Shown here: piece after piece, positions 1-64,000 of the stretch
Numbering within the stretch: position 1 is the stretch's first letter
Layout of the letters: every line of letters begins with the position of its first letter
Source of the DNA: Halalkalirubrum salinum
Lineage (GTDB): Archaea; Halobacteriota; Halobacteria; Halobacteriales; Haloferacaceae
Length of the DNA: 64,000 bases
Assembly: GCF_005543295.1 (NCBI RefSeq)
Contig: NZ_SRSG01000010.1
Span: 62,001 to 126,000, forward strand
Direction of reading: 5' to 3'
Made by a program: the position numbers and the translations under genes
Notes under the pieces: generated by a model
Told to the model about the DNA's origin: nothing
Seen by the model: only the letters and a program-made list of their open reading frames with translations
Databases searched by the model: none

Positions 1-134
1 ATGAAGCGGTCGCAGGGTACCACGGCGAAGGGCGATCGCCCACGGACGAGGAACTCCGAGAGGCTGGAATTGATCCAGACAAGAACGTGTCTGGCGAGCC
101 GAATGCCGACATTTTCGAGTCAGGACGAAAATAG
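1..134 (+). CDS. C-terminal end of a truncated gene, function unknown
   Basis: An open frame (codons beginning at base 3) enters from the left edge and ends at a TAG at 132-134, giving 43 residues that begin EAVAGYHGEGRSPTDEELRE and end IFESGRK. The acidic composition and codon choice look like a real haloarchaeal protein tail, whereas the overlapping frame starting at base 1 is arginine-rich shadow coding. It converges on the next gene with four bases between the two stop codons. The visible part has no motif that identifies a family, so no function is given. Confidence 0.6.
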   Translation, partial: EAVAGYHGEGRSPTDEELREAGIDPDKNVSGEPNADIFESGRK

Positions 135-138
135 GTTC

Positions 139-624
139 TCAACGATCGATCGAAAACGGATTCTCGCGTTCGGTCCACGCCCAGCCGGGCAGCCGGGTCT
201 GGAATCCAGCGGCGAGCGCGGCGTCGAGGTCGTCCGCACCGGCGTTCTCGTCATCACTCCCGTGAGTGTGTATATCCGCAAAATGAAATGTCGCCTGCGC
301 CAAAAGCGCCAACGGCTGCCCGCCGGCGATCGTCGCCGCAAGCTCGCGACCCAATACTTCGTCGACGATGAATCCCGGATAATCGCCGTCGACATCCAGC
401 TCGCGGAGCAGCCCAACGAACCCGGTGATGTTCACCGCGAGATCGCCGTCGGCGAATACCTCGTCGACCGCCTGTTGGTAGTCTACGGTCGTAACCGACG
501 CGACGTCGGTCTCGAACAGCGTTCCGAGCCGATCGCGCGTCTCGTTGATAAGTGGAACGACGATCGACGCGCGGTCACGGACGCGTCGATGCGCAGCGGC
601 GACTCGTTTCGGAGTGACGTGCAT
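139..624 (-). CDS. Conserved-looking haloarchaeal protein of unknown function (161 aa)
   Basis: A soluble, acidic 161-residue protein with no cysteines, no signal peptide and no membrane segment. The sequence looks mostly helical: a basic N-terminus (MHVTPKRVAAAHRRVRDRAS), an acidic middle (FADGDLAVNITGFVGLLREL) and a hydrophobic helix near residues 105-120. A TATA-like box (cttttataa at 665-673, read on the minus strand) lies about 40 bases upstream of the ATG. It is divergent from the aCPSF1 gene. I do not recognise the family. The long plus-strand frame across this region is arginine-rich and is judged a shadow. Confidence 0.6.
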   Translation of the reverse strand: MHVTPKRVAAAHRRVRDRASIVVPLINETRDRLGTLFETDVASVTTVDYQQAVDEVFADGDLAVNITGFVGLLRELDVDGDYPGFIVDEVLGRELAATIAGGQPLALLAQATFHFADIHTHGSDDENAGADDLDAALAAGFQTRLPGWAWTERENPFSIDR

Positions 625-850
625 GAGTCAACAACGCAGTCAAGATGCTTCGGGTTTGCGAAGGCTTTTATAACAATAAGCAAGTAGAGAGGACTAAGCG
701 GGTTTTCGCTGCCTGTTCCCGCATTCGTACACCTATCAGACAGTATCAGTATATGTGCTCGAACGGTGCGACTCATGTGGCCGTATGGCCCTGTCGCAGT
801 TCCGTCGATCGGCAACTGCGCATCCTCGCGCCGTCGAGTTTCTCCGAGAT

Positions 851-2779
851 ATGAGTTCAGTAGATAAACAACTCGACGAACTGAAAGCAGAAGTTGAAGA
901 GCAGATCCCGAACGACATCACCGTTTCGGACGTCAAATACGAGGGTCCCGAACTCGTCCTGTACACGCCCGATCCAAAGCGCTTCGCGAGCGACGGCGAT
1001 CTCATTCGAACACTTGCGAGCCGGTTCCGAAAGCGGATTACAGTCCGTCCGGATCCGACCGCGCTGACCCAGACTGACGCCGCCGCAGAAAAGATCCGAT
1101 CGATCATCCCTGCAGAGGCGAACGTCACCGATTTGGATTTCCACCACGATACCGGAGAAGTCGTCATTGAGGCCGCAAAGCCGGGAATGGTGATCGGCCG
1201 CCACGGCTCAACGCTGCGAGAGATCACAAAAGAGGTCGGCTGGACCCCGGAGGTCGTTCGGACGCCGCCGATCGAGTCGTCGACAGTCTCGAACGTTCGA
1301 AATTTCCTCAAACAAGAGCGCGAGGATCGTCGTGACATCCTCGAACGCGTCGGTCGCCAGATCCACCGCGAGCAACTGAGCCGTGAAGAGTGGGTCCGAA
1401 TCTCGACGCTCGGGTGCTGTCGAGAGGTCGGTCGCGCGAGCTTCGTGCTCTCGACCGCAGACACCCGCATCCTGATCGACTGTGGGGACAAACCCGGCGC
1501 AGAGGGCGAAGTGCCGTACCTGCAAGTCCCGGAGGCGCTTGGCTCAGGAGCCAACTCGATCGACGCGGTCGTGTTGACCCACGCCCACCTCGATCACTCC
1601 GCGCTCGTCCCGCTGTTGTTCAAATACGGCTACGACGGCCCGATTTACTGTACAGAACCGACCCGGGATTTGATGGGACTGCTCCAGCTCGACTACCTCG
1701 ACGTGGCGGTCAAAGAAGGCCGGACGCCGCCGTACGAATCCGAGATGGTTCGAGAGACAATCAAACACACCATCCCGATCGAGTACGGCGACGTAACCGA
1801 CATTGCTCCCGACATCAAGCTCACCTTCCACAACGCAGGCCACATCCTCGGCTCTGCAGTGTCGCACTTCCACATCGGCGATGGGATGTACAACGTCGCG
1901 TTCTCAGGGGACATCCACTACGACGACACCCGCCTTTTCAACGGCGCAGTCAATGACTTCCCGCGCGTCGAAACCCTCGTCATGGAGTCGACGTACGGCG
2001 GACGAAACGACTACCAGACTGATCAGGAAGACTCCGAGCAGAACCTGATCGAAATTATCAACGAAACGTACGAGAAGGGCGGCAAAATTGTCATTCCGGC
2101 GTTCGCTGTGGGGCGCTCCCAGGAGATTATGCTCGTCTTAGAGGAAGCGATGCGATCCGGCAAGATCCCCTCGATGCCGGTCCACCTCGACGGGATGATC
2201 TGGGAGGCAACCGCTATCCACACGACCTATCCCGAGTATCTCCGTGACGATCTCCGCGATCGCATCTTCCACGAGGACAAAAACCCGTTCCTCGCCGACG
2301 AGTTCAACCACATCGACGCCGGCGAGGAAGAGCGACAGGAGGTTGCTGACGGCGATCAGTGTATCATCCTCTCGACGTCCGGGATGGTTACCGGCGGGCC
2401 GATCATGTCGTGGCTGCGCCACATCGGGCCGGACCCAGACTCACGGCTCGTCTTTGTTGGGTATCAGGCACAGGGAACGCTGGGCCGCCGTATCCAGAAC
2501 GGCTGGGACGAGATTCCGATCAACGATCGAAACGGCAACGGCGGTCGGAATAACACGCTCTCTTTGAAGATGGACGTTGCGACCGTCGACGGCTTCTCCG
2601 GGCACGCCGATCGCCAGGGACTCATGAACTTCGTGCGAACGATGAACCCTCGGCCGGAGAAGGTGCTCTGTGTCCACGGCGACGAGCGATCGGTGCAGGA
2701 CCTCTCGTCGGCGCTGTATCACAAATTTAACATGCGGACGTTCGCGCCGAAGAACCTCGAAACCTTCCGGTTCAAGTGA
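851..2779 (+). CDS. aCPSF1 / FttA-type beta-CASP ribonuclease (KH + metallo-beta-lactamase), transcription termination factor
   Basis: A 642-aa archaeal CPSF73 homologue, the endonuclease that cleaves nascent RNA to terminate transcription. Two KH-type RNA-binding segments fill residues 1-150 (MVIGRHG motif). The metallo-beta-lactamase core carries the zinc motif HAHLDH at about 244-249, and the beta-CASP part includes MESTYGG near 377, GFSGHAD near 581 and CVHGDE near 607. All expected metal ligands appear present and the length is normal for the family. The open frame extends to 755, but the ATG at 851 gives the usual family N-terminus (MSSVDKQLDELKAEVEEQIP). It is monocistronic, with a TATA-like tatatg near 750. 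Confidence 0.95.
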   Translation: MSSVDKQLDELKAEVEEQIPNDITVSDVKYEGPELVLYTPDPKRFASDGDLIRTLASRFRKRITVRPDPTALTQTDAAAEKIRSIIPAEANVTDLDFHHDTGEVVIEAAKPGMVIGRHGSTLREITKEVGWTPEVVRTPPIESSTVSNVRNFLKQEREDRRDILERVGRQIHREQLSREEWVRISTLGCCREVGRASFVLSTADTRILIDCGDKPGAEGEVPYLQVPEALGSGANSIDAVVLTHAHLDHSALVPLLFKYGYDGPIYCTEPTRDLMGLLQLDYLDVAVKEGRTPPYESEMVRETIKHTIPIEYGDVTDIAPDIKLTFHNAGHILGSAVSHFHIGDGMYNVAFSGDIHYDDTRLFNGAVNDFPRVETLVMESTYGGRNDYQTDQEDSEQNLIEIINETYEKGGKIVIPAFAVGRSQEIMLVLEEAMRSGKIPSMPVHLDGMIWEATAIHTTYPEYLRDDLRDRIFHEDKNPFLADEFNHIDAGEEERQEVADGDQCIILSTSGMVTGGPIMSWLRHIGPDPDSRLVFVGYQAQGTLGRRIQNGWDEIPINDRNGNGGRNNTLSLKMDVATVDGFSGHADRQGLMNFVRTMNPRPEKVLCVHGDERSVQDLSSALYHKFNMRTFAPKNLETFRFK

Positions 2780-2816
2780 GCGGTTCTCAGAGCTATTGCG
2801 TCTAAGCGATCGATAA

Positions 2817-2824
2817 AAACAGAT
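2817..2824. repeat. 8-bp target-site duplication, left copy
   Basis: The octamer aaacagat directly abuts the left end of the 348-bp element and is repeated exactly at 3173-3180 beyond its right end. Eight-base duplications are typical of IS6-family transposition. Confidence 0.75.
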
Positions 2825-3172
2825 GGCTCTGTTGAAATCCTATTGTTCAGACATATTATTGCCTGAAACGTACGATCGCTGAAGGGTGCGTACCCACCGC
2901 AATGATAAAACGGCCCAATACTGTTGTGCCTATATGGATCGCACAGAATTGCTTCTCGCTCTGATTGCGTTCCTGTTAGCTGCGCTTGTTTACGAAACAG
3001 GGGATGGAAATACACCAGAATTCATCGTGATTCCGGTTTTGATGATTCTATTCATATTCCCTGTCTACGTTGTAGGAACGGTCATTATCGAGAACATCGT
3101 TAGTGGATAGTTCTCCTGTACTAAGCAATTGTAGGTGTAAAACTATCAACTTCTGAGGATTTCAACAACGCC
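2825..3172. mobile_element. MITE-like non-autonomous element with IS6-type ends
   Basis: The element is 348 bp. The left end reads GGCTCTGTTGAAATCCT (2825-2841). The right end, read on the minus strand from 3172, is GGCGTTGTTGAAATCCT, so the 17-bp terminal inverted repeats match at 15 positions. Both sides are flanked by the identical octamer aaacagat. The end sequence resembles IS6/IS26-type termini (GGCACTGTTGCAAA) and the 8-bp duplication fits that family. No transposase fits inside; the only frame with coding character is a 58-aa membrane protein at 2934-3110. It lies between aCPSF1 and the Get3-like gene, where it disrupts neither. The family assignment comes from the ends alone. Confidence 0.75.
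2934..3110 (+). CDS. Small two-helix membrane protein inside the MITE-like element (58 aa)
   Basis: Starting at the second ATG of the frame gives 58 residues: an N-terminal hydrophobic helix (ELLLALIAFLLAALVYE), a polar turn (TGDGNTPEF) and a second long hydrophobic stretch (IVIPVLMILFIFPVYVVGTV). This resembles many small haloarchaeal membrane proteins. It fills half of the 348-bp element and reads towards the downstream ATPase gene. It may be cargo, a remnant, or a chance frame; two well-formed helices and a clean start favour a real gene. No function can be assigned. Confidence 0.5.
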   Translation: MDRTELLLALIAFLLAALVYETGDGNTPEFIVIPVLMILFIFPVYVVGTVIIENIVSG

Positions 3173-3180
3173 AAACAGAT
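3173..3180. repeat. 8-bp target-site duplication, right copy
   Basis: Exact copy of aaacagat found at 2817-2824, immediately outside the right terminal inverted repeat. Confidence 0.75.
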
Positions 3181-3236
3181 TGTATTCACTCAACGGAGAC
3201 CGACGAGTACACAACGGTTCGGACTCGACTACGGGT

Positions 3237-4385
3237 ATGGACGAAATCGACGTCGAAGCCGTCGATCGCGTTGACGAGGGCGACGAACCACCCGAGGGAG
3301 GCGATACTGTCGACACCGAAGACAACCAGATCGAGGTAACGCCGACAGTCAGCGGGCTCCCTGACGGCGTTGATGCGCCCGAGTACGTGCTCTACGGCGG
3401 GAAAGGTGGTGTCGGGAAGACGACGATGGCCGCCGCGACAGCGCTGTCGAGCGCTGCAGGCGGTGTCTCGACACTCGTCGTCTCGACTGACCCTGCGCAC
3501 TCGCTGTCAGATACACTGGGCGTGTCGATCCCGCCAAAGCCGGCGCGAATTCACCCGGAAATGCCGCTGTACGCCGCCGAGATCGATCCTGAGGCAGCGA
3601 TGGAGGAAGGACTGTTCGGCGCGGAGGGCGATCCGCTCGGCGGGCTTGGCGCAGCCGGCGAGGAGATGGGCGGATTGTTCGGGCCAGCGGGTGAGGAAGA
3701 TACCGAGGGCATGGGCGGGCTGCTCGGCGGCTCGATGCCCGGTGCCGACGAGGCGGCGGCGATGCGACAGCTACTCGAGTATCTCGACGACCCGCGGTTC
3801 GATCGCGTCATCGTCGACACCGCACCCACTGGCCATACGCTTCGGCTACTCGAGCTTCCCGAACTGATGGATTCGATGATCGGCCGAATTGCGAAGCTCA
3901 GACAACAGTTCCAGGGAATGATGGACAGCATGAAAGGCATGTTCGGCGGCGGTGACAACGGGGGTGACCCGATGGCCGACATGGACGAGTTGGCCGATCG
4001 CATCGAGCGACTCCGCGGCGTCCTTAGCGATCCGGCACAAACCGACTTCCGAGTGGTAATGGTGCCCGAAGAGATGAGCGTCGTCGAGTCAGAGCGGCTT
4101 GTCGATCAGCTCGGCTCGTTCGGGATACCCGTCCAGACGCTCGTCGTGAACCGAGTTATGGAGAACCTCACCGACGTCACTGATGCGACGGTCGATCCGT
4201 CGTGGGTTGTCTCGCCGAATCTCGAAGACTGTGAATTCTGTCAGCGGCGCTGGAAGGTCCAACAGAACGCACTGCAGCGGGCGACGGAGCTGTACCGCGG
4301 CCGAGACGTGAAGCGGGTCCCCCTGTTAGCCGAGGAGGTACAGGGTACAGAAGCACTCGGGGTCGTCGCTGCCTGCCTGGACTGA
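3237..4385 (+). CDS. Get3/ArsA-family ATPase
   Basis: A 382-aa cytosolic ATPase of the ArsA/Get3/TRC40 group, whose members target tail-anchored membrane proteins or drive arsenite export. It has the deviant P-loop GGKGGVGKT at residues 54-62, the switch region DTAPTGHTLRLLELP, and a CEFC pair near 332-335 matching the CxxC that binds zinc at the Get3 dimer interface. The client-binding helical region is unusual, with Gly/Met-rich stretches (around 130-165, and MMDSMKGMFGGGDNGGDPM further on). The ATG at 3237 is preferred to an upstream TTG at 3180 that falls on the right target duplication of the inserted element. No arsenic genes are adjacent, which favours a Get3-like role. Confidence 0.88.
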   Translation: MDEIDVEAVDRVDEGDEPPEGGDTVDTEDNQIEVTPTVSGLPDGVDAPEYVLYGGKGGVGKTTMAAATALSSAAGGVSTLVVSTDPAHSLSDTLGVSIPPKPARIHPEMPLYAAEIDPEAAMEEGLFGAEGDPLGGLGAAGEEMGGLFGPAGEEDTEGMGGLLGGSMPGADEAAAMRQLLEYLDDPRFDRVIVDTAPTGHTLRLLELPELMDSMIGRIAKLRQQFQGMMDSMKGMFGGGDNGGDPMADMDELADRIERLRGVLSDPAQTDFRVVMVPEEMSVVESERLVDQLGSFGIPVQTLVVNRVMENLTDVTDATVDPSWVVSPNLEDCEFCQRRWKVQQNALQRATELYRGRDVKRVPLLAEEVQGTEALGVVAACLD

Positions 4386-4393
4386 GTAGGGGT

Positions 4394-5224
4394 TCAGCCG
4401 AGTCGTCGGGCAAGCGAGAACAGCTGATCGCGAATGGTATCTGGGAGGAATCGAGCCAGTGAACCGTATCGGGCGATCGGTCCGACCGGAACCCGAGCAG
4501 GCGGTTTTGTCGCACTCGCGGCGTTGACGATGTCGGCGGCGACTCGATCGGGCGAGACCGCACCCGGACCGTCACCGGCGATGAGTGTGGTGTCCTCGAA
4601 AATCGAGTAGAACGCGTCGTATGCACCCGATCGATCAGTCTCTTCGACCTCAGACTGCGCCCGGCTGCGGAATTCGCTCTCGACAGGACCGGGTTCGATG
4701 AGCACGACGTCGATGCCGTGCGGTTCAACCTCGCTTCGGAGCGCGTCAGACATCGCCTCGAGCGCGAACTTCGAGCCGCAGTAGGGACCGCCACCGGGGA
4801 ACGAAACCCGCCCGGCGAGACTCGAGACGTTGATGATCGTACCGTCTTCTTCCCGGCGCATGTGTGGGAGCACCGCTTTCATCAGCCGGTGGGGACCGGC
4901 GACGTTCACGTCGAGTTGTTGGTTGAGTTGGTCGGTCGAGGTGTCTTCAACCGGACCAAACAGCCCGTAGCCCGCGTTGTTAACGAGACAGTCGATCCGT
5001 CCCTGCTCGTCAAGGACACGATCGATGACTCGATCGACGTCGTCGTCTTTTGTGACGTCGAGGGTTGCGAGTTCGCAGCCGCGATCGCCGAGCGATTCGA
5101 TGTCCGCAGGGTTTCTGGCCGTCGCGTACACGGTCCAGTCTTCTTCTCTGAACGCGAGCGCCGAGGCGCGGCCGATCCCTGACGAACAGCCGGTGATGAG
5201 GACCGTCTTCGGTTGCACAGTCAC
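4394..5224 (-). CDS. Short-chain dehydrogenase/reductase (SDR family)
   Basis: A classical SDR of 276 aa with the nucleotide-binding TGCSSGIG at residues 11-18, NNAG at 82-85, a catalytic serine in NVSS (about 134), and the YxxxK pair Tyr148/Lys152. It has a Rossmann fold and is probably NAD(P)-dependent. Substrate specificity cannot be read from sequence. The start is GTG at 5224, placing TGxxxGxG at the usual distance from the N-terminus. It converges on the Get3-like gene with eight bases between and lies just downstream of endonuclease V on the same strand. Confidence 0.88.
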   Translation of the reverse strand: MTVQPKTVLITGCSSGIGRASALAFREEDWTVYATARNPADIESLGDRGCELATLDVTKDDDVDRVIDRVLDEQGRIDCLVNNAGYGLFGPVEDTSTDQLNQQLDVNVAGPHRLMKAVLPHMRREEDGTIINVSSLAGRVSFPGGGPYCGSKFALEAMSDALRSEVEPHGIDVVLIEPGPVESEFRSRAQSEVEETDRSGAYDAFYSIFEDTTLIAGDGPGAVSPDRVAADIVNAASATKPPARVPVGPIARYGSLARFLPDTIRDQLFSLARRLG

Positions 5225-5263
5225 TTATTGCGCCGAGGGGGTGATAATTATGAGGATCATTAG

Positions 5264-6007
5264 TCAGCAGAGATTCCGTTTGACCTCATCGGCGTAGCGA
5301 TCGGCCGCCCGGGTCGGCTCAGGCAGTTTGTAGCCCGCACAGAGCGCCTCGACAACATCGGCGGCAGTTTTAGCGCCCACGCGGTGGCCGGGACTGACAT
5401 ACAGCGGATTGATACTCGTCGATGCGTCGTGATTGTACTGTTTTGATTGTACGGCGTAGCCGATTGTCGTCCCATCGGGCGCATCGACGTTTGCGTCCGC
5501 GTGGATCGGCGCTCGCCAGCCGGCTGGTCGATCAGCCACTGGTTCCGCAGGGGCCCCACAGAGCAGCGACTTCGCGACACCGATCGACGGGAGGTCGTAG
5601 ATGACGCCAATATGCGTCGCGAGTCCCGCCTGTCGGTAGTGGATGCGTCCGCTTCCGTCGAACAGCGCGAGGTCAGGTGTACACGAGAGGGTCGCAAACG
5701 CTTCACAGATCGGCCCCCCCTCGCGAAACGCCAACAAGCCCGGGATATACGGGATAGACAGCGGCGAGACCGCGTGGGTTCGTTCAACCACCGCACCGGC
5801 CTCGAAGGCGACGATCGCGCTGATGACGCGATCCTCGAGGAAGGACTGATCAACGCCAACGATCGTGAGCGCCTTGGAGCCCGATTGGAACGTTTCGTCG
5901 TCCGTGAACATCGCTTCGGCGGCGATCGCACGCTGGAGTGACTCCATCTCCGCTCGATCGAGCGCCGGATCGGGACGAAACTCGGGGCGGGTGGGCTCGA
6001 TCGGCAT
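5264..6007 (-). CDS. nfi: Endonuclease V (deaminated-base repair)
   Basis: A 247-aa endonuclease V, which nicks DNA or RNA next to deoxyinosine. Recognised by VGVDQSF (metal ligand Asp53), PYIPGLLAFREG (Glu96), the FDGSG / GLATHIGV block with Asp118, and GVAK (Lys146); a PGHRV segment near the C-terminus supplies the conserved histidine. It starts directly after the stop codon of the rhomboid gene, so the two are probably co-transcribed. Deamination repair suits a hot, sunlit brine, but its pairing with a membrane protease has no obvious functional link. Confidence 0.93.
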   Translation of the reverse strand: MPIEPTRPEFRPDPALDRAEMESLQRAIAAEAMFTDDETFQSGSKALTIVGVDQSFLEDRVISAIVAFEAGAVVERTHAVSPLSIPYIPGLLAFREGGPICEAFATLSCTPDLALFDGSGRIHYRQAGLATHIGVIYDLPSIGVAKSLLCGAPAEPVADRPAGWRAPIHADANVDAPDGTTIGYAVQSKQYNHDASTSINPLYVSPGHRVGAKTAADVVEALCAGYKLPEPTRAADRYADEVKRNLC

Positions 6008-6955
6008 CTATCGCCGCGGCCCACGCCCAGGACCGCCAGGACCGCGAGGACCGAGCTGAATTCCGGGCATTCCACCGCTGCGGGCCGGGCCAGTACCCTC
6101 AATTCGCTTGCCGTACGCGAGCCCGATGACGAAGCCGATCAAGTGTGCGAGGTGAGCAATGCCGCCAAGTCCCGCCGAGGCGGCGATCGACGGCTGGAGC
6201 ACGAACACAATCGAGATTGCGGCGATCCCGTAGGTGAGGTATTTGATTTTCATCGGGATGACGAAGAACAAAAGCACTTCCAGATTCGGGCGCAACACCG
6301 TGACGACACCCAAAATTGCAAAGACAGCGCCACTCGCGCCGAGGATGATGACAGTATCGCCGATCGCGATCGAAAACAGGACATGCCCGAGTCCGGCAAG
6401 GATGCCGCTAACGAGGAAAAAGCCCAAGAACCGCTTCGAGCCGACGTAGCGCTCAACGAGCGGACCAAAAAAGAACAGCGCGATGCTGTTTCCAGCGATA
6501 TGAAAGAGTCCAACAGGACTGTGCGAAAAGACCGACGTTACCCAGGTCCAGACGTATTCGGGATTCGCTGTCGACAGCGAGAAAATCGCACGGAAGGTCT
6601 CGAAGCCGAACAAAGAGAGGACGACGAACTCCAACACGAAGACGATCCAAAAGACACCCAACAGCGCGTACGTGACGTTTCCGCGGAAAAATCCCAGAAA
6701 GCCGCCAGTCCCGGTCACGTTCTGTTCGAACGATCGCTTCGCTCGGGCGATCGCCCCGTCATCCGTCGAACCGCCTTCGGCGTGGACACTGTCGTCAAAC
6801 CCGCTGTCGAAGACGCCGCCGGGATCGTTCCAGTCGCCTAGACCGGGACAGTCGTGGTTCTCTGGGAGCCGATGCTCCGCACAGAACGTCTGTCCACAGC
6901 GGTGACATTGATACGGGAGATTCTCATAGGCCCCACACTCGTCACACTTTGCCAT
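6008..6955 (-). CDS. Rhomboid intramembrane serine protease with N-terminal AN1-type zinc finger
   Basis: A 315-aa membrane protease. Residues 4-36 form an AN1-like zinc finger (Cys4, Cys7, Cys17, Cys20, Cys25, His28, His34, Cys36). After an acidic linker come about six membrane helices with rhomboid landmarks: HIAGNSIALF (His152, Asn156), the nucleophile in GASG (Ser209) and HLAHLIGFVIG (His271). The catalytic Ser/His dyad is present, so it should be active in cleaving membrane proteins. The tail is Gly/Arg/Pro-rich (RGPGGPGRGPRR). It is the first gene of a two-gene unit with endonuclease V; the stop and next start codons abut. Confidence 0.92.
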   Translation of the reverse strand: MAKCDECGAYENLPYQCHRCGQTFCAEHRLPENHDCPGLGDWNDPGGVFDSGFDDSVHAEGGSTDDGAIARAKRSFEQNVTGTGGFLGFFRGNVTYALLGVFWIVFVLEFVVLSLFGFETFRAIFSLSTANPEYVWTWVTSVFSHSPVGLFHIAGNSIALFFFGPLVERYVGSKRFLGFFLVSGILAGLGHVLFSIAIGDTVIILGASGAVFAILGVVTVLRPNLEVLLFFVIPMKIKYLTYGIAAISIVFVLQPSIAASAGLGGIAHLAHLIGFVIGLAYGKRIEGTGPARSGGMPGIQLGPRGPGGPGRGPRR

Positions 6956-7332
6956 TACTCGCCTCTAGAAGCGGTGGGATAAAATGGGTTTGGCTCGGTG
7001 ACGATCGACAGACGCACCCGAACGGAGCCTCCCCACGACAGCTACGTGTCGCGCTCGCAGATGTCTGAGGCACTGGCGGAATCCAATCGATCGACATCCG
7101 TCTCTGCGTCGGGATCGAAGTTGGTGGGGACGACCGTGAGGTGGTTCATCCCAATCGGTTGACGACGTACGGCCATAGTAACAATACGTAGGGCTGTCTC
7201 ACTCAAAAAATTACCCATGCGCATAACACATCGGCAGCGCGTGGCGTATGTCTAACGTGCATATATTTCCGACTACCACCGATAGAGACACCAATTACTC
7301 AAAACGTCGCCACTCGATCGCCGTGAAACCGT
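6956..7332. other. Gene-poor stretch between pyrophosphatase and rhomboid genes
   Basis: This 377-base stretch lies between the end of ppa and the start of the rhomboid gene, both on the minus strand. It holds one doubtful 60-codon frame, listed separately, and the rhomboid promoter region. I see no RNA gene, repeat or convincing terminator in it. Confidence 0.5.
7042..7224 (-). CDS. Possible small protein (60 aa), doubtful
   Basis: A 60-codon frame with methionines at residues 1, 17 and 26. The segment following the second methionine (MAVRRQPIGMNHLTVVPTNF) and the acidic tail (DPDAETDVDRLDSASAS) have haloarchaeal character. It contains no membrane segment and no zinc motif. It lies alone in a 377-base gap and no clear ribosome-binding site is visible. 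I do not recognise a family; it may be a true small gene or a chance frame. Confidence 0.3.
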   Translation of the reverse strand: MRMGNFLSETALRIVTMAVRRQPIGMNHLTVVPTNFDPDAETDVDRLDSASASDICERDT

Positions 7333-7863
7333 TCAGAATTTCTCGTCGTACAGTTCCTGGGAGTGTTCGATTGCGTCGATCGCGGCAGTTTTGTCCTCCC
7401 AGCCGAGGGTTTCGACCTCTTTGCCGGCCTCAAGGTTTTTGTAGGTCTCAAAGAACTCGTCGATCTCAGCGCGGAGGTGGTCGGGCACGTCGTCAAGATC
7501 TTCGATGTGATCGTATCGTGGATCCTCGATCGGGACGGCAATGACCTTGTCGTCCTGTTCGCCGTCGTCGTCCATCTTCATGAGTGCAACTGGACGTGCT
7601 TCGATAACGCAGCCGGGGAAGGTCTGGTCTTCAACAAGCACAAGTACGTCGAGCGGATCGTCATCGTCGTACCACGTCTGGGGGATGAATCCGTAGTCAC
7701 TCGGGTAGTGGACGTTCGAGTGCAAGACACGATCGAGCACGACACCGGGCAGGTCTTTGTCGTATTCGTACTTGTTCCGTTCGCCTTTCAAACATTCGAC
7801 GACGGCGTAGATCGTCTCAGGAGCGTCTGGACCGGTTTCGAGATCTTCGAAGAGGTTGCTCAT
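7333..7863 (-). CDS. ppa: Inorganic pyrophosphatase, family I
   Basis: A soluble family I pyrophosphatase of 176 aa that hydrolyses pyrophosphate to drive biosynthetic reactions. The signature with three metal-binding aspartates, here DDDDPLDVLVL, lies near residues 66-76, preceded by the substrate-contact segments ERNKYEYD and YPSDYGFIP. Length and domain are normal for archaeal hexameric enzymes. It stands alone, divergent from the PadR regulator across a 257-base AT-rich region that should carry both promoters. Confidence 0.96.
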   Translation of the reverse strand: MSNLFEDLETGPDAPETIYAVVECLKGERNKYEYDKDLPGVVLDRVLHSNVHYPSDYGFIPQTWYDDDDPLDVLVLVEDQTFPGCVIEARPVALMKMDDDGEQDDKVIAVPIEDPRYDHIEDLDDVPDHLRAEIDEFFETYKNLEAGKEVETLGWEDKTAAIDAIEHSQELYDEKF

Positions 7864-8091
7864 ACAGTGTGTCGTTTCGACAACACGCTCAAAGGGTTTT
7901 CGAGATTCCTCGGCATCTTTTGAGCCCCAACGACTTTAGAAACGGATAAAACAGCGGCAATATTTAGTTATTGGTGAAAATTACCGAATCACACGAAGAC
8001 ACAGAATCTTGCTGAGAAATCTGTTAAAAATTACCAAACTGTTACACAGCAACGCCTTCCTTTCACAAAGCATCAATAGACTTACGAAACG

Positions 8092-8099
8092 TTATATAT
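8092..8099 (+). promoter_or_regulatory. TATA box of the PadR-family gene
   Basis: The sequence ttatatat lies 22-29 bases before the ATG at 8121, the spacing expected for a leaderless haloarchaeal transcript. Two similar blocks further upstream (aaaattaccgaat near 7977 and aaaattaccaaac near 8027), about 50 bases apart, could be regulator sites, though this is only a visual impression. Confidence 0.6.
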
Positions 8100-8120
8100 C
8101 TCCGTATCCTTTGGTCGAAT

Positions 8121-8474
8121 ATGTCAGAGGCACAAGCGATTGCTGACGGGCTAGCTGAAATCCGAGATCTGACCGCATTCCAGCAGAACATCCTCACGAT
8201 TCTTGCTGCAGAGCCGATGTACGGCCTTGCGATTAAGCGGGAACTCGAATCGTACTACAATGCAGAGGTCAACCACGGTCGACTCTACCCGAACTTAGAT
8301 TCTCTCGTCGGGTTGGGCTTCGTCGAGAAATCCGAGTTGGACAAGCGGACGAACCAGTACGAACTGACCGAAGAAGGATACCAAGCACTCCTCTCGCAGT
8401 TCGAATGGGCATTTGATAAGATCGTCACCAATGACGGTCGCGCCGACGACATCCGGGCACTACTCGACAACTAA
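8121..8474 (+). CDS. PadR-family transcriptional regulator
   Basis: A 117-aa winged-helix DNA-binding protein. The PadR core is visible in LTAFQQNILTILAAEPMYGL (helices 1-2), the recognition segment HGRLYPNLDSLVGLGFVEK and the beta-wing DKRTNQYELTEEGYQALL. A short C-terminal helix probably mediates dimerisation. It has no ligand domain. It is monocistronic with a strong TATA box and an apparently leaderless start. PadR proteins often repress their own promoter; its targets cannot be deduced because no effector gene lies beside it. Confidence 0.85.
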   Translation: MSEAQAIADGLAEIRDLTAFQQNILTILAAEPMYGLAIKRELESYYNAEVNHGRLYPNLDSLVGLGFVEKSELDKRTNQYELTEEGYQALLSQFEWAFDKIVTNDGRADDIRALLDN

Positions 8475-8488
8475 CGTGCGGCGACCGC

Positions 8489-9070
8489 TCACAGCGGATA
8501 TGACGCGTCTGTGAGCCTGAACGCTATGCGGATCGACGCTTCGACGACCGCCTGCTGGCGTTCGCTCGCCCACGCATTCCGTGGATAATACTCCTCGTAG
8601 AACACCGTGAGCTGTTCGGCTGTCGCGGTGTCAAGCGGCTGGAGATAATGGTTTCCCATGAAATCCGCGAACGCTCGCACGTTTTTCGCGTGCAACGCTG
8701 AAGCGTCTTCGGCAACGGCTTCGACGATCGACTGGTTGTGCGCTTCGACCGCTGCCCAGTTGTCTCCTTCCTGTGGCCCCAGTGGCACCTCGATAGCTCG
8801 ATCGGTATCGTCGATTCGATCGAACTGGACAGTCCCATCTTCGGTCCACCCGGCAGGATATAACACGAGTGTGGAGTCCTCCTCGCGGAGTCGAGCCGAG
8901 TAGTCGTGATCGGCAACGAGTCGATCGCGCTCACGACGATACGCCGCTTTTGCCGCGTTGTCAACCGCATCGGCGGCGAGGGCGGTGAGCCGTTCGGCCT
9001 CCGAGACCACATCTTCGGGAAGCGGACTATCCGCAGTGTCGTCGGTCATTTCAGGTGTGTGGTCAGTCAT
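8489..9070 (-). CDS. RnhA-operon protein of haloarchaea (DUF7108-like)
   Basis: A 193-aa soluble acidic protein beginning MTDHTPEMTDDTADSPLPED, with a helical segment rich in arginine and alanine, a beta-rich middle (STLVLYPAGWTEDGTVQFDR) and a helical C-terminal half with HAKNVRAFADFMGNHYLQP. It lies four bases downstream of the RNase HI gene on the same strand, and haloarchaeal genomes keep this pair together, hence the usual name. From memory the family is DUF7108. The biochemical role is unknown. The much longer frame upstream is antisense to or overlapping rnhA and is rejected. Confidence 0.8.
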   Translation of the reverse strand: MTDHTPEMTDDTADSPLPEDVVSEAERLTALAADAVDNAAKAAYRRERDRLVADHDYSARLREEDSTLVLYPAGWTEDGTVQFDRIDDTDRAIEVPLGPQEGDNWAAVEAHNQSIVEAVAEDASALHAKNVRAFADFMGNHYLQPLDTATAEQLTVFYEEYYPRNAWASERQQAVVEASIRIAFRLTDASYPL

Positions 9071-9074
9071 CTGG

Positions 9075-9671
9075 TTACCGTCCCTCTGCAAACGCCTCGT
9101 TCGCGAGATCGTCCGCACGCTCGTTGAGTTCACGAGGAACGTGCTCGATCGACCACTCGTCGAACGACTCGAGACACGATCGGACCTCAATTCGGTACTC
9201 GCGAAGCTGCGGATTGTTCGTCTGCCACTCGCCGCGGACCTGCTTGACAACGAGTTCTGAATCTCCACGGATATCGACGACCGAGAGCCCGTAGTCGATC
9301 GCCGCCTCAAGCCCCGCGAGAAGCGCCTCATACTCCGCACGGTTGTTGGTCGTCGGGTCGATCCGCCGGCTCCCCTCCGCAGCGATCCCGTCGCCGGTGA
9401 TAATGACCCAGCCGATCGCGGCCTCACCAGGGTTACCTCGGCTTGCGCCGTCGAAGTACAGATAGCCACGGCCAGCCCCCTCGCGCAATAACAGTGTAAG
9501 ATTGTCGGGGTTCGATCCCTGCACGACGATCTTGTCGTCGTAGGCCACCGCAACCGCATCTCCCCGAGTTGCCCGCCAGCGCTCGTGGGGGGTGTTTCCG
9601 TCGGTGAGTTCGACCCCTGCGGCCGCGAGCGTCTCAGCAGCAGCAGCCGGGTCGGCTTCGATCGTCGGCAT
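9075..9671 (-). CDS. rnhA: Ribonuclease HI
   Basis: Cleaves the RNA strand of RNA-DNA hybrids. The catalytic domain occupies residues 68-198: DGASRGNPG carries Asp74, NNRAEYEALLAGL supplies Glu113, GDSELVV supplies Asp137, and RADDLANEA near the C-terminus holds the final acidic ligand. Residues 1-67 are an extra N-terminal domain typical of archaeal RNase HI, with no zinc motif. The ATG at 9671 is chosen because the upstream extension of the frame looks non-coding. It is transcribed divergently from tfb and is the first gene of a two-gene operon. Confidence 0.93.
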   Translation of the reverse strand: MPTIEADPAAAAETLAAAGVELTDGNTPHERWRATRGDAVAVAYDDKIVVQGSNPDNLTLLLREGAGRGYLYFDGASRGNPGEAAIGWVIITGDGIAAEGSRRIDPTTNNRAEYEALLAGLEAAIDYGLSVVDIRGDSELVVKQVRGEWQTNNPQLREYRIEVRSCLESFDEWSIEHVPRELNERADDLANEAFAEGR

Positions 9672-9776
9672 ACAAAGCGTTTTGAACTGATCGCCGTTAT
9701 GTCGTTCGCTTCGAATCCGTGGTATCTTACCCGTGTGGCTGTCAGTGGCGTGTGGATCGAGCCCCTGCCACAAAGT

Positions 9777-9786
9777 TTTAAATATG
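9777..9786 (+). promoter_or_regulatory. TATA box of the tfb gene
   Basis: The sequence tttaaatatg lies 26-35 bases upstream of the ATG at 9812, fitting a leaderless transcript. A second AT-rich run (atataaat, ending about four bases before the ATG) is too close to act as TATA for this start. Confidence 0.55.
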
Positions 9787-9811
9787 CGTCGAAGATTACT
9801 ATATAAATGCG

Positions 9812-10786
9812 ATGAAACGGTCTACCCGCCAGCGGGGGCACCGATCGACAGGCACGCGTGAAGAAGACACGGCCGAGTCGGCGGCCGAGGCAGAATTAGA
9901 CCCCGAAGAGATCGATCCCGAGGATCTCGTTCGGACGGCTGATGGAGAGCTGATACACGAAGAGACTGGACTAATAATCGAAGAAGACCAGATTGATCGG
10001 GGGCCCGAGTGGCGTGCGTTCAACCATTCGGAGCGACAGAACAAATCCCGAGTGGGTGCGCCAACGACGAAGACGATGCACGACAAGGGGTTGACGACGA
10101 CGATCGACTGGAAGGACAAAGACGCCTACGGGCGATCGCTGTCCTCGGAAAAGCGCAGCCAGATGCACCGGCTGCGCAAGTGGCAAGAGCGTATTCGCAC
10201 CAAAGACGCCGGCGAGCGCAACCTCCAGTTCGCCCTTTCGGAAATCGATCGGATGGCGTCTGCGCTCGGCGTTCCGCGATCGGTTCGCGAGGTCGCCTCA
10301 GTCATCTATCGTCGCGCACTCAGTGAGGACCTCATCCGCGGCCGATCGATCGAAGGCGTCTCCACCGCGGCGTTGTACGCCGCGTGTCGAAAAGAGGGCA
10401 TCCCACGGAGCCTCGAAGAAATTTCGGAGGTCTCACGGGTCGATCGCAAGGAGATTGGGCGAACGTATCGCTACATCTCCCAGGAACTCGGCTTAGAGAT
10501 GCGGCCTGTTGATCCGAAAAAGTACGTCCCACGGTTCTGCTCAGAACTCGAACTCTCCGAGGAGGTCCAATCGAAAGCAAAAGAGATCATCGACACCACT
10601 GCTGAGGAGGGGTTGTTATCCGGAAAGTCGCCAACCGGCTTCGCCGCTGCAGCGATCTACGCGGCGTCGCTGCTCTGTAATCAAAAAAAGACCCAGCGAG
10701 AGGTTGCTGATGTCGCCCAAGTCACCGAGGTAACGATTCGGAATCGATATCAAGAACAGATCGAAGCGATGGGTATCCACAGCTAG
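9812..10786 (+). CDS. tfb: Transcription initiation factor IIB (TFB) lacking zinc-ribbon cysteines
   Basis: A 324-aa TFB that bridges TBP-bound promoters and RNA polymerase. Two cyclin-like repeats span about 125-320 and end in the usual helix-turn-helix ([19 protein letters not shown]). The B-reader region DRGPEWRAF (62-70) is intact. The zinc ribbon that normally precedes it has no cysteine at all: residues 30-53 read [16 protein letters not shown] followed by ELIHEETG, so the third and fourth ligands are His49 and Thr52 and the first pair is acidic. Haloarchaea carry several TFBs; this may be a specialised paralogue. It has its own TATA box. Confidence 0.93.
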
Positions 10787-10801
10787 GACAGCGCCGATCG
10801 T

Positions 10802-11030
10802 CGCCGATCTTCGATTAGACAATTACTCTCGTCGATCTGCGACTCCACAATCACTCACCGCCGATCTGCGACTCCACAATCACTCACCGCCGATCTGCGA
10901 CTCCACAATCACTCACCGCCGATCTGCGACTCCACAATCACTCACCGCCGATCTCCGACTCGACAATCACTCACCGCCGATCTGCGACTCCACAATCACT
11001 CACCGCCGATCTGCGAGTGAACAACTACTC
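10802..11030. repeat. 29-bp tandem repeat, eight copies, between convergent genes
   Basis: Units begin with cgatct at 10805, 10833, 10862, 10891, 10920, 10949, 10978 and 11007, a 29-base period (28 for the first step). The five central units are nearly identical (cgatctgcgactccacaatc plus actcaccgc), with two substitutions in the unit at 10949. The first and last copies are degenerate. The last copy runs over the TAG stop (11025-11027) of the flavoprotein gene. There are no spacers, so this is a minisatellite and not a CRISPR. Confidence 0.9.
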
Positions 11031-11612
11031 GTCGGCCATTTCGCCGAAGACGCGGTCTGCGTCGGCGGGGACATCGAAGTCGTGGTAGTGTTCGCCTTTC
11101 TCGTTCGAGAGGATATTCAGCGCCGCGGCGGCCCCATCGCCCGCAGAGATCACCGCCTGCCACTCTTCGGCGCGAACCATCGCACCGGTCGCGTAGGCGT
11201 TCTCGACGCTTGTCTCCATCGTGACATCAACGTCAACGAGATCACCGTCAAACGCACAGCCGAGTGATTCGGCGAGATCGCGATTTGCACCCGTCGCCAA
11301 CACCACGTACGCCGCCTCGACGCTCTCGTCATCGGTCTCGATGACGAATCCGTCCTCGGCCTCGGAGACGGTCGTGACCTCCGAACCCTGGCGACGATCG
11401 ACGCCGAACGAATCGACCTGTGCTCGGGCGGTTTCCAGGAATGCAGATCCGTCAACAGAGCCAATGCCTAGGTAGTTGAACAGATGCGCTTTGTGCATCC
11501 ACGTAGAGTCGGTGTCGAAGACGACTGTATCAAGGCCGTTCTTCTGGGCAAAAAGCGCCGCACTGAGCCCCGCAGGGCCACCGCCAACGACTGCAACAGT
11601 TGTGTCTGACAT
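11025..11612 (-). CDS. Small FAD-dependent NAD(P)-oxidoreductase-like protein
   Basis: A 195-aa single-domain flavoprotein related to the FAD half of thioredoxin reductase. It has the dinucleotide-binding GGGPAGLSAALFAQKNGL at residues 10-27 and the second FAD motif near VLATGANRD and ENAYATGAM. It lacks the inserted NADPH domain and the CxxC redox pair, so it cannot be a classical thioredoxin reductase. Haloarchaea carry many such short versions, often annotated as FAD-dependent oxidoreductases. The last codons overlap the final degenerate unit of the 29-bp tandem repeat. Confidence 0.8.
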   Translation of the reverse strand: MSDTTVAVVGGGPAGLSAALFAQKNGLDTVVFDTDSTWMHKAHLFNYLGIGSVDGSAFLETARAQVDSFGVDRRQGSEVTTVSEAEDGFVIETDDESVEAAYVVLATGANRDLAESLGCAFDGDLVDVDVTMETSVENAYATGAMVRAEEWQAVISAGDGAAAALNILSNEKGEHYHDFDVPADADRVFGEMADE

Positions 11613-11707
11613 AACACCTATACTTTGGGCTCCAAACCTAAAACTCCAGCAGTGACATCGGTGTCAGTGGGCGAGCGAGCCGTAACCGATCTATTGGCCG
11701 CACAGAG

Positions 11708-12499
11708 TCAGAGGTCACGGCGGACAAAGAGTACCCGCGCCCCAACGAGCACGGCAGCAGTTGCCACGAGCAACACCGCCGCATCCTCGATCGCGTACGT
11801 TTCCTGCACAAGAATCGCCGTCGGATCGTAGTAGCCAGACGGCGTTAGCGACTGTACCACCGAGATCTCTTCAACGCTACCGGCGATCGAATCCAGCAGA
11901 TAGAGCGCGAATATCGCGGCGATCGCGGCACGCTTGGCCACATCGCCGCGATTGAATCTGACAGAAAAGATGAGCCCGATCGCCGCACAAGAAAGCAGAT
12001 ACGGAATCGAAAGGAGATGTACCATCACGAGTCCGAGGGGACCGATCGGCTCCCCGATTGCAATCGTTCCGGCATACACGAGTGAACCGACGACTACGTT
12101 GACCGCGAGGATTGGAACCACCAGCGCGGCGAACTTTTCGAACAACACCCGCGTCCGGGAGACCGGCAGCGAGCACAACAGATCCATCCGATCGCCCTCA
12201 ATATCGTCGGCAATGAGTCCTGCGGCGAGGTACGCGAAATACAATCCGAGGACAATTACCCAAACAAAATTGTACAGTTCGACGGCCAGAAAGCCCTCGA
12301 TCGACGCGAGAGTAACGAGGCCGAACGCCTCCCGCATCGCCGGGGGCCACGCCTCAATCATCTGGTCGATGTCAATGTCCGCGGTCTGAAACGACGGATA
12401 CAGCGCGATGAAAAAGACAGCGACGAGGCTGATTCCCGCGGTCAAAACGACGGTGCCACGGCGTCGGCGATCGACCTCGTACCGGGCGGTCTCAAGCAT
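11708..12499 (-). CDS. ABC-2 type transporter permease
   Basis: A 263-aa membrane permease with six predicted helices: VVLTAGISLVAVFFIALYP, FVWVIVLGLYFAYLAAGLI, FAALVVPILAVNVVVGSLV, LVMVHLLSIPYLLSCAAIGL, AAIAAIFALYLLDSIAG and AVLLVATAAVLVGARVLFV. The motif DDIEGDRMDLLCSLPVSR after helix 2 is typical of ABC-2 permeases. The ATG at 12499 gives a sensible N-terminus (MLETARYEVDRRRRG) and overlaps the ATPase stop codon by eight bases, so translation is probably coupled. The substrate is unknown. Confidence 0.87.
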   Translation of the reverse strand: MLETARYEVDRRRRGTVVLTAGISLVAVFFIALYPSFQTADIDIDQMIEAWPPAMREAFGLVTLASIEGFLAVELYNFVWVIVLGLYFAYLAAGLIADDIEGDRMDLLCSLPVSRTRVLFEKFAALVVPILAVNVVVGSLVYAGTIAIGEPIGPLGLVMVHLLSIPYLLSCAAIGLIFSVRFNRGDVAKRAAIAAIFALYLLDSIAGSVEEISVVQSLTPSGYYDPTAILVQETYAIEDAAVLLVATAAVLVGARVLFVRRDL

Positions 12500-13415
12500 C
12501 TCCTGCCTCCAGTTTTGTTGCGTGATCGTCGGTCTCAGTGTCATCTCCATAGTAGTGCATGAATACGTCTTCGAGCGGCGGTTCGGTGATTTCGATGTCG
12601 AGGATCTCAAAGCTGGCTAGACGCTTGAGTAGTTCGTTGTACCCCCCTGCATAGGTAAAGTGCAGTTCGTGGCCAACAGTGTCGAGATCGAAGACGCCAT
12701 CGAGCGATCGGACACGATCGTGGACGTCCTCGGAAGCCCGAAGATGGACCCGCTTGCCGCCCTGTGCTAACAGGGTATCAATGTCTTCGAGCGCGACGAG
12801 CGATCCTTCACGGAGGATGCCGACGCGATCGCAGACACGCCGGACTTCGCTCAGCACGTGTGAGGAGAAAAACACGGTCGTCCCACGATCACGCTCGGCG
12901 CGAATGAATTCGTGAAACCGTTCCTGTTTGAGCGGATCGAGCCCGGAGGTCGGTTCGTCCATGATGACGAGGTCCGGATCGTGCATGAACGCCTGGACGA
13001 GTCCCAGCATCTGTTTGTTGCCTGTCGAGTACTCCCGGATCGGCCGGTCGATCGGTGGAGAAAACATCGCTAACAGATCTTGTCGACGGCTGTCACCCTT
13101 GACTGCCCCGTGATAGTCGAGGACATCCTCGCCAGTGGCTCCTGGATCGAAGCCCAGGTTCGCCGGGAGATAGCCGACGCGTCGTTTGGCCTCGATCAAC
13201 GCAGCTTCCTCGCGTACATCCGCGCCCAACACGGCGGCAGTCCCGCTGGTTGGCGAAATCAGTCCCAAAAGAAGTCGGATAAACGTTGTTTTTCCGGCGC
13301 CGTTCGGACCGAGAAAACCGAACACCTCGCCGGACTCGACGTGAAAGGAGAGCGAATCGACGCCAAGGACCGAGCCATACGTCTTCGTGAGCCCACTCGC
13401 CTCGATCGGATGCAT
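12492..13415 (-). CDS. ABC transporter ATP-binding protein
   Basis: A 307-aa nucleotide-binding subunit. Walker A is GPNGAGKTT (about 36-44), the Q-loop region precedes VGYLPANLGFDPGAT, the signature is degenerate (YSTGNKQMLGLVQAF), and Walker B with the catalytic glutamate is LVIMDEPTSGLDP, followed by the switch histidine in FFSSHVLSE. A C-terminal extension of roughly 90 residues, as in drug or lipid exporters, ends in an acidic tail. The ATG at 13415 (MHPIEASGLTKTYG) fits the family. It is first in an operon with the permease. Confidence 0.92.
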   Translation of the reverse strand: MHPIEASGLTKTYGSVLGVDSLSFHVESGEVFGFLGPNGAGKTTFIRLLLGLISPTSGTAAVLGADVREEAALIEAKRRVGYLPANLGFDPGATGEDVLDYHGAVKGDSRRQDLLAMFSPPIDRPIREYSTGNKQMLGLVQAFMHDPDLVIMDEPTSGLDPLKQERFHEFIRAERDRGTTVFFSSHVLSEVRRVCDRVGILREGSLVALEDIDTLLAQGGKRVHLRASEDVHDRVRSLDGVFDLDTVGHELHFTYAGGYNELLKRLASFEILDIEITEPPLEDVFMHYYGDDTETDDHATKLEAGDA

Positions 13416-13529
13416 ACCGGACGTCGACCGCGTGATGGCATAGTGTTTTTGTCGGAGGACTGTCGCGGCGATCGACGGAGTGCATATAATAGCGCGGGCT
13501 TTATTCACACGCAACCGCAGGTCATCCGT

Positions 13530-14225
13530 ATGGCACCGACGATCGTGACCGCCGCCCTTGGAGCGATCCTCGCGGCGGCGCTGTTAGGAGCGGCGTTCGA
13601 TCGCCGCTCGGTTGCGATCGTCACGGCCGCGGCAGTTGTCCCAGATCTGGACGCGATCACGAGCCTCGCAGTGCAAAGCGGGACGAACGCGGTGTTGCAC
13701 AACGCGTGGATCCCCCTCGCGATCGGCATCGTATTGTACTGGGACACGTCGCGGGATGACTCGTGGCTCCGTACCCAGTATGGCTGGTACGGGATCCGTG
13801 TCGCGTGGGTTTCGCTTGCGGCGTTCCTCGTCGTGGGGATCGGCGTCGATCTCTTCGGTGACTCGGGCGTGAACCTCCTGTATCCGTTCCACGACGCGTT
13901 CTATCGGATAGACGGACGGTTCCTGTACTCCACCCAGCGCGGAATTGTCCAAACGTACATCGGCTGGGGTGATGGGACGCTCGGCCCGCTGGCGATCGAC
14001 AACCCTGGCACCACCGCCACCTACCACGTCTCCACGTGGGTCACACCCGAACCGGATGTCGGACTCTCAGCTGACGTTGACCGCGAGGTAACGATCGTCG
14101 AAACCGGCTGGCAGGTGGTTCTCGTCGTCTCGAGCGTCGCGTTGCTCGCGGTACGATTCGGCGAATCGTGGGTCGAAAAACGAACGAACAAACCAGCAAT
14201 CGGAACCGACGGAGGCGATCGCTGA
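13530..14225 (+). CDS. Membrane-bound metal-dependent hydrolase-like protein (YdjM/DUF457 type)
   Basis: A 231-aa integral membrane protein related to the YdjM group. Helices include IVTAALGAILAAALLGAAF, WIPLAIGIVLYW, VSLAAFLVVGIGVDLF and VVLVVSSVALLAVRF. The family motif appears as VPDLDAITSL with a downstream His, in NAVLHNAWIP, and Asp in GVDLFGDSG. The first conserved histidine of the family is missing. Its stop codon overlaps the start of the next gene (TGATG), and that gene is a paralogue, so this looks like a tandem duplication. Function is unproven. Confidence 0.75.
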   Translation: MAPTIVTAALGAILAAALLGAAFDRRSVAIVTAAAVVPDLDAITSLAVQSGTNAVLHNAWIPLAIGIVLYWDTSRDDSWLRTQYGWYGIRVAWVSLAAFLVVGIGVDLFGDSGVNLLYPFHDAFYRIDGRFLYSTQRGIVQTYIGWGDGTLGPLAIDNPGTTATYHVSTWVTPEPDVGLSADVDREVTIVETGWQVVLVVSSVALLAVRFGESWVEKRTNKPAIGTDGGDR

Positions 14226-14875
14226 TGCCATCAACCGTCGTCCACGTGGCGTTCGGACTCGTGTTGGCGATTGCACTCTTGCGGGGCACAGAAGACCGCG
14301 GCGCACTGGTATTCCTCGTTGTGTTGCTCGTACTCCCGGATCTCGACACGGTCCTTGGCCCGATCATGGCCGGCGCACACCGGACGGTATTGCACACGCT
14401 GTTGTTCCCGGCCGCGATCGCCGCACTCATGGCGTACGATACGCGGGTTCGTGACCGATCGCTGCTCCGCGATCGTCTGGGTGAGCAGTGGATTCGAGTG
14501 GCCTGGGCAGGGACGTTCGCCCTGGGGTTTGGTCACCTGCTCTTGGATTACGTCTATCTCGATGGAATCAATGCCCTGTGGCCGCTTCGCGATCAGTTCT
14601 ACCGGCTCAGTGGAGAGATGGTCCTCTCGACGAGCGACGGGCTGACCCAGACGTTCGTCGACCTCTCCCCGGACGCCCCTGAGCCCGAACGACGGTCACG
14701 ACAAACCGTTCACGTCAACAATCCGGTCGAGCCGAGCCGGGATCCACCGCCAGCGGAACCCGTCGATCGGCTGTTTCCGTTTGCTGTCACCGGTCGTGAG
14801 CTGTACCTGATCGTGCTCGCCGCGTTCGTCCTCGCCGCGCGGCGGTTACAGCGTGAAGGACCCGACGAAGCGTAA
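14225..14875 (+). CDS. Membrane-bound metal-dependent hydrolase-like protein, second tandem copy
   Basis: A 216-aa paralogue of the preceding gene. It retains the N-terminal histidine (STVVHVAFGLVLAIALL), LVLPDLDTVLGP and HRTVLHTLLFPAAIAAL, and a later acidic pair in GHLLLDYVYLDGINALWP. Membrane helices flank these motifs. The short shared phrase PLRDQFYRLSGEMVLSTSDG corresponds to PFHDAFYRIDGRFLYSTQRG in the first copy, which supports duplication. The start overlaps the previous stop by one base, indicating translational coupling. Confidence 0.78.
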   Translation: MPSTVVHVAFGLVLAIALLRGTEDRGALVFLVVLLVLPDLDTVLGPIMAGAHRTVLHTLLFPAAIAALMAYDTRVRDRSLLRDRLGEQWIRVAWAGTFALGFGHLLLDYVYLDGINALWPLRDQFYRLSGEMVLSTSDGLTQTFVDLSPDAPEPERRSRQTVHVNNPVEPSRDPPPAEPVDRLFPFAVTGRELYLIVLAAFVLAARRLQREGPDEA

Positions 14876-14948
14876 GCGCGTCTACGCAGTCAATGAAGAT
14901 GGTTCGGACGGGAACGTTCTTGATCGTTGCCGGCGTACTTTCCGGTGA

Positions 14949-16211
14949 ATGCGGCTGGACGACTACATCGAGCTCGAGGTCAACGAGCGCGCTGAGCGTC
15001 GGCGCCTCGTCGAGGAGAAGTCCTACGAGATCGTCGATCACCTCTCGGCGTTCGAAACTCGGTTCGAAGAGACCGTCCAGAACGGTGACCTGTTTGGGAG
15101 CGTCTCGCCGTCGATCTTCGTCGGGCGATCGAACTACCCGAACGTCTCGACTGGATTACTCTCACCGGTCGGCAACGAACCCGACGCCGCGCGATTCGAG
15201 ACGAGCGCCGAGTGGTACAGAGAGGGCGTGAGCATCGAGGACGTCTTCGAGCGCCGGACGAGTCTGCTCAACTCGACGAAGCGATCGCCTGTCGAAACGA
15301 GCGTGCATGACGCGTGGGACGGCTTTCTGGGCGTTCAGCGAGAGGTTGCGATCGCCGACAGGCCGGTCCAAGTCGAGATCGGCCTCGACGAGCCGCCCGA
15401 GATTGATTTTGACGTAACAGCCGAAGATGTTGCGACCCCGACCGGACCGCGGGCGATCGCCAGAAACGCCGCTGTGACAGAGAATCCACACGTCCCGCGG
15501 GCGGTCAAAAAGACACTCGAAGACGACGACTGGGCCGCCCAGGGCGCGATGACGTACCTCTACAACCGCGGATTCGACGTCTACGACATCAACACGATCC
15601 TCTCGGCGGGCGCACTTGGCCAGGGCGAGAACCGCCGGCTCGTTCCCACACGGTGGTCAATAACTGCGGTCGACGACACAGTTGGCCAGTTCCTCCGAGG
15701 GCGGATCTGGGATGCGCCGTCGATCGACACGGTCGAAGTTCATCGAAACGAACACCTCGGCAACGCCTTCTGGATCGTCCTCGCCCCCGGACAATGGGAG
15801 TTCGAACTCGTCGAACTGAAAGCGCCGGGAAGCATCTGGAATCCCGATCCAGCCGCGGGGATGTGGCTCGCTGCAGACGCAGAGGGCAAGGAGGGACGAA
15901 CGAGCTACGTCGAGGAAACCGCCGGCGCGTACTACGCGAGTCGGCTGGGTGTGCTTGAGTACCTCGAGTCGATCGGCCGGCAAGCAAAAGTTCTGATTGT
16001 TCGGCACGTCTCCGATGACTACTGGGGGCCGGTCGGCGTCTGGCAGGTTCGAGAAGCCGTCAGAAACGCGTTCGACGGCGAACACGGCGAGGCCGAGACG
16101 TTCGGAGACGCGATCCGCGGTGTCGCAGGACACGTTCCCGTATCGATGGCACAGCTTCGGCGAAAATCGACGATGGTTGCAGGATTACAGACGCAGTTGG
16201 CTGATTTTTGA
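14949..16211 (+). CDS. nreA: DNA repair protein NreA
   Basis: A 420-aa archaeal Nre-family protein, implicated in repair of alkylation or crosslink damage. Family landmarks include GSVSPSIFVGRSNYPNVSTG near residues 51-70, LLNSTKRSPVETSVHDAWDG, LGQGENRRLVPTRWSITAVDD in the centre, and the C-terminal region DDYWGPVGVWQVREAVRNAF. The extreme C-terminus QTQLADF matches most of a PCNA-interacting (PIP) motif, QxxLxxF, as reported for this family. It has its own upstream region and no partner gene. Confidence 0.93.
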   Translation: MRLDDYIELEVNERAERRRLVEEKSYEIVDHLSAFETRFEETVQNGDLFGSVSPSIFVGRSNYPNVSTGLLSPVGNEPDAARFETSAEWYREGVSIEDVFERRTSLLNSTKRSPVETSVHDAWDGFLGVQREVAIADRPVQVEIGLDEPPEIDFDVTAEDVATPTGPRAIARNAAVTENPHVPRAVKKTLEDDDWAAQGAMTYLYNRGFDVYDINTILSAGALGQGENRRLVPTRWSITAVDDTVGQFLRGRIWDAPSIDTVEVHRNEHLGNAFWIVLAPGQWEFELVELKAPGSIWNPDPAAGMWLAADAEGKEGRTSYVEETAGAYYASRLGVLEYLESIGRQAKVLIVRHVSDDYWGPVGVWQVREAVRNAFDGEHGEAETFGDAIRGVAGHVPVSMAQLRRKSTMVAGLQTQLADF

Positions 16212-16244
16212 AGTTACACTGATTCGAGCCGGTCAGCGATCAGT

Positions 16245-16694
16245 TCACAGCGACTCCAGACGATCGTACACACTGGCAACGAGTTCCCCGGTGTCAGCGA
16301 TGATCGCATCCATCTCGTCGGTATCTTCGGCCATGCCCAGCATTTGAGCGATCCGCATAATGCTCACGTGGTAGACGACCTGCTCGTTTGGTGCTCGCTC
16401 CCAGACAATCATGTTGCACGGGAACAGCCCACCGATCTTGTTGTCGGTCGCCGTCAGCGCCCGATCGGCGATCGCCGGGTTACACGCGCCGAGGACGTAG
16501 TACGGATCGCGGCCCGCATCGACTTTCTCGTTGAGCATGTCGGAGGGTGAGAACTCGACTGGAATGCCAAAGCCCTCATCAAGGCAGATTTCACGGACCG
16601 TCTCGATCGCGGATTCGTGGTCGCTTTCGAGAACAGCCATGTGTTCGCCGTACATCTCGGGGGTGATCTCCGTGGGGTCGAACGGAAGCATCAT
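16245..16694 (-). CDS. DUF302 domain protein
   Basis: A 149-aa soluble protein of the DUF302 family. The core phrase is SDMLNEKVDAGRDPYYVLGA followed by CNPAIADRAL, with LFPCNMIVWE downstream; two conserved cysteines appear in these phrases. A redox or heme/metal-sensing role has been suggested for relatives but is not established. Two adjacent ATG codons open the gene. It lies convergent to nreA. Nothing in the neighbourhood points to a pathway. Confidence 0.85.
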   Translation of the reverse strand: MMLPFDPTEITPEMYGEHMAVLESDHESAIETVREICLDEGFGIPVEFSPSDMLNEKVDAGRDPYYVLGACNPAIADRALTATDNKIGGLFPCNMIVWERAPNEQVVYHVSIMRIAQMLGMAEDTDEMDAIIADTGELVASVYDRLESL

Positions 16695-16737
16695 ACCACT
16701 ATATTGTCGGCCGTACGCAAAAGCGAGGGGGTCGTGA

Positions 16738-17022
16738 CTACTCGTCGGTCAACACAGGACCGGTACCGACGACGGCGGTAACCTCGTCGATGAATGTCTG
16801 GCGACGGTCGAAGTAGGTCGTATCGATCGATTCGAGCACAGTCGATAGTTCGGTGGCACCATCGGGCGTGCGGATCTCACTGTCGCCTTCCTGTTCGACG
16901 ATCGCGCTTTTTGTCGCGGGCCAGGTCAATCGCGAGGCAACGCGGGCGAGCGGTGCACCCTCCACGGAAGGGCCCGTTCCGAGTTCGACCGCTGGTTCGT
17001 CCTCGGCGTCCTCATCTGACAT
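16738..17022 (-). CDS. DUF5789 family small protein
   Basis: A 94-aa acidic cytosolic protein. The segment VEGAPLARVASRLTWPATKS, the phrase IRTPDGATELSTVLESID and TYFDRRQTF near the C-terminus match the haloarchaeal family known, from memory, as DUF5789. Function is unknown. It is divergent from the following membrane protein and in the same direction as the DUF302 gene, separated by 43 bases. Confidence 0.8.
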   Translation of the reverse strand: MSDEDAEDEPAVELGTGPSVEGAPLARVASRLTWPATKSAIVEQEGDSEIRTPDGATELSTVLESIDTTYFDRRQTFIDEVTAVVGTGPVLTDE

Positions 17023-17154
17023 GTGCGGCGATTCGACGGGCGGGTGGGTAACCTTTTCGAACCACCGCAGCGACGATCACTCGAGTATTATGATACCATT
17101 TGTCACACGATCGTCTGACGTACTGTTTTGTATCGGGCGATCGTACCCCCCGGT

Positions 17155-18168
17155 ATGACAAGTCTCTCCGAGGCGTACCACGGGGACGCCGCAACCCGGA
17201 CGGGCAGACGGCGACTCGCCGCAGGAGCTGGGTTGTTCACCGCGGGAGTACTTCTCGTCGTCGCCGGAATTCTCGTCGCTGGGACCGAGCTGCTTTTAAA
17301 TCGCGGCTATGGGCTTGGCGACATCCGGCTCTACGGTGGTATTCTCGGTGGGATCGGGGTTCCAGCGGTGTTTCTTGGCATCTTCACCGTGTTACCGGCC
17401 AGCCGAAACACCCGGGCGGCGGCGGTCGTCGGGGCATGCCTCTCAGTATTCGGCGTTGCACTCTTTGTTCACGCGTATCCCTGTGGATGGATCGGCAACT
17501 CCTGTGCGGTCCAACAAACCGATCTCACCCTACCGACTGCTGGGATGTACTCTCTCGGGGTAATTACGACGTTTTGGTGTCTGTTCACCGGGGTTGTCAA
17601 CTTCAAGACGCGGAACGATCCCGGCGGAACCGTCACAATGAACATCACCCGCCGTGGCGAGACGAAGGTCGTCGAAGTCGAAAAGCCCCTTTCGGGATTC
17701 GGAAGTGTCGGGCTGTTTGGCAGCGATCCAGACGGTGAGGTCGAAACTCAAACCAACGCGGTGTCGCCGACCAGCGACGGCGGCGAGCCCACACAGACAA
17801 TCTCCTCACCGATGGATCAGCCATCACCGTCCCAGACCGCGAGCACGGACCGGGTTGATACGATCGGCCCGAAGTCCCGATCGAACGGCCAATCGGCAGG
17901 GAAAACGACAACAAACCGGCCCTCGGACGCCGCAGGAACGCAGGCTGCCAACACGTCCAACGAAGGAACCGCAGGCGGCATGGCTAACGACGAGTCAGTC
18001 GTTGAGTACCAGTCGAGTCCCCAGTCGGATGGACCGGTCGATCGCTACTGCGGCAGTTGCTCGCACTTTCAATACGTTCGGACCGATGACGGCATTCAGC
18101 CGTACTGTGGCTACCACTCTGCGCTCATGGACGACATGGACCCCTGTGAGGAGTGGACTCGACGCTGA
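17155..18168 (+). CDS. Four-helix membrane protein with cysteine-rich C-terminus (DUF7139-like)
   Basis: A 337-aa protein with four N-terminal membrane helices (AGLFTAGVLLVVAGILVAGT, LGGIGVPAVFLGIFTVLP, VVGACLSVFGVALFVHAYP, YSLGVITTFWCLFTGVVNF). A long, low-complexity Ser/Thr/Asn-rich linker (roughly residues 185-290) leads to a compact C-terminal cysteine motif: CGSC near 300, YCGYH and DPCEEW, which could bind zinc. I recall the family as haloarchaeal DUF7139 but am unsure. The start at 17155 (MTSLSEAYHG) is favoured over an upstream in-frame codon. Role unknown. Confidence 0.75.
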   Translation: MTSLSEAYHGDAATRTGRRRLAAGAGLFTAGVLLVVAGILVAGTELLLNRGYGLGDIRLYGGILGGIGVPAVFLGIFTVLPASRNTRAAAVVGACLSVFGVALFVHAYPCGWIGNSCAVQQTDLTLPTAGMYSLGVITTFWCLFTGVVNFKTRNDPGGTVTMNITRRGETKVVEVEKPLSGFGSVGLFGSDPDGEVETQTNAVSPTSDGGEPTQTISSPMDQPSPSQTASTDRVDTIGPKSRSNGQSAGKTTTNRPSDAAGTQAANTSNEGTAGGMANDESVVEYQSSPQSDGPVDRYCGSCSHFQYVRTDDGIQPYCGYHSALMDDMDPCEEWTRR

Positions 18169-18176
18169 CTAGCCAG

Positions 18177-18674
18177 CTACTTTTTACGAATCGCTTGGAG
18201 CCGATCGCGAACGTCGGCCCAGTGACTTCCTTTCCAGAACAGCTGTCCACAGGACTCACACGCCCAGAGTCGACGGTCTTCAGGAGCGTACTCCGGCACG
18301 CTGTCGCCACAAAATCGCGTGACGTGTCCGTTACAACGCCCGCAGTACTGTGGTTCTGCCGGGAGCGTTAGATCGACACCCGCGGCAGCGATCGACCGAA
18401 GCTGTTCGTCAAGGGCTGTCGACGCAACGAAGATCGAGCCGTCCGTTCGCTCGGCGAGTTCACGATCACGCGTGAGAAGTGTCCTGTCGGTCCACTTGGC
18501 GATTTGACGGAGCCGATCGTCGGCCCCAACCCCGATATCGGGCCCGTAGACGGTATCATACCCACACATCCGAAGATAGGTGACGAGCGTGCCAAACATG
18601 GCGTCGACGAGGAAGCGCTGAGAGCGATCGGTCGGCTCGGTAGACGATGCTGCATTTGGGCCACTCGGGACCAT
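18177..18674 (-). CDS. Mut7-C RNase-domain protein
   Basis: A 165-aa protein with a PIN-like Mut7-C domain. Acidic catalytic positions sit in FLVDAMFGTLVTYLRMCGYD, near VGADDRL and in LLTRDREL. A C-terminal zinc ribbon is seen as CGRC and CESC flanking RFCGDSV. The family is predicted to be RNA-cleaving, but substrates are unknown. The ATG lies just after the polX stop codon on the same strand, one base apart, so the two are likely co-transcribed and translationally coupled. Confidence 0.88.
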   Translation of the reverse strand: MVPSGPNAASSTEPTDRSQRFLVDAMFGTLVTYLRMCGYDTVYGPDIGVGADDRLRQIAKWTDRTLLTRDRELAERTDGSIFVASTALDEQLRSIAAAGVDLTLPAEPQYCGRCNGHVTRFCGDSVPEYAPEDRRLWACESCGQLFWKGSHWADVRDRLQAIRKK

Positions 18675-18675
18675 C

Positions 18676-20424
18676 TCAATCGAGGAACGATCGCAGTTCG
18701 TCGGGAGACAGGCAGTTGATTACGTCACTGGCTTCGGTCCACCCGCGACGAGCGGTGTAGACGCCGTACCGCACGTACTCGAGCGAACCGGGCCCGTGAG
18801 CATCGGTGTTGATCGAGATCGGTGCGCCCGCGTCAATCGCCGCCCGGACGGCCTCGCCGTGCAAATCGAGCCGCGCAGGATTCGAGTTGACCTCGAGGGC
18901 TGTCTCGTGTGTAGCTGCGTGCTCAGCGATCTGAACGAAATCCAGATCAAGCCCTTCGCGGCTGTTGATAAGCCGGCCAGTTGGGTGACCAATTACGTCG
19001 ACTTCAGGGTGTTCAATAACCTGACAGATGCGATCGGTTACCGCCTCGGTCTCGCCTTCGAGCGCAGTGTGTGGAGACGCCACGACAATATCGAGTTCTG
19101 CAAGTACGTCGTCGCCGGTGCTGACACCACCGTCTGCGGTAATGTTCGTCTCGACGCCGGCCAAGACTTCGATGTCGCGGTCCTCGTTCAACTGTTCGAT
19201 CGTCGCGATCAACTCGCGGAGGTCATCGTCCGAGAGTCCAACGCCAGAGACAATTCCGGGGCCGCTGGCGTGGTCTGTCACGCAGTGGAATTCGTAGCCG
19301 CGATCGGCCGCCGCGTCAACCATCTCGCGGATCGTGTAGCGGCCGTCCGAGCGATCGCTGTGGGTGTGACAGTCCCCTCGGATGTCCTCGACGGCTACAA
19401 GTTCCGGCAGATCACCGGCGAGTGCGGCGTCGATCTCACCGGTGTCTTCTCGAATCTCCGGGGGAATCACCGGCATATCGAGTGCGCCGTACATTTCCGC
19501 CTCGGTCTCACCGCCCAGTCGGACACCCGCTCGCTGGCTATCTTCGTCATCAGGCACATCTGAGACATCGAAGACGCCATACTCGTTGAGTTTCAATCCG
19601 CGATCGATCGCGACGTTCCGCAGGTGAACGTTGTGGGCTTTGCTCCCGGTGAAATACTGTAACGCTGCGCCGTACTCTTCGGGAACGACAACGCGGAGAT
19701 CCACCCGAACGCCGTCCGCGCGGACGCTGGATTTGCTCTCACCGGCCTCAATGACCGCATCCGCGCCGTCCCAGTCGGTAAACGCCTCGACAACTGCCTT
19801 GCCGTCGTCACTGGCGACGAGGACGTCGATGTCACCGATCGTGTCTTTCCACCGCCGTATTGAGCCGGCGACTTCTGCAGTTTCGACGGCCGATCGACCC
19901 CGAATGTACGACAACAGTTGGTCAGCAACTGGGCGGGCATCACCGAGGCGCTCGCGCTCTTGGGACTGTCGGGCGAACGGGATATTCTCGAGAATGTTTG
20001 ACTCCGTCTTCGCACCGAACCCACTAATTTCCTGAATCTCGCCGGCTTCAGCGGCTGCTTCAAGCTCATCAAGGGTTGTAATCGAAAGCACCTCGTAGAG
20101 CGCTCCGACGGTTTTCGGGCCGACGCCTTCGACAGCGGTGAGTCCGGCCATGTCGACGGGTAGCTCCTCGCGAAGTTCTTCGAGTTCCTTGATCGACCCC
20201 GTCTCGACGTACTCGATGACTTTCGAGGCGATCGCCTCGCCAACCCGATCGATCGCTTCGACTGCATCTTGCCCCGTTGCAGCCAACTGTTCGATCGCTT
20301 CGGGGTGGTCTCTGATGTTTTCGGCAGCCCGCCGGTAGGCGTTGGGTTTGTACTCGACACCCTGGGCCTCCAGCAGGTCAGCGAACTCTTCTAGTCGTGT
20401 CGCGATCTCGTCGTTTCTGCTCAT
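18676..20424 (-). CDS. polX: Family X DNA polymerase with PHP domain (PolX)
   Basis: A 582-aa repair polymerase. The N-terminal helix-hairpin-helix region has GVEYKPNAYRRAAENIRDH at 22-40 and VEGVGPKTVGALYE. The nucleotidyltransferase core carries GSIRRWKDTIGDIDVLVAS with the catalytic aspartates. The C-terminal PHP domain begins around 350 with DCHTHSDRSDG and includes HCVTDHASG, EVNSNPARLDLHG and SINTDAHGPG, the metal-binding motifs of a nuclease. The length is normal. It is followed by the Mut7-C gene on the same strand. Confidence 0.95.
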   Translation of the reverse strand: MSRNDEIATRLEEFADLLEAQGVEYKPNAYRRAAENIRDHPEAIEQLAATGQDAVEAIDRVGEAIASKVIEYVETGSIKELEELREELPVDMAGLTAVEGVGPKTVGALYEVLSITTLDELEAAAEAGEIQEISGFGAKTESNILENIPFARQSQERERLGDARPVADQLLSYIRGRSAVETAEVAGSIRRWKDTIGDIDVLVASDDGKAVVEAFTDWDGADAVIEAGESKSSVRADGVRVDLRVVVPEEYGAALQYFTGSKAHNVHLRNVAIDRGLKLNEYGVFDVSDVPDDEDSQRAGVRLGGETEAEMYGALDMPVIPPEIREDTGEIDAALAGDLPELVAVEDIRGDCHTHSDRSDGRYTIREMVDAAADRGYEFHCVTDHASGPGIVSGVGLSDDDLRELIATIEQLNEDRDIEVLAGVETNITADGGVSTGDDVLAELDIVVASPHTALEGETEAVTDRICQVIEHPEVDVIGHPTGRLINSREGLDLDFVQIAEHAATHETALEVNSNPARLDLHGEAVRAAIDAGAPISINTDAHGPGSLEYVRYGVYTARRGWTEASDVINCLSPDELRSFLD

Positions 20425-20440
20425 ATAGTTATCAGGAAGA

Positions 20441-20881
20441 TTACGTCCGACCGCGCGTGCCGCTCATCTCTTCGCGGCCCAAGGCTTTTTTCAGGAAATT
20501 CATCCAGCGTTTGGTGTCTGCGGCCGCCTGCCGGTCAGCTTCGGCCTGGAGGTCAGTTGGGTCAAGCTGTTCAAGTGCGTTCAGTGCCCGATCGATCGCG
20601 ATGATCGACGACGCGATTTCCTGTCCGTTCTCGTAGCTCACCTCGTTGTTATCGATACGCGCGAGCCGCTCGGTTCGTTCGCGGCGGAGGTTTCGCTTTG
20701 CCTGCTCAACCCGATCGCGCTCGCCCCGGGGGATCGTGTCTCGACGTTTGATCTCAAAGACAAACGATCTGAGATCGATCTCCTCACCTTGGATCTCGAT
20801 CGACTCCGGGAGGGTGACCCCAACGGTCGCGCCGTCGCGGCCGATCCGCTCAAGCAGTTGTTTCCGCTGATACTCCTCCAT
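20441..20881 (-). CDS. DUF5788 family protein
   Basis: A 146-aa charged helical protein: MEEYQRKQLLERIGRDGATV, then VTLPESIEIQGEEIDLRSFV, and a coiled-coil-like stretch (GERDRVEQAKRNLRRERTER). Haloarchaeal genomes keep this family, recalled as DUF5788, next to polX. No catalytic motif is visible. The ATG at 20881 removes an arginine-rich extension. It lies 16 bases upstream of polX on the same strand, so it probably heads the DUF5788-polX-Mut7-C operon. Confidence 0.8.
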   Translation of the reverse strand: MEEYQRKQLLERIGRDGATVGVTLPESIEIQGEEIDLRSFVFEIKRRDTIPRGERDRVEQAKRNLRRERTERLARIDNNEVSYENGQEIASSIIAIDRALNALEQLDPTDLQAEADRQAAADTKRWMNFLKKALGREEMSGTRGRT

Positions 20882-21017
20882 ACCATTGATTCGGGCGGTT
20901 CGCACTTTGCTCCTTCGGCCCGCGGACCTGCGAGAACCACTCACAAGCCGTCACAGGTCCCGCCCAGTATCTCCGCGAAACTGAAACTACTTATGGCCCT
21001 CTCCGGTAAGAGAATGT

Positions 21018-22361
21018 ATGGGTTTGTTCGATCGGCTCCGCGGTGAGAAATCCCCGCGCGTGGCCTTTCTTGGTATCGACGGCGTGCCGTTCAGCCTCCT
21101 TACGAACCACGAGGATGCATTTCCGAACCTGACAGCAATGGCCGAAGCAGGCTCGGCCGGGGAGATCGATAGCATCGTTCCGCCCGAGTCCAGCGCCTGC
21201 TGGCCCGCGCTGACGACAGGGGTAAACCCGGGGGAGACTGGCGTATACGGTTTTCAAGACAGAGAGATCGGGTCCTACGACACATATGTCCCGATGGGAC
21301 GTGACGTGCAAGCGACCCGGATCTGGGATCGCGTCACTGAGGCGGGTCGAAACGCGACTGTCCTCAATGTCCCGGTCACGTTCCCGCCACAGCGAAACGT
21401 CCAACGAATGGTATCCGGATTTCTCTCGCCCGGCGTCGACAAGGCCGCATATCCGGATGAACTGCGCGAAACGCTCGAATCACAGGGGTACATCATCGAC
21501 GTGAACGCGAAACTCGGCCACAAAGACGACAAGTCCGAGTTCATGGAGCACGCGAACAAGACGCTCGATCGCCGCTTCGAGGCGTTTAAACACTACTTTG
21601 AGGCCGATGATTGGGATCTGTTTTTCGGCGTGTTCATGACAACCGATCGCGTGAACCACTTCCTGTTCAAAGACTACGAGCGCGATGGCGAAAACAAAGA
21701 GCTGTTCATGGATTTCTACCGCCAGCTGGATACGTACATCGGTGAGTTGCGATCGATACTCCCCGACGACGTGACGCTCATCGTTGCCTCCGATCACGGC
21801 TTTACGTCCCTCGATTATGAGGTCCACTTCAACGCGTGGCTCGAAGAGAACGGGTGGTTGTCCTACGAGGATGACGACCACGAGGAGCTCGGAGACATCT
21901 CCGATGATACTCGCGCGTACTCGTTAATCCCTGGACGGTTCTACATCAACCTCGAGGGTCGTGAGCCGCGCGGCACCGTCCCGGAGGACGAGTACGAGTC
22001 TGTTCGTGCAGAGCTGAAAGCTGAACTCAAGTCGTTGACCGGACCCGACGGGACGCCCGTCTGTTCACGAGTCGTTGAAAAAGAGACGGCCTTCAGAGGC
22101 GATCACGACGAGATCGCACCGGATCTCGTTGCGATTCCAAACGGCGGCTTCGATCTCAAAGCCGGCTTCAAAGGTCACGACAAGGTCTTTTCCACCGGGC
22201 CGCGAAACGGCATGCACAGCTTCGACGACACCACGCTTTTGATCGACGATCCAGACGCATCAATCGTCGATGCAGATCTCCTCGACATTGCGCCAACGAT
22301 CATGGACTTAATGGAGATTGATTACAACAGAACGGCGTTCGACGGCGCGAGCCTCGTGTAG
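21018..22361 (+). CDS. Alkaline-phosphatase-superfamily phosphodiesterase/nucleotide pyrophosphatase-like protein
   Basis: A 447-aa protein of the type I phosphodiesterase group. The metal-binding aspartate is in FLGIDGVPFSLL (Asp21), a nucleophile serine or threonine is expected in PPESSACWPALTTGVNPGE, and later metal motifs are FMTTDRVNHFLF, VASDHGFTSLDYE and GMHSFDDTTL. The domain is complete and cytosolic, with no signal peptide. The substrate could be a nucleotide, phospholipid or cyclic dinucleotide ester; sequence does not decide. It is divergent from DUF5788, and its 3' end converges on cetZ. Confidence 0.88.
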   Translation: MGLFDRLRGEKSPRVAFLGIDGVPFSLLTNHEDAFPNLTAMAEAGSAGEIDSIVPPESSACWPALTTGVNPGETGVYGFQDREIGSYDTYVPMGRDVQATRIWDRVTEAGRNATVLNVPVTFPPQRNVQRMVSGFLSPGVDKAAYPDELRETLESQGYIIDVNAKLGHKDDKSEFMEHANKTLDRRFEAFKHYFEADDWDLFFGVFMTTDRVNHFLFKDYERDGENKELFMDFYRQLDTYIGELRSILPDDVTLIVASDHGFTSLDYEVHFNAWLEENGWLSYEDDDHEELGDISDDTRAYSLIPGRFYINLEGREPRGTVPEDEYESVRAELKAELKSLTGPDGTPVCSRVVEKETAFRGDHDEIAPDLVAIPNGGFDLKAGFKGHDKVFSTGPRNGMHSFDDTTLLIDDPDASIVDADLLDIAPTIMDLMEIDYNRTAFDGASLV

Positions 22362-22373
22362 GCCAGACCGCAA

Positions 22374-23462
22374 TCAGAATAGATTTTCGAGTTCGTCGGT
22401 TTCGAAGACAGATCGGCGGTCGACCTCTGTCTCTTTTTTTTCTCGTTCCTCTTCGAGTGCCAATCGTGCGCGTTCGAGAAACCGTTCGACGCGGTTTGAT
22501 CGCTCAACTCCGCCGAGGAGGATGAGTGCAGCGACCCGATCGGACTCGATCGGGAAGTCGCCGCCGCGAACCTGCATGCTTCCAGTTTCGTCTTCAAGCC
22601 AGCGCCGCGCCTTCTCGACACCTTTCCGAGAGATTCGCTCAGGATTTCCCGCAATGACTAAGAGTGCGGAGTCTGCATCGGTCGCACCCGGCAGGCTCGA
22701 TCCCGTGAGGAGCGCGTTTCGAGCTGTGCTCGTGATCGCATTGAGATTCTCGGTCGGATCGTCGCTGGCGAGTGAACTCGCGTAGCCGAGCGCCGCGAGC
22801 CCACCCGATCGGAGCGTATTGATGACTTCGCTGGTGTCAACGACACTTTCGGCAACGCCCTGGGTCGCCTCGCCGGCGGCAAACAACAAGCCAAACCGTC
22901 TGGCAATGTTTTGATTGATCGCGTCGTAGCCCTCGCTCACGCTCTCACCGCTTTGTTTCCACGCGTCGTTGTCGACCAGCAACAGCGAATCAGCCTCGCG
23001 GGCGAGCGTCTTGAGCGATCGTCCGGCATTGACCTGATACAGCGTTCCCTCGTCTTTGCCAGGGAGAATACCGAGGGCATAGATTGGGATATCGTAGACG
23101 CGTTTCAGTCGACGGACTAACACGGGCGCACCACCAGAACCCGAGCCGCCGCCGAGCCCAGCAATGACAACAACTGCCTCAGTTCGAGCGTCGATTTTCT
23201 CACTGACCGTGCCCATCACTTCGTTGATATCTGATTCCATAACCTCCGCGCCGAGTTCGTTGTCACCGCCAACACCGTGACCGCTCACCTTATCTTGCCC
23301 GATAAGAGCAGTGTCCATCGGGAGCTCAGAAAGATCTGCCTTAGCGGTGTTTATTTCGAGTGCGTCGAGAACGGATCCGAACCCCATTTGTGCATCGAAT
23401 TCCGCGAGCGCAGTGGTTATTTTCCCGCCAGCCTGACCCACACCAACGAGGACTGTTTTCAT
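22374..23462 (-). CDS. CetZ-family tubulin-like cytoskeletal protein
   Basis: A 362-aa GTPase of the FtsZ/tubulin superfamily. The N-terminal GVGQAGGKITTALAEFD binds nucleotide, the tubulin signature reads GLGGGSGSG at 102-110, and the T-loop regions follow (LPGKDEGTLYQVNAGRSL). It lacks the C-terminal features of bacterial FtsZ and has the CetZ-type N-terminus and internal segments, so I assign CetZ, a haloarchaeal family affecting cell shape. It ends with a charged helix and DELENLF. The ATG at 23462 is used; upstream codons look non-coding. Confidence 0.9.
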   Translation of the reverse strand: MKTVLVGVGQAGGKITTALAEFDAQMGFGSVLDALEINTAKADLSELPMDTALIGQDKVSGHGVGGDNELGAEVMESDINEVMGTVSEKIDARTEAVVVIAGLGGGSGSGGAPVLVRRLKRVYDIPIYALGILPGKDEGTLYQVNAGRSLKTLAREADSLLLVDNDAWKQSGESVSEGYDAINQNIARRFGLLFAAGEATQGVAESVVDTSEVINTLRSGGLAALGYASSLASDDPTENLNAITSTARNALLTGSSLPGATDADSALLVIAGNPERISRKGVEKARRWLEDETGSMQVRGGDFPIESDRVAALILLGGVERSNRVERFLERARLALEEEREKKETEVDRRSVFETDELENLF

Positions 23463-23622
23463 GCTAACAAGTGAGCAAGCAGTACTCTTCAATATTGCCC
23501 CGCGGTTTCTGGACGCGAAGTGACAACGCGATCGATCATGGCCGCTACTTCCAATCAATGGACGGCGGTAGCGGCCGACTCACAGACGATCTTTTTTGCC
23601 ATCGCGTGCGGAGACACGTACA

Positions 23623-24276
23623 ATGGACACTTACAGCGCGGTCTTGTTCGATATGGACGGTGTATTGATCGACTCTGAGCAGTACTGGGAAACGGTATGG
23701 CGTGAAACTATTTTTCCGCACCTCCAGGACGGCACACCGACGGTGGAGGAAGTGACCGGCCGATCGTACGACGAGAGTCTAGCGGAACTGGTCGATCGCT
23801 ACGACAGCGACGTAACACTGGAAGCGCTCACCCAAATGTTCCACGAAGCGGCGATCGACATATACAGCCGAAAGGTCTCGCTGACGCCAGGGATCGACTC
23901 ACTTTTCGAATCACTGACGAGTCGAGGGGTAGCGGTTGCGATCGTCTCATCAGCACACCCCGACTGGATCAAAACCGTCGTTGACCGTTTTGACCTTCCA
24001 GCTGTCGAGGCGATCGTGAGTGCTATCGAGATTGATGGTCTCGGAAAGCCCGAACCAGATGTCTATCTCGCTGGGGCTTCCGAGCTCGGTGTCGATCCGG
24101 CCGACGCGATCGTCGTCGAGGACTCACGAAACGGAATTGAAGCGGCGCTCGCAGCAAGTGCGACAGTAATCGGCTTCGCGAGGGATCATCCAGTCCCGGA
24201 CGTCGAGGAACTCCATACGATCGCAGACACGCCCGAGGACCTCCGAAAGACGATCGAGTCGCTCCTCGAAGAGTAA
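23623..24276 (+). CDS. HAD-superfamily hydrolase (beta-phosphoglucomutase-like)
   Basis: A 217-aa phosphatase of the HAD subfamily with an alpha-helical cap. Motif I is FDMDGVLIDSE (nucleophile Asp9, Asp11), motif II is the serine in VAIVSSAHPDW, motif III the lysine in GLGKPEPDVYL, and motif IV IVVEDSRNGIEAA. Relatives dephosphorylate sugar phosphates, phosphoglycolate or act as phosphoglucomutases. The ATG at 23623 gives a clean N-terminus (MDTYSAVLFDMDG). Transcribed divergently from cetZ. Confidence 0.9.
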   Translation: MDTYSAVLFDMDGVLIDSEQYWETVWRETIFPHLQDGTPTVEEVTGRSYDESLAELVDRYDSDVTLEALTQMFHEAAIDIYSRKVSLTPGIDSLFESLTSRGVAVAIVSSAHPDWIKTVVDRFDLPAVEAIVSAIEIDGLGKPEPDVYLAGASELGVDPADAIVVEDSRNGIEAALAASATVIGFARDHPVPDVEELHTIADTPEDLRKTIESLLEE

Positions 24277-24342
24277 CCCGAAATAACGGGATGGGCCGCC
24301 CGCAAGACAACCGTTTTCTCGATCGACCCTCGAATAAATAGT

Positions 24343-24777
24343 ATGTTGTACGACGCTGCGTCGGAGCCGGCTGCAGGGACAGTGTCCGCCCTGCGGGCAG
24401 CATACGACGAACAGCTGGCAGCAGTCCTTGAGTCGACAGACGTAGAGGCCGCTGCTTCGGAGACCGGAATTGCTGCCGAAACGCTGGCTGCGATCGCTGC
24501 TGGTGAGTCACCTGAGCTGACTGTTCGAGAGGCCGTGGCCGTGTTGGCACTCGATCCAGAACGGCCGGACGCCGACGCGATTGTGTACGAACTCCGCGAT
24601 CACTTGCTCATGGGCATGACAACCGGCGTGTTGGACGTGGATACGATCGCCTCGCGGATCGCTATCGATCTGACCGGACAGGAGGTCCAGCAGGCGCTGG
24701 AAGGCCGGACTGAAATGACACTCGATCACCTTGCGGCGATCCAGCACGTGATCGAAACGCAAAACGACAGCACATGA
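24343..24777 (+). CDS. DUF5791 family protein
   Basis: A 144-aa soluble acidic protein with helical composition, beginning MLYDAASEPAAGTVSALRAA and carrying LRDHLLMGMTTGVLDVDTIA and LTGQEVQQALEGRTEMTLDH in its C-terminal half. The family is haloarchaeal and recalled as DUF5791; it resembles a helix-turn-helix fold without clear DNA-binding residues. Its stop overlaps the start of the next gene (ATGA), so the two are translationally coupled. Confidence 0.78.
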   Translation: MLYDAASEPAAGTVSALRAAYDEQLAAVLESTDVEAAASETGIAAETLAAIAAGESPELTVREAVAVLALDPERPDADAIVYELRDHLLMGMTTGVLDVDTIASRIAIDLTGQEVQQALEGRTEMTLDHLAAIQHVIETQNDST

Positions 24778-25703
24778 GCGACCCAACAGACACCGTAGGT
24801 GAGCAGGTCGATGCCGTAATTCTCGGCTGTGGGTACGTCGGCATCGAATTGGGCCGACAGCTGACTGAGGCAGGGTTTGATGTAGTCGGTGTTCGTCGAT
24901 CCGCCGACGGTCTCGACGCGATTGAGGCCGCCGGATTCACCGCAAAGGAGGCGGACCTGACCGCACCAAAGACACTCGAATCGCTGCCAGACGCCCGGTG
25001 GCTCGTCTTCGCTGCAAGTTCGGGCGGCCGCGGTGCCGATGCCGCACAAGAAATCTTTGTCGACGGGCTCGAAACGGCGATCGAAGCGTACGGAACGCGA
25101 TCGACCCCACCCGAGCGGCTGGTGTACACCTCAAGTACTGGGGTGTATGGCGATCACGATGGAGAGTGGGTCGACGAGTCGACACCGATCAACCCAACAA
25201 CGGACAAAACCGCGGTGCTCGCGGAAGCTGAACGAGTCGCGATCGAACGCACAGCCGAGCACGGAATCGACGGCACCGTCGTCCGGTTCGCCGGCCTGTA
25301 CGGGCCCGATCGCTACCGCCTCTCGCGGTATCTTGAGGGACCGGTAACGGAGGGGTACCTCAACATGGTCCACCGCGAGGACGCAGCGGGATCGATCGCG
25401 TTTTTGCTCCGTGAAGGTTTCGCGCGCGGAGAGACCGTCTTGGTTGCCGACGACGAGCCAGCCGACAAATGGACGTTCGCAGACTGGCTGGCCGACCAGT
25501 GCGGCCGTGATTCACCGCCAAAGCAGACAAAGGCGGAGCGGATCGCCGATGGATCGCTCTCGGCGGCTGCGAAGCGGCGGATCAAGACGAGTAAGCGTTG
25601 TTCGAACGATCGGCTCAACGAACTTGGCTACGAGCTTCGATATCCAACGTATCGAGAGGGATATCGAGCGGCGATCGACGCCTATACCGGAAGCGATCGC
25701 TGA
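24774..25703 (+). CDS. NAD(P)-binding epimerase-like protein (extended SDR, YeeZ type)
   Basis: A 309-aa protein with an N-terminal Rossmann motif, ILGCGYVGIELGRQL at about residues 16-30, followed by VVGVRRSADGL, VYTSSTGVYGDHDGEWVDES (about 121-140) and VRFAGLYGPDR. It resembles the YeeZ group of NAD-dependent epimerase/dehydratases. The classical YxxxK is not obvious, so catalytic class is unsure. It is the second gene of the DUF5791 pair and overlaps that gene by four bases. Confidence 0.82.
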   Translation: MSDPTDTVGEQVDAVILGCGYVGIELGRQLTEAGFDVVGVRRSADGLDAIEAAGFTAKEADLTAPKTLESLPDARWLVFAASSGGRGADAAQEIFVDGLETAIEAYGTRSTPPERLVYTSSTGVYGDHDGEWVDESTPINPTTDKTAVLAEAERVAIERTAEHGIDGTVVRFAGLYGPDRYRLSRYLEGPVTEGYLNMVHREDAAGSIAFLLREGFARGETVLVADDEPADKWTFADWLADQCGRDSPPKQTKAERIADGSLSAAAKRRIKTSKRCSNDRLNELGYELRYPTYREGYRAAIDAYTGSDR

Positions 25704-25885
25704 AGTGCGATGGACGCGATCGACCAATAAGCCTGCTGACTTTCTCGTAGGACTGAATTTCAGGGATAACAGGGTTGAGAGCTACGTGTATGGAATCCTG
25801 TCAATCCCTCACAGACTAAGTTTTTTCTTTAATACATATGAACCTTTAAATTAATTATATTATCTCCCCGAGCTATGTGAATAGT
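25704..25885. other. AT-rich junction before the accessory module
   Basis: Base composition drops sharply here. The final part (ttaattatattatc, 25851-25864) contains a TATA-like sequence at about 25855-25862, 24-31 bases ahead of the 47-aa peptide gene, suggesting a leaderless promoter. I see no RNA gene or terminal repeat. Confidence 0.5.
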
Positions 25886-26029
25886 ATGTCGCAAGACAAC
25901 AACGGCAAGATGGCACAGTTTCTGGCAGAGCACCCGCGGCTGATCGGCGTCCTGTTTACGATGATGTTGTTATTGACGCAGGCGGGGAACGTTGCAGCGT
26001 CGAACTCTTCTTCAGTTGTTGGACCGTAA
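25886..26029 (+). CDS. Tiny single-pass membrane peptide (47 aa, DUF7503-like)
   Basis: A 47-residue protein: polar N-terminus MSQDNNGKMAQFLAEHPRL, then a hydrophobic segment IGVLFTMMLLLTQAGNVAAS, then a short polar tail ending VVGP. It looks like a single-pass membrane peptide or a cleavable signal with almost nothing behind it. I recall a haloarchaeal family of this type, DUF7503, found near caspase-like and DUF7504 genes. A TATA-like element lies 24-31 bases upstream. It converges on the CHAT protease gene with eight bases between stop codons. It may be a substrate, effector or regulator of that protease; this is inference. Confidence 0.65.
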   Translation: MSQDNNGKMAQFLAEHPRLIGVLFTMMLLLTQAGNVAASNSSSVVGP

Positions 26030-26037
26030 GTGTAAGA

Positions 26038-28107
26038 TTATAACAGTGATACAAATTCATCACTCCATATTAATTTTCCTTCGTATATCATCGGAATTGA
26101 GGTAGGGGTAAAAAATGCATATAAATCGTCTTTTGATACGCTAATCGTATCGATGTACCCTGAAGAAAGGTACCGCTGATTAACTCGTGGGATATGTGGT
26201 GTAAATATCGTCCCCATGTCAGACTTCTGAGTCGGATACGTCTCAATCGTCACCTCAAACATATCATCATGTGAATCAACTACTTCACACACAAACGGTG
26301 TGACGTTCGTTTCTTCGGCGAGTTGGAGGTTACCTTCGCCGATTACCATGTACTGGTTCCCAACTAGTCGTTCCTGACGAGCGATATCAATCGCCGATCG
26401 CAAGGAGAATCCGTCCAACAGGAGCCGGATAAATTTCGCTCCAATCTCGACAGCAGGACCGTTCAACACTTCGCTCGTTGTAACAACACCTCCGACGCAA
26501 CCCCCATCAACGAGTGCGTGTCCTTGCGTATATGATGCACACCCGTTAAGAATGAATGCATCGACGGAGTATCCTTCGTGATCGCGCGCGTCGAACATAC
26601 CATCAGAGCACAAGATCCCATCAGGAGTGACGTGACCGACGTAGTGGACGAAGTCAACATCGGAGTAGAGAAGCTCCCGGAAGGCGTCGGTGCTCAAGTT
26701 TTCAATAATTTCTATAGAGACGTGTTCACCCTGCAGCCCTTTGAACACCTCTTCAAGACGTTCCCGTTCCGTGTTCATCGCGTCGTCGTTGACAGCCACC
26801 GCGATTTCGAGGTCTCCATCGCGTTCCAACTCGCGGCTAAGCCGGTTTTTAAACGAGTCAACCGTCGTTTTTCCGACTTTGATTGGGTCTGCATCGCCGA
26901 CCCAAGTGTGTTCGACAGAGGCCGCGTCCGGAACGTCGACGAAAGCGGTACGTGGTGTATCGACCGCTCCTGCGTCCCGAAGGAAATCGCCGACAGATTC
27001 TGGGGCCGATTTCACTGTCTTTGTTGAGCCAAGTTCTGGACATCGAATGGCAGCGAGATCGCCAGCTAAGTACGGAAGCGCTTCGACGTACTCCGTATCG
27101 GGCTGGATATCTGTAGTCAAGCGCCATTCGGGTACAAGATCCACAATATCTTCGAATGGAATCTCCAAGTACTGGCCAACACGATCACCAATCGGAAGTT
27201 CGTATAGGCGTCTCCAGTCAAGTGAGTGTCGCTTCTCGAACTCGGATCGTTCGTACAACTGCATCTGGTAATAGCCCTCTGTGCGAGCCAGACAATCAAA
27301 GAAAAAGATGTGCTGGAGGGTTCGCGCAACGGCAGAGTCGTACGTTTCTGGACGGTCTGTCGTACCTAAATTGCACTCCCATCCTGGGCCAACCAGCCGA
27401 GCATCCGACGACGGAACCATCGTCGCGCCAAGATAGTACGCCAGCGACGTAGCCGGGAAGACGTATCGGTACTCAGGCGGACAGTGCAATTGGATCCCAC
27501 TATCAGGCCGCGAAAGAGCTGATGGAACTTCGGTCGTTTCGCCAACCGAGATCGTCGGTGGATGCCCGCGGAGCGTCGGATACGATCGCTCCGGAGAGAG
27601 CGTTTTGAGCGCAGATCCGAAGTACGAAACGGCATCCATCACCGAGTACGGGTCTGCTTGTACTTGGATCTCCGCGGCAGGATGATCGTGCATAGACCGG
27701 TAGCCGATATGGAGTTCCGTCCGCGGGTCGAACTCGATCGTCGTCGAAAAGAAGTCTGACCGGACTACGACAGACGAGTCGACCCGAAGGTACGTCTTGA
27801 TTCCCTCTGAACAGTCGATGAGGTACGTGTCCTGTGGGAGTTCGACGGAGCTGCCGTTCGTTGTTTCTGCGACGAACTCGCCATCTGCAGTCCAAATATG
27901 GACGTCCTGTAGCGAATCGAACTCGATCGCCCCTGTCTCGACACACACCGCATGCTCGACCGGGAAGTGAAACAGCTCGGAATCTGACGATCGGACCTCG
28001 ACAGCCTCGGGGAAACCGAATCCAACAGAGGAGCGTTCGATCGGATCCCAGATCTCGAGTTCACGGCGATCCTCCGAGGGTCGGACCTCTGGTTTTTTGA
28101 CACTCAT
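26038..28107 (-). CDS. CHAT-domain (caspase-like) protease
   Basis: A 689-aa protein. The C-terminal region (about 460-610) is a CHAT-type caspase fold: DVDFVHYVGHV holds the catalytic histidine (His492) and AFILNGCASYTQGHALVDGG the catalytic cysteine (Cys523), followed by the typical alanine/valine helix and FIRLLLDGFSLRSAIDIARQ. The first 430 residues are beta-rich with no recognised domain and presumably sense a signal or bind a partner; about 80 residues follow the protease domain. There is no signal peptide. The ATG at 28107 has a GGTGA site seven bases upstream. It lies eight bases after its partner gene in a two-gene operon. CGATCG is scarce in its 3' three quarters. Confidence 0.8.
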   Translation of the reverse strand: MSVKKPEVRPSEDRRELEIWDPIERSSVGFGFPEAVEVRSSDSELFHFPVEHAVCVETGAIEFDSLQDVHIWTADGEFVAETTNGSSVELPQDTYLIDCSEGIKTYLRVDSSVVVRSDFFSTTIEFDPRTELHIGYRSMHDHPAAEIQVQADPYSVMDAVSYFGSALKTLSPERSYPTLRGHPPTISVGETTEVPSALSRPDSGIQLHCPPEYRYVFPATSLAYYLGATMVPSSDARLVGPGWECNLGTTDRPETYDSAVARTLQHIFFFDCLARTEGYYQMQLYERSEFEKRHSLDWRRLYELPIGDRVGQYLEIPFEDIVDLVPEWRLTTDIQPDTEYVEALPYLAGDLAAIRCPELGSTKTVKSAPESVGDFLRDAGAVDTPRTAFVDVPDAASVEHTWVGDADPIKVGKTTVDSFKNRLSRELERDGDLEIAVAVNDDAMNTERERLEEVFKGLQGEHVSIEIIENLSTDAFRELLYSDVDFVHYVGHVTPDGILCSDGMFDARDHEGYSVDAFILNGCASYTQGHALVDGGCVGGVVTTSEVLNGPAVEIGAKFIRLLLDGFSLRSAIDIARQERLVGNQYMVIGEGNLQLAEETNVTPFVCEVVDSHDDMFEVTIETYPTQKSDMGTIFTPHIPRVNQRYLSSGYIDTISVSKDDLYAFFTPTSIPMIYEGKLIWSDEFVSLL

Positions 28108-28115
28108 AGTATCAC

Positions 28116-28808
28116 CTAGAGTCGAACCCACTCTGTCGAGTAGTCGATCTGTGGGATGTGCCAGCGCTGTTCGGTCGGGAAGTCTCCTTGTCTACGGAGC
28201 TCCACCCTGGCGTCGAAGAGGTGTTTGAACTCCTCAACGAGCGGATCGTCGTCGTCGATCGGCAGATGATAGTGAGCCATCCCCTCGACGCCCTTGACGA
28301 GTCCGCCAATGATTCGGATGAACCGCGCGGCGTCGTAGTAATCGAAGCGCTCGACGATCGGCCGGAGCGTGAGGAGACTCATCCGAAGCTGGGAGGATTC
28401 GAGGTCACCGTACTCCTCGTCAAGGTCGGCGATCTCTTCGCAGATCCGGGTCTGGAGAGGGCGGAGCCGGCTGTCGATGAGCGGCTTCGGCGTTGGCGTC
28501 GATGGGGAGGGATGTTCAGTGGCGCTGGCACCACGCAGCTGGTCGGTTCCGACGTCGATAACGCGCGGCGCTGGAATGTACCCTTGTCTGAGGTAGTGAT
28601 CGGGTTCGATCGTCAGATCCGTTGAAACGAGAATTCGTTCGCGGCATTTATTTGTCGAGCCAAGCAGCTCCTGGGTCGCGTGGAACGAGACGTTGGGCGC
28701 AACTTCGCCGGTGACGAGGATGTTCGATCCGATCTGCTTGAGCTCCGAGAGAACCTCGACGAGCTGTTTCGACTCGCCGCCAGAGAACGATGACCCAGCG
28801 CGTTTCAT
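28116..28808 (-). CDS. Partner of the CHAT protease (DUF7504-like, degenerate RecA/KaiC-type?)
   Basis: A 230-aa soluble protein. Residues 26-63 (SNILVTGEVAPNVSFHATQE, then a CRERILVSTD strand) look like the first strands of a RecA/KaiC fold, but the P-loop lysine is absent, so ATP binding is doubtful. A Pro/Thr-rich linker (SPSTPTPKP) leads to a helical C-terminal half with ESSQLRMSLLTLRPIVERFD. From memory it matches haloarchaeal DUF7504 proteins. It is first in an operon with the CHAT gene, and a 9-bp inverted repeat overlaps its start codon. A regulatory or switch role is inferred, not shown. Confidence 0.65.
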   Translation of the reverse strand: MKRAGSSFSGGESKQLVEVLSELKQIGSNILVTGEVAPNVSFHATQELLGSTNKCRERILVSTDLTIEPDHYLRQGYIPAPRVIDVGTDQLRGASATEHPSPSTPTPKPLIDSRLRPLQTRICEEIADLDEEYGDLESSQLRMSLLTLRPIVERFDYYDAARFIRIIGGLVKGVEGMAHYHLPIDDDDPLVEEFKHLFDARVELRRQGDFPTEQRWHIPQIDYSTEWVRL

Positions 28809-28843
28809 TATTTGACTACTATTTGCAAAGAGCTGTCAAATAA
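28808..28843 (-). promoter_or_regulatory. Inverted repeat over the promoter and start codon of the CHAT operon
   Basis: The perfect 9-bp inverted repeat ttatttgac (28808-28816) and gtcaaataa (28835-28843) is separated by 18 bases. Read on the minus strand, the distal arm places TTATTTG 29-35 bases before the ATG, the TATA position of a leaderless transcript, and the proximal arm shares its last bases with the start codon. A dimeric regulator bound here would block transcription, which suggests tight control. Confidence 0.6.
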
Positions 28844-28934
28844 CTTGCCATCCCTTCGGGTGTTACCTATTACCAGCGGCCAGAGTGCATAGTAGCTCCG
28901 AAACACCGAACACGACGCCGATCGTGGTGTAGAT

Positions 28935-30035
28935 ATGGACTACGAGACGCCGCAGTTTTTTCATCTGATGCAATACGCCTCGAACGCCGATCGCGACGTC
29001 ATCGACATGGTCAGCGGTAATCCCGACTGGGAGCCGCCAGAAGCAATCAGAGCAGGCCTACACAAGTATGCCGACGGTGAGCCGTCGGCGTTTCAGTATC
29101 CACCGAGCGACGGACTGGCCGACCTCAAAACCGAGATCGGCGCGCGCCGGAACGTCGATCCAGATCAGATTATCGTCACAAATGGGACCGGCGAGGCGAA
29201 CTACCTCGGGATGGCGCGCGCGATGGAGGCCTGTAGCGGCGATCGAGTGTTGCTCCCAGATCCGGTGTATCCGTATTACCCAGGAAAAGCGACGCTGCTC
29301 GGCGGGAAACCCGAGTTGGTGCCGACGAACGTTGACGGCTCGCTCGACGTTGACACGATGTGTGCAGCGATCGACGACGAGGTCGCGTGTATCGTCCTCA
29401 ACACGCCGAACAACCCGACTGGCGCGATTTACGACCTCGAATCGATCCGGGCAATCGTTGCGGCCGCAGAGACCCACGATGCGCTCGTCGTCGTTGACGA
29501 AGTGTACGACCACTTCGATCTCGCGGGGACCTTCGAGAGCGCGCTGGCGATCGACTCAGCGAACGTCGTCGTCACCAGCGGCTTCTCGAAATCGATGGCG
29601 ATCACCGGCTTTCGGGTCGGCTACGTGATCTTTCCAGAACACCTCGTTGCTGCAGCGAAGACGCGGCACATGCTCGTCAACGTTGCTGGGAGCAGGCCGG
29701 CCCAACAGGCCGTTTACGAGGCGTTGCGATCGACTCCGCCGGCGTACTACGAAGCCGCCAGAGAGACGGTTCGCGATCGCGTCGACGCCTTTACCGCCGC
29801 ACTCGATGCCGCAGGCGCGGCCTACAGCCGGCCTGAGGGGTCGTTTTATGTACTCGCGCGGTTCGAGGACTTCCCGGGGACGATGGCGAACACAAAGCGA
29901 CTGATCGATGAGGCTGGGGTGGCAGGTATGCCCGGCGAAACGTTCGGCACCGCTCGCGACGAATGGCTCCGGTTTGCACTCGTAACACCGAGGGTACAAG
30001 AGGCTGCAGACCGGCTCGCGGCGTACTTCGAGTGA
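28935..30035 (+). CDS. Pyridoxal-phosphate-dependent aminotransferase, class I/II
   Basis: A 366-aa fold-type I aminotransferase. The PLP-binding lysine is Lys219 in SGFSKSMAITGFRVGY; the cofactor-contact asparagine and aspartate/tyrosine are in LNTPNNPTGAIYD and VVDEVYDHFD; FQYPPSDGLADLKTEIG and TNGTGEANYLG are the N-terminal landmarks. The C-terminal arginine expected to bind substrate carboxylate is in EWLRFALVTP. It is cytosolic. Likely substrates are aromatic or branched amino acids or aspartate, not decidable here. It is transcribed away from the CHAT operon. Confidence 0.92.
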   Translation: MDYETPQFFHLMQYASNADRDVIDMVSGNPDWEPPEAIRAGLHKYADGEPSAFQYPPSDGLADLKTEIGARRNVDPDQIIVTNGTGEANYLGMARAMEACSGDRVLLPDPVYPYYPGKATLLGGKPELVPTNVDGSLDVDTMCAAIDDEVACIVLNTPNNPTGAIYDLESIRAIVAAAETHDALVVVDEVYDHFDLAGTFESALAIDSANVVVTSGFSKSMAITGFRVGYVIFPEHLVAAAKTRHMLVNVAGSRPAQQAVYEALRSTPPAYYEAARETVRDRVDAFTAALDAAGAAYSRPEGSFYVLARFEDFPGTMANTKRLIDEAGVAGMPGETFGTARDEWLRFALVTPRVQEAADRLAAYFE

Positions 30036-30090
30036 GGATTCGAGCGAAGATCGAGGCCGAAACGGGTATCATCGCTCAGGATCGTATCAT

Positions 30091-30741
30091 ATGACAATGG
30101 ATCGATCGGCCGCACTCGACCGCGTCGAGACACTCATCGATACCGTCGAATCTGAACCAATGGCAGTCCCGATACGGGAGATCTGGGTATACGGGGATGT
30201 AGCTCTGGGGTTAGATCCGATCGATCGACTCGACGTGTACGTCACCAAGGATATCCTTATGCGATCGGACGGCAACGCTGCCACAGAGTTCGAAGAGAGC
30301 CACGGGGTCAAAGGAATCGGCAGAACGGTCCGCACAGAGTGGGCCGAACAGTTCCCCGAATACATCCGCGCGAACGACGGCGGCTACGCAGCACCTGAGA
30401 AGTGCCTCGCTGCCCATCTGCTTGCAGCCGACGAGCCGATTCACCTCGAGGTCTGTAACGCGAGCTTCGACGACAACGTCACCCAGCGGCTGAAGGGAGC
30501 CCTTGCACAGGATGCCTACGAACAGATCCTCGACCCACGCGGGGTCTGTCTGTGGCTCGACGGTCGCCGCGGCGAGGACACGATGGAGAAGCTCCGCGGC
30601 GGAGAACTCCCGTTCCCGACGCTTTCTGGAGCGCTCGAGATGCTCGGAATGGACGCCGAGGAGGCGAGCGAAGCAGCCGACGTGGTCCGATCGCGCCGGG
30701 CGGAGGCAACGGGTGTAAGCGTCCGCGGCGACGTGGTGTAG
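30091..30741 (+). CDS. Conserved haloarchaeal protein (DUF7095-like)
   Basis: A 216-aa soluble protein: IREIWVYGDVALGLDPIDRL at 28-47 has the look of a nucleotidyltransferase-type strand with acidic residues, then GVKGIGRTVRTEWAEQFPEY and CLAAHLLAADEPIHLEVCN. The C-terminal part is helical and acidic. I recall the family as haloarchaeal DUF7095, function unknown. Two starts, at 30091 and 30097 (MTMD), are possible. It lies 55 bases behind the aminotransferase on the same strand and may share its transcript. Confidence 0.72.
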   Translation: MTMDRSAALDRVETLIDTVESEPMAVPIREIWVYGDVALGLDPIDRLDVYVTKDILMRSDGNAATEFEESHGVKGIGRTVRTEWAEQFPEYIRANDGGYAAPEKCLAAHLLAADEPIHLEVCNASFDDNVTQRLKGALAQDAYEQILDPRGVCLWLDGRRGEDTMEKLRGGELPFPTLSGALEMLGMDAEEASEAADVVRSRRAEATGVSVRGDVV

Positions 30742-30747
30742 TTCAGG

Positions 30748-30825
30748 CACTCACGGCACTATGTGTCCGAAGGTACTCACGGCACTATGTGTCCGAAGGT
30801 ACTCACGGCACTATGTGTCCGAAGG
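30748..30825. repeat. 26-bp tandem repeat, three copies, between convergent genes
   Basis: The 26-base unit is repeated at 30748-30773, 30774-30799 and 30800-30825 and reads tactcacggc followed by actatgtgtccgaagg. The first copy differs at its first base only. The third unit holds the TAG stop codon (30811-30813) of the methyltransferase gene, so the other copies look like duplications of that gene's last codons plus stop. Confidence 0.9.
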
Positions 30826-31656
30826 TACTCGACCGACCGTGACATCGAACGGAACGACCTCAACGCGGCGGTAGGAGCTGTCCTGCATCTGTTCGACGAT
30901 CGATCGGCCCATCTCGCGCCACTGCGAACGAAGTTCGTCGTACGACGTTGGTGCTGTCTCGGTGTCGAGCCCTCGCCGTAGTTCTGTGGCGTGATCGTCG
31001 AGTCCCGATCCACTGGCTTTCGCTGCTGCATCTGACAGTTCGGCCGAGGAGTACGGTGGCTCTGTCCGCTTTTCGTGGTGATACCGCGCCGTCGAGATTT
31101 CTTGGAGACCGATCGAGTCGAACAACGACGGGACGGCATCGCCGATCGAGACGTCTGTGTTGACGCCGCGGACAAACGCATCTCGTGCGGTCTGTTCGAG
31201 TCGCTGTTCGGCCTCGACTGTCGAGTCGACTCCGACGTGAGCGTTGTTCGGCTCGATCGTCGCCACGAGATCCGAAGAAACGCGGGCGAACTCCTCGAGC
31301 GCTGCGGCTGGCTTAGGGAGGTTTATCAACAACGCCTGGCAGACAACGAGGTCGAACGCGTCGTCAGCAAACGGAAGTGCGGTCGCATCACCCTGAGCAT
31401 ACTCGAGATCAGTCTCAGACTGTGCGACATCGAGCAGCGATCGATCGGCGTCGAGCCCCACGACGCGTGCGGGTGCTGCGTTCGTGTTCTCAGACTGCGA
31501 CGCGGCTGCAAGGACCTGCGTTAGTTCGCCGGTTCCACACCCGACATCGAGAATCCGACGGCGGTTCGGGAGATCGAGGTCCGAGAGCGCGGCGATCGAA
31601 TCGGCCCACATCCCCGCACGAGTGCGCGAGAGGTACGCCGCCGAGAACCGACGCAT
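30811..31656 (-). CDS. SAM-dependent methyltransferase, class I
   Basis: A 281-aa methyltransferase of UbiE/small-molecule type. Motif I is ILDVGCGTGELTQVL (about 35-49), followed by GLDADRSLLDVAQSE, DATALPFADDAFDLVVCQ (post I and motif II) and INLPKPAAALEEFARV. The acceptor is unknown. It starts six bases after the end of the endonuclease IV gene on the same strand and so probably forms an operon. The end of the coding region (VGRVPSDT) lies in the last unit of the 26-bp tandem repeat. Confidence 0.87.
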   Translation of the reverse strand: MRRFSAAYLSRTRAGMWADSIAALSDLDLPNRRRILDVGCGTGELTQVLAAASQSENTNAAPARVVGLDADRSLLDVAQSETDLEYAQGDATALPFADDAFDLVVCQALLINLPKPAAALEEFARVSSDLVATIEPNNAHVGVDSTVEAEQRLEQTARDAFVRGVNTDVSIGDAVPSLFDSIGLQEISTARYHHEKRTEPPYSSAELSDAAAKASGSGLDDHATELRRGLDTETAPTSYDELRSQWREMGRSIVEQMQDSSYRRVEVVPFDVTVGRVPSDT

Positions 31657-31662
31657 CTCGAC

Positions 31663-32541
31663 TCAGGCCTCGTTACGAAGCGTTCGGACCCGATCGATGT
31701 TCCACGCGAAGCTCTTGCCGTCCTCAGTCGGCGTTTCGAGCACCAGTGGAACGTCAGCGATCGCGGAGTGGTTGACAAACGCGTTCATCCCCTCCTCCCC
31801 GATCAGTCCCTCACCGATGTGGGCGTGTTCGTCCTTGTTCGTCCCGCAGGCGTGTTTCGAGTCGTTGAGATGGACGCATTTGAGATGGTCGAGACCAACC
31901 ACGTCGTCGAGTTCTGCGATCGTCTCCTCGACACCCTCTGCGGTCGAGAGGTCATAGCCAGCGGCGAAGGCGTGGGCGGTATCCAGACAGATGTCGAGAT
32001 CCTGCTCGCTCAGCTCAAGAACCTGGGCGAGATGTTCGAACTTCCCGCCGAGTTTCGTGCCGCTGCCAGCATCAGACTCGATGAGTACTGTGACGCCCTC
32101 GGGGATCGACAGCTCGTCGAGCGCGCTTGCAGCGTTTTCGAGCCCACCCTCGACGCCCGCGCCGGTGTGTGCACCGAGGTGAACATTGACGTACGGAATT
32201 CCGAGCTGCTCGGCTGCGTCAATCTCTCGTTGCATCGAGTCGATCGACTTCTCGCGAAGGCCGTCTTTCGGGGTACAGAGGTTCACGAGATACGACGAGT
32301 GGATAACCCACGGGCCCTCGAGGGTCGCGTCAGTCTCTGATTTGAACAAGTCGGCTTCGCCGTCGTCGATATTGGGGTTCTGCCAGACTTGCGGCGAGTG
32401 GGTGAAGATCTGTCCGCAGTTCCCGCCGAACTGTTCCTGTCTGAACACCGCATTCGCGATGTTGCCGTGAGGGGGTTTTTCGGGATCGTTCGAAGCTTTC
32501 GAGGCAGAGATCGACACGTGGGCACCGACGCGAACTGTCAT
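31663..32541 (-). CDS. nfo: Endonuclease IV (apurinic/apyrimidinic endonuclease)
   Basis: A 292-aa zinc-dependent AP endonuclease of the TIM-barrel type for base excision repair. Metal ligands and motifs: [14 protein letters not shown] at the N-terminus, [77 protein letters not shown] followed by IGEG, and [10 protein letters not shown] near the C-terminus. The ATG at 32541 ([10 protein letters not shown]) starts at the first beta strand. It is the upstream gene of a two-gene unit with a methyltransferase. Confidence 0.95.
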
Positions 32542-32667
32542 TAACTGAGACAGGATTCGGATGAACAAATGAACTTCGATCCGCCGGACGGGTTCGGGAC
32601 GGATTGCTATGACGGGGTGTGAGCGATCGGTAGGTACTGGTTTTGACACTCGATTGAGACAGTTTGG

Positions 32668-33486
32668 CTACCGTTCGAGCACCCACGCGTCTGCGTTGTA
32701 TTTTTCATCGACGCGATCGCGAGCGGCCGACAGCTCCGCGTCGGTCCACTCGCCGGGGACCGCAGCAACCCACGCCGCGAGCGTCTCCTCGAGCGTCGAC
32801 ACCGCCTCCGCCCGCGATATCTCGCTTTCCTCGTCGATTCCGGTCACCCGATCGCGGAATCGATCGACCGACACGGGGACCGAGCCGTCGGGCGCGTCGG
32901 GGTCCGCAAAGACGTCAAGGTGGGTTTCGGCGTCAACGTGGTAGGTCAACGAGCCGTGTTGGATCACGGCATCCGCTCGGCGATACTGGGCGTTGCCACT
33001 GATCTTTCGCCCGTTCGCGACGATGTCGTGAGCTGGGTGCAGCCCACGGAGGTAGCAGGCTGGCTCGTAGATCGCCGGGTGTGCTTCCCCGACGAACGAC
33101 GCGGGGACGCCCATCCGATCAAAGGCAGTTAAGATTGGCTCACACAACAGCTCATAGCAATCCATCAGATCGCCCGGAAGCTCGGATTTTGGGGCGACGA
33201 TCGAGTACGAAATGTCGCCATCGTAGTCATGATAGATGCCGCCGCCGCCGGTCTGTCTGCGAGTCACGTCGATGTCGTTGGCCTCGCAGAATTCCCAGTC
33301 AACGGTATCAGTTGCCTGTGCGTAGCCAAGCGAGAGACAACTCGGCTCCCAACGGTAGACTCGGATGGTTCGTGGCCCGCCCGCGGCGGCTGTTTCGGCG
33401 GCGATCTCGTCGAGTGCCATCTGCATCGGTCCCGGACGAACGTCCTCGCGGATGAGCCGCCACTCGCGATCGGCCAAGTCGGTCAT
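32668..33486 (-). CDS. Lipoate-protein ligase A family protein
   Basis: A 272-aa member of the LplA/BPL fold that attaches lipoate or octanoate to 2-oxoacid dehydrogenase or GcvH domains. Motifs: RVYRWEPSCLSLGYAQ, TRRQTGGGGIYHDYDGDISY (about 73-92) and the lysine-bearing NGRKISGNAQYRRADAVIQHG. The ATG at 33486 puts the first strand at the usual distance. It is divergent from nosZ with a 288-base region between. No other lipoate gene is nearby. Confidence 0.9.
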   Translation of the reverse strand: MTDLADREWRLIREDVRPGPMQMALDEIAAETAAAGGPRTIRVYRWEPSCLSLGYAQATDTVDWEFCEANDIDVTRRQTGGGGIYHDYDGDISYSIVAPKSELPGDLMDCYELLCEPILTAFDRMGVPASFVGEAHPAIYEPACYLRGLHPAHDIVANGRKISGNAQYRRADAVIQHGSLTYHVDAETHLDVFADPDAPDGSVPVSVDRFRDRVTGIDEESEISRAEAVSTLEETLAAWVAAVPGEWTDAELSAARDRVDEKYNADAWVLER

Positions 33487-33774
33487 ACCGCTGACAAGCA
33501 GGCGATCGGGCAAGGCTGTTCCGCTCGAAAAGCGCAATCACGTAGCCGCCGGACTCGACACCGTACCCGAACGAATAGAGTCCGAATCCTCGACAAACTC
33601 AAGGGTTATTTGGGTCTGTCGAATACGCGAGCGGCGGGTCTCTGTATTGGGGGTATATGTAACGACGAACATATTCGGGAGGTGTTCTTGACCGATAGAA
33701 ACCCGCGTAGGTTATTTACGCCGTGTTCAAACGCTGAATCGTGAGCGGCACTCGACGAAGCCGGCACACAACTC
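33487..33774. promoter_or_regulatory. Divergent control region of nosZ and the lipoate ligase gene
   Basis: This 288-base region contains the CGAAC-type box at 33666-33677 and a TATA-like gttattta at 33711-33718. The predicted transcription start near 33742 gives a short leader before nosZ. I see no RNA gene in it. Confidence 0.55.
33666..33677. promoter_or_regulatory. NarO-like box upstream of nosZ
   Basis: CGAACATATTCG has CGAA and TTCG half-sites around four central bases, the pattern recalled for the haloarchaeal denitrification regulator NarO. It lies about 35 bases upstream of the nosZ TATA-like box, where an activator would sit. Confidence 0.5.
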
Positions 33775-35700
33775 ATGTCATCTGAGCAATCCAACCCGAC
33801 GGCTGGGGAACGCACTGACACGGAAACACGCGAGACAGCCGAGGAAGCCGGCTTTACGCTGCCGAGCCTCTCGGTTAATCGCCGAGGCTTCATGAAAGCT
33901 GGCGCAGCAGCCGGCGCACTTGGCAGCCTCGCTGGCTGTACGAGCATGCTGAGCAGCGACGGCAACGGTGACGACGGTACGGTTGAAGCGGCTGGAGCCG
34001 ATCATACAATCCCACCGAGGGAACTGGACGAGTACTACGGATTCCTGAGCGGCGGCCACTCCGGGAACATCCGGGTGTACGGGATCCCGTCGATGCGCGA
34101 AATCATGCAGATTCCGGTGTTCAACCGCGAGAGCGCCCGTGGGTACGGTTTCGACGACGAGACCCGCGAAATGCTCGAAGACGCCGGCGGGTACACGTGG
34201 GGAGACACCCACCACCCACGGCTGAGCCAGACCGACAACGACTACGACGGCCGATTCGCGTACGTCAACGACAAAGCGAACGGCCGGATGGCCCGAATCA
34301 ACCTCAAGTACTTCGAGACGGACGCGATCGTCGACATCCCGAACCAGCAAGGAACCCACGGCGCGTGCGCCCGCTTGCCTGACACCGACCTCATATTCGG
34401 CGTCGGCGAGTTCCGCGTCCCGGTTCCGAACGACGGACGCGACCTCGAAGACCCCGACGCGTACGGATCGGTGATCGCGGCGATCAACCCCGAGTCGATG
34501 AACGTGGAATGGGAGGTGCTCGTCGACGGCAACATGGACAATGGCGACGGCGGCAAGGAGGGTCGGTGGTTCTTTGCGACCGGCTACAACAGCGAGGGAG
34601 CAACAAACGAGGAAGGAATGACCCGCGACGACCGCGACATGGTCAAAGCCTTCGACCTCCCGGCGATCGAGGAAGCCGTCGAGGCTGGCGAATACGAGAT
34701 GATAAACGACGTGCCGGTCGTCGACGGTCGAAAAGACAGCCCCCTGAACGAGGGTGACGATCCGATCGTCTACTACATCCCGACGCCGAAGAGCCCCCAC
34801 GGGGTGAGCGTCACGCCGGACAACAAGTACGCGATCGCCAGCGGCAAACTCGACCCGACAGCGTCGGTCATCGAAATCGACATGATCGACGAGGTTGACG
34901 ACCCCGCAGACGCGATCGTCGGCCGGCCACAGCTTGGATTGGGGCCACTACACACCGCCTACGACGGCCGCGGACACGCGTACACGACGCTGTTCATCGA
35001 CTCGCAGGTAGTCAAATGGGATATCGAGGCGGCCGTGGAGGCCGAGCCCGGGTCCGAAAGCCCGGTGATCGAAAAGATCGATGTCCACTACAACCCTGGG
35101 CACCTGATCGCCGCAGAGTCGTACACTGCCGATCCTGCGGGCGACTGGCTCATCTCGTTGAACAAGCTCTCGAAAGACCGATTCCTCCCGGTCGGTCCGA
35201 TGCACCCAGAAAATGACCAGCTGATCTACATCGGCGACGACGAGGAGGGGATGCAGCTGATGAAGGACTCGCCGGCGTACGCCGAACCGCACGACGCGTC
35301 GATCTGTCACCGCTCGAAGATCGAACCCGCGTCCACGTACGACCCAGAAGACCTCGAGCTGGAACCGACAGCAAAGGGTGATGAGTCGATCGAGCGCGAC
35401 GGCGACCGCGTTACCGTCGAAATGTACTCCGAGCGGAACCAGTTCGGGTTCGAGGAGATCATCGTCAACGAAGGCGATACTGTCGAGATGAAGGTGACGA
35501 ACATCGAGACGACGAGTGATATCCTCCACTCGGTGGCGATTCCCGAGTACGATATCAATGTGAAGGTCGCCCCACAGGAGACGCGGAAGGTGACGTTCGA
35601 GGCAGACAAGCCCGGCGTCTACTGGTTCTACTGTGGGTTCTTCTGCAGTGCACTGCACCTCGAAATGCGTTCGCGGCTCATCGTTAGAGCAGCGGAATAA
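33775..35700 (+). CDS. nosZ: Nitrous-oxide reductase
   Basis: A 641-aa copper enzyme that reduces N2O to N2 outside the membrane. A twin-arginine signal (NRRGFMKAG, 35-43) ends at a lipobox LAGC with Cys55, so it is probably Tat-exported and lipid-anchored. The central part is a beta-propeller carrying CuZ histidines (for example GDTHHPRLS and PKSPHGVSV). The cupredoxin domain ends in the CuA motif C620-x3-C624-x3-H628-x2-M631 (YCGFFCSALHLEM), with a further His in ILHSVAIP. All CuA ligands appear present. It opens the nos cluster. Confidence 0.95.
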   Translation: MSSEQSNPTAGERTDTETRETAEEAGFTLPSLSVNRRGFMKAGAAAGALGSLAGCTSMLSSDGNGDDGTVEAAGADHTIPPRELDEYYGFLSGGHSGNIRVYGIPSMREIMQIPVFNRESARGYGFDDETREMLEDAGGYTWGDTHHPRLSQTDNDYDGRFAYVNDKANGRMARINLKYFETDAIVDIPNQQGTHGACARLPDTDLIFGVGEFRVPVPNDGRDLEDPDAYGSVIAAINPESMNVEWEVLVDGNMDNGDGGKEGRWFFATGYNSEGATNEEGMTRDDRDMVKAFDLPAIEEAVEAGEYEMINDVPVVDGRKDSPLNEGDDPIVYYIPTPKSPHGVSVTPDNKYAIASGKLDPTASVIEIDMIDEVDDPADAIVGRPQLGLGPLHTAYDGRGHAYTTLFIDSQVVKWDIEAAVEAEPGSESPVIEKIDVHYNPGHLIAAESYTADPAGDWLISLNKLSKDRFLPVGPMHPENDQLIYIGDDEEGMQLMKDSPAYAEPHDASICHRSKIEPASTYDPEDLELEPTAKGDESIERDGDRVTVEMYSERNQFGFEEIIVNEGDTVEMKVTNIETTSDILHSVAIPEYDINVKVAPQETRKVTFEADKPGVYWFYCGFFCSALHLEMRSRLIVRAAE

Positions 35701-35729
35701 CCACACACGAAAACACGAGACACAAATCC

Positions 35730-36479
35730 ATGGTACCCTCGATCGATCGGTTCGGCGAACTCAGACGCGGCCTCCCGCTAATAGCCGCAGCGCTGTTGCT
35801 CGGCGCACTACTCGTCCCAGTGTGGCGGATCACGCTCACTGCGCCGCAGTATCCGGGCGAGGCGCTGTTTATTGATTTGTACGCGTATCCACGGCTGGGC
35901 GGCGATTACCTGGAGGTCCATGGACTCAACAAGTACGTTGGGTTCTACTATCCCGATCCGGTGTTCATCGAGCCGAACTTCCCGGTTCACGAGAAGTCGA
36001 TCGCGACGCCGGAGTGGCTCCTCGGTCCCATCGTCTTCGTCGCGCTCTCGGCGACGGGCGTGTTCGTCGCGCTCGCCCCAACCGTCCGCAAGCTCAAGCT
36101 CGGGTTGACCGCGCAGCTCGTCGGGACGATCGGGGTCTTCATCGCCCTGTTTGCGTTCATCCAGTTCCGGCTCTACCAGGCTGGGCACTCGCTGGATCCA
36201 GACGCGCCGATCGCCGGCGTCGAAGGGTTCACACCGCCACTGTTGGGCAGCTACCAGGTGGCGAACATCAGTGGATTCGCGTGGTTTGGCCCCGGCGGCT
36301 ACATGACGTTCATTGCGTTTGTCCTGCTCGTTGCAGCGTTCCTCGCACGGGACACCGACGCCCGGTTCACAGACGTGCCAGCGATCGTTCGATCACAGAC
36401 CCAACGGGTACAGACGAAACTCGATCCCCGGAACCGAGACGAGAAACAACTGACTGGAGACACAAACGATCATGCATAA
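35730..36479 (+). CDS. Membrane protein of the nos cluster
   Basis: A 249-aa protein with about four membrane helices (LPLIAAALLLGALLVPVW, LLGPIVFVALSATGVFVALA, AQLVGTIGVFIALFAFIQF, MTFIAFVLLVAAFLA). A region outside the membrane is rich in tyrosine and proline (YPRLGGDYLEVHGLNKYVGF). Equivalent membrane proteins follow nosZ in other haloarchaea and some bacteria and may help copper delivery or electron transfer; no nosL or nosR is visible in this window. It lies 29 bases after nosZ and overlaps nosD by eight bases. Function is inferred from position only. Confidence 0.75.
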   Translation: MVPSIDRFGELRRGLPLIAAALLLGALLVPVWRITLTAPQYPGEALFIDLYAYPRLGGDYLEVHGLNKYVGFYYPDPVFIEPNFPVHEKSIATPEWLLGPIVFVALSATGVFVALAPTVRKLKLGLTAQLVGTIGVFIALFAFIQFRLYQAGHSLDPDAPIAGVEGFTPPLLGSYQVANISGFAWFGPGGYMTFIAFVLLVAAFLARDTDARFTDVPAIVRSQTQRVQTKLDPRNRDEKQLTGDTNDHA

Positions 36480-37875
36480 TACCGCCACCGAGATCGGGTT
36501 CCTTGCGCTCGCCTGCGCGATCGTGCTCGTCGCCGTTGCCGTGCCGTTCGTCGCAGCGACACCGGATGCAGAGCCGATGGACCCGACCGCGGCGGCGGAT
36601 TTCGCCCCTGGAACGGCCGCAGCCGAGGTGACTGCCCCTGATGCGGCGGGAACCGCGACGATCAACGGCGAGACGTACGAGAGTGTCTCTGCAGCAATCG
36701 ACGCCGCTGAGCCGGGCGACACAGTCGTCCTCACAGGACGGTTCGACGAGCGGGTGAACGTCTCTGTCGACGATCTCACCATCGTTGCTGATGAGAGCGG
36801 TGCGGTCATCGATGGCGGCGACGAGGGACGCGTGGTGACGATTAGCGGCGAGAATGTCACCGTCTCAGGCGTCTGGGTCCGTGGTTCTGGGACAGATCTC
36901 ACCGAGGAAGATGCAGGAATCTTCATCGCTGGCGACGGCGCGACGATCGAAACGGTTCGAGTGAGCGACTCGGCGTTCGGAATCTGGATCGACGGTGCCG
37001 ATCGCGCGACGATCGCAGACGTCCGTATCGACGGTCAATCTGACGTGCACCCAGTGACAGAGCGAGGAAACGGGATTCAACTGTTCGAGACGAGCGACAC
37101 CGTCGTTCGCGACAGTGAGATCACCGACACCCGCGACGGGTTGTACTTCTCGTGGGCGAGCAACGTGACCGCGGAGAACAACACGATGTGGAATACTCGC
37201 TACGGCGTCCACTACATGTACTCCGACGGAAATCGTCTCGTGAACAACACCGCAGTCGACAACGGCGTCGGCTACGCACTCATGGTGAGCGACGAGCTCG
37301 TGGTCAAAAACAACACTGCGGTGCGAAACACCGACACGAGCGGGCACGGAATCCTCGCGAAGGACATCGAGCGATCGGCGCTCACGAACAACACGATTGT
37401 CGACAACAAAAACGGCCTGTACGCCTACAACGCACAGCACAACCGGATCACGGACAACCTCGTGTTGGGAAACGATATCGGGATCCACAGCTCTGCGGGC
37501 AGTAGCGGGCAGACCCTTGCTGGAAACAGCTTCGTTGAGAACGGTCGCGCAGTCGCGGTGTCGACCGGTAAACTCCACCAGTGGAACGACACTGACCGTG
37601 GCAACTACTGGAGTGATGCACGGATACTCGATCGAAACGGTGACGGGACAAGCGAGATCAGACACCGACCGGCCGGCCTCGTTGAACACCTGATCGCCGA
37701 GTATCCGCAGGCCGCAATCTTCGCAGATAGCCCTGCCTTTGAGGCTGTCCGGATGGCCGAAAGCTCGTTCCCGATCGTCGACTCGCCGGGCGTCGTCGAT
37801 CACCACCCGCTGACCGAACCACCACACGACTGGAAGCGGTACGTCGCCAAAGAGCCGACCAGCCACGAAACATAG
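36472..37875 (+). CDS. nosD: NosD-type copper-site maturation protein (right-handed beta-helix)
   Basis: A 467-aa exported protein. An N-terminal hydrophobic segment (IGFLALACAIVLVAVAVPFV) acts as signal peptide or anchor. Residues 60-380 form repeated CASH/parallel beta-helix units (NNTAVDNGVGYALMV, NNTAVRNTDTSGHGI, NNTIVDNKNGLYAYN). This fits NosD, needed with NosFY for CuZ centre assembly. The tail has basic and acidic segments with an HH pair (VDHHPLTEPP). It is fourth from last in the nosZ-orf-nosD-nosF-nosY cluster, 19 bases before nosF. Confidence 0.9.
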   Translation: MHNTATEIGFLALACAIVLVAVAVPFVAATPDAEPMDPTAAADFAPGTAAAEVTAPDAAGTATINGETYESVSAAIDAAEPGDTVVLTGRFDERVNVSVDDLTIVADESGAVIDGGDEGRVVTISGENVTVSGVWVRGSGTDLTEEDAGIFIAGDGATIETVRVSDSAFGIWIDGADRATIADVRIDGQSDVHPVTERGNGIQLFETSDTVVRDSEITDTRDGLYFSWASNVTAENNTMWNTRYGVHYMYSDGNRLVNNTAVDNGVGYALMVSDELVVKNNTAVRNTDTSGHGILAKDIERSALTNNTIVDNKNGLYAYNAQHNRITDNLVLGNDIGIHSSAGSSGQTLAGNSFVENGRAVAVSTGKLHQWNDTDRGNYWSDARILDRNGDGTSEIRHRPAGLVEHLIAEYPQAAIFADSPAFEAVRMAESSFPIVDSPGVVDHHPLTEPPHDWKRYVAKEPTSHET

Positions 37876-37894
37876 CGCACTCAACAGGAAGACC

Positions 37895-38674
37895 ATGGAG
37901 ATCAACGCAACAAACGTACGGAAGACGTATGGGGACGTGACCGCCCTCGACGGACTCTCAGTATCGATCCCCGACGGATCGACCTTTGGGATCCTCGGGA
38001 CCAACGGAGCCGGGAAGACGACGCTGTTCAAGCTGCTCATCGGCCACGATCGTCCCGACGAGGGAACGATCACCGTTGGCGGCGAGTCGGTGACCGACGC
38101 GGGGCGACGGATTAGAGAGCACGTCAGCTATCTGCCGGAACACATCGGCTTTCCGGCGTCGTTAACCGGACGAGAGGTACTGGCGTTCCACGCCCGCGTC
38201 CGTGGGCTATCTGCCGACGGCCGGACCGCCGACGCGATCGATCGAGTTGGCCTCTCACCCGAGGCAGCGGATCGGCCAGTTTCGGGGTACTCGAATGGGA
38301 TGAAGCGGCGGCTTGGACTCGCGGCTGTGCTGCTCGCCGAACCGTCAGTGTTGATCCTCGACGAGCCGACTGCCGGGCTTGATCCGCGTGGAGTAACCGA
38401 GTTTCATCAAATTGTCGAACGAATCGGCGCAGAGACTGAGGCGACGATCGTCTTCTGTTCGCACGTCCTCTCGGAGGTCGAACGCCTCTGTGATCAGATC
38501 GCCATCCTCCACGAGGGCACGGTTCGTGCGAGCGGTCCTGTCGCGGAACTCGTCGGAGACTCCGTCGAGTTCGATGACGGTACGATTGAGCGATCGGGGC
38601 TCGATGCGGCGTTTCACGAGGCAGTCGGCGGCTCACCAGACGAACGCAATGAACTGGCGGAGGTACCCTCATGA
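37895..38674 (+). CDS. nosF: ABC transporter ATPase NosF
   Basis: A 259-aa nucleotide-binding subunit paired with NosY for sulfur or copper-centre maturation of NosZ. Walker A is GTNGAGKTTL (about 35-44), signature YSNGMKRRLGLAAVLL, Walker B with catalytic Glu VLILDEPTAGLDP, and switch His in FCSHVLSE. Its stop overlaps the nosY start (ATGA), as is usual for the pair. Confidence 0.92.
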   Translation: MEINATNVRKTYGDVTALDGLSVSIPDGSTFGILGTNGAGKTTLFKLLIGHDRPDEGTITVGGESVTDAGRRIREHVSYLPEHIGFPASLTGREVLAFHARVRGLSADGRTADAIDRVGLSPEAADRPVSGYSNGMKRRLGLAAVLLAEPSVLILDEPTAGLDPRGVTEFHQIVERIGAETEATIVFCSHVLSEVERLCDQIAILHEGTVRASGPVAELVGDSVEFDDGTIERSGLDAAFHEAVGGSPDERNELAEVPS

Positions 38675-39624
38675 ACAATAACGGCACGACAGACGGAGAT
38701 ATGGCCACGGCAGGCGAGATCGATCCGGACGAGCGGGCCGTCTCAGACGGTGGCTATGTCGAGGCAGCGACGGATACGATCGGGCACGTCAACGCCACTG
38801 CGTCGACGGATGGCTGGCGAGCCGTCGTCCGTCACATCGGGATCGTCGGGGCGACGGAGTACCGACTGGCGGTTCGCAGTCGCTGGGTGATCGCACTCGC
38901 TGGGCTGTTTACCCTCTTTGGTGCGATGATCCTCACATTCAGCGGTTCAGCCGTCGGTCCAGAGGGCTTAGAGCGGGTTGTCGCCTCGCTGGCGAGCCTC
39001 GCGGTGTACTTAGTTCCGCTTGCGGCGCTGGCGTTCGGGTACGACGCGATCGTCGGCCGTGAAGCCGACGGGTGGCTCGCGGTCGTCCTCTCGCTGCCGA
39101 TCGCGAGACGCGATGTCGTCGTGGGAACGTACCTCGGGCGGCTGCTCACCCTTACTGGCGCGGTCGTCGTCGGATTCGGGTTCACCGGCGTGTTGTTGCT
39201 GCGAGAGTTTGGCGCGGCCTACTGGGGATCGTACCTCCAGTTCTTCGTGGCAGCGATTGTGCTCGCGGCGGCATTCCTCGCGATCGCGACCCTGATCTCG
39301 ACGATCGCCCGCGAGAAGACACACGCGCTCGGAGCGGCACTGCTCGTGTGGGTGTGGTTCGTGTTGATCCACGACCTGCTCTCGCTTGGGTTCGTTGCGG
39401 CGTTTTCGCTGCCAGACGTCGCGCTGTCGGCGCTTGTGCTCGCGAATCCGGCGAGCGCCTTTCGGGTGCTCGTGTTGAGTGGGCTCGGTGCAACGACCGG
39501 CGGATTCGCTGACGCACTCGCGGGAACCGCCCTCTCAACGAGTGTGCTCGCTGCGACGCTTCTCGCGTGGTGTATCCTGCCGATCGCCACTGCAGCGATC
39601 CTGATCGATCGCCGGAGGCTGTGA
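38671..39624 (+). CDS. nosY: ABC-2 permease NosY
   Basis: A 317-aa membrane permease with about six helices, including WVIALAGLFTLFGAMILTF, LASLAVYLVPLAALAFGYD, LLTLTGAVVVGFGFTGVLL, FFVAAIVLAAAFLAIATLI, ALLVWVWFVLIHDLLSLGF and VLAATLLAWCILPIATAAI. The conserved phrase GREADGWLAVVLSLPIARRD after helix 2 is typical of NosY-like permeases. An acidic N-terminal extension of about 50 residues precedes the first helix. It ends the nosZ-nosY transcription unit. Confidence 0.9.
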   Translation: MNNNGTTDGDMATAGEIDPDERAVSDGGYVEAATDTIGHVNATASTDGWRAVVRHIGIVGATEYRLAVRSRWVIALAGLFTLFGAMILTFSGSAVGPEGLERVVASLASLAVYLVPLAALAFGYDAIVGREADGWLAVVLSLPIARRDVVVGTYLGRLLTLTGAVVVGFGFTGVLLLREFGAAYWGSYLQFFVAAIVLAAAFLAIATLISTIAREKTHALGAALLVWVWFVLIHDLLSLGFVAAFSLPDVALSALVLANPASAFRVLVLSGLGATTGGFADALAGTALSTSVLAATLLAWCILPIATAAILIDRRRL

Positions 39625-39698
39625 TGAACGACATATAGTCTGACAGTATATTCAACGTCGAATCAAAAGAGGCACCCTCGATCGCTGGAACTGAACGA

Positions 39699-40367
39699 CT
39701 ACTCTCCTTTGATTTTTCGTTCGATCGCCTGACTCGGAACCGAGAGATCATCAATGAAGTTCTTGATGACCGCCTCCTCAGCGCGGTGGAGTGTCTCACT
39801 ACAGGTCGACTTTGCGATCCCCACAGCATCGGCGAGTTCGGTCAGCGAACAGTCACGCGGAGTATTGTAGTATCCCATCTCGACGGCCCGAAGCAAGAGG
39901 CGCTGTTGTTTTTCAGTCAGCAACTGACTCGTGTGCAGCCGTTCTTGGATGTACTCAACCTCGAAGTCGAGTCCGAAGTTCCGAAACTGTGTGCCGAGCG
40001 CCGACAGCCGCTCGTGGCTGCCAGTCACATCTAACGTCGCCTTTCCATTTTGCATTTCGACCGGGAAGTCGATCGCCATCCCCGCCGACTGAGCCGAAAG
40101 CATGATGAGCGGCGCGGTCGTTTCAAACTGGACGGTCGCTTCCCCCTCAGTCCGCTGGAGAATTTCCATCTCGACGATCGTCTCGTGTGCCTGTGCCTCC
40201 GCTAACAGCTCGTCGATATCATCGCTGATGAGCCGAAAGAGGGCAAATCCGGCGTCTTCGCTCGGAACTGCGCTCAGTACATGCAGCGTGGCCTCAGGGT
40301 ACTTTCGAGAGATTTCCCCAACCCAAAGCAGCTCCGGCATCGTCAGCGTCAGCCGTGCCTGTGTCAT
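39699..40367 (-). CDS. Bat-type HTH (HTH-10) transcription regulator
   Basis: A 222-aa haloarchaeal regulator with a bacterio-opsin-activator-type N-terminal sensor region and a C-terminal HTH-10: LLTEKQQRLLLRAVEMGYYN (about 152-171), then SLTELADAVGIAKSTCSETLHRAEE. Lacking the N-terminal cysteine cluster reported for NarO, it is probably a relative rather than NarO itself. Its gene is convergent with nosY and preceded by a perfect CGAAC palindrome 46 bases before its ATG, so it may be oxygen- or nitrogen-oxide-controlled. A role in nos regulation is plausible by position. Confidence 0.85.
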   Translation of the reverse strand: MTQARLTLTMPELLWVGEISRKYPEATLHVLSAVPSEDAGFALFRLISDDIDELLAEAQAHETIVEMEILQRTEGEATVQFETTAPLIMLSAQSAGMAIDFPVEMQNGKATLDVTGSHERLSALGTQFRNFGLDFEVEYIQERLHTSQLLTEKQQRLLLRAVEMGYYNTPRDCSLTELADAVGIAKSTCSETLHRAEEAVIKNFIDDLSVPSQAIERKIKGE

Positions 40368-40412
40368 GGCTCACTGTTGAGCCACCGGACGTAAAGTGGT
40401 TTCGAGAAGAGT

Positions 40413-40424
40413 CGAACATGTTCG
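40413..40424. promoter_or_regulatory. NarO-like box upstream of the HTH regulator
   Basis: CGAACATGTTCG is a perfect 12-bp palindrome, 46 bases from the ATG of the HTH regulator on the minus strand and in the gap behind the DUF2249 gene. It matches the boxes at 33666 and 40783. Confidence 0.5.
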
Positions 40425-40450
40425 TCCAGAATGGCTGATCGGAGCGGACG

Positions 40451-40741
40451 TTACAGGTCTGTGACCCAGATCGCCGAGACAACTGCGCCGTCTGTCTGGA
40501 CGCCGAGGAACGTCGGGCCCGGATCCGTTGCTGTCACGTACGTGTAGCCTCGGTCGTCGAGTTTTGGATAGAGAAACTGTGGGGCGCGATCGTTCAACTG
40601 TACTAGTACGGTCTCCTCTGGCAGTTCGGTCAACAGTTCCAGCGTTTCTTTGAGCGGCCCCGGCGGACTCAACTCGCGAACGTCGAGGACCTCGACGGGG
40701 CGATCGCGTGGTACCGCTGGCTCTGTGGATGTCTCAGCCAT
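40451..40741 (-). CDS. DUF2249 domain protein
   Basis: A 96-aa soluble protein. EVLDVRELSPPGPLKETLEL near residues 16-35 and LVQLNDRAPQFLYPKLDDRG match DUF2249, a TusA-like fold found next to nitrite, nitric-oxide and nitrous-oxide metabolism genes. It may handle copper, sulfur or redox centres, but no function is established. The ATG at 40741 is chosen because the upstream extension looks random. It lies upstream of the HTH regulator on the same strand. Confidence 0.8.
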   Translation of the reverse strand: MAETSTEPAVPRDRPVEVLDVRELSPPGPLKETLELLTELPEETVLVQLNDRAPQFLYPKLDDRGYTYVTATDPGPTFLGVQTDGAVVSAIWVTDL

Positions 40742-40782
40742 GACAAATAGAGGTAGCCACGGGCAACACCAGTGAATTCCGC

Positions 40783-40794
40783 CGAACATGTTTG
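40783..40794. promoter_or_regulatory. NarO-like box between the DUF2249 gene and halocyanin gene
   Basis: CGAACATGTTTG is a 12-bp near-palindrome with one mismatch, 42 bases from the ATG of the DUF2249 gene and about 70 bases before the halocyanin start, so it could serve both divergent genes. Confidence 0.45.
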
Positions 40795-40865
40795 CCCATC
40801 TTGTCGCCGGCTGGGAATAATCGTGCGAGGTATATGTACTGCCACCATATCATGAAATGAGATCA

Positions 40866-41432
40866 ATGAGCGACAACAACCGGCTCGATCGGCGTAAGTT
40901 CGTACAGTTGACGGGCGCGACCGCAGCGACGGCGTTCATCGCGGGTTGTGCAGGCGGAGACGGTAACGGCGTCGATCCGAGCGAGGATGGGAACGGCGAT
41001 GACGGCAACGGGAACGGTGGAAACGGGGACGATGGTAACGGCGATGGTGGCAACGGCAACGGCAATGGCGGTGGTGGCGAATTCCTCGACGATGAGCCGG
41101 ACTATGAGGGCTTTTTCGACGACGTCGAGAACTACGAAAGAACCGTCGACATGACGGATCAAGACTCGGTTACGGTCATGGTCGGTGCCGGCGGCGGTCT
41201 GCTGTTCGATCCTCCCGCAGTCGCCGTTAGCCCAGGCACAACCGTTACCTGGGAGTGGACCGGCGAAGGTGGCGGACATAACGTCGCCGCCGAGGACGGG
41301 TCTTTCGAGAGCGACACCGTTGAAGAGGAAGGCCACACGTTTGAACATAGTTTCGAGGAAGAAGGCGTCTTCACGTACGTGTGTACGCCTCACGAGGCAC
41401 TCGGGATGAAAGGCGCAGTCGTCGTACAGTAA
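40866..41432 (+). CDS. Halocyanin-type blue copper protein
   Basis: A 188-aa exported cupredoxin. A twin-arginine signal (DRRKFVQLTGA) ends at a lipobox IAGC (Cys28); a Gly/Asn/Asp-rich linker follows (about residues 30-70). The plastocyanin-like domain carries copper ligands His in GGGHNVAAED and the C-terminal CTPHEALGM (Cys173, His176, Met181). It is a likely electron donor on the outer face, conceivably to NosZ given its neighbours. A start at 40857 would add three residues and cannot be excluded. Confidence 0.9.
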   Translation: MSDNNRLDRRKFVQLTGATAATAFIAGCAGGDGNGVDPSEDGNGDDGNGNGGNGDDGNGDGGNGNGNGGGGEFLDDEPDYEGFFDDVENYERTVDMTDQDSVTVMVGAGGGLLFDPPAVAVSPGTTVTWEWTGEGGGHNVAAEDGSFESDTVEEEGHTFEHSFEEEGVFTYVCTPHEALGMKGAVVVQ

Positions 41433-41549
41433 CGAGACAAGACTGGCGAACAATTCTTACCGATCGTGTGGTCCGGCGAAATAATACACGATCGCGCATA
41501 GAACACTGAACTTCGAACCGTTTTTGGGCTCGACCGTCCAACAGCCCGC

Positions 41550-42104
41550 ATGACCAGAATTGTCGTTATCGACAACCACGGGCAATTCACGCATCTAGAG
41601 CACCGTGCACTGCGGGATCTCGGCGTGGATACCGAACTCATCGACAACGAGACCGCACCCGACGCGGTTGCGGCCGACGGGATCGTTCTCTCGGGAGGGC
41701 CAGACATGGATCGTGCGGGTCGGTCTGCAGAGTATCTCGACGGTGATCGGCCCGTCCTCGGAATCTGTCTGGGGATGCAGTTGATCGCCGAGGAACTGGG
41801 CGGCTCGGTCGACTCGGGCGACTACGGCGGCTACGCAGACGTCGACGTCGAGATCGTCGACGCCGACGACCCGCTCGTGGGATCGCTGGCGCCGGAAACA
41901 CGCGTGTGGGCGAGCCACGCTGACGAGGTTAAAACCGTCCCAAACGGCTTTACTCGTACCGCAAAAAGTGACGTCTGTGGAGTCGAGGCGATGAGTAATC
42001 CCGAGGCAGGGTTGTACGGCGTCCAGTGGCACCCAGAGGTTGCACACACGGAGCGAGGCCAGGAGGTCTTCGAGAATTTCCTCGCGATCTGTGACGCCTG
42101 GTAG
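41550..42104 (+). CDS. guaAA: GMP synthase subunit A (glutamine amidotransferase)
   Basis: A 184-aa class I glutamine amidotransferase that supplies ammonia to the separate ATP-pyrophosphatase subunit in GMP synthesis. The nucleophile is Cys73 in GICLGMQLIAEELGG; the His/Glu pair is His161 and Glu163 in VQWHPEVAH; the oxyanion segment is LSGGPDMDRAG. The archaeal two-subunit arrangement is normal; the other subunit is not in this window. Confidence 0.95.
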   Translation: MTRIVVIDNHGQFTHLEHRALRDLGVDTELIDNETAPDAVAADGIVLSGGPDMDRAGRSAEYLDGDRPVLGICLGMQLIAEELGGSVDSGDYGGYADVDVEIVDADDPLVGSLAPETRVWASHADEVKTVPNGFTRTAKSDVCGVEAMSNPEAGLYGVQWHPEVAHTERGQEVFENFLAICDAW

Positions 42105-42126
42105 CGGTCAGTGAACACGCGTCCTG

Positions 42127-42645
42127 CTACGTTCCGCCGCTGGGCTCAATCCCAGGAAGCCGTCGACGCGACGCCGTTGTCTTCGAGTCAACGTCGGCCA
42201 TCGCTGGATCGTCTGCAGGGCGAATCCGGGTGACAAACACCGGGATCTCTGCAGTCCGAACGACGCGTTCTGTCACGCTGCCGGCGTGGATGAACCGGCC
42301 GATCGCCGATCGACCATGGGTCCCAACGACGATGACGTCGGCGTCGTACTGATCTGCGGCCGCGACGATCTCGTCGGCGGGAACGCCCCGGCGAAGGTGT
42401 TTGTGTACGTTAATTCCATGCTCGGTCGCGGCTGTTTCGATCGTATCGAGCGCCTTCGTACCTTCGTCTTCCATCCGCTCGACGATCATATCGTACTCTG
42501 TCGCGCTCGGGTACCGGTGATCGACGACATACAGCGCTTGGACCTCTGCGTCCGAGAGCCTCGCCAAGCGAATACTATGTTCGATGACCGGCGTAGATCC
42601 AGGGCTGCCGTCTGTCGCAACGAGTATCCGATCGTACGAGTCCAT
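42127..42645 (-). CDS. Universal stress protein (UspA family)
   Basis: A 172-aa Usp-domain protein. The N-terminal strand ILVATDGSPGSTPVIEHSI binds ATP together with DVIVVGTHGRSAIGRFIHAG followed by SVTERVV, the G-2x-G-9x-G-S/T motif. It ends in a basic tail. Presumably a nucleotide-binding stress protein. The ATG at 42645 (MDSYDRILVATDG) is favoured over an upstream frame. Between guaAA and a zinc-finger gene, both unrelated. Confidence 0.9.
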   Translation of the reverse strand: MDSYDRILVATDGSPGSTPVIEHSIRLARLSDAEVQALYVVDHRYPSATEYDMIVERMEDEGTKALDTIETAATEHGINVHKHLRRGVPADEIVAAADQYDADVIVVGTHGRSAIGRFIHAGSVTERVVRTAEIPVFVTRIRPADDPAMADVDSKTTASRRRLPGIEPSGGT

Positions 42646-42688
42646 GCGTGTCACTGACACGTACGGATGAAAAATAGTCTCCGGTCGA

Positions 42689-42874
42689 TCAGGTTCGACG
42701 GAGGCGGAGCTCACGCGTCGATATTGATCCACAACTCGGACAGACGTGGCGGTACTGCACCCGACTGCCAGTCGTCACCGCCTGCCACTCGCCGTCGGTA
42801 TCGTCATAGCCACACGCTGGACAGGTTCGACTGGCTTTGTCGAGGCGCATTTTGTACCGATCCAGCGCCGTCAT
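42689..42874 (-). CDS. Small zinc-finger protein (HVO_0649-like)
   Basis: A 61-aa protein with two CPxCG knuckles: TCPACGYDDTDGEWQ near the middle and VCPSCGSISTRELRLRRT at the C-terminus, with YRH between. It resembles the haloarchaeal family named after HVO_0649, recalled from memory. Small CPxCG proteins are numerous in this group and are mostly regulatory or of unknown role. The ATG at 42874 (MTALDRYKM) is the likely start. Confidence 0.78.
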   Translation of the reverse strand: MTALDRYKMRLDKASRTCPACGYDDTDGEWQAVTTGSRVQYRHVCPSCGSISTRELRLRRT

Positions 42875-42967
42875 TCCAATGATATGTGAAGACATAACAA
42901 GATATGCGGCAGAGAGCTACATAATTATTCGGTGGGAATAGTGGTCGGTTGCCCTGCGAGGGGCCGA

Positions 42968-43204
42968 CTACGCAAACAGTTCGTCAACGGCAGATTCGGC
43001 CGCGTCAACCGCCTCCTGGGCGATCACGTCCGGATCAGGATCGTCGGGCGCGTTGAGATACACGTCAACCTCCAGCACGCCGTCTTCGAACTTCACCGTG
43101 ACATCGAAGTCACGAACGTCGGACTGCGAATAGTTCGAGAAGATGACGCCCTCTGCGGCTTCCGCAGCGGCGTTAACGACCTCCTCGTCGGTCGGTTCAC
43201 CCAT
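42968..43204 (-). CDS. DUF3194 family protein
   Basis: A 78-aa acidic protein (MGEPTDEEVVNAAAEAAEGV, then FDVTVKFEDGVLEVDVYLNA) of DUF3194, found beside prefoldin beta in archaea. Function unknown. It starts three bases after the prefoldin gene and belongs to the conserved cluster extending to DUF2103. Confidence 0.85.
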   Translation of the reverse strand: MGEPTDEEVVNAAAEAAEGVIFSNYSQSDVRDFDVTVKFEDGVLEVDVYLNAPDDPDPDVIAQEAVDAAESAVDELFA

Positions 43205-43207
43205 CGA

Positions 43208-43603
43208 TTATGCGCCGCCTGCACCGCCGGGGCCGGCCGGACCGCTTGGACCGCCCATGCTGCCTTGCAACAACTGCTGAAGCTCTTCTTGGAGATTTTC
43301 GAACTGGCTCCGAACGCGATCTTCCTGTTTCGTGAGCTGTTCGACACGAATTTCCAGACTGTCAACTTTGTCTTCGAGATCGTCGCTGGCTTCCCCGAGG
43401 TCCGTCTCGATGAAGAGTTCGCCGACCTCACGGTACATTGTCGCGTCATCGTCGACGTCATCAAGCGCGTTCAGCGCAGTCTGGGCCTCGTTAAGCGCCG
43501 TCTCTGTGGACTGTTTCTGTTGGGCGACGTTCTGGGCCGTCTCTTGAAGCTCCTGTAGCGTTTCGAGCTTCTCCTGTGCTTCCGGTGGTAGATTACCCTG
43601 CAT
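43208..43603 (-). CDS. pfdB: Prefoldin subunit beta
   Basis: A 131-aa co-chaperone subunit that forms jellyfish-like hexamers with prefoldin alpha and hands unfolded proteins to the thermosome. It is two long coiled-coil helices ([40 protein letters not shown]) around a short beta segment near [19 protein letters not shown]. The tail is Gly/Pro-rich. The ATG at 43603 ([13 protein letters not shown]) matches the family start. Confidence 0.95.
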
Positions 43604-43666
43604 GGACGGATCGATGGCCGCCAGCGGGAAAAACCCGCGGGATTCCGATAGCGGCCGCACCGTCCG

Positions 43667-43939
43667 CTATTCGGCGGTTTCCGGCGTTTTTGACCCATTT
43701 ACAATCGATTCGGCAACAGAGACGAGCCGGGTCCAGCTGTTTGTCCCTGCCCGAAGCGCAATGAAATCGGTTGCGGATACATGAACAATCACGGTTGTGT
43801 CCTCGCGATCTACCGTTGCAGTCGCTCTGTCATCATCAATCTCGCCGACTTCGACCGAAACCGCGTCTGCAACAATCGCTGCCAGTTCGGCGGAATCGTA
43901 GGAAAATGAAAGCGAAGCGGTGTGGTCAGCGCAGTCCAT
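43667..43939 (-). CDS. pcc1: KEOPS complex subunit Pcc1
   Basis: A 90-aa dimerisation subunit of the KEOPS complex, which makes the t6A modification on tRNA. The sequence LSFSYDSAELAAIVADAVSV, then TVIVHVSATDFIALRAGTNS matches Pcc1. It is small and complete, sits between pfdB and rpoP, and belongs to the conserved information-processing cluster. Confidence 0.88.
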   Translation of the reverse strand: MDCADHTASLSFSYDSAELAAIVADAVSVEVGEIDDDRATATVDREDTTVIVHVSATDFIALRAGTNSWTRLVSVAESIVNGSKTPETAE

Positions 43940-43955
43940 GCGGTCGATCGCCGCG

Positions 43956-44090
43956 TTACTTGACGTCGACTTCTTTGATGTCGCGGGCGCGCTCTTTCAG
44001 CAGTACCCGGTGGCCACAGTAGGGACACCGAACGCCGCCGTACTCGTCGAGTTCGACGTCGCGTTTACAACGGGAACACTTGTAGCTCAT
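43956..44090 (-). CDS. rpoP: DNA-directed RNA polymerase subunit P
   Basis: A 44-aa zinc-binding polymerase subunit (Rpb12 homologue). Residues 5-8 are CSRC and 22-25 are CPYC, a complete four-cysteine zinc site, followed by the basic [13 protein letters not shown]. The ATG is at 44090. It retains the zinc cysteines, unlike the neighbouring L37ae. Confidence 0.95.
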
Positions 44091-44104
44091 AGTGAGAGGT
44101 GGGG

Positions 44105-44371
44105 TTATTCTTCGTCCGCAAGCGCCGCGCGGATCGATCGTCGGACCTGCGTGCCGCCGGGAGTCTGTGGCTTGTACGCGCCGCCGGCGAACTTCTCGCC
44201 GGTCTCCTCGTTGACCCAGATGCCCGTCCCGATCCGCTTGACACTGTCGCCGTCGACGGTCGCCGCGCGCATCTCGGCTTCGATGTCTTTGACCCGTTTT
44301 CGGGCGACTCGCCCGTAGCGTGCGCCGAATCGACCGGCGCTGCCGACGCTTCGTGCCTGCTTATCAGCCAT
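44105..44371 (-). CDS. rpl37ae: Ribosomal protein L37ae (eL43) without zinc-finger cysteines
   Basis: An 88-aa ribosomal protein. The typical N-terminus ([19 protein letters not shown]) and C-terminus ([20 protein letters not shown]) are present. In between, where most archaea have two CPxC-type pairs, this gene reads [18 protein letters not shown] and [16 protein letters not shown], with no cysteine. The fold must therefore do without zinc. It lies 14 bases upstream of rpoP in the cluster. Whether this loss is shared by relatives cannot be judged here. Confidence 0.93.
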
Positions 44372-44521
44372 AGTGGGAGAGAGTATCCGAGGGGAGAACA
44401 AAAAGGTGTTGAGTCGAATCGGTCGTGTGCCGCCGTCACACCCAGCGTACAAACCGTTTTGAGCCAGCGTCCGAATCGACATGTGTCGATCGAGGGGAGC
44501 TAGTTGGAGGCACCTACGAGG

Positions 44522-45253
44522 CTACTGTAGCTCCGCTTCTCGGAGCGCCTCGTTGAGATCGTCGCGGACCCGTTCGCCGGTATCGTGATTCATCGCGGTC
44601 GTGACCACCCGATTCTCTTGGACGCTTGAACCGTCACGCAACAACATCCTGACGTTGCCGTTGCTGTCCGCTCGGGTGATCTTCGCGCGGAGCCCAGACT
44701 GCGATCCTGTTCCGCCCGCGTCGATCGGCCCCGGGATGATCTTTTTGACGTGTGGGTGACCCGCGACGACGGCGATCGACTTGCGTCCCTTTCGGCCGCC
44801 GATCAACGTGGAGTGTCGGCCGCCAAGTTTCTCCCTCGGAGGGGTCTCGACGACCTCCAGGGCACGGGTGCCGCGGCGATCGATCACCGACTGGACGGGT
44901 TCATCGTCGGGGACGCGGTAGAACTCGTAGTGCAGTTGGGCGTTGGTCTCGCGGAGGGGTTCGCGCTCGCCGGCCGCGAAGACGGTTTCGGGGCGCTTGC
45001 GGCGAACCTCGTCGGCAACCCGGCCGGCGAAGTTCCGAAGTTCGACCACGACGGCGCGATCGTCTCGATTATCGTCGGGTTCGGGCACGGTCGTGATCGT
45101 CGTCTCGCCGAGGATATCCTCTCCGTCGAGCATCGTCAATGTCGCCTTGTCACGATCGAACTTGATCACGACCGCATCGCAGTTTGCAGTGTCACACGAC
45201 AGACAGTAGTCGCCGGGCCGATCGAGCGGGGTGTGACACCGCGAGCACTCCAT
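44522..45253 (-). CDS. DUF2103 family metal-binding protein
   Basis: A 243-aa protein beginning with a CSRCHTPLDRPGDYCLSC zinc-like motif, then IKFDRDKATLTMLDGEDILG and REKLGGRHSTLIGGRKGRKS. This matches DUF2103, conserved in archaea and placed next to KEOPS and polymerase genes. The N-terminal cysteines should bind zinc; the C-terminal part, with KKIIPGPIDAGG, suggests RNA interaction. Function unproven. Confidence 0.85.
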   Translation of the reverse strand: MECSRCHTPLDRPGDYCLSCDTANCDAVVIKFDRDKATLTMLDGEDILGETTITTVPEPDDNRDDRAVVVELRNFAGRVADEVRRKRPETVFAAGEREPLRETNAQLHYEFYRVPDDEPVQSVIDRRGTRALEVVETPPREKLGGRHSTLIGGRKGRKSIAVVAGHPHVKKIIPGPIDAGGTGSQSGLRAKITRADSNGNVRMLLRDGSSVQENRVVTTAMNHDTGERVRDDLNEALREAELQ

Positions 45254-45380
45254 TGCCCGTTATACGATTGGGACGAGTAAAACTCCGTCCGTTTCCGCCA
45301 GCCCCAGTTCGCGAGTTGAGTACCGATGATACGTTTGTCGCCGACATCTCGCCATTGGGTGGCGTCAAACAATGTCGGTG

Positions 45381-46352
45381 CTACTCGTGGCCGGACACTC
45401 GAACCGGCTCGTAGGGTTCTTCGAGATAGTCGATCTCGCTGGTCGAGAGATCAATGTCGACCGCTTCGACCGCTTCTTCGAGATGTTCGACGCTCGAGGT
45501 GCCGACGATCGGCGCGGTCACCACGTCTTGGTGGAGCACCCACGCGAGCGCGATTTGCGCCATCGATCGATCCTTCTCTTCGGCGAGTTCCTGTACGCGA
45601 GCGTTGATTTCCTCACCGCCGCCCTCCCGATACGGCCGGCCGATCGACGTCTCGTGTTCGCCGCGTGTGGTCGCGTCGTCTTGTTCGTACGGCCGTGCGA
45701 GATATCCCGCAGCGATCGGGCTCCACGGAATGACGCCGATGTCCTCGTTTTCGCACACCGGGAGCATCTCGCGTTCCTCTTCGCGGTACGCGAGGTTGTA
45801 GAGGTTCTGCATCGTCTCGAATCGAGCGAGGCCGAGCCGATCGCTCGTGTGCAGCGCCGACTGGAACTGGTAGGCCCACATTGAGGAAGCGCCGATGTGT
45901 CTGACTTGGCCGCGCCGGATGGTGTCGTCGAGCGCCCGGAGTGTCGTCTCGATCGGAACGTCGTAATCCCAGCGGTGGATCTGGTAGAGATCGACGACGT
46001 CCATCCCGAGTCGATCCAGCGAGTCCGACAGCTCCTGTTCGATCGTTTTCCGAGAGAGACCAGCCGAGTGTGGCTTCTCGCCCACACCGAAGCGCACCTT
46101 CGTGGCAACGGTGAACTCGTCGCGATCGTATTCGGACAGCGCCTCCCCGAGGATTTCCTCGCTTTCGCCCGCCGAGTAGACGTTTGCGGTGTCGAAGAAG
46201 GTGATCCCGAGGTCGATCGCCCGATCGACGAGTTTCCGCCCGTTCTCCGCGTCGAGCATCCACTCGTCGCGGTTTTCTTTGCCGAAGCTCATACACCCCA
46301 AACAGAGTTTGCTGACCTCGATTCCTGTCGATCCGAGGGTCGTGTATTCCAT
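45381..46352 (-). CDS. Aldo/keto reductase
   Basis: A 323-aa NADPH-dependent reductase with TIM-barrel fold. The catalytic tetrad is Asp54, Tyr59, Lys85 and a histidine in LYQIHRWDYDVPIETTL; the signature FFDTANVYSAGESEEILG includes the first two. Cofactor-binding residues occur near the C-terminus (APIVGTSSVEHLEEAVEAVD). The ATG at 46352 (MEYTTLGSTG) is the natural start. It is divergent from the acyl-CoA dehydrogenase. Substrate unknown. Confidence 0.93.
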   Translation of the reverse strand: MEYTTLGSTGIEVSKLCLGCMSFGKENRDEWMLDAENGRKLVDRAIDLGITFFDTANVYSAGESEEILGEALSEYDRDEFTVATKVRFGVGEKPHSAGLSRKTIEQELSDSLDRLGMDVVDLYQIHRWDYDVPIETTLRALDDTIRRGQVRHIGASSMWAYQFQSALHTSDRLGLARFETMQNLYNLAYREEEREMLPVCENEDIGVIPWSPIAAGYLARPYEQDDATTRGEHETSIGRPYREGGGEEINARVQELAEEKDRSMAQIALAWVLHQDVVTAPIVGTSSVEHLEEAVEAVDIDLSTSEIDYLEEPYEPVRVSGHE

Positions 46353-46528
46353 ATTGGGCGATCGGCGGGGTGCCACATAGTGTTGTGTGTCCACCGCTCC
46401 CCGCGATCGTCTGGTGGGTCCATCTCTCCTCGCGATCGTGAGCGATCGGGCGATTACGTAGCAGTCGGATTGCCGGACACACTGCTGGTTTCGCTACAAT
46501 TAACCCCTGTTCACTGTAGCAATAAATA

Positions 46529-47740
46529 ATGACACACGCGTGGAGAGACACCATTTCTCTGACCGGCGAACAGCGGCTCGTTCGCGACAGCATCCGGGAT
46601 CTCTGTTCGGACTTCGATGCGGCATATTGGCGCGAAGCCGATCGATCGGAGACGTACCCCTCGGAGTTTGTCGACGCGCTCGCCGACCACGGCTGGCTTG
46701 GGATCCTCGTTCCCGAGGAGTACGGCGGAGCTGGCATGAGTACCTCGGAGGTCGTGGTGATGATGGAGGAGATTGCTGCCAGCGGCGGTGGCTTCTCTGC
46801 GCCCCAGGCGATCCACGGCGGGATATACAACAGCGTGCCGCTCGTGAAGTACGCGAGCGAGGAGCTCAAATCCGAGTTACTTCCGCGCGTTGCCAGTGGC
46901 GAGGCGTCGATCCAGTCGTTCGGACTGACCGAGCCGAATGCCGGATCGAACTCGACGGCGATCGAAACCCGCGCCGAGCGGACCGACGACGGCGATGCGT
47001 ACATGATCAACGGCCAGAAGATATGGATCTCTCGGGTCGACCAGAGTGACTACATCCTCCTCATGGCCCGAACAACACCACAAGAGGAAGTCGAAAAATC
47101 GACTCGCGGTATCTCGATGTTCCTCGTCGATCTGGCCGACGCCTACGAACAGGATGGGTTGGAGATCGAAGCGATCGACAAGACCGCAAGCGGCTTCGTC
47201 CACTCCTTCGAGATGTGGTTTTCGGACCTCCGGGTGCCGGCAGAAAACCTCATCGGCGAGGAAGGCCGCGGGTTCTATCAGGTGCTCGACGGGCTCAACG
47301 AGGAGCGGCTCGTTATCGCCGCCGAGTGCGTTGGGCTCGGGGAGGCCGCCTTAGAGCGGGCGATCGACTACGCGAACGATCGCGAAGTGTTCGGTCGGCC
47401 GATCGGCGCGAACCAGGCGATCCAGCATCCGATCGCCGAGGCGTACGCACGTGTGCTCGCCGCCAAGCAGCTTGTGTACGCCGCGGCCGAAGAACTCGAT
47501 GATACCGATCAAAAAGACGCCGGCGCGCGAGCAAACGTCGCAAAGTACCTCGCGGCGGACGCGGCGTTCAAGGCCGCAGACGCCGCCGTTCAGACCCACG
47601 GTGGCTTCGGCGTCGCTCGCGAGTACGATGTAGAGCGATATTTCCGGGAGGCACGGCTGACTCGGCTCGTTCCAATCACCCAACAACTCGCGCTGAACTA
47701 CCTCGGCGAAACGGTGCTCGGACTCCCGCGATCGTACTGA
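46529..47740 (+). CDS. Acyl-CoA dehydrogenase
   Basis: A 403-aa FAD enzyme that oxidises acyl-CoA thioesters. SFGLTEPNAGSNSTAIETRA is the first ACAD signature, with AYMINGQKIWISRVDQSDYI and FSDLRVPAENLIGEEGRG next, and NQAIQHPIAEAYARVLAAKQ plus VQTHGGFGVAREYDVERYFR at the C-terminus. The motif order and length are normal. A TATA-like element (caattaac) is about 30 bases upstream, suggesting a leaderless start. Chain-length preference unknown. Confidence 0.92.
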   Translation: MTHAWRDTISLTGEQRLVRDSIRDLCSDFDAAYWREADRSETYPSEFVDALADHGWLGILVPEEYGGAGMSTSEVVVMMEEIAASGGGFSAPQAIHGGIYNSVPLVKYASEELKSELLPRVASGEASIQSFGLTEPNAGSNSTAIETRAERTDDGDAYMINGQKIWISRVDQSDYILLMARTTPQEEVEKSTRGISMFLVDLADAYEQDGLEIEAIDKTASGFVHSFEMWFSDLRVPAENLIGEEGRGFYQVLDGLNEERLVIAAECVGLGEAALERAIDYANDREVFGRPIGANQAIQHPIAEAYARVLAAKQLVYAAAEELDDTDQKDAGARANVAKYLAADAAFKAADAAVQTHGGFGVAREYDVERYFREARLTRLVPITQQLALNYLGETVLGLPRSY

Positions 47741-47753
47741 TCGCCGACGAGGT

Positions 47754-47805
47754 GGTCGTAACGGTACCACGATAATTAATCACACACGGTCGTAACGGTA
47801 CCACG
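47754..47805. repeat. Two 18-bp direct repeats upstream of lctP
   Basis: The 18-mer ggtcgtaacggtaccacg occurs at 47754-47771 and 47788-47805, 34 bases apart. The second copy ends about 10 bases before the TATA box at 47816-47825, an upstream activator or operator position. Confidence 0.65.
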
Positions 47806-47815
47806 TCAATTGAAC

Positions 47816-47825
47816 ATATATAAAA
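47816..47825 (+). promoter_or_regulatory. TATA box for lctP
   Basis: The sequence atatataaaa is a strong TATA box. Initiation about 25 bases downstream gives a leader of roughly 165 bases before the lctP ATG, unusually long for this organism; the Shine-Dalgarno-like ggagg at 47996-48000 fits. Confidence 0.55.
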
Positions 47826-48011
47826 CATTCGTACAATCCCCAGCGAGTAAGGGAGAGCCGTCAAGTACAACTTCTCAACAATAAAAATCCAGTCTATGCG
47901 ATACAGCGTTGTGTGGATGCCGATACCGACTGCGACTCCACCGTCGTATCAGGGATTACAGACTCGTAGGCAGAGGACTATTCGAAGCGAAGACAGGAGG
48001 TGTTGCGCTTG

Positions 48012-49808
48012 ATGCTTGAGCCGCTGTTTGCAATCGTCCCGCTCGTGGTCGTGGGTGTATTGCTCGTTGGGCTCCTCTGGGAGGCATCGAGGGTGATGCC
48101 CATAGCGTGGGCCGCCGCAGCGATCATCGCGGTGAGCGTTTGGGAGATGCCGATCGAGTACGTTGTCGCGGCCAGTCTGAGCGGGGTGATGGCGGCCATC
48201 GAGATTCTCTGGATCGTCTTCGGAGCGCTCGTGCTCTTGTACACCCTCATGCGATCGGGCGCGGTCGATCGAATCAACGCCGGCTTTGCGACGATCAGCG
48301 ACGATCCGCGAGTGCAGGTCGTGCTGCTCGGATTCTTCCTCGCGACGTTCATCGAGGGCGTCGCCGGGTTCGGGACGCCCGCAGCGGTCGTTGCGCCGCT
48401 GCTTTTGGCGCTTGGATTCCCGGCGCTTGCGGCGGTGATCGCTGCGCTCTTAGGGCACGCGGTCGCGACAGTCTTCGGCGCGGTCGGGACGCCGATCATC
48501 GTCGGCTACCAGCAGCCGCTGTCTGCCGTGGAGACCCAGATCGCCGACGGAACTGGATTGACTGTTGCCCAGTACGCCGGTGAGGCCGCGGTGTATGCTG
48601 CCGTATTCAACGGGATTCTCGGGACGTTGATGCCGCTCGTCGCCGTCACGATGGTCGTGTACGTCTTTGGCGAGGAGCGATCGATCGCACCCGCTCTTGA
48701 GGTCGCACCGCTTGCGATCGTCGCCGGGATCGCCTTCGCCGTGCCTTACGTCGCGACCGCGTATCTCGTCGGCCCCGAACTCCCATCGCTGTTTGCGGCG
48801 ATGATCGGCGGAGCCGTGGTTGTCGGCTTGCTCCGGGCGGGCTATCTCGAACCGGACACCCGCTGGGACTTCCCAGATCGTGACGCCTGGCCGGATCACT
48901 GGGTCGGGACGATCGAACCGGGCGGTGGAAACGCGGCGACTGGCGGAGACGCGGCGACTGGCGGAGACGCGGCGACCGGCGGAGACGCGCCGATCGACGA
49001 AGATGTGGCTACCAGTGGTGACGCGTCGACTGGGAATGACGCTTCAGACGGAGTGACGCCCCCGTCGATGGGACTGTTCCGCGCGTGGTCACCGTACCTC
49101 GTGCTCGTTGTTCTGTTGATTGTCACTCGCGTGTGGGAGCCGCTTGCTGCGTTCCTCCAGCGCGGGCCAATCCTCGCGATCGAGTGGAATATCCTCAGTA
49201 CCGATCTCATCGGCTCGATCAGCTGGGCGTACGTCCCCGGTACGTGGCTGCTTGTGAGCGCACTTGTTGCGATTCCGATCTTCGGAATGAACGGCTCGAC
49301 GGCCGCCGGGGCGTGGCGAGAGGCCGGATCGAAGATCATCTCGCCGGCGATCGTGTTGGTGTTCGTCATCGCGATGGTCGAGATCATGCTCTCGACGGAT
49401 GCCCACGGCGGACCCGTCGGGGCGAGCATGATCGTCGTCCTCGCAGAAAGCACGGCGTCGATCGTCGGGCCGGCGTATCCGATGGTCGCGCCGGTCGTCG
49501 GTATGATCGGCGCGTTCGTCGCCGGTTCGATCACGGTGAGTAACATCACCTTCGCGGCGTTCCAGTTCGAGGTCGGGGTCACCCTCGGCATGCCGACAGT
49601 CGTACTCGTCGCGAGCCAGTCGATCGGGGCGGCGATCGGCAACACGATCGCGATCCACAACGTGGTTGCGGCGCTCGCGACTGTTGGACTCGTCGGAACG
49701 ACTGGCCGGGTAATCCGGCTCAACCTGATTGCGGTCGCGTACTACCTCCTGGCCGGCGGGATACTCACGACGCTTGCGGTGTACGTGGTCGTGCCGGGGG
49801 CGTTCTGA
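48012..49808 (+). CDS. lctP: L-lactate permease
   Basis: A secondary transporter of about 598 aa with 13-14 membrane helices that imports lactate. Family landmarks are FIEGVAGFGTPAAVVAPLLL (about 110-130) and ALLGHAVATVFGAVGTPIIV. The cytoplasmic or extracytoplasmic loop after the sixth or seventh helix contains an unusual hexapeptide repeat (AATGGD type). A ggagg sequence lies 11 bases before the ATG at 48012; GTG at 48000 is the alternative start. It has its own promoter with two direct repeats upstream. Confidence 0.9.
   Translation: MLEPLFAIVPLVVVGVLLVGLLWEASRVMPIAWAAAAIIAVSVWEMPIEYVVAASLSGVMAAIEILWIVFGALVLLYTLMRSGAVDRINAGFATISDDPRVQVVLLGFFLATFIEGVAGFGTPAAVVAPLLLALGFPALAAVIAALLGHAVATVFGAVGTPIIVGYQQPLSAVETQIADGTGLTVAQYAGEAAVYAAVFNGILGTLMPLVAVTMVVYVFGEERSIAPALEVAPLAIVAGIAFAVPYVATAYLVGPELPSLFAAMIGGAVVVGLLRAGYLEPDTRWDFPDRDAWPDHWVGTIEPGGGNAATGGDAATGGDAATGGDAPIDEDVATSGDASTGNDASDGVTPPSMGLFRAWSPYLVLVVLLIVTRVWEPLAAFLQRGPILAIEWNILSTDLIGSISWAYVPGTWLLVSALVAIPIFGMNGSTAAGAWREAGSKIISPAIVLVFVIAMVEIMLSTDAHGGPVGASMIVVLAESTASIVGPAYPMVAPVVGMIGAFVAGSITVSNITFAAFQFEVGVTLGMPTVVLVASQSIGAAIGNTIAIHNVVAALATVGLVGTTGRVIRLNLIAVAYYLLAGGILTTLAVYVVVPGAF
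48928..49050 (+). repeat. 18-bp coding repeat in lctP (hexapeptide AATGGD)
   Basis: Six or so degenerate 18-base units encode repeats of the type N/D-A-A-T-G-G (nearly identical gacgcggcgactggcgga in the first three). The later units diverge (DAPIDE, DVATSG, DASTGN). The reading frame is kept, so this is a length-variable loop. Confidence 0.75.
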
Positions 49809-49895
49809 TAGGCTGGTAGTGGTGTTTCGATCGTCAATTTGTAGATATTACCCTCCACCGAACAGTTTATTACTTTTTATTACAAAGCAGTACAC

Positions 49896-50219
49896 ATGCC
49901 GATCAATATCGATCGATTCGAAGATGAATCTGAAGACGTCCTCGAAATCAAGGAAGGAACACAACCCCATACTGTCCTCACTTTTTTGTTAGCCAACGAC
50001 GAGCAAGCGTTCACACAAACCGAGATCCACGAGGCCACAGAGATTCCTCGGGGAAGCGTCGGTGTTGTCCTCTCACGGTTAGAGGAACGGGGACTTGTCC
50101 GGCATCGAGGACGCTACTGGGCAATTGCAGCGGACGAACGCCTCGCTTCGTACGCAACACAACAGGCTGCAAGTTCTGCATCGACGAGAGACGACTACTA
50201 CGGTGATACAGACGAATGA
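49896..50219 (+). CDS. Winged-helix antitoxin-like regulator (HTH of MarR type)
   Basis: A 107-aa protein with VLTFLLANDEQAFTQTEIHE (27-46), ATEIPRGSVGVVLSRLEERG and a wing LVRHRGRYWAIAADERLASY; the C-terminal tail is Ser/Thr/Asp-rich. The fold is winged helix. Its stop codon overlaps the start of the MazF/PemK-like gene (ATGA), the arrangement of an antitoxin-toxin pair, so I call it a probable antitoxin that also represses the operon. The upstream region is AT-rich (ttattactttttattac). Confidence 0.7.
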   Translation: MPINIDRFEDESEDVLEIKEGTQPHTVLTFLLANDEQAFTQTEIHEATEIPRGSVGVVLSRLEERGLVRHRGRYWAIAADERLASYATQQAASSASTRDDYYGDTDE

Positions 50220-50560
50220 CGAGCCAGCGATACACTCGTGGAGCTGTTGTCAAAGGGCCGGATCTCCTAGGGCCTCACAAATATCGGCCATACGTCTGCC
50301 TGAGTACAGAGAGCCCCCCGTTTCGTGATGAAGAAGCCGTCTATGCGGTCGTAACGACAACCCGTCGCTCGGCAGCAATCCCACTCGCTGGGACGGACTT
50401 CACGAAAGGCGAACTGCCCCGTGAAAGCTATGTTAATCCCTGGGTCCTCGTTACGATCAAACACGCTGATATTCAAAAGATAGAAGGCCAATTGACCGAG
50501 GAAACCGTGGACATGATTGCACGAGAGGCGGCTGATCATATCGGAGCTATCGACTCATAG
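50216..50560 (+). CDS. PemK/MazF-family toxin-like protein
   Basis: A 114-aa protein of the MazF/PemK/CcdB-like fold, ribosome-independent mRNA endonucleases in most cases. RGAVVKGPDLLGPHKYRPYV (8-27), VYAVVTTTRRSAAIPLAGTD and SYVNPWVLVTIKHADIQKIE carry the family positions: the arginine in YRP, the Thr/Ser in VTTTRRS and the beta strand near SYVNPWV. Codon use is less GC-biased than the neighbours, and CGATCG is absent in this gene, suggesting transfer. It overlaps the HTH gene by four bases. Confidence 0.72.
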   Translation: MTSQRYTRGAVVKGPDLLGPHKYRPYVCLSTESPPFRDEEAVYAVVTTTRRSAAIPLAGTDFTKGELPRESYVNPWVLVTIKHADIQKIEGQLTEETVDMIAREAADHIGAIDS

Positions 50561-50587
50561 CTTCGCACCGACCGATCGGCCTCCCAT

Positions 50588-51982
50588 TCACAGATCGATC
50601 GGTCCACCCTTCAGGAACTCCCGCAGCACGACGGTCGCGTACGACCCGCTCGGGAGCGCGAACTCGAACCGAAGTGTTTCGGGATCGACAGACAGGTCAG
50701 TCCGAACGAGAATCGCTCGCCGCGTGCCGGTCGAATCGAATGCACCGGGCAGCGAGAAGTCGCCGGGCTCGATCGACAGCTCCTCGAGAATTTCGCGCTC
50801 GATGTCGCCTTGTTCGCCGTCAGCGAGGTCGGTTTCGGTGCCGACGAGCGGCGCGGTGACGAACGCCCGGCCGCGCTCGCAGTGTCGCCGCATGGTCTTG
50901 AGGCGGCGATCGGTTGCAGTCTGGAGCCGATCGGGATCGGGGGCGTACAGTTCCTCGGGCGCGTCCCGATCGGCGAAACAACAGACATCGCCCTCGATCG
51001 GCCGATCGAACGGCAGCCCGCGACCGAGCCGCTCGCTCAGGATTCGGTTGTAGACGTACGACTGGGCGGCGTTGACGAACAGCCGCTGGAGGTTCGAGGG
51101 GACCGCCTCCAGGGCGTGTCTGAAGTCGGCGTCCGTTGACGCACCGTCTTCAGCGAGGCGGTGCAGCATCGATCGCTCGTAGCGGAGGTGGCCGGGCATT
51201 CGCTCAAGTGCCGCGGTCCAGTCAGGATCGGCAGATTCGGCTTGCTCGTCGACGAACGCACGAGCGGTTTGGGTGCGCTCGGGTTCGGTTTCGGCGGGGC
51301 TGCCGACGTACGAGAGCACCGCACCGCGCCAGTCACCGCGGACGATCGCGAGACCGACCTCGTGGGTGATTGGGCGCTGGCTGCCGAAGCGCTGCTGGCC
51401 GAAGTAGTTAGGCAGGCCGATCGTGGCGGTGATTTCGGAGTCACCTGTAGCAATGCTGGAGTTACCTGTCGATCGGTCGCTCCCCGCAAACGCCGCGAGT
51501 TCGTCGGTGATTGATCCGACAGCGTCGGGCCGTTGGGGCTCTCGGACACGGATTGAGAACCGGTTACCGTACAGATCGCCGAACGACAGCGGTCGGCCCG
51601 CACGGCCGAGGACATCTATTTTCGCGCCGTCGATCGACAGCTCCTCGATCTCGTCGGGGTCAGCTTTCGTGACAGTAAACAGCTGCGTCGTCACCGCATG
51701 TTTGTCCTTCGTGCCCGCCCACGAGACTCGTTCGCGGCTGATCCCCAGCGCGTTCGAGAGCCGCCGGGCGAAGTCGTTCGTATCCCACGATCGCAGCGTC
51801 ACCCGACAGACGATTTCGGGGTAGCCGCCGGCGGGGGCGTCACGATCGGCGATCTCGAAGGCTTCGAGTTCCGTGACCCGGAAGTCATCGGGCTCGGTTC
51901 TGAGCACGCCGCCGATCCCCTCGGCGTCGCTCACGTAGTGGTCGATCCCGACCGCTTGCTCAATGGGGTGGGCCTCACGCAT
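50588..51982 (-). CDS. truD: tRNA pseudouridine(13) synthase TruD
   Basis: A 464-aa archaeal TruD that makes pseudouridine 13 in tRNA. The catalytic aspartate is Asp93 in [24 protein letters not shown] and [20 protein letters not shown] are additional family motifs. The insertion domain of TruD lies between. The ATG at 51982 begins [14 protein letters not shown]. It is transcribed after pth2 on the same strand, a pair common in archaea. Confidence 0.95.
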
Positions 51983-52024
51983 TGTCGTCACCGCTGTGGT
52001 TGCGATTACTGTGCCAAAACATGG

Positions 52025-52363
52025 TCAATACAGCGGGAGATCGCCGGTCACCCGATCGACCAGATCGTCATCAGCCGGGCCAACCGCGATCGTCGTCGCC
52101 GTCCCTGGCTCAAGTTGGGTATGGCCAGCGTCGCGAATGATCGCATGAGGCAGTCCCTCGACTCGGGCCTTCTCGGCGAGGTCGAATAGCTGTGACTCCC
52201 CGCTGGCCTTGACAACGACCTTCTTTTGCCCGCCGCCTTTCCACGCGCGGCGGGTCCGCTCGTCGGTGTCCTCGTACGCCGACAGCGAAGCGTGGGCGAC
52301 CTGGGCAGCGAGTTTGCCGACACCCATCCCGAGATCGGTCCGGGCGGCGATGACCTGTTTCAT
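52025..52363 (-). CDS. pth2: Peptidyl-tRNA hydrolase, archaeal type (Pth2)
   Basis: A 112-aa hydrolase that recycles peptidyl-tRNA. [20 protein letters not shown] (1-20), [36 protein letters not shown] are the family signatures; the length is normal. The ATG at 52363 is used. It lies 42 bases upstream of truD on the same strand. Confidence 0.95.
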
Positions 52364-52510
52364 ACCACGGCTCTCGGGGCGGAGCCGTATCACGCGTTCG
52401 CTTTCGAGACAGGAGTGGTCCCGATCGACGCACCATAGTCAGCGCCGACTGCCGCAGTCGATCGACGATCGGCGTCTGACTATCGATCGCCACCACGGCA
52501 CCCAATACGT

Positions 52511-52532
52511 ACGTAAGTATCTATAGTTACGT
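52511..52532. promoter_or_regulatory. Inverted repeat upstream of the tup promoter
   Basis: The 6-bp inverted repeat acgtaa (52511-52516) and ttacgt (52527-52532) is separated by 10 bases, about 50-70 bases upstream of the tupA ATG. A second possible operator beside the start-codon palindrome. Confidence 0.35.
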
Positions 52533-52564
52533 CAGTGGGAAAAGAATAAACCCGTACCCGAGTA

Positions 52565-52590
52565 TCGTTGTATCGTATACGATGCAACGA
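52565..52590. promoter_or_regulatory. ModE-like palindrome over the tupA start codon
   Basis: A 26-bp palindrome with arms tcgttgtatcgta and tacgatgcaacga; 12 of 13 base pairs are symmetric. The outer halves resemble the CGTTATAT type box recognised by ModE proteins. The ATG of tupA (52582-52584) lies inside it, so binding would block a leaderless transcript. Confidence 0.6.
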
Positions 52591-53499
52591 CGCGAACTCC
52601 TCGCGACGGTCGCGGGCGGAGCAACGATCGCACTAGCTGGCTGTTCGAGCGCCGGTGGGAGCGACGAGTCTTCCGGTCCGGCGATCGCCGAGGAGACGCT
52701 GACGCTTGCGACAACGACGAGTACCCACGACACCGGGTTGCTCGATGACATCAACGCGGCCTTCGAGAAGCGCTACGGAGCGCGTGTCGACACAGTCGCA
52801 CAGGGAACCGGCGCAGCGCTCGAAACCGCTCGAAGCGGCGATGCAGACGTGGTGATGGTCCACGCCCGATCGCTCGAAGACGAGTTCATTCGCGAGGGGT
52901 ACGGTGTCAACCGTCGGGACCTCATGTTCAACGACTTCGTGATCGTCGGCCCTGAGAGCGATCCCGCCGGTATCGACGGCAGCGAAGAAGCGACAGCAGC
53001 CTTCGAGACGCTCGCCGAGGCGGAAGCAACGTTCGTCTCACGGGGCGATGACTCCGGAACCCACACGAAAGAGCTCGCGATCTGGGAGGCCGCGGGCGTC
53101 GAACCGGGCGGTGACTGGTATCGCGAGGCCGGTGCGGGCATGGGTGAAGTGCTCAACCAGGCGAATCAAAGCGATGCGTACACGCTTGCCGATCGGGGTA
53201 CGTTCATCTCACAGCGCTCCGAGATCGACCTCGGAATCAGGGTACAGGGACCGATCGAGGGCGGTCCAGAGCTGCTCGCGAACCCCTACGGAATCATCGC
53301 GGTCAACCCGGCTGTCCACGACAACGCCAACTACGATCTCGCAATGGCATATATCGGATTTATTACCTCTCAGGAAGGTCAATCAGTCATTGAGGAGTAC
53401 ACCGTTGAGGGCGAACAGTTGTTCTTCCCCGAGGCGATCTCGGAGAACCCAGACTTCAAGCAGTACGTCCCTGAGGACTGGGAACCCCAGTCGGAGTGA
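52582..53499 (+). CDS. tupA: Tungstate/molybdate ABC transporter substrate-binding protein (TupA-like)
   Basis: A 305-aa exported lipoprotein (short Arg-Arg signal, lipobox LAGC with Cys21). The TupA-type motif [13 protein letters not shown] at about 43-55 contacts the oxyanion, and [13 protein letters not shown] and RGTFISQRS are the later family segments. In this group TTTS usually means tungstate preference, but molybdate cannot be excluded. It heads the tupA-tupB-tupC operon, 9 bases before tupB. A palindrome covers its start codon. Confidence 0.88.
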
Positions 53500-53508
53500 C
53501 GAGCTGAG

Positions 53509-54216
53509 ATGAGTGCGATCGAACCGACCATTTTGTCGCTGCTTGGTGCGTTTCCGTTCGATCGCGTCTACGTCGAGTCGATTATCTACGTCTCGCTGTA
53601 CGTGAGTCTCACCGCGATCGTGTTGAGCACCCTTGCGAGCATCCCAATCGCGCTAGGGGTCGGCTTTACCGACTTCCCCGGAAAGGGATTCGTCATCGCC
53701 GTGATCAACACCGGGATGGGGTTTCCGAGCGTCGTCGTCGGGCTGTTGGTGCTGTTTTTGGTGTCGAATCAGGGGCCGTTGGGACCGCTCGAACTCGTCT
53801 TCACGAAGGAAGCGATGATTATGTCACAGTTCGTCCTCGCATTCCCAGTCATCACGGGCGTCACACTCGCGGCGGTGACGAGCGTCGAGGACGGCGTCCG
53901 CGACGCCGCCTACGCGATGGGCGGCACCCGGCTGGATGTCGCGCTCGTGACGATCAAGGAGGCCCGCTACGGGATCGCAACGGGGATCCTTGCGGGACTG
54001 GGCCGCGCGATCAGTGAGGTCGGCTCGGTGCTCATCGTCGGCGGCAATATCGCCAGCGCCGACGGCACCGCGATTACCCGGACGCTGACGACCGCGATCC
54101 AACTAGAGGCCAGACAGGGCCGGTTCGATACCGCCCTCATCTTGGGTGCGATTTTGGTCACGATCGTCCTGTCGATCAACGCGATCGTCCTCCGGCTCGG
54201 AGGTGGCCGGATATGA
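53509..54216 (+). CDS. tupB: Tungstate/molybdate ABC transporter permease (TupB-like)
   Basis: A 235-aa permease with about five to six membrane helices. The conserved binding-protein-dependent loop appears as [20 protein letters not shown] (about 125-145), followed by [18 protein letters not shown], typical of the TupB/ModB group. Its stop overlaps the ATG of tupC by four bases (ATGA), so the two are coupled. Confidence 0.9.
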
Positions 54217-55022
54217 TGAGCCAGCGTGCTACATTGCACCGCCAGCCTGACTCGCAGGAAGGGATCTCGATTGCCGGGGTGACCCACGGCTTCGGTAACG
54301 GAGCTGTCCTCGAGGACGTGTCGCTGTCGGTCAATCGCGGCGAGACCCTCGCGGTGATCGGTCCCTCCGGAACGGGGAAGACGACGCTGTTGCGGTTGCT
54401 GTCGCTGTTTGAACGGCCCGATGAAGGAACCGTCGCGATCGACGACGACGACGTCTGGGAGCGTTCCGAGCGCGACCGGCTTGCGGTTCGGCGACAGCTC
54501 GGAATGGTATTTCAATCGCCGAATCTCTTCGACGGCTCTGTTCGAGCCAACGTGAGCTACGGCCTCCGAATCCGACGGGACTGGGGTGATCGCGTTTCAG
54601 CGTGGCTGTCGATCCTCCTTGGTGACGAGACCGAACCGCAGGTCGAACGGGCACTCGACCAGGTAGGACTTGCTGAGCATGCCGATCGCGACGCTGGATC
54701 GCTCTCGGGCGGTGAGGCCCAGCGGGTCGCGTTCGCGCGAGCGCTCGCGTACGATCCGGACTTTTTGTTTTTGGACGAGCCGACCTCCGACCTCGATCCG
54801 CGAAATACCGCGGTCATCGAAGACGCGATCGATGCCGCTCGCGAGGATGGCCTCGGCGTCGTGATCGCGACCCACGACATGCACCAGGCCGAGCGGATCG
54901 CCGATCGGGTTGCAGTCCTCCTCAACGGAGAAGTGATCGAACTCGGACCGGCCCAGCGGGTCTTCGAGGACCCGCGCGATCGGCGAGCGCAGAAGTTCAT
55001 CGACGGCGAGCTAGTGTACTGA
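54213..55022 (+). CDS. tupC: Tungstate/molybdate ABC transporter ATP-binding protein (TupC-like)
   Basis: A 269-aa nucleotide-binding protein. Walker A is [14 protein letters not shown] (about 50-63), signature [15 protein letters not shown], Walker B with glutamate [13 protein letters not shown], and switch histidine in [13 protein letters not shown]. It lacks a C-terminal TOBE domain; the separate ModE-like protein provides one. Third gene of the tup operon. Confidence 0.92.
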
Positions 55023-55077
55023 TCACCACTGGGGGCGAGGCGAGGAACTAACCCGATCGCCGGGATACCTCCTGTCG

Positions 55078-55773
55078 ATGACCGACGTGCGCGGACGCGG
55101 AGAGGCGGCGCTTGTCGAGAGCGATATCGAGTTTACGGGCCGCGATGCGACCCTGCTTCGGACGATCGACGAAACCGGCTCGGTGGCGAGCGCATCCGCA
55201 GAACTCGGGCGATCGCGAGCCCGTGCGCTGTCGCGGATCGAGACGCTCGAATCGGCGTTCGGAATGCTTGTTGAGCGCCGCCGCGGCGGCAGCGGCGGGG
55301 GCGGGAGCCGGCTGACCGACGGTGCACGCGAACTCTTGAACCGCTACGATCGGCTGGCCGCGGCCCTTGAGGCGGCCGCCGCGATCCCAGAAACTGTACT
55401 CTCGGGGACAGTCAACAGCATCGACGGCGAGATCGCCACGGTCGAGACGGCGATCGGGACGGTGCGAGGGATTGGCCATGAGCTCAGTATTGGCGATCGA
55501 GTCCAGATTCGGATCGGAGCTGATGCGGTGACCGTCAATGACCCCGAGCGCGACGCCGAGCCCGACGCAACGAGTGCGCGGAACCGCCGACCCGGGAGCG
55601 TCGTCTCGATCGGCGGCGGCGAAACCGTTCTGGAGGCGGCGATCGACGTCGACGGAACGACGTTTACCGCGCTCGTAACTCGAGAGAGTGCGGATCGCCT
55701 CGGGTTGGCCGCCGATCGGATGGTCGTGCTCACGTGGAAAGCGACAGCGACCCGGCTCGTCGATCGGCAATAA
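55078..55773 (+). CDS. ModE-like regulator (LysR-type HTH plus TOBE domain)
   Basis: A 231-aa protein. Residues 1-100 are a ModE/LysR-type winged helix (TLLRTIDETGSVASASAELG followed by RSRARALSRIETLE), and the C-terminal half holds TOBE/Mop-type molybdate- or tungstate-binding repeats (LSGTVNSIDGEIATVETAIG and VVSIGGGETVLEAAIDVDG). It follows tupC by 55 bases and is the obvious candidate to bind the palindrome over tupA. Convergent with the second TupA-like gene. Confidence 0.87.
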   Translation: MTDVRGRGEAALVESDIEFTGRDATLLRTIDETGSVASASAELGRSRARALSRIETLESAFGMLVERRRGGSGGGGSRLTDGARELLNRYDRLAAALEAAAAIPETVLSGTVNSIDGEIATVETAIGTVRGIGHELSIGDRVQIRIGADAVTVNDPERDAEPDATSARNRRPGSVVSIGGGETVLEAAIDVDGTTFTALVTRESADRLGLAADRMVVLTWKATATRLVDRQ

Positions 55774-55793
55774 CGGGCGAAAACGCCAGTCGC

Positions 55794-56675
55794 TCACTCT
55801 GCAAGCGAGAAAACCGATCGGCCGTCGACCGAATACGAGTCGATGATCGAACGCCCCTCAGAGCCAGTACAGAAGTCGACGTACGAGCGCGCACGCTCGT
55901 GATCAAGCTCCGGATGGCGATCCGGAGAGACACGAATCAGACTGTAGGGGTTCTGCAGGAGCGTCCCGTCGCGGACGTCCTCGATCGACAGGAGTTCGAT
56001 GAGCGATCGAGTGTTCCGGCTCGCACGATACGTCTCGCGAACGGACAGACAGTACGCCTCGAGCTGGTCAGCGTGGACGAGTGTCTCACCCATTCCCTGG
56101 CCGATCTCGCGGTACCACTGGCCCACTGCATCCACCCCGGCCGGATCGATCCCCGCCGCCGCCCAGCACGCACGTTCGGCGTGATGGGTTCCCGATCCGT
56201 CACCACGCGAAACGAACGGTGTCTCGGCATCGGCGATCGCCGCAAACGCCGCTGATACCTGGTTAGTTCCCTTGATTCCGGCGGGATCGTCCGGCGGGCC
56301 GACGATCGAAAACGAGCCCTCGACAAAGCGCTCGCGCGCGACGCCGTGGCCCGCCGAAACGAACGTCTGTTCGAGTTCGGGGGCGTGCGCCATGACGACG
56401 CTCACGTCGCCGCGTTCGCCGGACCGAAGGTTCCGGCCGGTGCCCCCGATGACGGCGTTGACTGTCTCGTCATTGGTTGTCTCGAAGGCCGCGTGCAGCG
56501 GCGACAACACCCCCGTATCGGCGATGCTTGTCGTGACCGCAACGGCGATGGCATCTCGGCCGTCGCGATCGAGGACCGATCGACCCCGGGTCGCGCCGAG
56601 ATAGCCGCTCGCGACGAGAGAGCCCGCCCCCGCGAGAAAGCCCCGACGAGCGATCGGCGGGTTCGACGTCCTCAT
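55794..56675 (-). CDS. Second TupA-like oxyanion-binding protein
   Basis: A 293-aa Tat-type exported protein (ARRGFLAGAGSLVASGYLG), related to tupA. It keeps AVTTSIADTGVLSPLH, GGTGRNLRSGERGDVSVVMA, SRGDGSGTHHAERAC and GQGMGETLVHADQ. The ligand loop is TTSIAD in place of TTTSTHD, so specificity may differ. No permease or ATPase lies with it; it may share the tup transporter or be a scavenging paralogue. An inverted repeat lies upstream. Confidence 0.85.
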   Translation of the reverse strand: MRTSNPPIARRGFLAGAGSLVASGYLGATRGRSVLDRDGRDAIAVAVTTSIADTGVLSPLHAAFETTNDETVNAVIGGTGRNLRSGERGDVSVVMAHAPELEQTFVSAGHGVARERFVEGSFSIVGPPDDPAGIKGTNQVSAAFAAIADAETPFVSRGDGSGTHHAERACWAAAGIDPAGVDAVGQWYREIGQGMGETLVHADQLEAYCLSVRETYRASRNTRSLIELLSIEDVRDGTLLQNPYSLIRVSPDRHPELDHERARSYVDFCTGSEGRSIIDSYSVDGRSVFSLAE

Positions 56676-56725
56676 TCTACACGAATCGAGGGAGAGTAAC
56701 TACTTATATCTACATTATGCGGATA

Positions 56726-56749
56726 GTGTGACCGTATTACATTTCACAC
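56726..56749. promoter_or_regulatory. Inverted repeat upstream of the second TupA-like gene
   Basis: gtgtga (56726-56731) and tcacac (56744-56749) form a 6-bp inverted repeat over 24 bases, upstream of a TATA-like atataag read on the minus strand. It differs from the tupA palindrome, so a different regulator is likely if the site is real. Confidence 0.3.
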
Positions 56750-56832
56750 CAGCGGATGCTGCAGCCACGAGCGACTGGTCGAAACGCACAGCAGATCGGG
56801 TGTTTTAGGCCGATCGACCGTCGATGAGGGGT

Positions 56833-57423
56833 ATGATACTTTCGGATACGGATCTCCAGCGCCGACTCGACGCCGGCGATCTCGTGATCGAACCGATCGA
56901 CGACCCCGACATGCAGATACAGCCGGCGAGCATCGACCTCCGGCTTGGCCCGGAGTTCTTGGAGTTCCAGCGGACGAACATCCCTTGTATCCACCCGAAT
57001 AGCACCGAGGAGGTCGACGAGTACGTCTCACGCACGTACGTCAACGATGACGAGGAGTTCATCCTCCACCCCGGAGACTTCGTGCTCGGGACAACCAAAG
57101 AGCGCGTGGAGATCCCTGATGACCTTGTCGCCCACGTCGAGGGACGATCATCACTCGGCCGGCTGGCGATCGTCGTCCACGCGACCGCAGGCTTGTGTGA
57201 TCCGGGCTATCAGGGACAGATCACCCTCGAACTGTCAAACCTCGGGGCCGCGCCCGTCGCGCTCTCGCCGGGAATGCGGATCTCACAGCTCACGTTCACC
57301 GAACTGTCCTCGCCGGCCGAGCGGCCATACGGAGCCGGACGGGGCTCGAAGTACCAGGATCAGGTTGGCCCACAAGCCTCCCGCATCGGCGACGATCCCG
57401 AGTTCGAGGAGCAAGACACATGA
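56833..57423 (+). CDS. dcd: dCTP deaminase
   Basis: A 196-aa trimeric nucleotide deaminase that provides dUTP for thymidylate synthesis. Family segments: [60 protein letters not shown] with the catalytic glutamate nearby and [15 protein letters not shown]. It keeps the usual archaeal length. A gaggggt sequence precedes the ATG at 56833. It lies 31 bases before thiR and may share its transcript. Confidence 0.94.
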
Positions 57424-57454
57424 GCGCGGCCGCCAAACGCGCTCCCAGAGAGCA

Positions 57455-58360
57455 ATGAAATTCATCGAGGAGATCGTCGTCGACGCGTTTTTGCCGACGC
57501 TGCGATCGATGCTCGCGGAGGCGCTTCGCGATCGTGGACTTACCCAGCGCGAAGTCGCCGACTCACTCGGGATCAGCCAGTCAGCGGTCTCGAAGTACGC
57601 CCACGGCGACGTGGCAAGACACGATCGGATCGTCGCGGACGATCGCGTCACCGAGCTCGTCGATCGGGTCGCAGCAGGGCTCGCGACCGGTGAACTCAGC
57701 CGCGTCGGCGCGCTCGTCGAGATCGAGATACTGATCCGCCAGCTAGAGGACGGCGACCTGCTCGCGGAACTGCACGAGGACGCAATGCCCGAGCTCGCAG
57801 AAACGGACGCGGACTTTTCGGTCCACGATCCAGACAGCCACCTCCGGACCGAAGAGCAGGTTCGATCGTCGGTCCGAAAGGGACTGCGGACGCTGACGAA
57901 CACGAGCGGCTTCGCCGGACTCATCCCGAACGTCGGCTCGAATCTCGTTGAGTGTCTGCCGGAGGCCCGATCGATCGAGGATGTCGCCGGCGTCCCCGGA
58001 CGAATCTTCGACGTGAAAGGCCGGGCAACGGTTCCCGGCGAGCCGGAGTTCGGATTGAGTGAACACGTCGCCTCTGTGTTATTGGCCGTCCGCGAACACG
58101 GAGACACGACCGCACGCGGTGCACTCAACATTCGATATGCGCCTGCGCTCGTCGAGACACTAGCTGATCACGGCTACAGGACGATCGCGTTCGATCCTGA
58201 GGACGATCTCGACGCGGCGATCAAGGATGCGCTGGCGGGGATTGAGGTCCCAGAGACGATCGTGTTGTATCAGACGGGAGCGGTCGGGGTCGAGCCGATC
58301 GTCTACGTGATCGCTCCCGACGCGCCGCAGGCGGCCGCGGTTGCCCGAGAGCTCAGATAG
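57455..58360 (+). CDS. thiR: ThiR thiamine repressor (HTH + ThiN domain)
   Basis: A 301-aa protein. The N-terminal XRE-like HTH (TQREVADSLGISQSAVSKYA, 30-49) binds DNA and the C-terminal ThiN-like domain (about 125-301, VRKGLRTLTNTSGFAGLIPN and LSEHVASVLLAVREHGDTTA) senses thiamine phosphate, as in the ThiR repressor described in archaea. It is distinct from bifunctional ThiDN, lacking the kinase part. It is well placed to control thi4 at 62.7 kb, whose start codon follows a palindrome. It follows dcd by 31 bases. Confidence 0.85.
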   Translation: MKFIEEIVVDAFLPTLRSMLAEALRDRGLTQREVADSLGISQSAVSKYAHGDVARHDRIVADDRVTELVDRVAAGLATGELSRVGALVEIEILIRQLEDGDLLAELHEDAMPELAETDADFSVHDPDSHLRTEEQVRSSVRKGLRTLTNTSGFAGLIPNVGSNLVECLPEARSIEDVAGVPGRIFDVKGRATVPGEPEFGLSEHVASVLLAVREHGDTTARGALNIRYAPALVETLADHGYRTIAFDPEDDLDAAIKDALAGIEVPETIVLYQTGAVGVEPIVYVIAPDAPQAAAVARELR

Positions 58361-58363
58361 GCC

Positions 58364-59050
58364 ATGTCCGCTCGACCGAGCGATCCCGTCCAGCGGTTTT
58401 ACACTGATCGGGCACAGCTGTACGATCTGATCGCGACACGGGTGCCGGGGATCGGATCGATCCGGACCACAGCGATCGATCACCTTGGCCTCGAGCTCGG
58501 CGAAACAGTCGTTGAGATGGGCTGTGGCAGCGGCGGGAACCTCCCGTATCTCCGCGACAGAGTTGGTTCGACCGGAAGGGTGGTTGGGGTCGATTTTTCG
58601 CCGGGCGTGCTGTCGATCGCTCGTGATCGAATCCACCACCGAGGATGGGACAACGTCCACGTGGTCAGGGCGGATGCGACTGTACCGCCACTTGAGCATG
58701 ATCGGGCAGGTGGAGTTGACGCGGTATTCTCGTCGTTTGTGAGTGGGATGGTCGACGATCCCGCGGCAGTTGTCGAGCAGTGGATCGACCTGCTCGGGTC
58801 AGGTGGTCGGATCGGCTTGCTTGATGCCGCCCGCAGCGGCGATCGAATCGGCCGGTTCGCAAACCCGCTCTTTGCGGCTGCGGTGCGGGCGAGTTCTCCG
58901 CCAGGAGTCAGGAGGCAGTCTGATGCGATCGATCGGCTTGACGACCGAGTGATCGCCGCGCACGAGCGGCTGCAGCGCGAAACCGTCGATCGAGTATTCG
59001 AGACCCACGTATGTGGGTTCGTTCGGGTGAGCGCTGGAACCGTTCGGTGA
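58364..59050 (+). CDS. SAM-dependent methyltransferase, class I
   Basis: A 228-aa methyltransferase. Motif I is VVEMGCGSGGNLPYL (about 45-59), then GVDFSPGVLSIARDR, VVRADATVPPLEHD and a hydrophobic GLLDAARSGD segment. It is of the UbiE/PhcB-like small-molecule group. Only three bases after thiR, so co-transcribed with the thiamine regulator; a role in the same pathway is possible but not shown. Confidence 0.85.
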   Translation: MSARPSDPVQRFYTDRAQLYDLIATRVPGIGSIRTTAIDHLGLELGETVVEMGCGSGGNLPYLRDRVGSTGRVVGVDFSPGVLSIARDRIHHRGWDNVHVVRADATVPPLEHDRAGGVDAVFSSFVSGMVDDPAAVVEQWIDLLGSGGRIGLLDAARSGDRIGRFANPLFAAAVRASSPPGVRRQSDAIDRLDDRVIAAHERLQRETVDRVFETHVCGFVRVSAGTVR

Positions 59051-59114
59051 GACAGTTACCAGACGATCGGATGGGTAACGAGCCGGGACGGTCCGGTGAG
59101 TATATGCACATGCC

Positions 59115-59534
59115 ATGAATAGTACCCCACGTATGCGCCGCCGCCGCGTGCTCGCAGTGTCCGGTACGGTGATCGCGAGCGGCGCACTTTCGGGGTGTCT
59201 ACGTCGCAACGCGCCGATCGGACTCCCCAGCGACGACGACGAGCCACTGGTGGAGATCATCGAAGAGCGTCTCGTTCGCGAACGTCCAGACACTGAGGAT
59301 GAAATCGTCCGTCTCGAAGGAATCGCGGAGAATACGAGCGACAGACAGCTCACCTACGTCGAACTGGAGGCGCGGTTCTACGACGAGGACGAGGAACTGC
59401 TCGACAGCACTGTCGAACACCTCGACGATGTAACTGCCGGCCGCCGGTGGGAGTTCGCGATCGAGTATCCACGAATTGGCGAAGACGCCGCAGCCGTCGC
59501 CGACTACGAGATTGAAGTTGTGACGAACATCTGA
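59115..59534 (+). CDS. FxLYD-domain lipoprotein
   Basis: A 139-aa exported protein with RRRRVLAVSGTVIASGALSG then Cys28 (lipobox LSGC). The C-terminal part has the beta-sandwich typical of FxLYD: VRLEGIAENTSDRQLTYVEL, EARFYDEDEELLDS. Role unknown. It lies alone between a methyltransferase and the flippase gene. Confidence 0.82.
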   Translation: MNSTPRMRRRRVLAVSGTVIASGALSGCLRRNAPIGLPSDDDEPLVEIIEERLVRERPDTEDEIVRLEGIAENTSDRQLTYVELEARFYDEDEELLDSTVEHLDDVTAGRRWEFAIEYPRIGEDAAAVADYEIEVVTNI

Positions 59535-59637
59535 GCGCCGTAGCCGTCACTATGTCCAGGCAAGCAATCAACCAAACCGCGAAATTCGCAGTCGCGTGCC
59601 GTCCACGTGGCCCCTGGGGTCACAGCGAGGCGGGCGA

Positions 59638-61236
59638 ATGAGCCTGCCGAGTGCGTTCGACCCGGACCCAGACCCGGACGCACCCGACGACGCTGAACCG
59701 ATCAAGACGGAACAAAACGGAGAGGTAACGCTTGCAAAGCAGGGCGGAATCACGTTTATCGGCGATATCGTTAAAAAATCGTTCGGATTTGTGATCATCG
59801 CGCTTATCACCCGCCTCGTCAGCCCCTCTGTGTACGGCCTCTTCGTCCTCGCAACGTCGGTTGTGTTGTTCGTACAGGTATTTGCGACCCTCGGGTTGCC
59901 GCGGGCGATCGACTACTACGTGCCACAGTTCATTGCCCGTGAGGAGTTCGATCGCGTCAGGGGTGTGTTCGTCCAGGTGGTTGGGTACGTCACCGTTGTC
60001 TCGGTCGTCGTTGGGGCGCTGTTGTTTGTCGGGGCGGGGCCGATTGCAGAGCTGTTCGGCGAGCCGGCGTTGCGGCTTGCGCTCATGCTGTTGGCGTTCG
60101 CGTTGCCGCTTTTAGCCGCCTTCGGCGTCTTGTTGGCGTCGTTTAACGCGATCAAGCGGCTCAAATACCGGGTGTACGTCCGCGACCTCGTCCGGACGAC
60201 GGCTCGGTTGCTCGCGACAGCCGGGCTGCTTTTAGCAGGATTCGGGCTACTGGGAGTCGTCGGCGGGTACATCATTGGGCTTGCAGTCTGTGTCGTATTT
60301 GGGGCTGCGTTGTTGATCAAGCGCACTCGCACGTATGCAGGCAGCACGTTCAGTTGGGTCCCGCCCAAGGAGCTATTGTGGTATTCAGTTCCGCTGGCGT
60401 TTGCAAGCGTCATATACGTCGCGCTTGGGCAGATCGACTACGTGATCGTCGGCTACTTTCTGAGCTCCCAGGACGTCGGATTCTACCGCGTTGGGTACAT
60501 GCTGGGCCAAAACCTATTGATCTTTTTCGGCGCGCTCGCGCCGGTGTTCAAACCACTCATTGCCGAAGAGCGGACGAACGACATATCCGTGCGGGACCGA
60601 TACCGTACCGCGGTTCGGTGGTCGATCGCACTCACACTCCCGTTGTTGTTGATCTTGACCCTCGGTGCAACGACGTACCTCTCGCTCGTGTTTACCCCAC
60701 AGTACGCCGTGGCCGCGCCGATTATCGCCGTGTTGGCGATCGGATACATCGTCAGTATCGCTGGGGGCGGGCCGGGTGGTTCGCTGCTGCAAGGCCTGGG
60801 CTACTCGCGACTCGTGTTCTTCAATACGGCACTGCTATTTATTATCAACATCGCCGTCAGTGTCGTGCTCGTACCGCGGATCGGGATTCTCGGGGCAGCA
60901 GTTGGGTCTGCCTCCGCGCTCGGGATCGCCGGAAGCGCCGCCCTCGTCGAACTCTACTACTACCGGGGTGTCCACCCCTTCACGTCGACACTTGCGCGGG
61001 TCTTCGCTGCCGCAGTTCCGGCCGCGATCGCCGGTGGGGCGGTCGTGTTGCTCGTGGACATACTGGCTATTCGGGCCGTACTGCTGCCGATTGTTGTGAT
61101 CATTGCATACGGGCTCGCGATCGGGGCGCTCGGTGGGGTGACCGAAAACGACATCGCCGTGGCAGGCGAAATCGACCCACGGGTCAAACGGGCGATGGTC
61201 CGTGTTAGTGCGGTTTCCTTCGGCGGTTTGAAATGA
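59638..61236 (+). CDS. Flippase (polysaccharide transporter, Wzx/MATE-like)
   Basis: A 532-aa integral membrane protein with about 14 helices, of the Wzx/oligosaccharide-flippase group, likely to export sugar-lipid intermediates for surface glycans. Features include FGFVIIALITRLVSPSVYGL (about 44-63), GLPRAIDYYVPQFIAREEFD and GQIDYVIVGYFLSSQDVGFY. The ATG at 59638 gives an acidic N-terminus. Sugar specificity cannot be read. No glycosyltransferase lies nearby. Confidence 0.87.
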   Translation: MSLPSAFDPDPDPDAPDDAEPIKTEQNGEVTLAKQGGITFIGDIVKKSFGFVIIALITRLVSPSVYGLFVLATSVVLFVQVFATLGLPRAIDYYVPQFIAREEFDRVRGVFVQVVGYVTVVSVVVGALLFVGAGPIAELFGEPALRLALMLLAFALPLLAAFGVLLASFNAIKRLKYRVYVRDLVRTTARLLATAGLLLAGFGLLGVVGGYIIGLAVCVVFGAALLIKRTRTYAGSTFSWVPPKELLWYSVPLAFASVIYVALGQIDYVIVGYFLSSQDVGFYRVGYMLGQNLLIFFGALAPVFKPLIAEERTNDISVRDRYRTAVRWSIALTLPLLLILTLGATTYLSLVFTPQYAVAAPIIAVLAIGYIVSIAGGGPGGSLLQGLGYSRLVFFNTALLFIINIAVSVVLVPRIGILGAAVGSASALGIAGSAALVELYYYRGVHPFTSTLARVFAAAVPAAIAGGAVVLLVDILAIRAVLLPIVVIIAYGLAIGALGGVTENDIAVAGEIDPRVKRAMVRVSAVSFGGLK

Positions 61237-61245
61237 CAGCTGGAC

Positions 61246-61737
61246 TCAAATGAGTGCCGTCGCTGCAACAGCAACCCCAGTGGAACTGAGACCGAAGCCG
61301 AAAAACAGGCGGTTCGCGGACGGGTTTTTTGCATAGACGAGATCAAGACTGTAGTGGCGCTCCGACAGAGGCCGAAACGGCCAGATTCCCATCGGGGTGA
61401 TGATATCACCGAGCAGGTGGCTGACGATCGCGAGCGTCCCTAATATTCCCAGGTGTGTCGAGACAGCGATCGCATCGAATGGGAGCGATGCAGCGACGAT
61501 CGTTGCACCCGTAAACAGCCCGACAGCCATCCCAGCCGCGAGCGCAAACCAGATTGTGTGGGTCGGTCCACGGTGAGATATCAGCTCAGTGTACTCGTCC
61601 ATGTCTGGTACGGTCGCGAGCGCGAGCATAACTGCCCCGCCGGCGATCGCGAGTTCGGTCGCACCAGCGCGGAGATACCATGCTGCAATAGGGGCGTATA
61701 CTGTGAGCGAGATACCGAGGTGCCCCAGCGTGTACAT
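61246..61737 (-). CDS. YdjM/DUF457-type membrane hydrolase-like protein
   Basis: A 163-aa membrane protein and a third relative of the pair at 13.5-14.9 kb, nearer to canonical YdjM. It keeps all motif residues: MYTLGHLGISLT with His6, TVPDMDEYTELISHRGPTHT (Asp, His, His) and HLLGDIITPMGIWPF. Five helices are predicted. Function unproven; relatives are predicted metal-dependent hydrolases. Convergent with the flippase gene. Confidence 0.83.
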   Translation of the reverse strand: MYTLGHLGISLTVYAPIAAWYLRAGATELAIAGGAVMLALATVPDMDEYTELISHRGPTHTIWFALAAGMAVGLFTGATIVAASLPFDAIAVSTHLGILGTLAIVSHLLGDIITPMGIWPFRPLSERHYSLDLVYAKNPSANRLFFGFGLSSTGVAVAATALI

Positions 61738-61822
61738 ACTGGCGCTACGCGGTCGACTGGTATGAACGCACTGGGATGCTGTCGCGCCCGAGACAGCCGA
61801 AAGTATCTCGTGTCAATCTCGA

Positions 61823-62770
61823 TCAGTCGTCAGCGGGCGAGGCAGGTGCGGTGAAGTCGACTGCTGGAGCATCGATGCCGAGTTCGTCGATCGCTGCCTG
61901 GGCCGCGCGCTTGCCCGAAAGCAACATCGCGCCAAAGGTCGGCCCCATCCGCGGGAGGCCGTGGGTCGTTGCTGTCGCAAGCCCCGTGGCAACGAGGCCA
62001 TCGTGGACGAGGCCTGACTGCTCGACGACCGCGTCCTCAGACTCGTCGACCCACATCGAGTCGTGTCCCGGTGAGTCGTGACCGGGCGCGCCGTACTCGC
62101 CGTCTGCGGTGGTGTCCATTCCCATGTTGTGCGTGGCGGCGTGTTCGATGCCTGACGCCTCGATGACGCCGCGCTCGGCCAGTTTTGAGACGACGACCGC
62201 CTCGTGGCCGGTTGCGTCAATCACGAGATCGGACTCGACTGCGATGGGATCGACGCAGGTCAGCTCTCGCGGAAGCGCGTGCACCGGCGTCCAGTTCATC
62301 ACGATCCCAGAAACACGGTGATCCTTGCGCATGACGATGTCAGTGAACTCGGTCATGTTCTGGACTTTGACGCCCGAGTCACACGCCGAGGCGATCAGCG
62401 CCGAACAGGCGTGCGGACCGCTTGCGGTGTACAGGCCATCAGCCTCGTCGCTTTCCTCGTAGGGGACGCCCAGTTCGTCGAGGACCTCGTGGGCGGGATC
62501 GCGAACAGTGACAGTATTCATCAAAAAGCCGCCGAGCCAGAAGCCGCCGCCGAGGTAGTTGTTCTTCTCGACGAGCATTGTCTTCACACCGCGATCGCTC
62601 AGCTCTTTTGCCGCCATCAGTCCTGACGGCCCGCCCCCGACGACGATCACGTCGCTCTCGGTGAACTCAAGGAACTCCTCAGTCCACTCGGTGCCGATCG
62701 CTCTCGTTACCGCCGCTTCGGATGCGGGAGTGAATCCGCTAAATTCGCTTGAGTCGGTGAGTTCAGCCAT
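61823..62770 (-). CDS. thi4: Thiazole synthase Thi4
   Basis: A 315-aa FAD/NAD-fold enzyme that builds the thiazole of thiamine. The dinucleotide motif is [19 protein letters not shown] (43-61), with [12 protein letters not shown] next, and [20 protein letters not shown] and [19 protein letters not shown] later. The position that donates sulfur in suicide-type Thi4 is a cysteine here, Cys172 in [13 protein letters not shown], as in yeast and Haloferax, rather than the histidine of sulfide-using enzymes. Its promoter carries a palindrome ending at the start codon. Confidence 0.94.
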
Positions 62771-62796
62771 ACAACCAAGTGTTATTACTTAGTTGT
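62771..62796. promoter_or_regulatory. Palindrome abutting the thi4 start codon (candidate ThiR operator)
   Basis: The arms acaaccaagt (62771-62780) and acttagttgt (62787-62796) are complementary in nine of ten positions around gttatt. The first arm touches the ATG of thi4 directly. AT-rich bases inside it could serve as the TATA region. ThiR, encoded 4.4 kb away, is the natural candidate to bind it. Confidence 0.6.
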
Positions 62797-62920
62797 ACAA
62801 ATGCGTTGTGGTCGAGACGAGGTGCTTGGCCGATCGCAGTCAGGCTGTGGATCGAAAGTCCACGAGGCCACATTGCACAACCGCTCAATCCTTAACCATC
62901 TGAGCCCCGTACTACCGGTT

Positions 62921-63937
62921 ATGAACATGCTCGTCGACGGTGAGTGGCGCACAGACACATACGAAAGCACGAACGAGGAGGGGGCCTTCGAACGGAGCGA
63001 AACCGCGTTTCGCGACTGGATCGCCGGGTCGGACGTTCCTAGTCACATCGACGCGGAGCCAAACGATCGCTTCCAACCCGAGGCCGATCGCTACCACCTC
63101 TACGTTTCGTATGCCTGCCCGTGGGCACACCGCGCGCTGTTGGTCCGAGCGCTCATGGGCCTCGAAGACGCCATCTCGGTGTCAGTCGTCGATCCCTGGC
63201 GAGGCGACGACGGCTGGCAGTTCACCCCCGAAAAAGAGGGCACCACGCCAGATCATCTCTACGGGTCGGACTACCTGCGTGAACTGTACGTGAAGGCCGA
63301 TTCCAACGCCACCGGACGGGTGACCGTGCCAGTGTTGTGGGACAAAAAAGAGGAGACGATCGTCAACAACGAATCTCGGGAAATCATCCGCCAGCTCTCG
63401 ACAGCGTTCGGCGAGCTTGCGAAAAACGATGTGGATCTGGTCCCCAAGGAGTTGCAACCGGAGATCGACAACACGATCACCGACATCTACGAGCCGATCA
63501 ACAACGGCGTCTACCGTGCGGGCTTTGCGACCGAACAGGAGCCCTACGATGAGGCGATCGACGAGCTGTTCGGGGCGCTCGATCGCTACGACGAGCGGCT
63601 CAGCGAACAGCGCTTCCTCGCAGGCGATCGGCTCACCGAGGCAGACATCTGTATGTTCACGACGCTCGTCCGATTCGATCAGGTGTACCACACCCATTTC
63701 ATGTGCAACAAAAAGCAGATCCACGAGTACGAGAACCTCTGGCCGTATCTGCGCGATCTCTACCAGCTCCGCGGCGTCGCCGAGACGGTGAACATGGACC
63801 ACATCAAAGAACACTACTACACGACCCATCCGGACGTGACGCCGAGTGGGATCATCGCACGCGGACCAGATCTCGATTTCAGTGAGCCGCACGATCGCCA
63901 CGAGCTCCCCGGCGAGATTCCAGCCGATCTGCGGTAA
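62921..63937 (+). CDS. Glutathionyl-hydroquinone reductase-like protein (GST family)
   Basis: A 338-aa protein of the ECM4/YqjG group. The catalytic cysteine is in VSYACPWAHRALLVRAL (about 66-82), followed by SVVDPWRGDDGWQFTP and an active-site segment NNESREIIRQLS; the GST C-terminal helices include GDRLTEADICMFTTLVRFD. Haloarchaea make gamma-glutamylcysteine rather than glutathione, so the thiol partner may differ. The ATG at 62921 (MNMLVDGEW) is chosen. It is divergent from thi4. Confidence 0.88.
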   Translation: MNMLVDGEWRTDTYESTNEEGAFERSETAFRDWIAGSDVPSHIDAEPNDRFQPEADRYHLYVSYACPWAHRALLVRALMGLEDAISVSVVDPWRGDDGWQFTPEKEGTTPDHLYGSDYLRELYVKADSNATGRVTVPVLWDKKEETIVNNESREIIRQLSTAFGELAKNDVDLVPKELQPEIDNTITDIYEPINNGVYRAGFATEQEPYDEAIDELFGALDRYDERLSEQRFLAGDRLTEADICMFTTLVRFDQVYHTHFMCNKKQIHEYENLWPYLRDLYQLRGVAETVNMDHIKEHYYTTHPDVTPSGIIARGPDLDFSEPHDRHELPGEIPADLR

Positions 63938-64000
63938 GACGATCGCGGGAGAACAACATAAGACGATTGGGGCCACGCGTCAGTCGAGTGATCCCGGCGG

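Follow-up and report, generated by a model that had tools for sequence, protein, structure and literature searches.

The locus described here lies in a stretch of 64,000 nucleotides from the haloarchaeon Halalkalirubrum salinum (hereafter the window) and comprises three genes. The forward strand carries, at 25886..26029, a gene for a 47-aa peptide, placed in the Pfam family DUF7503 by profile match (PF24335, E 3.6e-22, 78.1 bits with a cut-off of 27); translation and tail alignment put the codons of its nine-residue C-terminal tail, with the Gly-Pro end, at 26000..26026 (+). A gap of 8 bp read from the sequence (26030..26037) separates its stop codon from that of a convergent gene on the minus strand (26038..28107), which encodes a predicted caspase-like (CHAT-like) protease of 689 aa, counted from its ATG and assigned by homologue search and predicted structure. 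Its predicted catalytic residues, taken from the homologue alignment, are His492 (26632..26634, minus) and Cys523 (26539..26541, minus). The same strand encodes, at 28116..28808, a 230-aa protein that belongs to DUF7504 (PF24336, E 6.4e-37, 128.2 bits with a cut-off of 27) and appears to be an optional partner; its gene ends 8 bp short of the start codon of the protease gene. On re-reading, the sizes, coordinates, strands and convergent gap given for these genes in the initial annotation all hold, and the two Pfam names it proposed are correct. Pfam gives no function for either family, and our literature search found no paper naming DUF7503, DUF7504, or the CHAT domain together with haloarchaea. 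An 18-nt inverted repeat (83% complementary, 28808-28843) overlaps the DUF7504 start codon; it is degenerate in a sister species (L002), and we discarded it as a conserved element. An Rfam search of positions 25000-29500 gave no match.

The protease had originally been read as a member of the CHAT family. It scores 11.5 bits with the Pfam CHAT profile (PF12770; cut-off 24, E 0.21), and the same profile has no match at E 0.001 over the whole genome; Pfam membership is thus rejected, and the label ‘CHAT’ rests on predicted structure. The model (pLDDT 86.8, pTM 0.88) finds its best structural matches, over residues 325-635, in gingipains R and K and in separase, with gingipain R first (Z 21.2, 245 aligned, 2.8 A) and separase at Z 18.9, followed by the SAVED-CHAT structure 8tl0 (Foldseek E 4.9e-7; VIA Z 17.1, 168 aligned, 2.5 A) and by Craspase 8d9f (VIA Z 14.5). 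As judged from this model, the catalytic region has a caspase/separase/gingipain-type (clan CD) fold, and the alignment shows both His492 and Cys523 in each of the 173 homologues sampled; the dyad of the original reading stands, as does the predicted caspase-like character. We therefore call the protein a caspase-like, CHAT-like predicted protease of a separate haloarchaeal family. The family differs in host from its closest structural matches, gingipain being secreted and bacterial and separase eukaryotic, and we know of no such convergent peptide gene for either of them. With SAVED-CHAT and TPR-CHAT (Csx29, Craspase) it would share the caspase-like catalytic domain; unlike them, it has no SAVED or TPR region that our structure searches could detect, and its partner is the gene of a peptide with a Gly-Pro tail. 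A separate model of the N-terminal domain (residues 1-325, pLDDT 91.7) yielded no acceptable named relative: there is a weak beta-supersandwich likeness at most (best VIA Z 7.3 over residues 3-180, best Foldseek E 0.01), a comparison that bears on residues 3-180 and barely covers residues 181-325.

The family is widespread in haloarchaea. A profile search finds it in 116 of 147 related genomes, in variable copy number (one genome of genus g9 has 12 matches), and in 50 of 294 genomes of a phylum-wide sample, 46 of which belong to the family and order of the window's organism. The other four are weaker matches in another archaeal family (L233-L236), distant relatives with the His/Cys pair present in L234-L236 and altered in L233; none has a convincing Gly-Pro partner, the single long ORF with this ending at L235 being probably due to chance. 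Twenty-five records of a plasmid collection, every one from haloarchaeal genera, carry the family, and the phage and viral-contig collections that we searched contain no homologue. A separate paralogue class without the catalytic dyad (L219, at G000:C8:134500-143000, ORF 3039-5174, and L220-L232) occurs in the window's own genome and in 13 other fetched regions. Its members have the same N-terminal region and lack the His/Cys pair, only L220 retaining the Cys; no convincing Gly-Pro partner was found at the fetched regions, and the class is possibly a catalytically dead regulator. Two or three protease genes stand in tandem at L083, L148 and L237, with no convergent Gly-Pro peptide found close by, and in genome G052 (L199, L205) a protease gene next to a DUF7504 gene is apparently split between two reading frames.

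That the protease and the 47-aa peptide recur together, as first proposed from this one locus, is amply borne out. DUF7503 is found in 102 of the 147 related genomes, all of them among the 116 protease-positive ones and none among the 31 protease-negative ones (Fisher p 2.7e-21, for genomes that are not independent). Among the 150 DUF7503 places listed, 149 face a protease gene in convergent orientation: 112 lie next to one of the listed protease genes, always convergently and in 110 cases within 154 bp; 36 of the remaining 38 have a convergent protease gene by both profiles; at L067 the protease gene is convergent with the listed place and our own profile missed the peptide; and only at L066 was no convergent protease gene found. 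Haloferax contributes 11 of the named loci, with DUF7503 at each, and a control search of H. volcanii, made for DUF7503 alone, gave a match. The arrangement of the genes is far from chance, and conserved tail-to-tail gene pairs of this kind are, to our knowledge, unusual.

The most widely conserved feature of the partner is its end, not the rest of the peptide. A convergent ORF terminating in Gly-Pro-stop lies within 200 bp of 141 of the 173 proteases, against 74 of 4248 control ORFs, the latter being other long ORFs from the same loci (stop-to-stop, at least 200 aa) and not curated genes. At the control rate about 3 of the 141 may be chance matches, and L158 (24 residues), L170 (181 bp away) and L109 (running into masked bases) are doubtful. 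The protease set (score above 200, complete ORF, 250 bp downstream required, deduplicated on the last 250 residues) is a mixture, because L031-L068 were chosen by their DUF7503 places and L149-L188 mostly by proteases for which no DUF7503 was listed. In 80 of the 141 pairs the two stop codons overlap or are immediately adjacent, and in 119 they lie within 30 bp of each other. The Gly-Pro end is written by 14 codon combinations, and the constraint therefore acts on the protein. It has exceptions: of 80 named loci, 62 have DUF7503 with Gly-Pro, 10 have DUF7503 with other ends (TID, TIR, TIA, TIS, TTG, LGT, NGT, SGI, HSI; 10 of 72 DUF7503 in all), 5 have other Gly-Pro ORFs and 3 have neither. For 22 of the 173 proteases no Gly-Pro or DUF7503 ORF appears within the 200 bp tested; at L049 a DUF7503 that does not end in Gly-Pro lies at 267 bp.

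Many loci without DUF7503 have a different convergent ORF that likewise ends in Gly-Pro. At six loci, all of genus g24 or named Haloplanus, this is a tandem repeat of the form (Y/F/M)(T/N)ADGNxxGISGP without a hydrophobic segment, in 2 to 13 units per locus and 41 in total. Other carriers comprise CTYSGP ends at three loci, basic ends resembling KRVSTYGGP, hydrophobic proteins, and further convergent ORFs in genus g9. A simple window finds no hydrophobic stretch in 18 of the 28 carriers outside DUF7503 and one in the other 10, some of which may be diverged DUF7503, since the 28 are those that our own profile missed. On a tree built with FastTree, a minimum of 11 changes separates profile-matching from other carriers; this is not a count of replacements, given that some of the latter may be diverged DUF7503. 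The recurrence of the tail on differing carriers implies that the tail is likely the functional part, and the variable residues before a fixed Gly-Pro chain end are what a pocket ligand may look like. The idea that a membrane-damaging peptide is an essential part of the system finds no support in this comparison, in which the constant element is the C-terminal Gly-Pro; membrane killing as a general role is not favoured either, because soluble carriers exist.

The DUF7503 peptides themselves share a common layout. That of the window has a hydrophilic N-region, HPR, a hydrophobic core, an AxA-type site (V36-A37-A38) and the tail SNSSSVVGP, while the members in general have P-[RK], a hydrophobic core, a QAG stretch, Ala at -10 and, usually, a terminal Gly-Pro after seven variable residues. 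In 91 sequences, selected for the Gly-Pro end and fixed spacing, Ala occupies -10 in 89 and Ala or Val occupies -12 in 85. Signal peptidases follow a -3/-1 rule, and the -12/-10 columns fit it. On these column statistics the peptide resembles a short precursor, a predicted signal peptide in which cleavage at the AxA site would release the last nine residues. Such a layout brings to mind the Phr/Rap and PatX precedents of peptide signalling: by analogy, the nine-mer would be a pheromone, exported through signal peptidase and taken up again, and the protease would be its receptor inside the cell. The variability of the tails (131 distinct 12-residue ends among 141) is consistent with this, as are the five sampled pairs of genome G141 (L045, L061, L063, L156, L159), in which each tail is different and all end in Gly-Pro. 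Set against it are the repeat carriers and several others that lack a hydrophobic segment, which suggest that export is not essential everywhere, and the mode of selection: pooled dN/dS is about 0.15 in the core and about 0.19 in the tail (92 overlapping pairs), which bespeaks purifying selection on the peptide, and at this tail value of about 0.2 no diversifying selection is seen. An exported nine-mer would, moreover, have to be taken back up before it could reach a protease in the cytosol, a difficulty also for the explanation that we prefer below. The tail is perhaps a pheromone, and we regard the complete export and re-import cycle as unlikely.

Equally unlikely, in our estimate, is that the small peptide is a substrate which the protease cuts to release an effector, whether the hydrophobic segment or the tail, after the manner of the protease-substrate pairs Csx29/Csx30 and caspase-gasdermin, the line taken in the initial annotation. 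The near-universal P-[RK] of the DUF7503 ORFs ending in Gly-Pro (126 of 127; in 96 it occurs once only, at a distance of 31 from the end) could serve as an Arg/Lys cut site, and the Ala-Asp that precedes 40 of the 41 Haloplanus-type repeat units resembles a caspase Asp-X site. These two candidate sites do not generalise, however: the repeat carriers are devoid of P-[RK], the Asp of the repeats is missing from nearly all DUF7503, and what the carriers have in common is a free C-terminal end and not a cut site.

We considered one stretch of the protease as a place where such a tail might be read. Its N-terminal region has a strongly conserved loop (PERSYPTLRGHPP in the window, residues 172-184, 27556..27594, minus strand; consensus PERS(Y/F/W)PTLRGHPP), which drew attention because all 139 proteases paired with a Gly-Pro tail have an aromatic residue at position 176, where 6 of 11 paired with another tail have Leu. 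The aromatic-to-Leu change amounts to two events on the tree (median p 0.5), and mutual information computed for tail against protease is diffuse and does not point to the loop. The case is weakened further by two other non-Gly-Pro loci, L084 and L112, that retain the aromatic residue, which is also kept in each of the 22 proteases for which no partner was found. The loop as a tail-binding site is accordingly a speculation from alignment columns.

The third gene was expected to recur as well. It does so in part: DUF7504 is directly upstream of 77 of 170 protease genes, a count limited by flanks of 1.5 kb at L001-L030 and possibly an underestimate, and its absence from that position in the rest marks it as optional. 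The family is present in 142 of the 147 related genomes, mostly in multiple copies. Its alignment keeps a GSNLLVTG stretch, which we take to be reminiscent of RecA/KaiC-type proteins; a sequence comparison with solved structures gave a best E of 0.19. Across 63 loci the most recurrent neighbours are DUF7504, at 33 loci, and a response-regulator gene, at 11 loci of which 9 are from Haloferax; other clusters, each shared by 6 to 9 loci, resemble lineage synteny or spurious ORFs. At ten loci (L117, L119, L122, L123, L126, L127, L130, L131, L138, L144) the response-regulator gene is upstream of the peptide gene on the same strand. Of 24 chosen loci, three were without a usable protease call; from the other 21 we analysed 148 of 158 listed flanking ORFs, among which the commonest Pfam domain is the response-regulator receiver (6 ORFs), with HalX in 3. 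The response-regulator neighbours make the role lean towards regulation over defence, a lean and not a proof.

Defence was the role first suggested for this locus, and a caspase-like protease acting as executor of an anti-viral or abortive cell-death system would accord with the fold it is predicted to share with SAVED-CHAT and Craspase proteases, with its variable copy number and with the plasmid records. The surroundings do not bear this out. PADLOC at E 1e-10 or better gives 22 families among the 148 flanking ORFs (among them type II methylases, subtilases, HerA, LmuA, mads_2/mads_8, a DRT-associated protein and Csa3), each found in only one or two ORFs, a scatter that has no matched control; the Csa3-type regulator is the sole CRISPR-related name among those listed. 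The flanks of the locus in the window look housekeeping-type, with genes for CetZ tubulin, a DNA polymerase X-type protein, a HAD hydrolase, an aminotransferase and an epimerase among them, and presence in 116 of 147 genomes also argues against an anti-viral system. Together with the lack of homologues in the phage and viral collections, this leaves both a location in a defence island and a defence or cell-death role without support, and we consider the latter highly unlikely.

Taken together, the data suggest that many haloarchaeal caspase-like proteases and their Gly-Pro-tailed peptides constitute an undescribed peptide-controlled protease. The explanation we tentatively prefer, at somewhat less than even odds, is that the protease is under the control of the tail as its ligand, with an exchangeable carrier and an optional DUF7504. 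The predicted protease and a dedicated regulatory peptide would form a convergent two-gene unit, to which DUF7504 may be added upstream. We infer that the C-terminal tail, usually Gly-Pro-ended, is recognised by the protease and that the remainder of the peptide acts as its carrier. Binding of the tail would switch the Cys-His protease on or off; the direction of control we infer, as we do the binding site, the substrates and any cellular role. Where the carrier is DUF7503, with its likeness to a cleavable signal peptide, the tail of nine residues may be set free outside the cell and act as a signal; in other lineages the tail is borne by a soluble or repeated carrier. A bolder version holds that the Gly-Pro-ended peptides are genuine haloarchaeal signals, each with its own caspase-like protease and several orthogonal pairs per genome, that the Haloplanus-type carrier is a polyprotein processed at Ala-Asp/Gly by caspase-type cleavage, and that the proteases are a source of the archaeal caspase activity that has no assigned protein; we think this rather improbable as a whole.

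A further parallel comes from Anabaena, where passages of the cited papers describe PatS, PatX and HetN as small proteins with a short RG(S/T)GR motif (PMC7761841) and HetF as a CHAT protein in the same pathway (PMC8406250, PMC9410556). Like the haloarchaeal unit, this pathway sets a CHAT protein alongside small proteins sharing a short motif, but the peptides there act on HetR, and HetF is not indicated in those passages as a reader of the peptide. In haloarchaea, Seth-Pasricha et al. (2012) report very high caspase-like activity in H. volcanii, with the responsible protein then still to be identified (PMC3615174); the protease family described here would be a testable candidate. That the same two final residues persist in the partner while its carrier changes suggests a short code at the C terminus, which the protease would read. 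If true, this would amount to peptide-to-caspase signalling in archaea, in a family that is widespread in haloarchaea and includes the tractable Haloferax.
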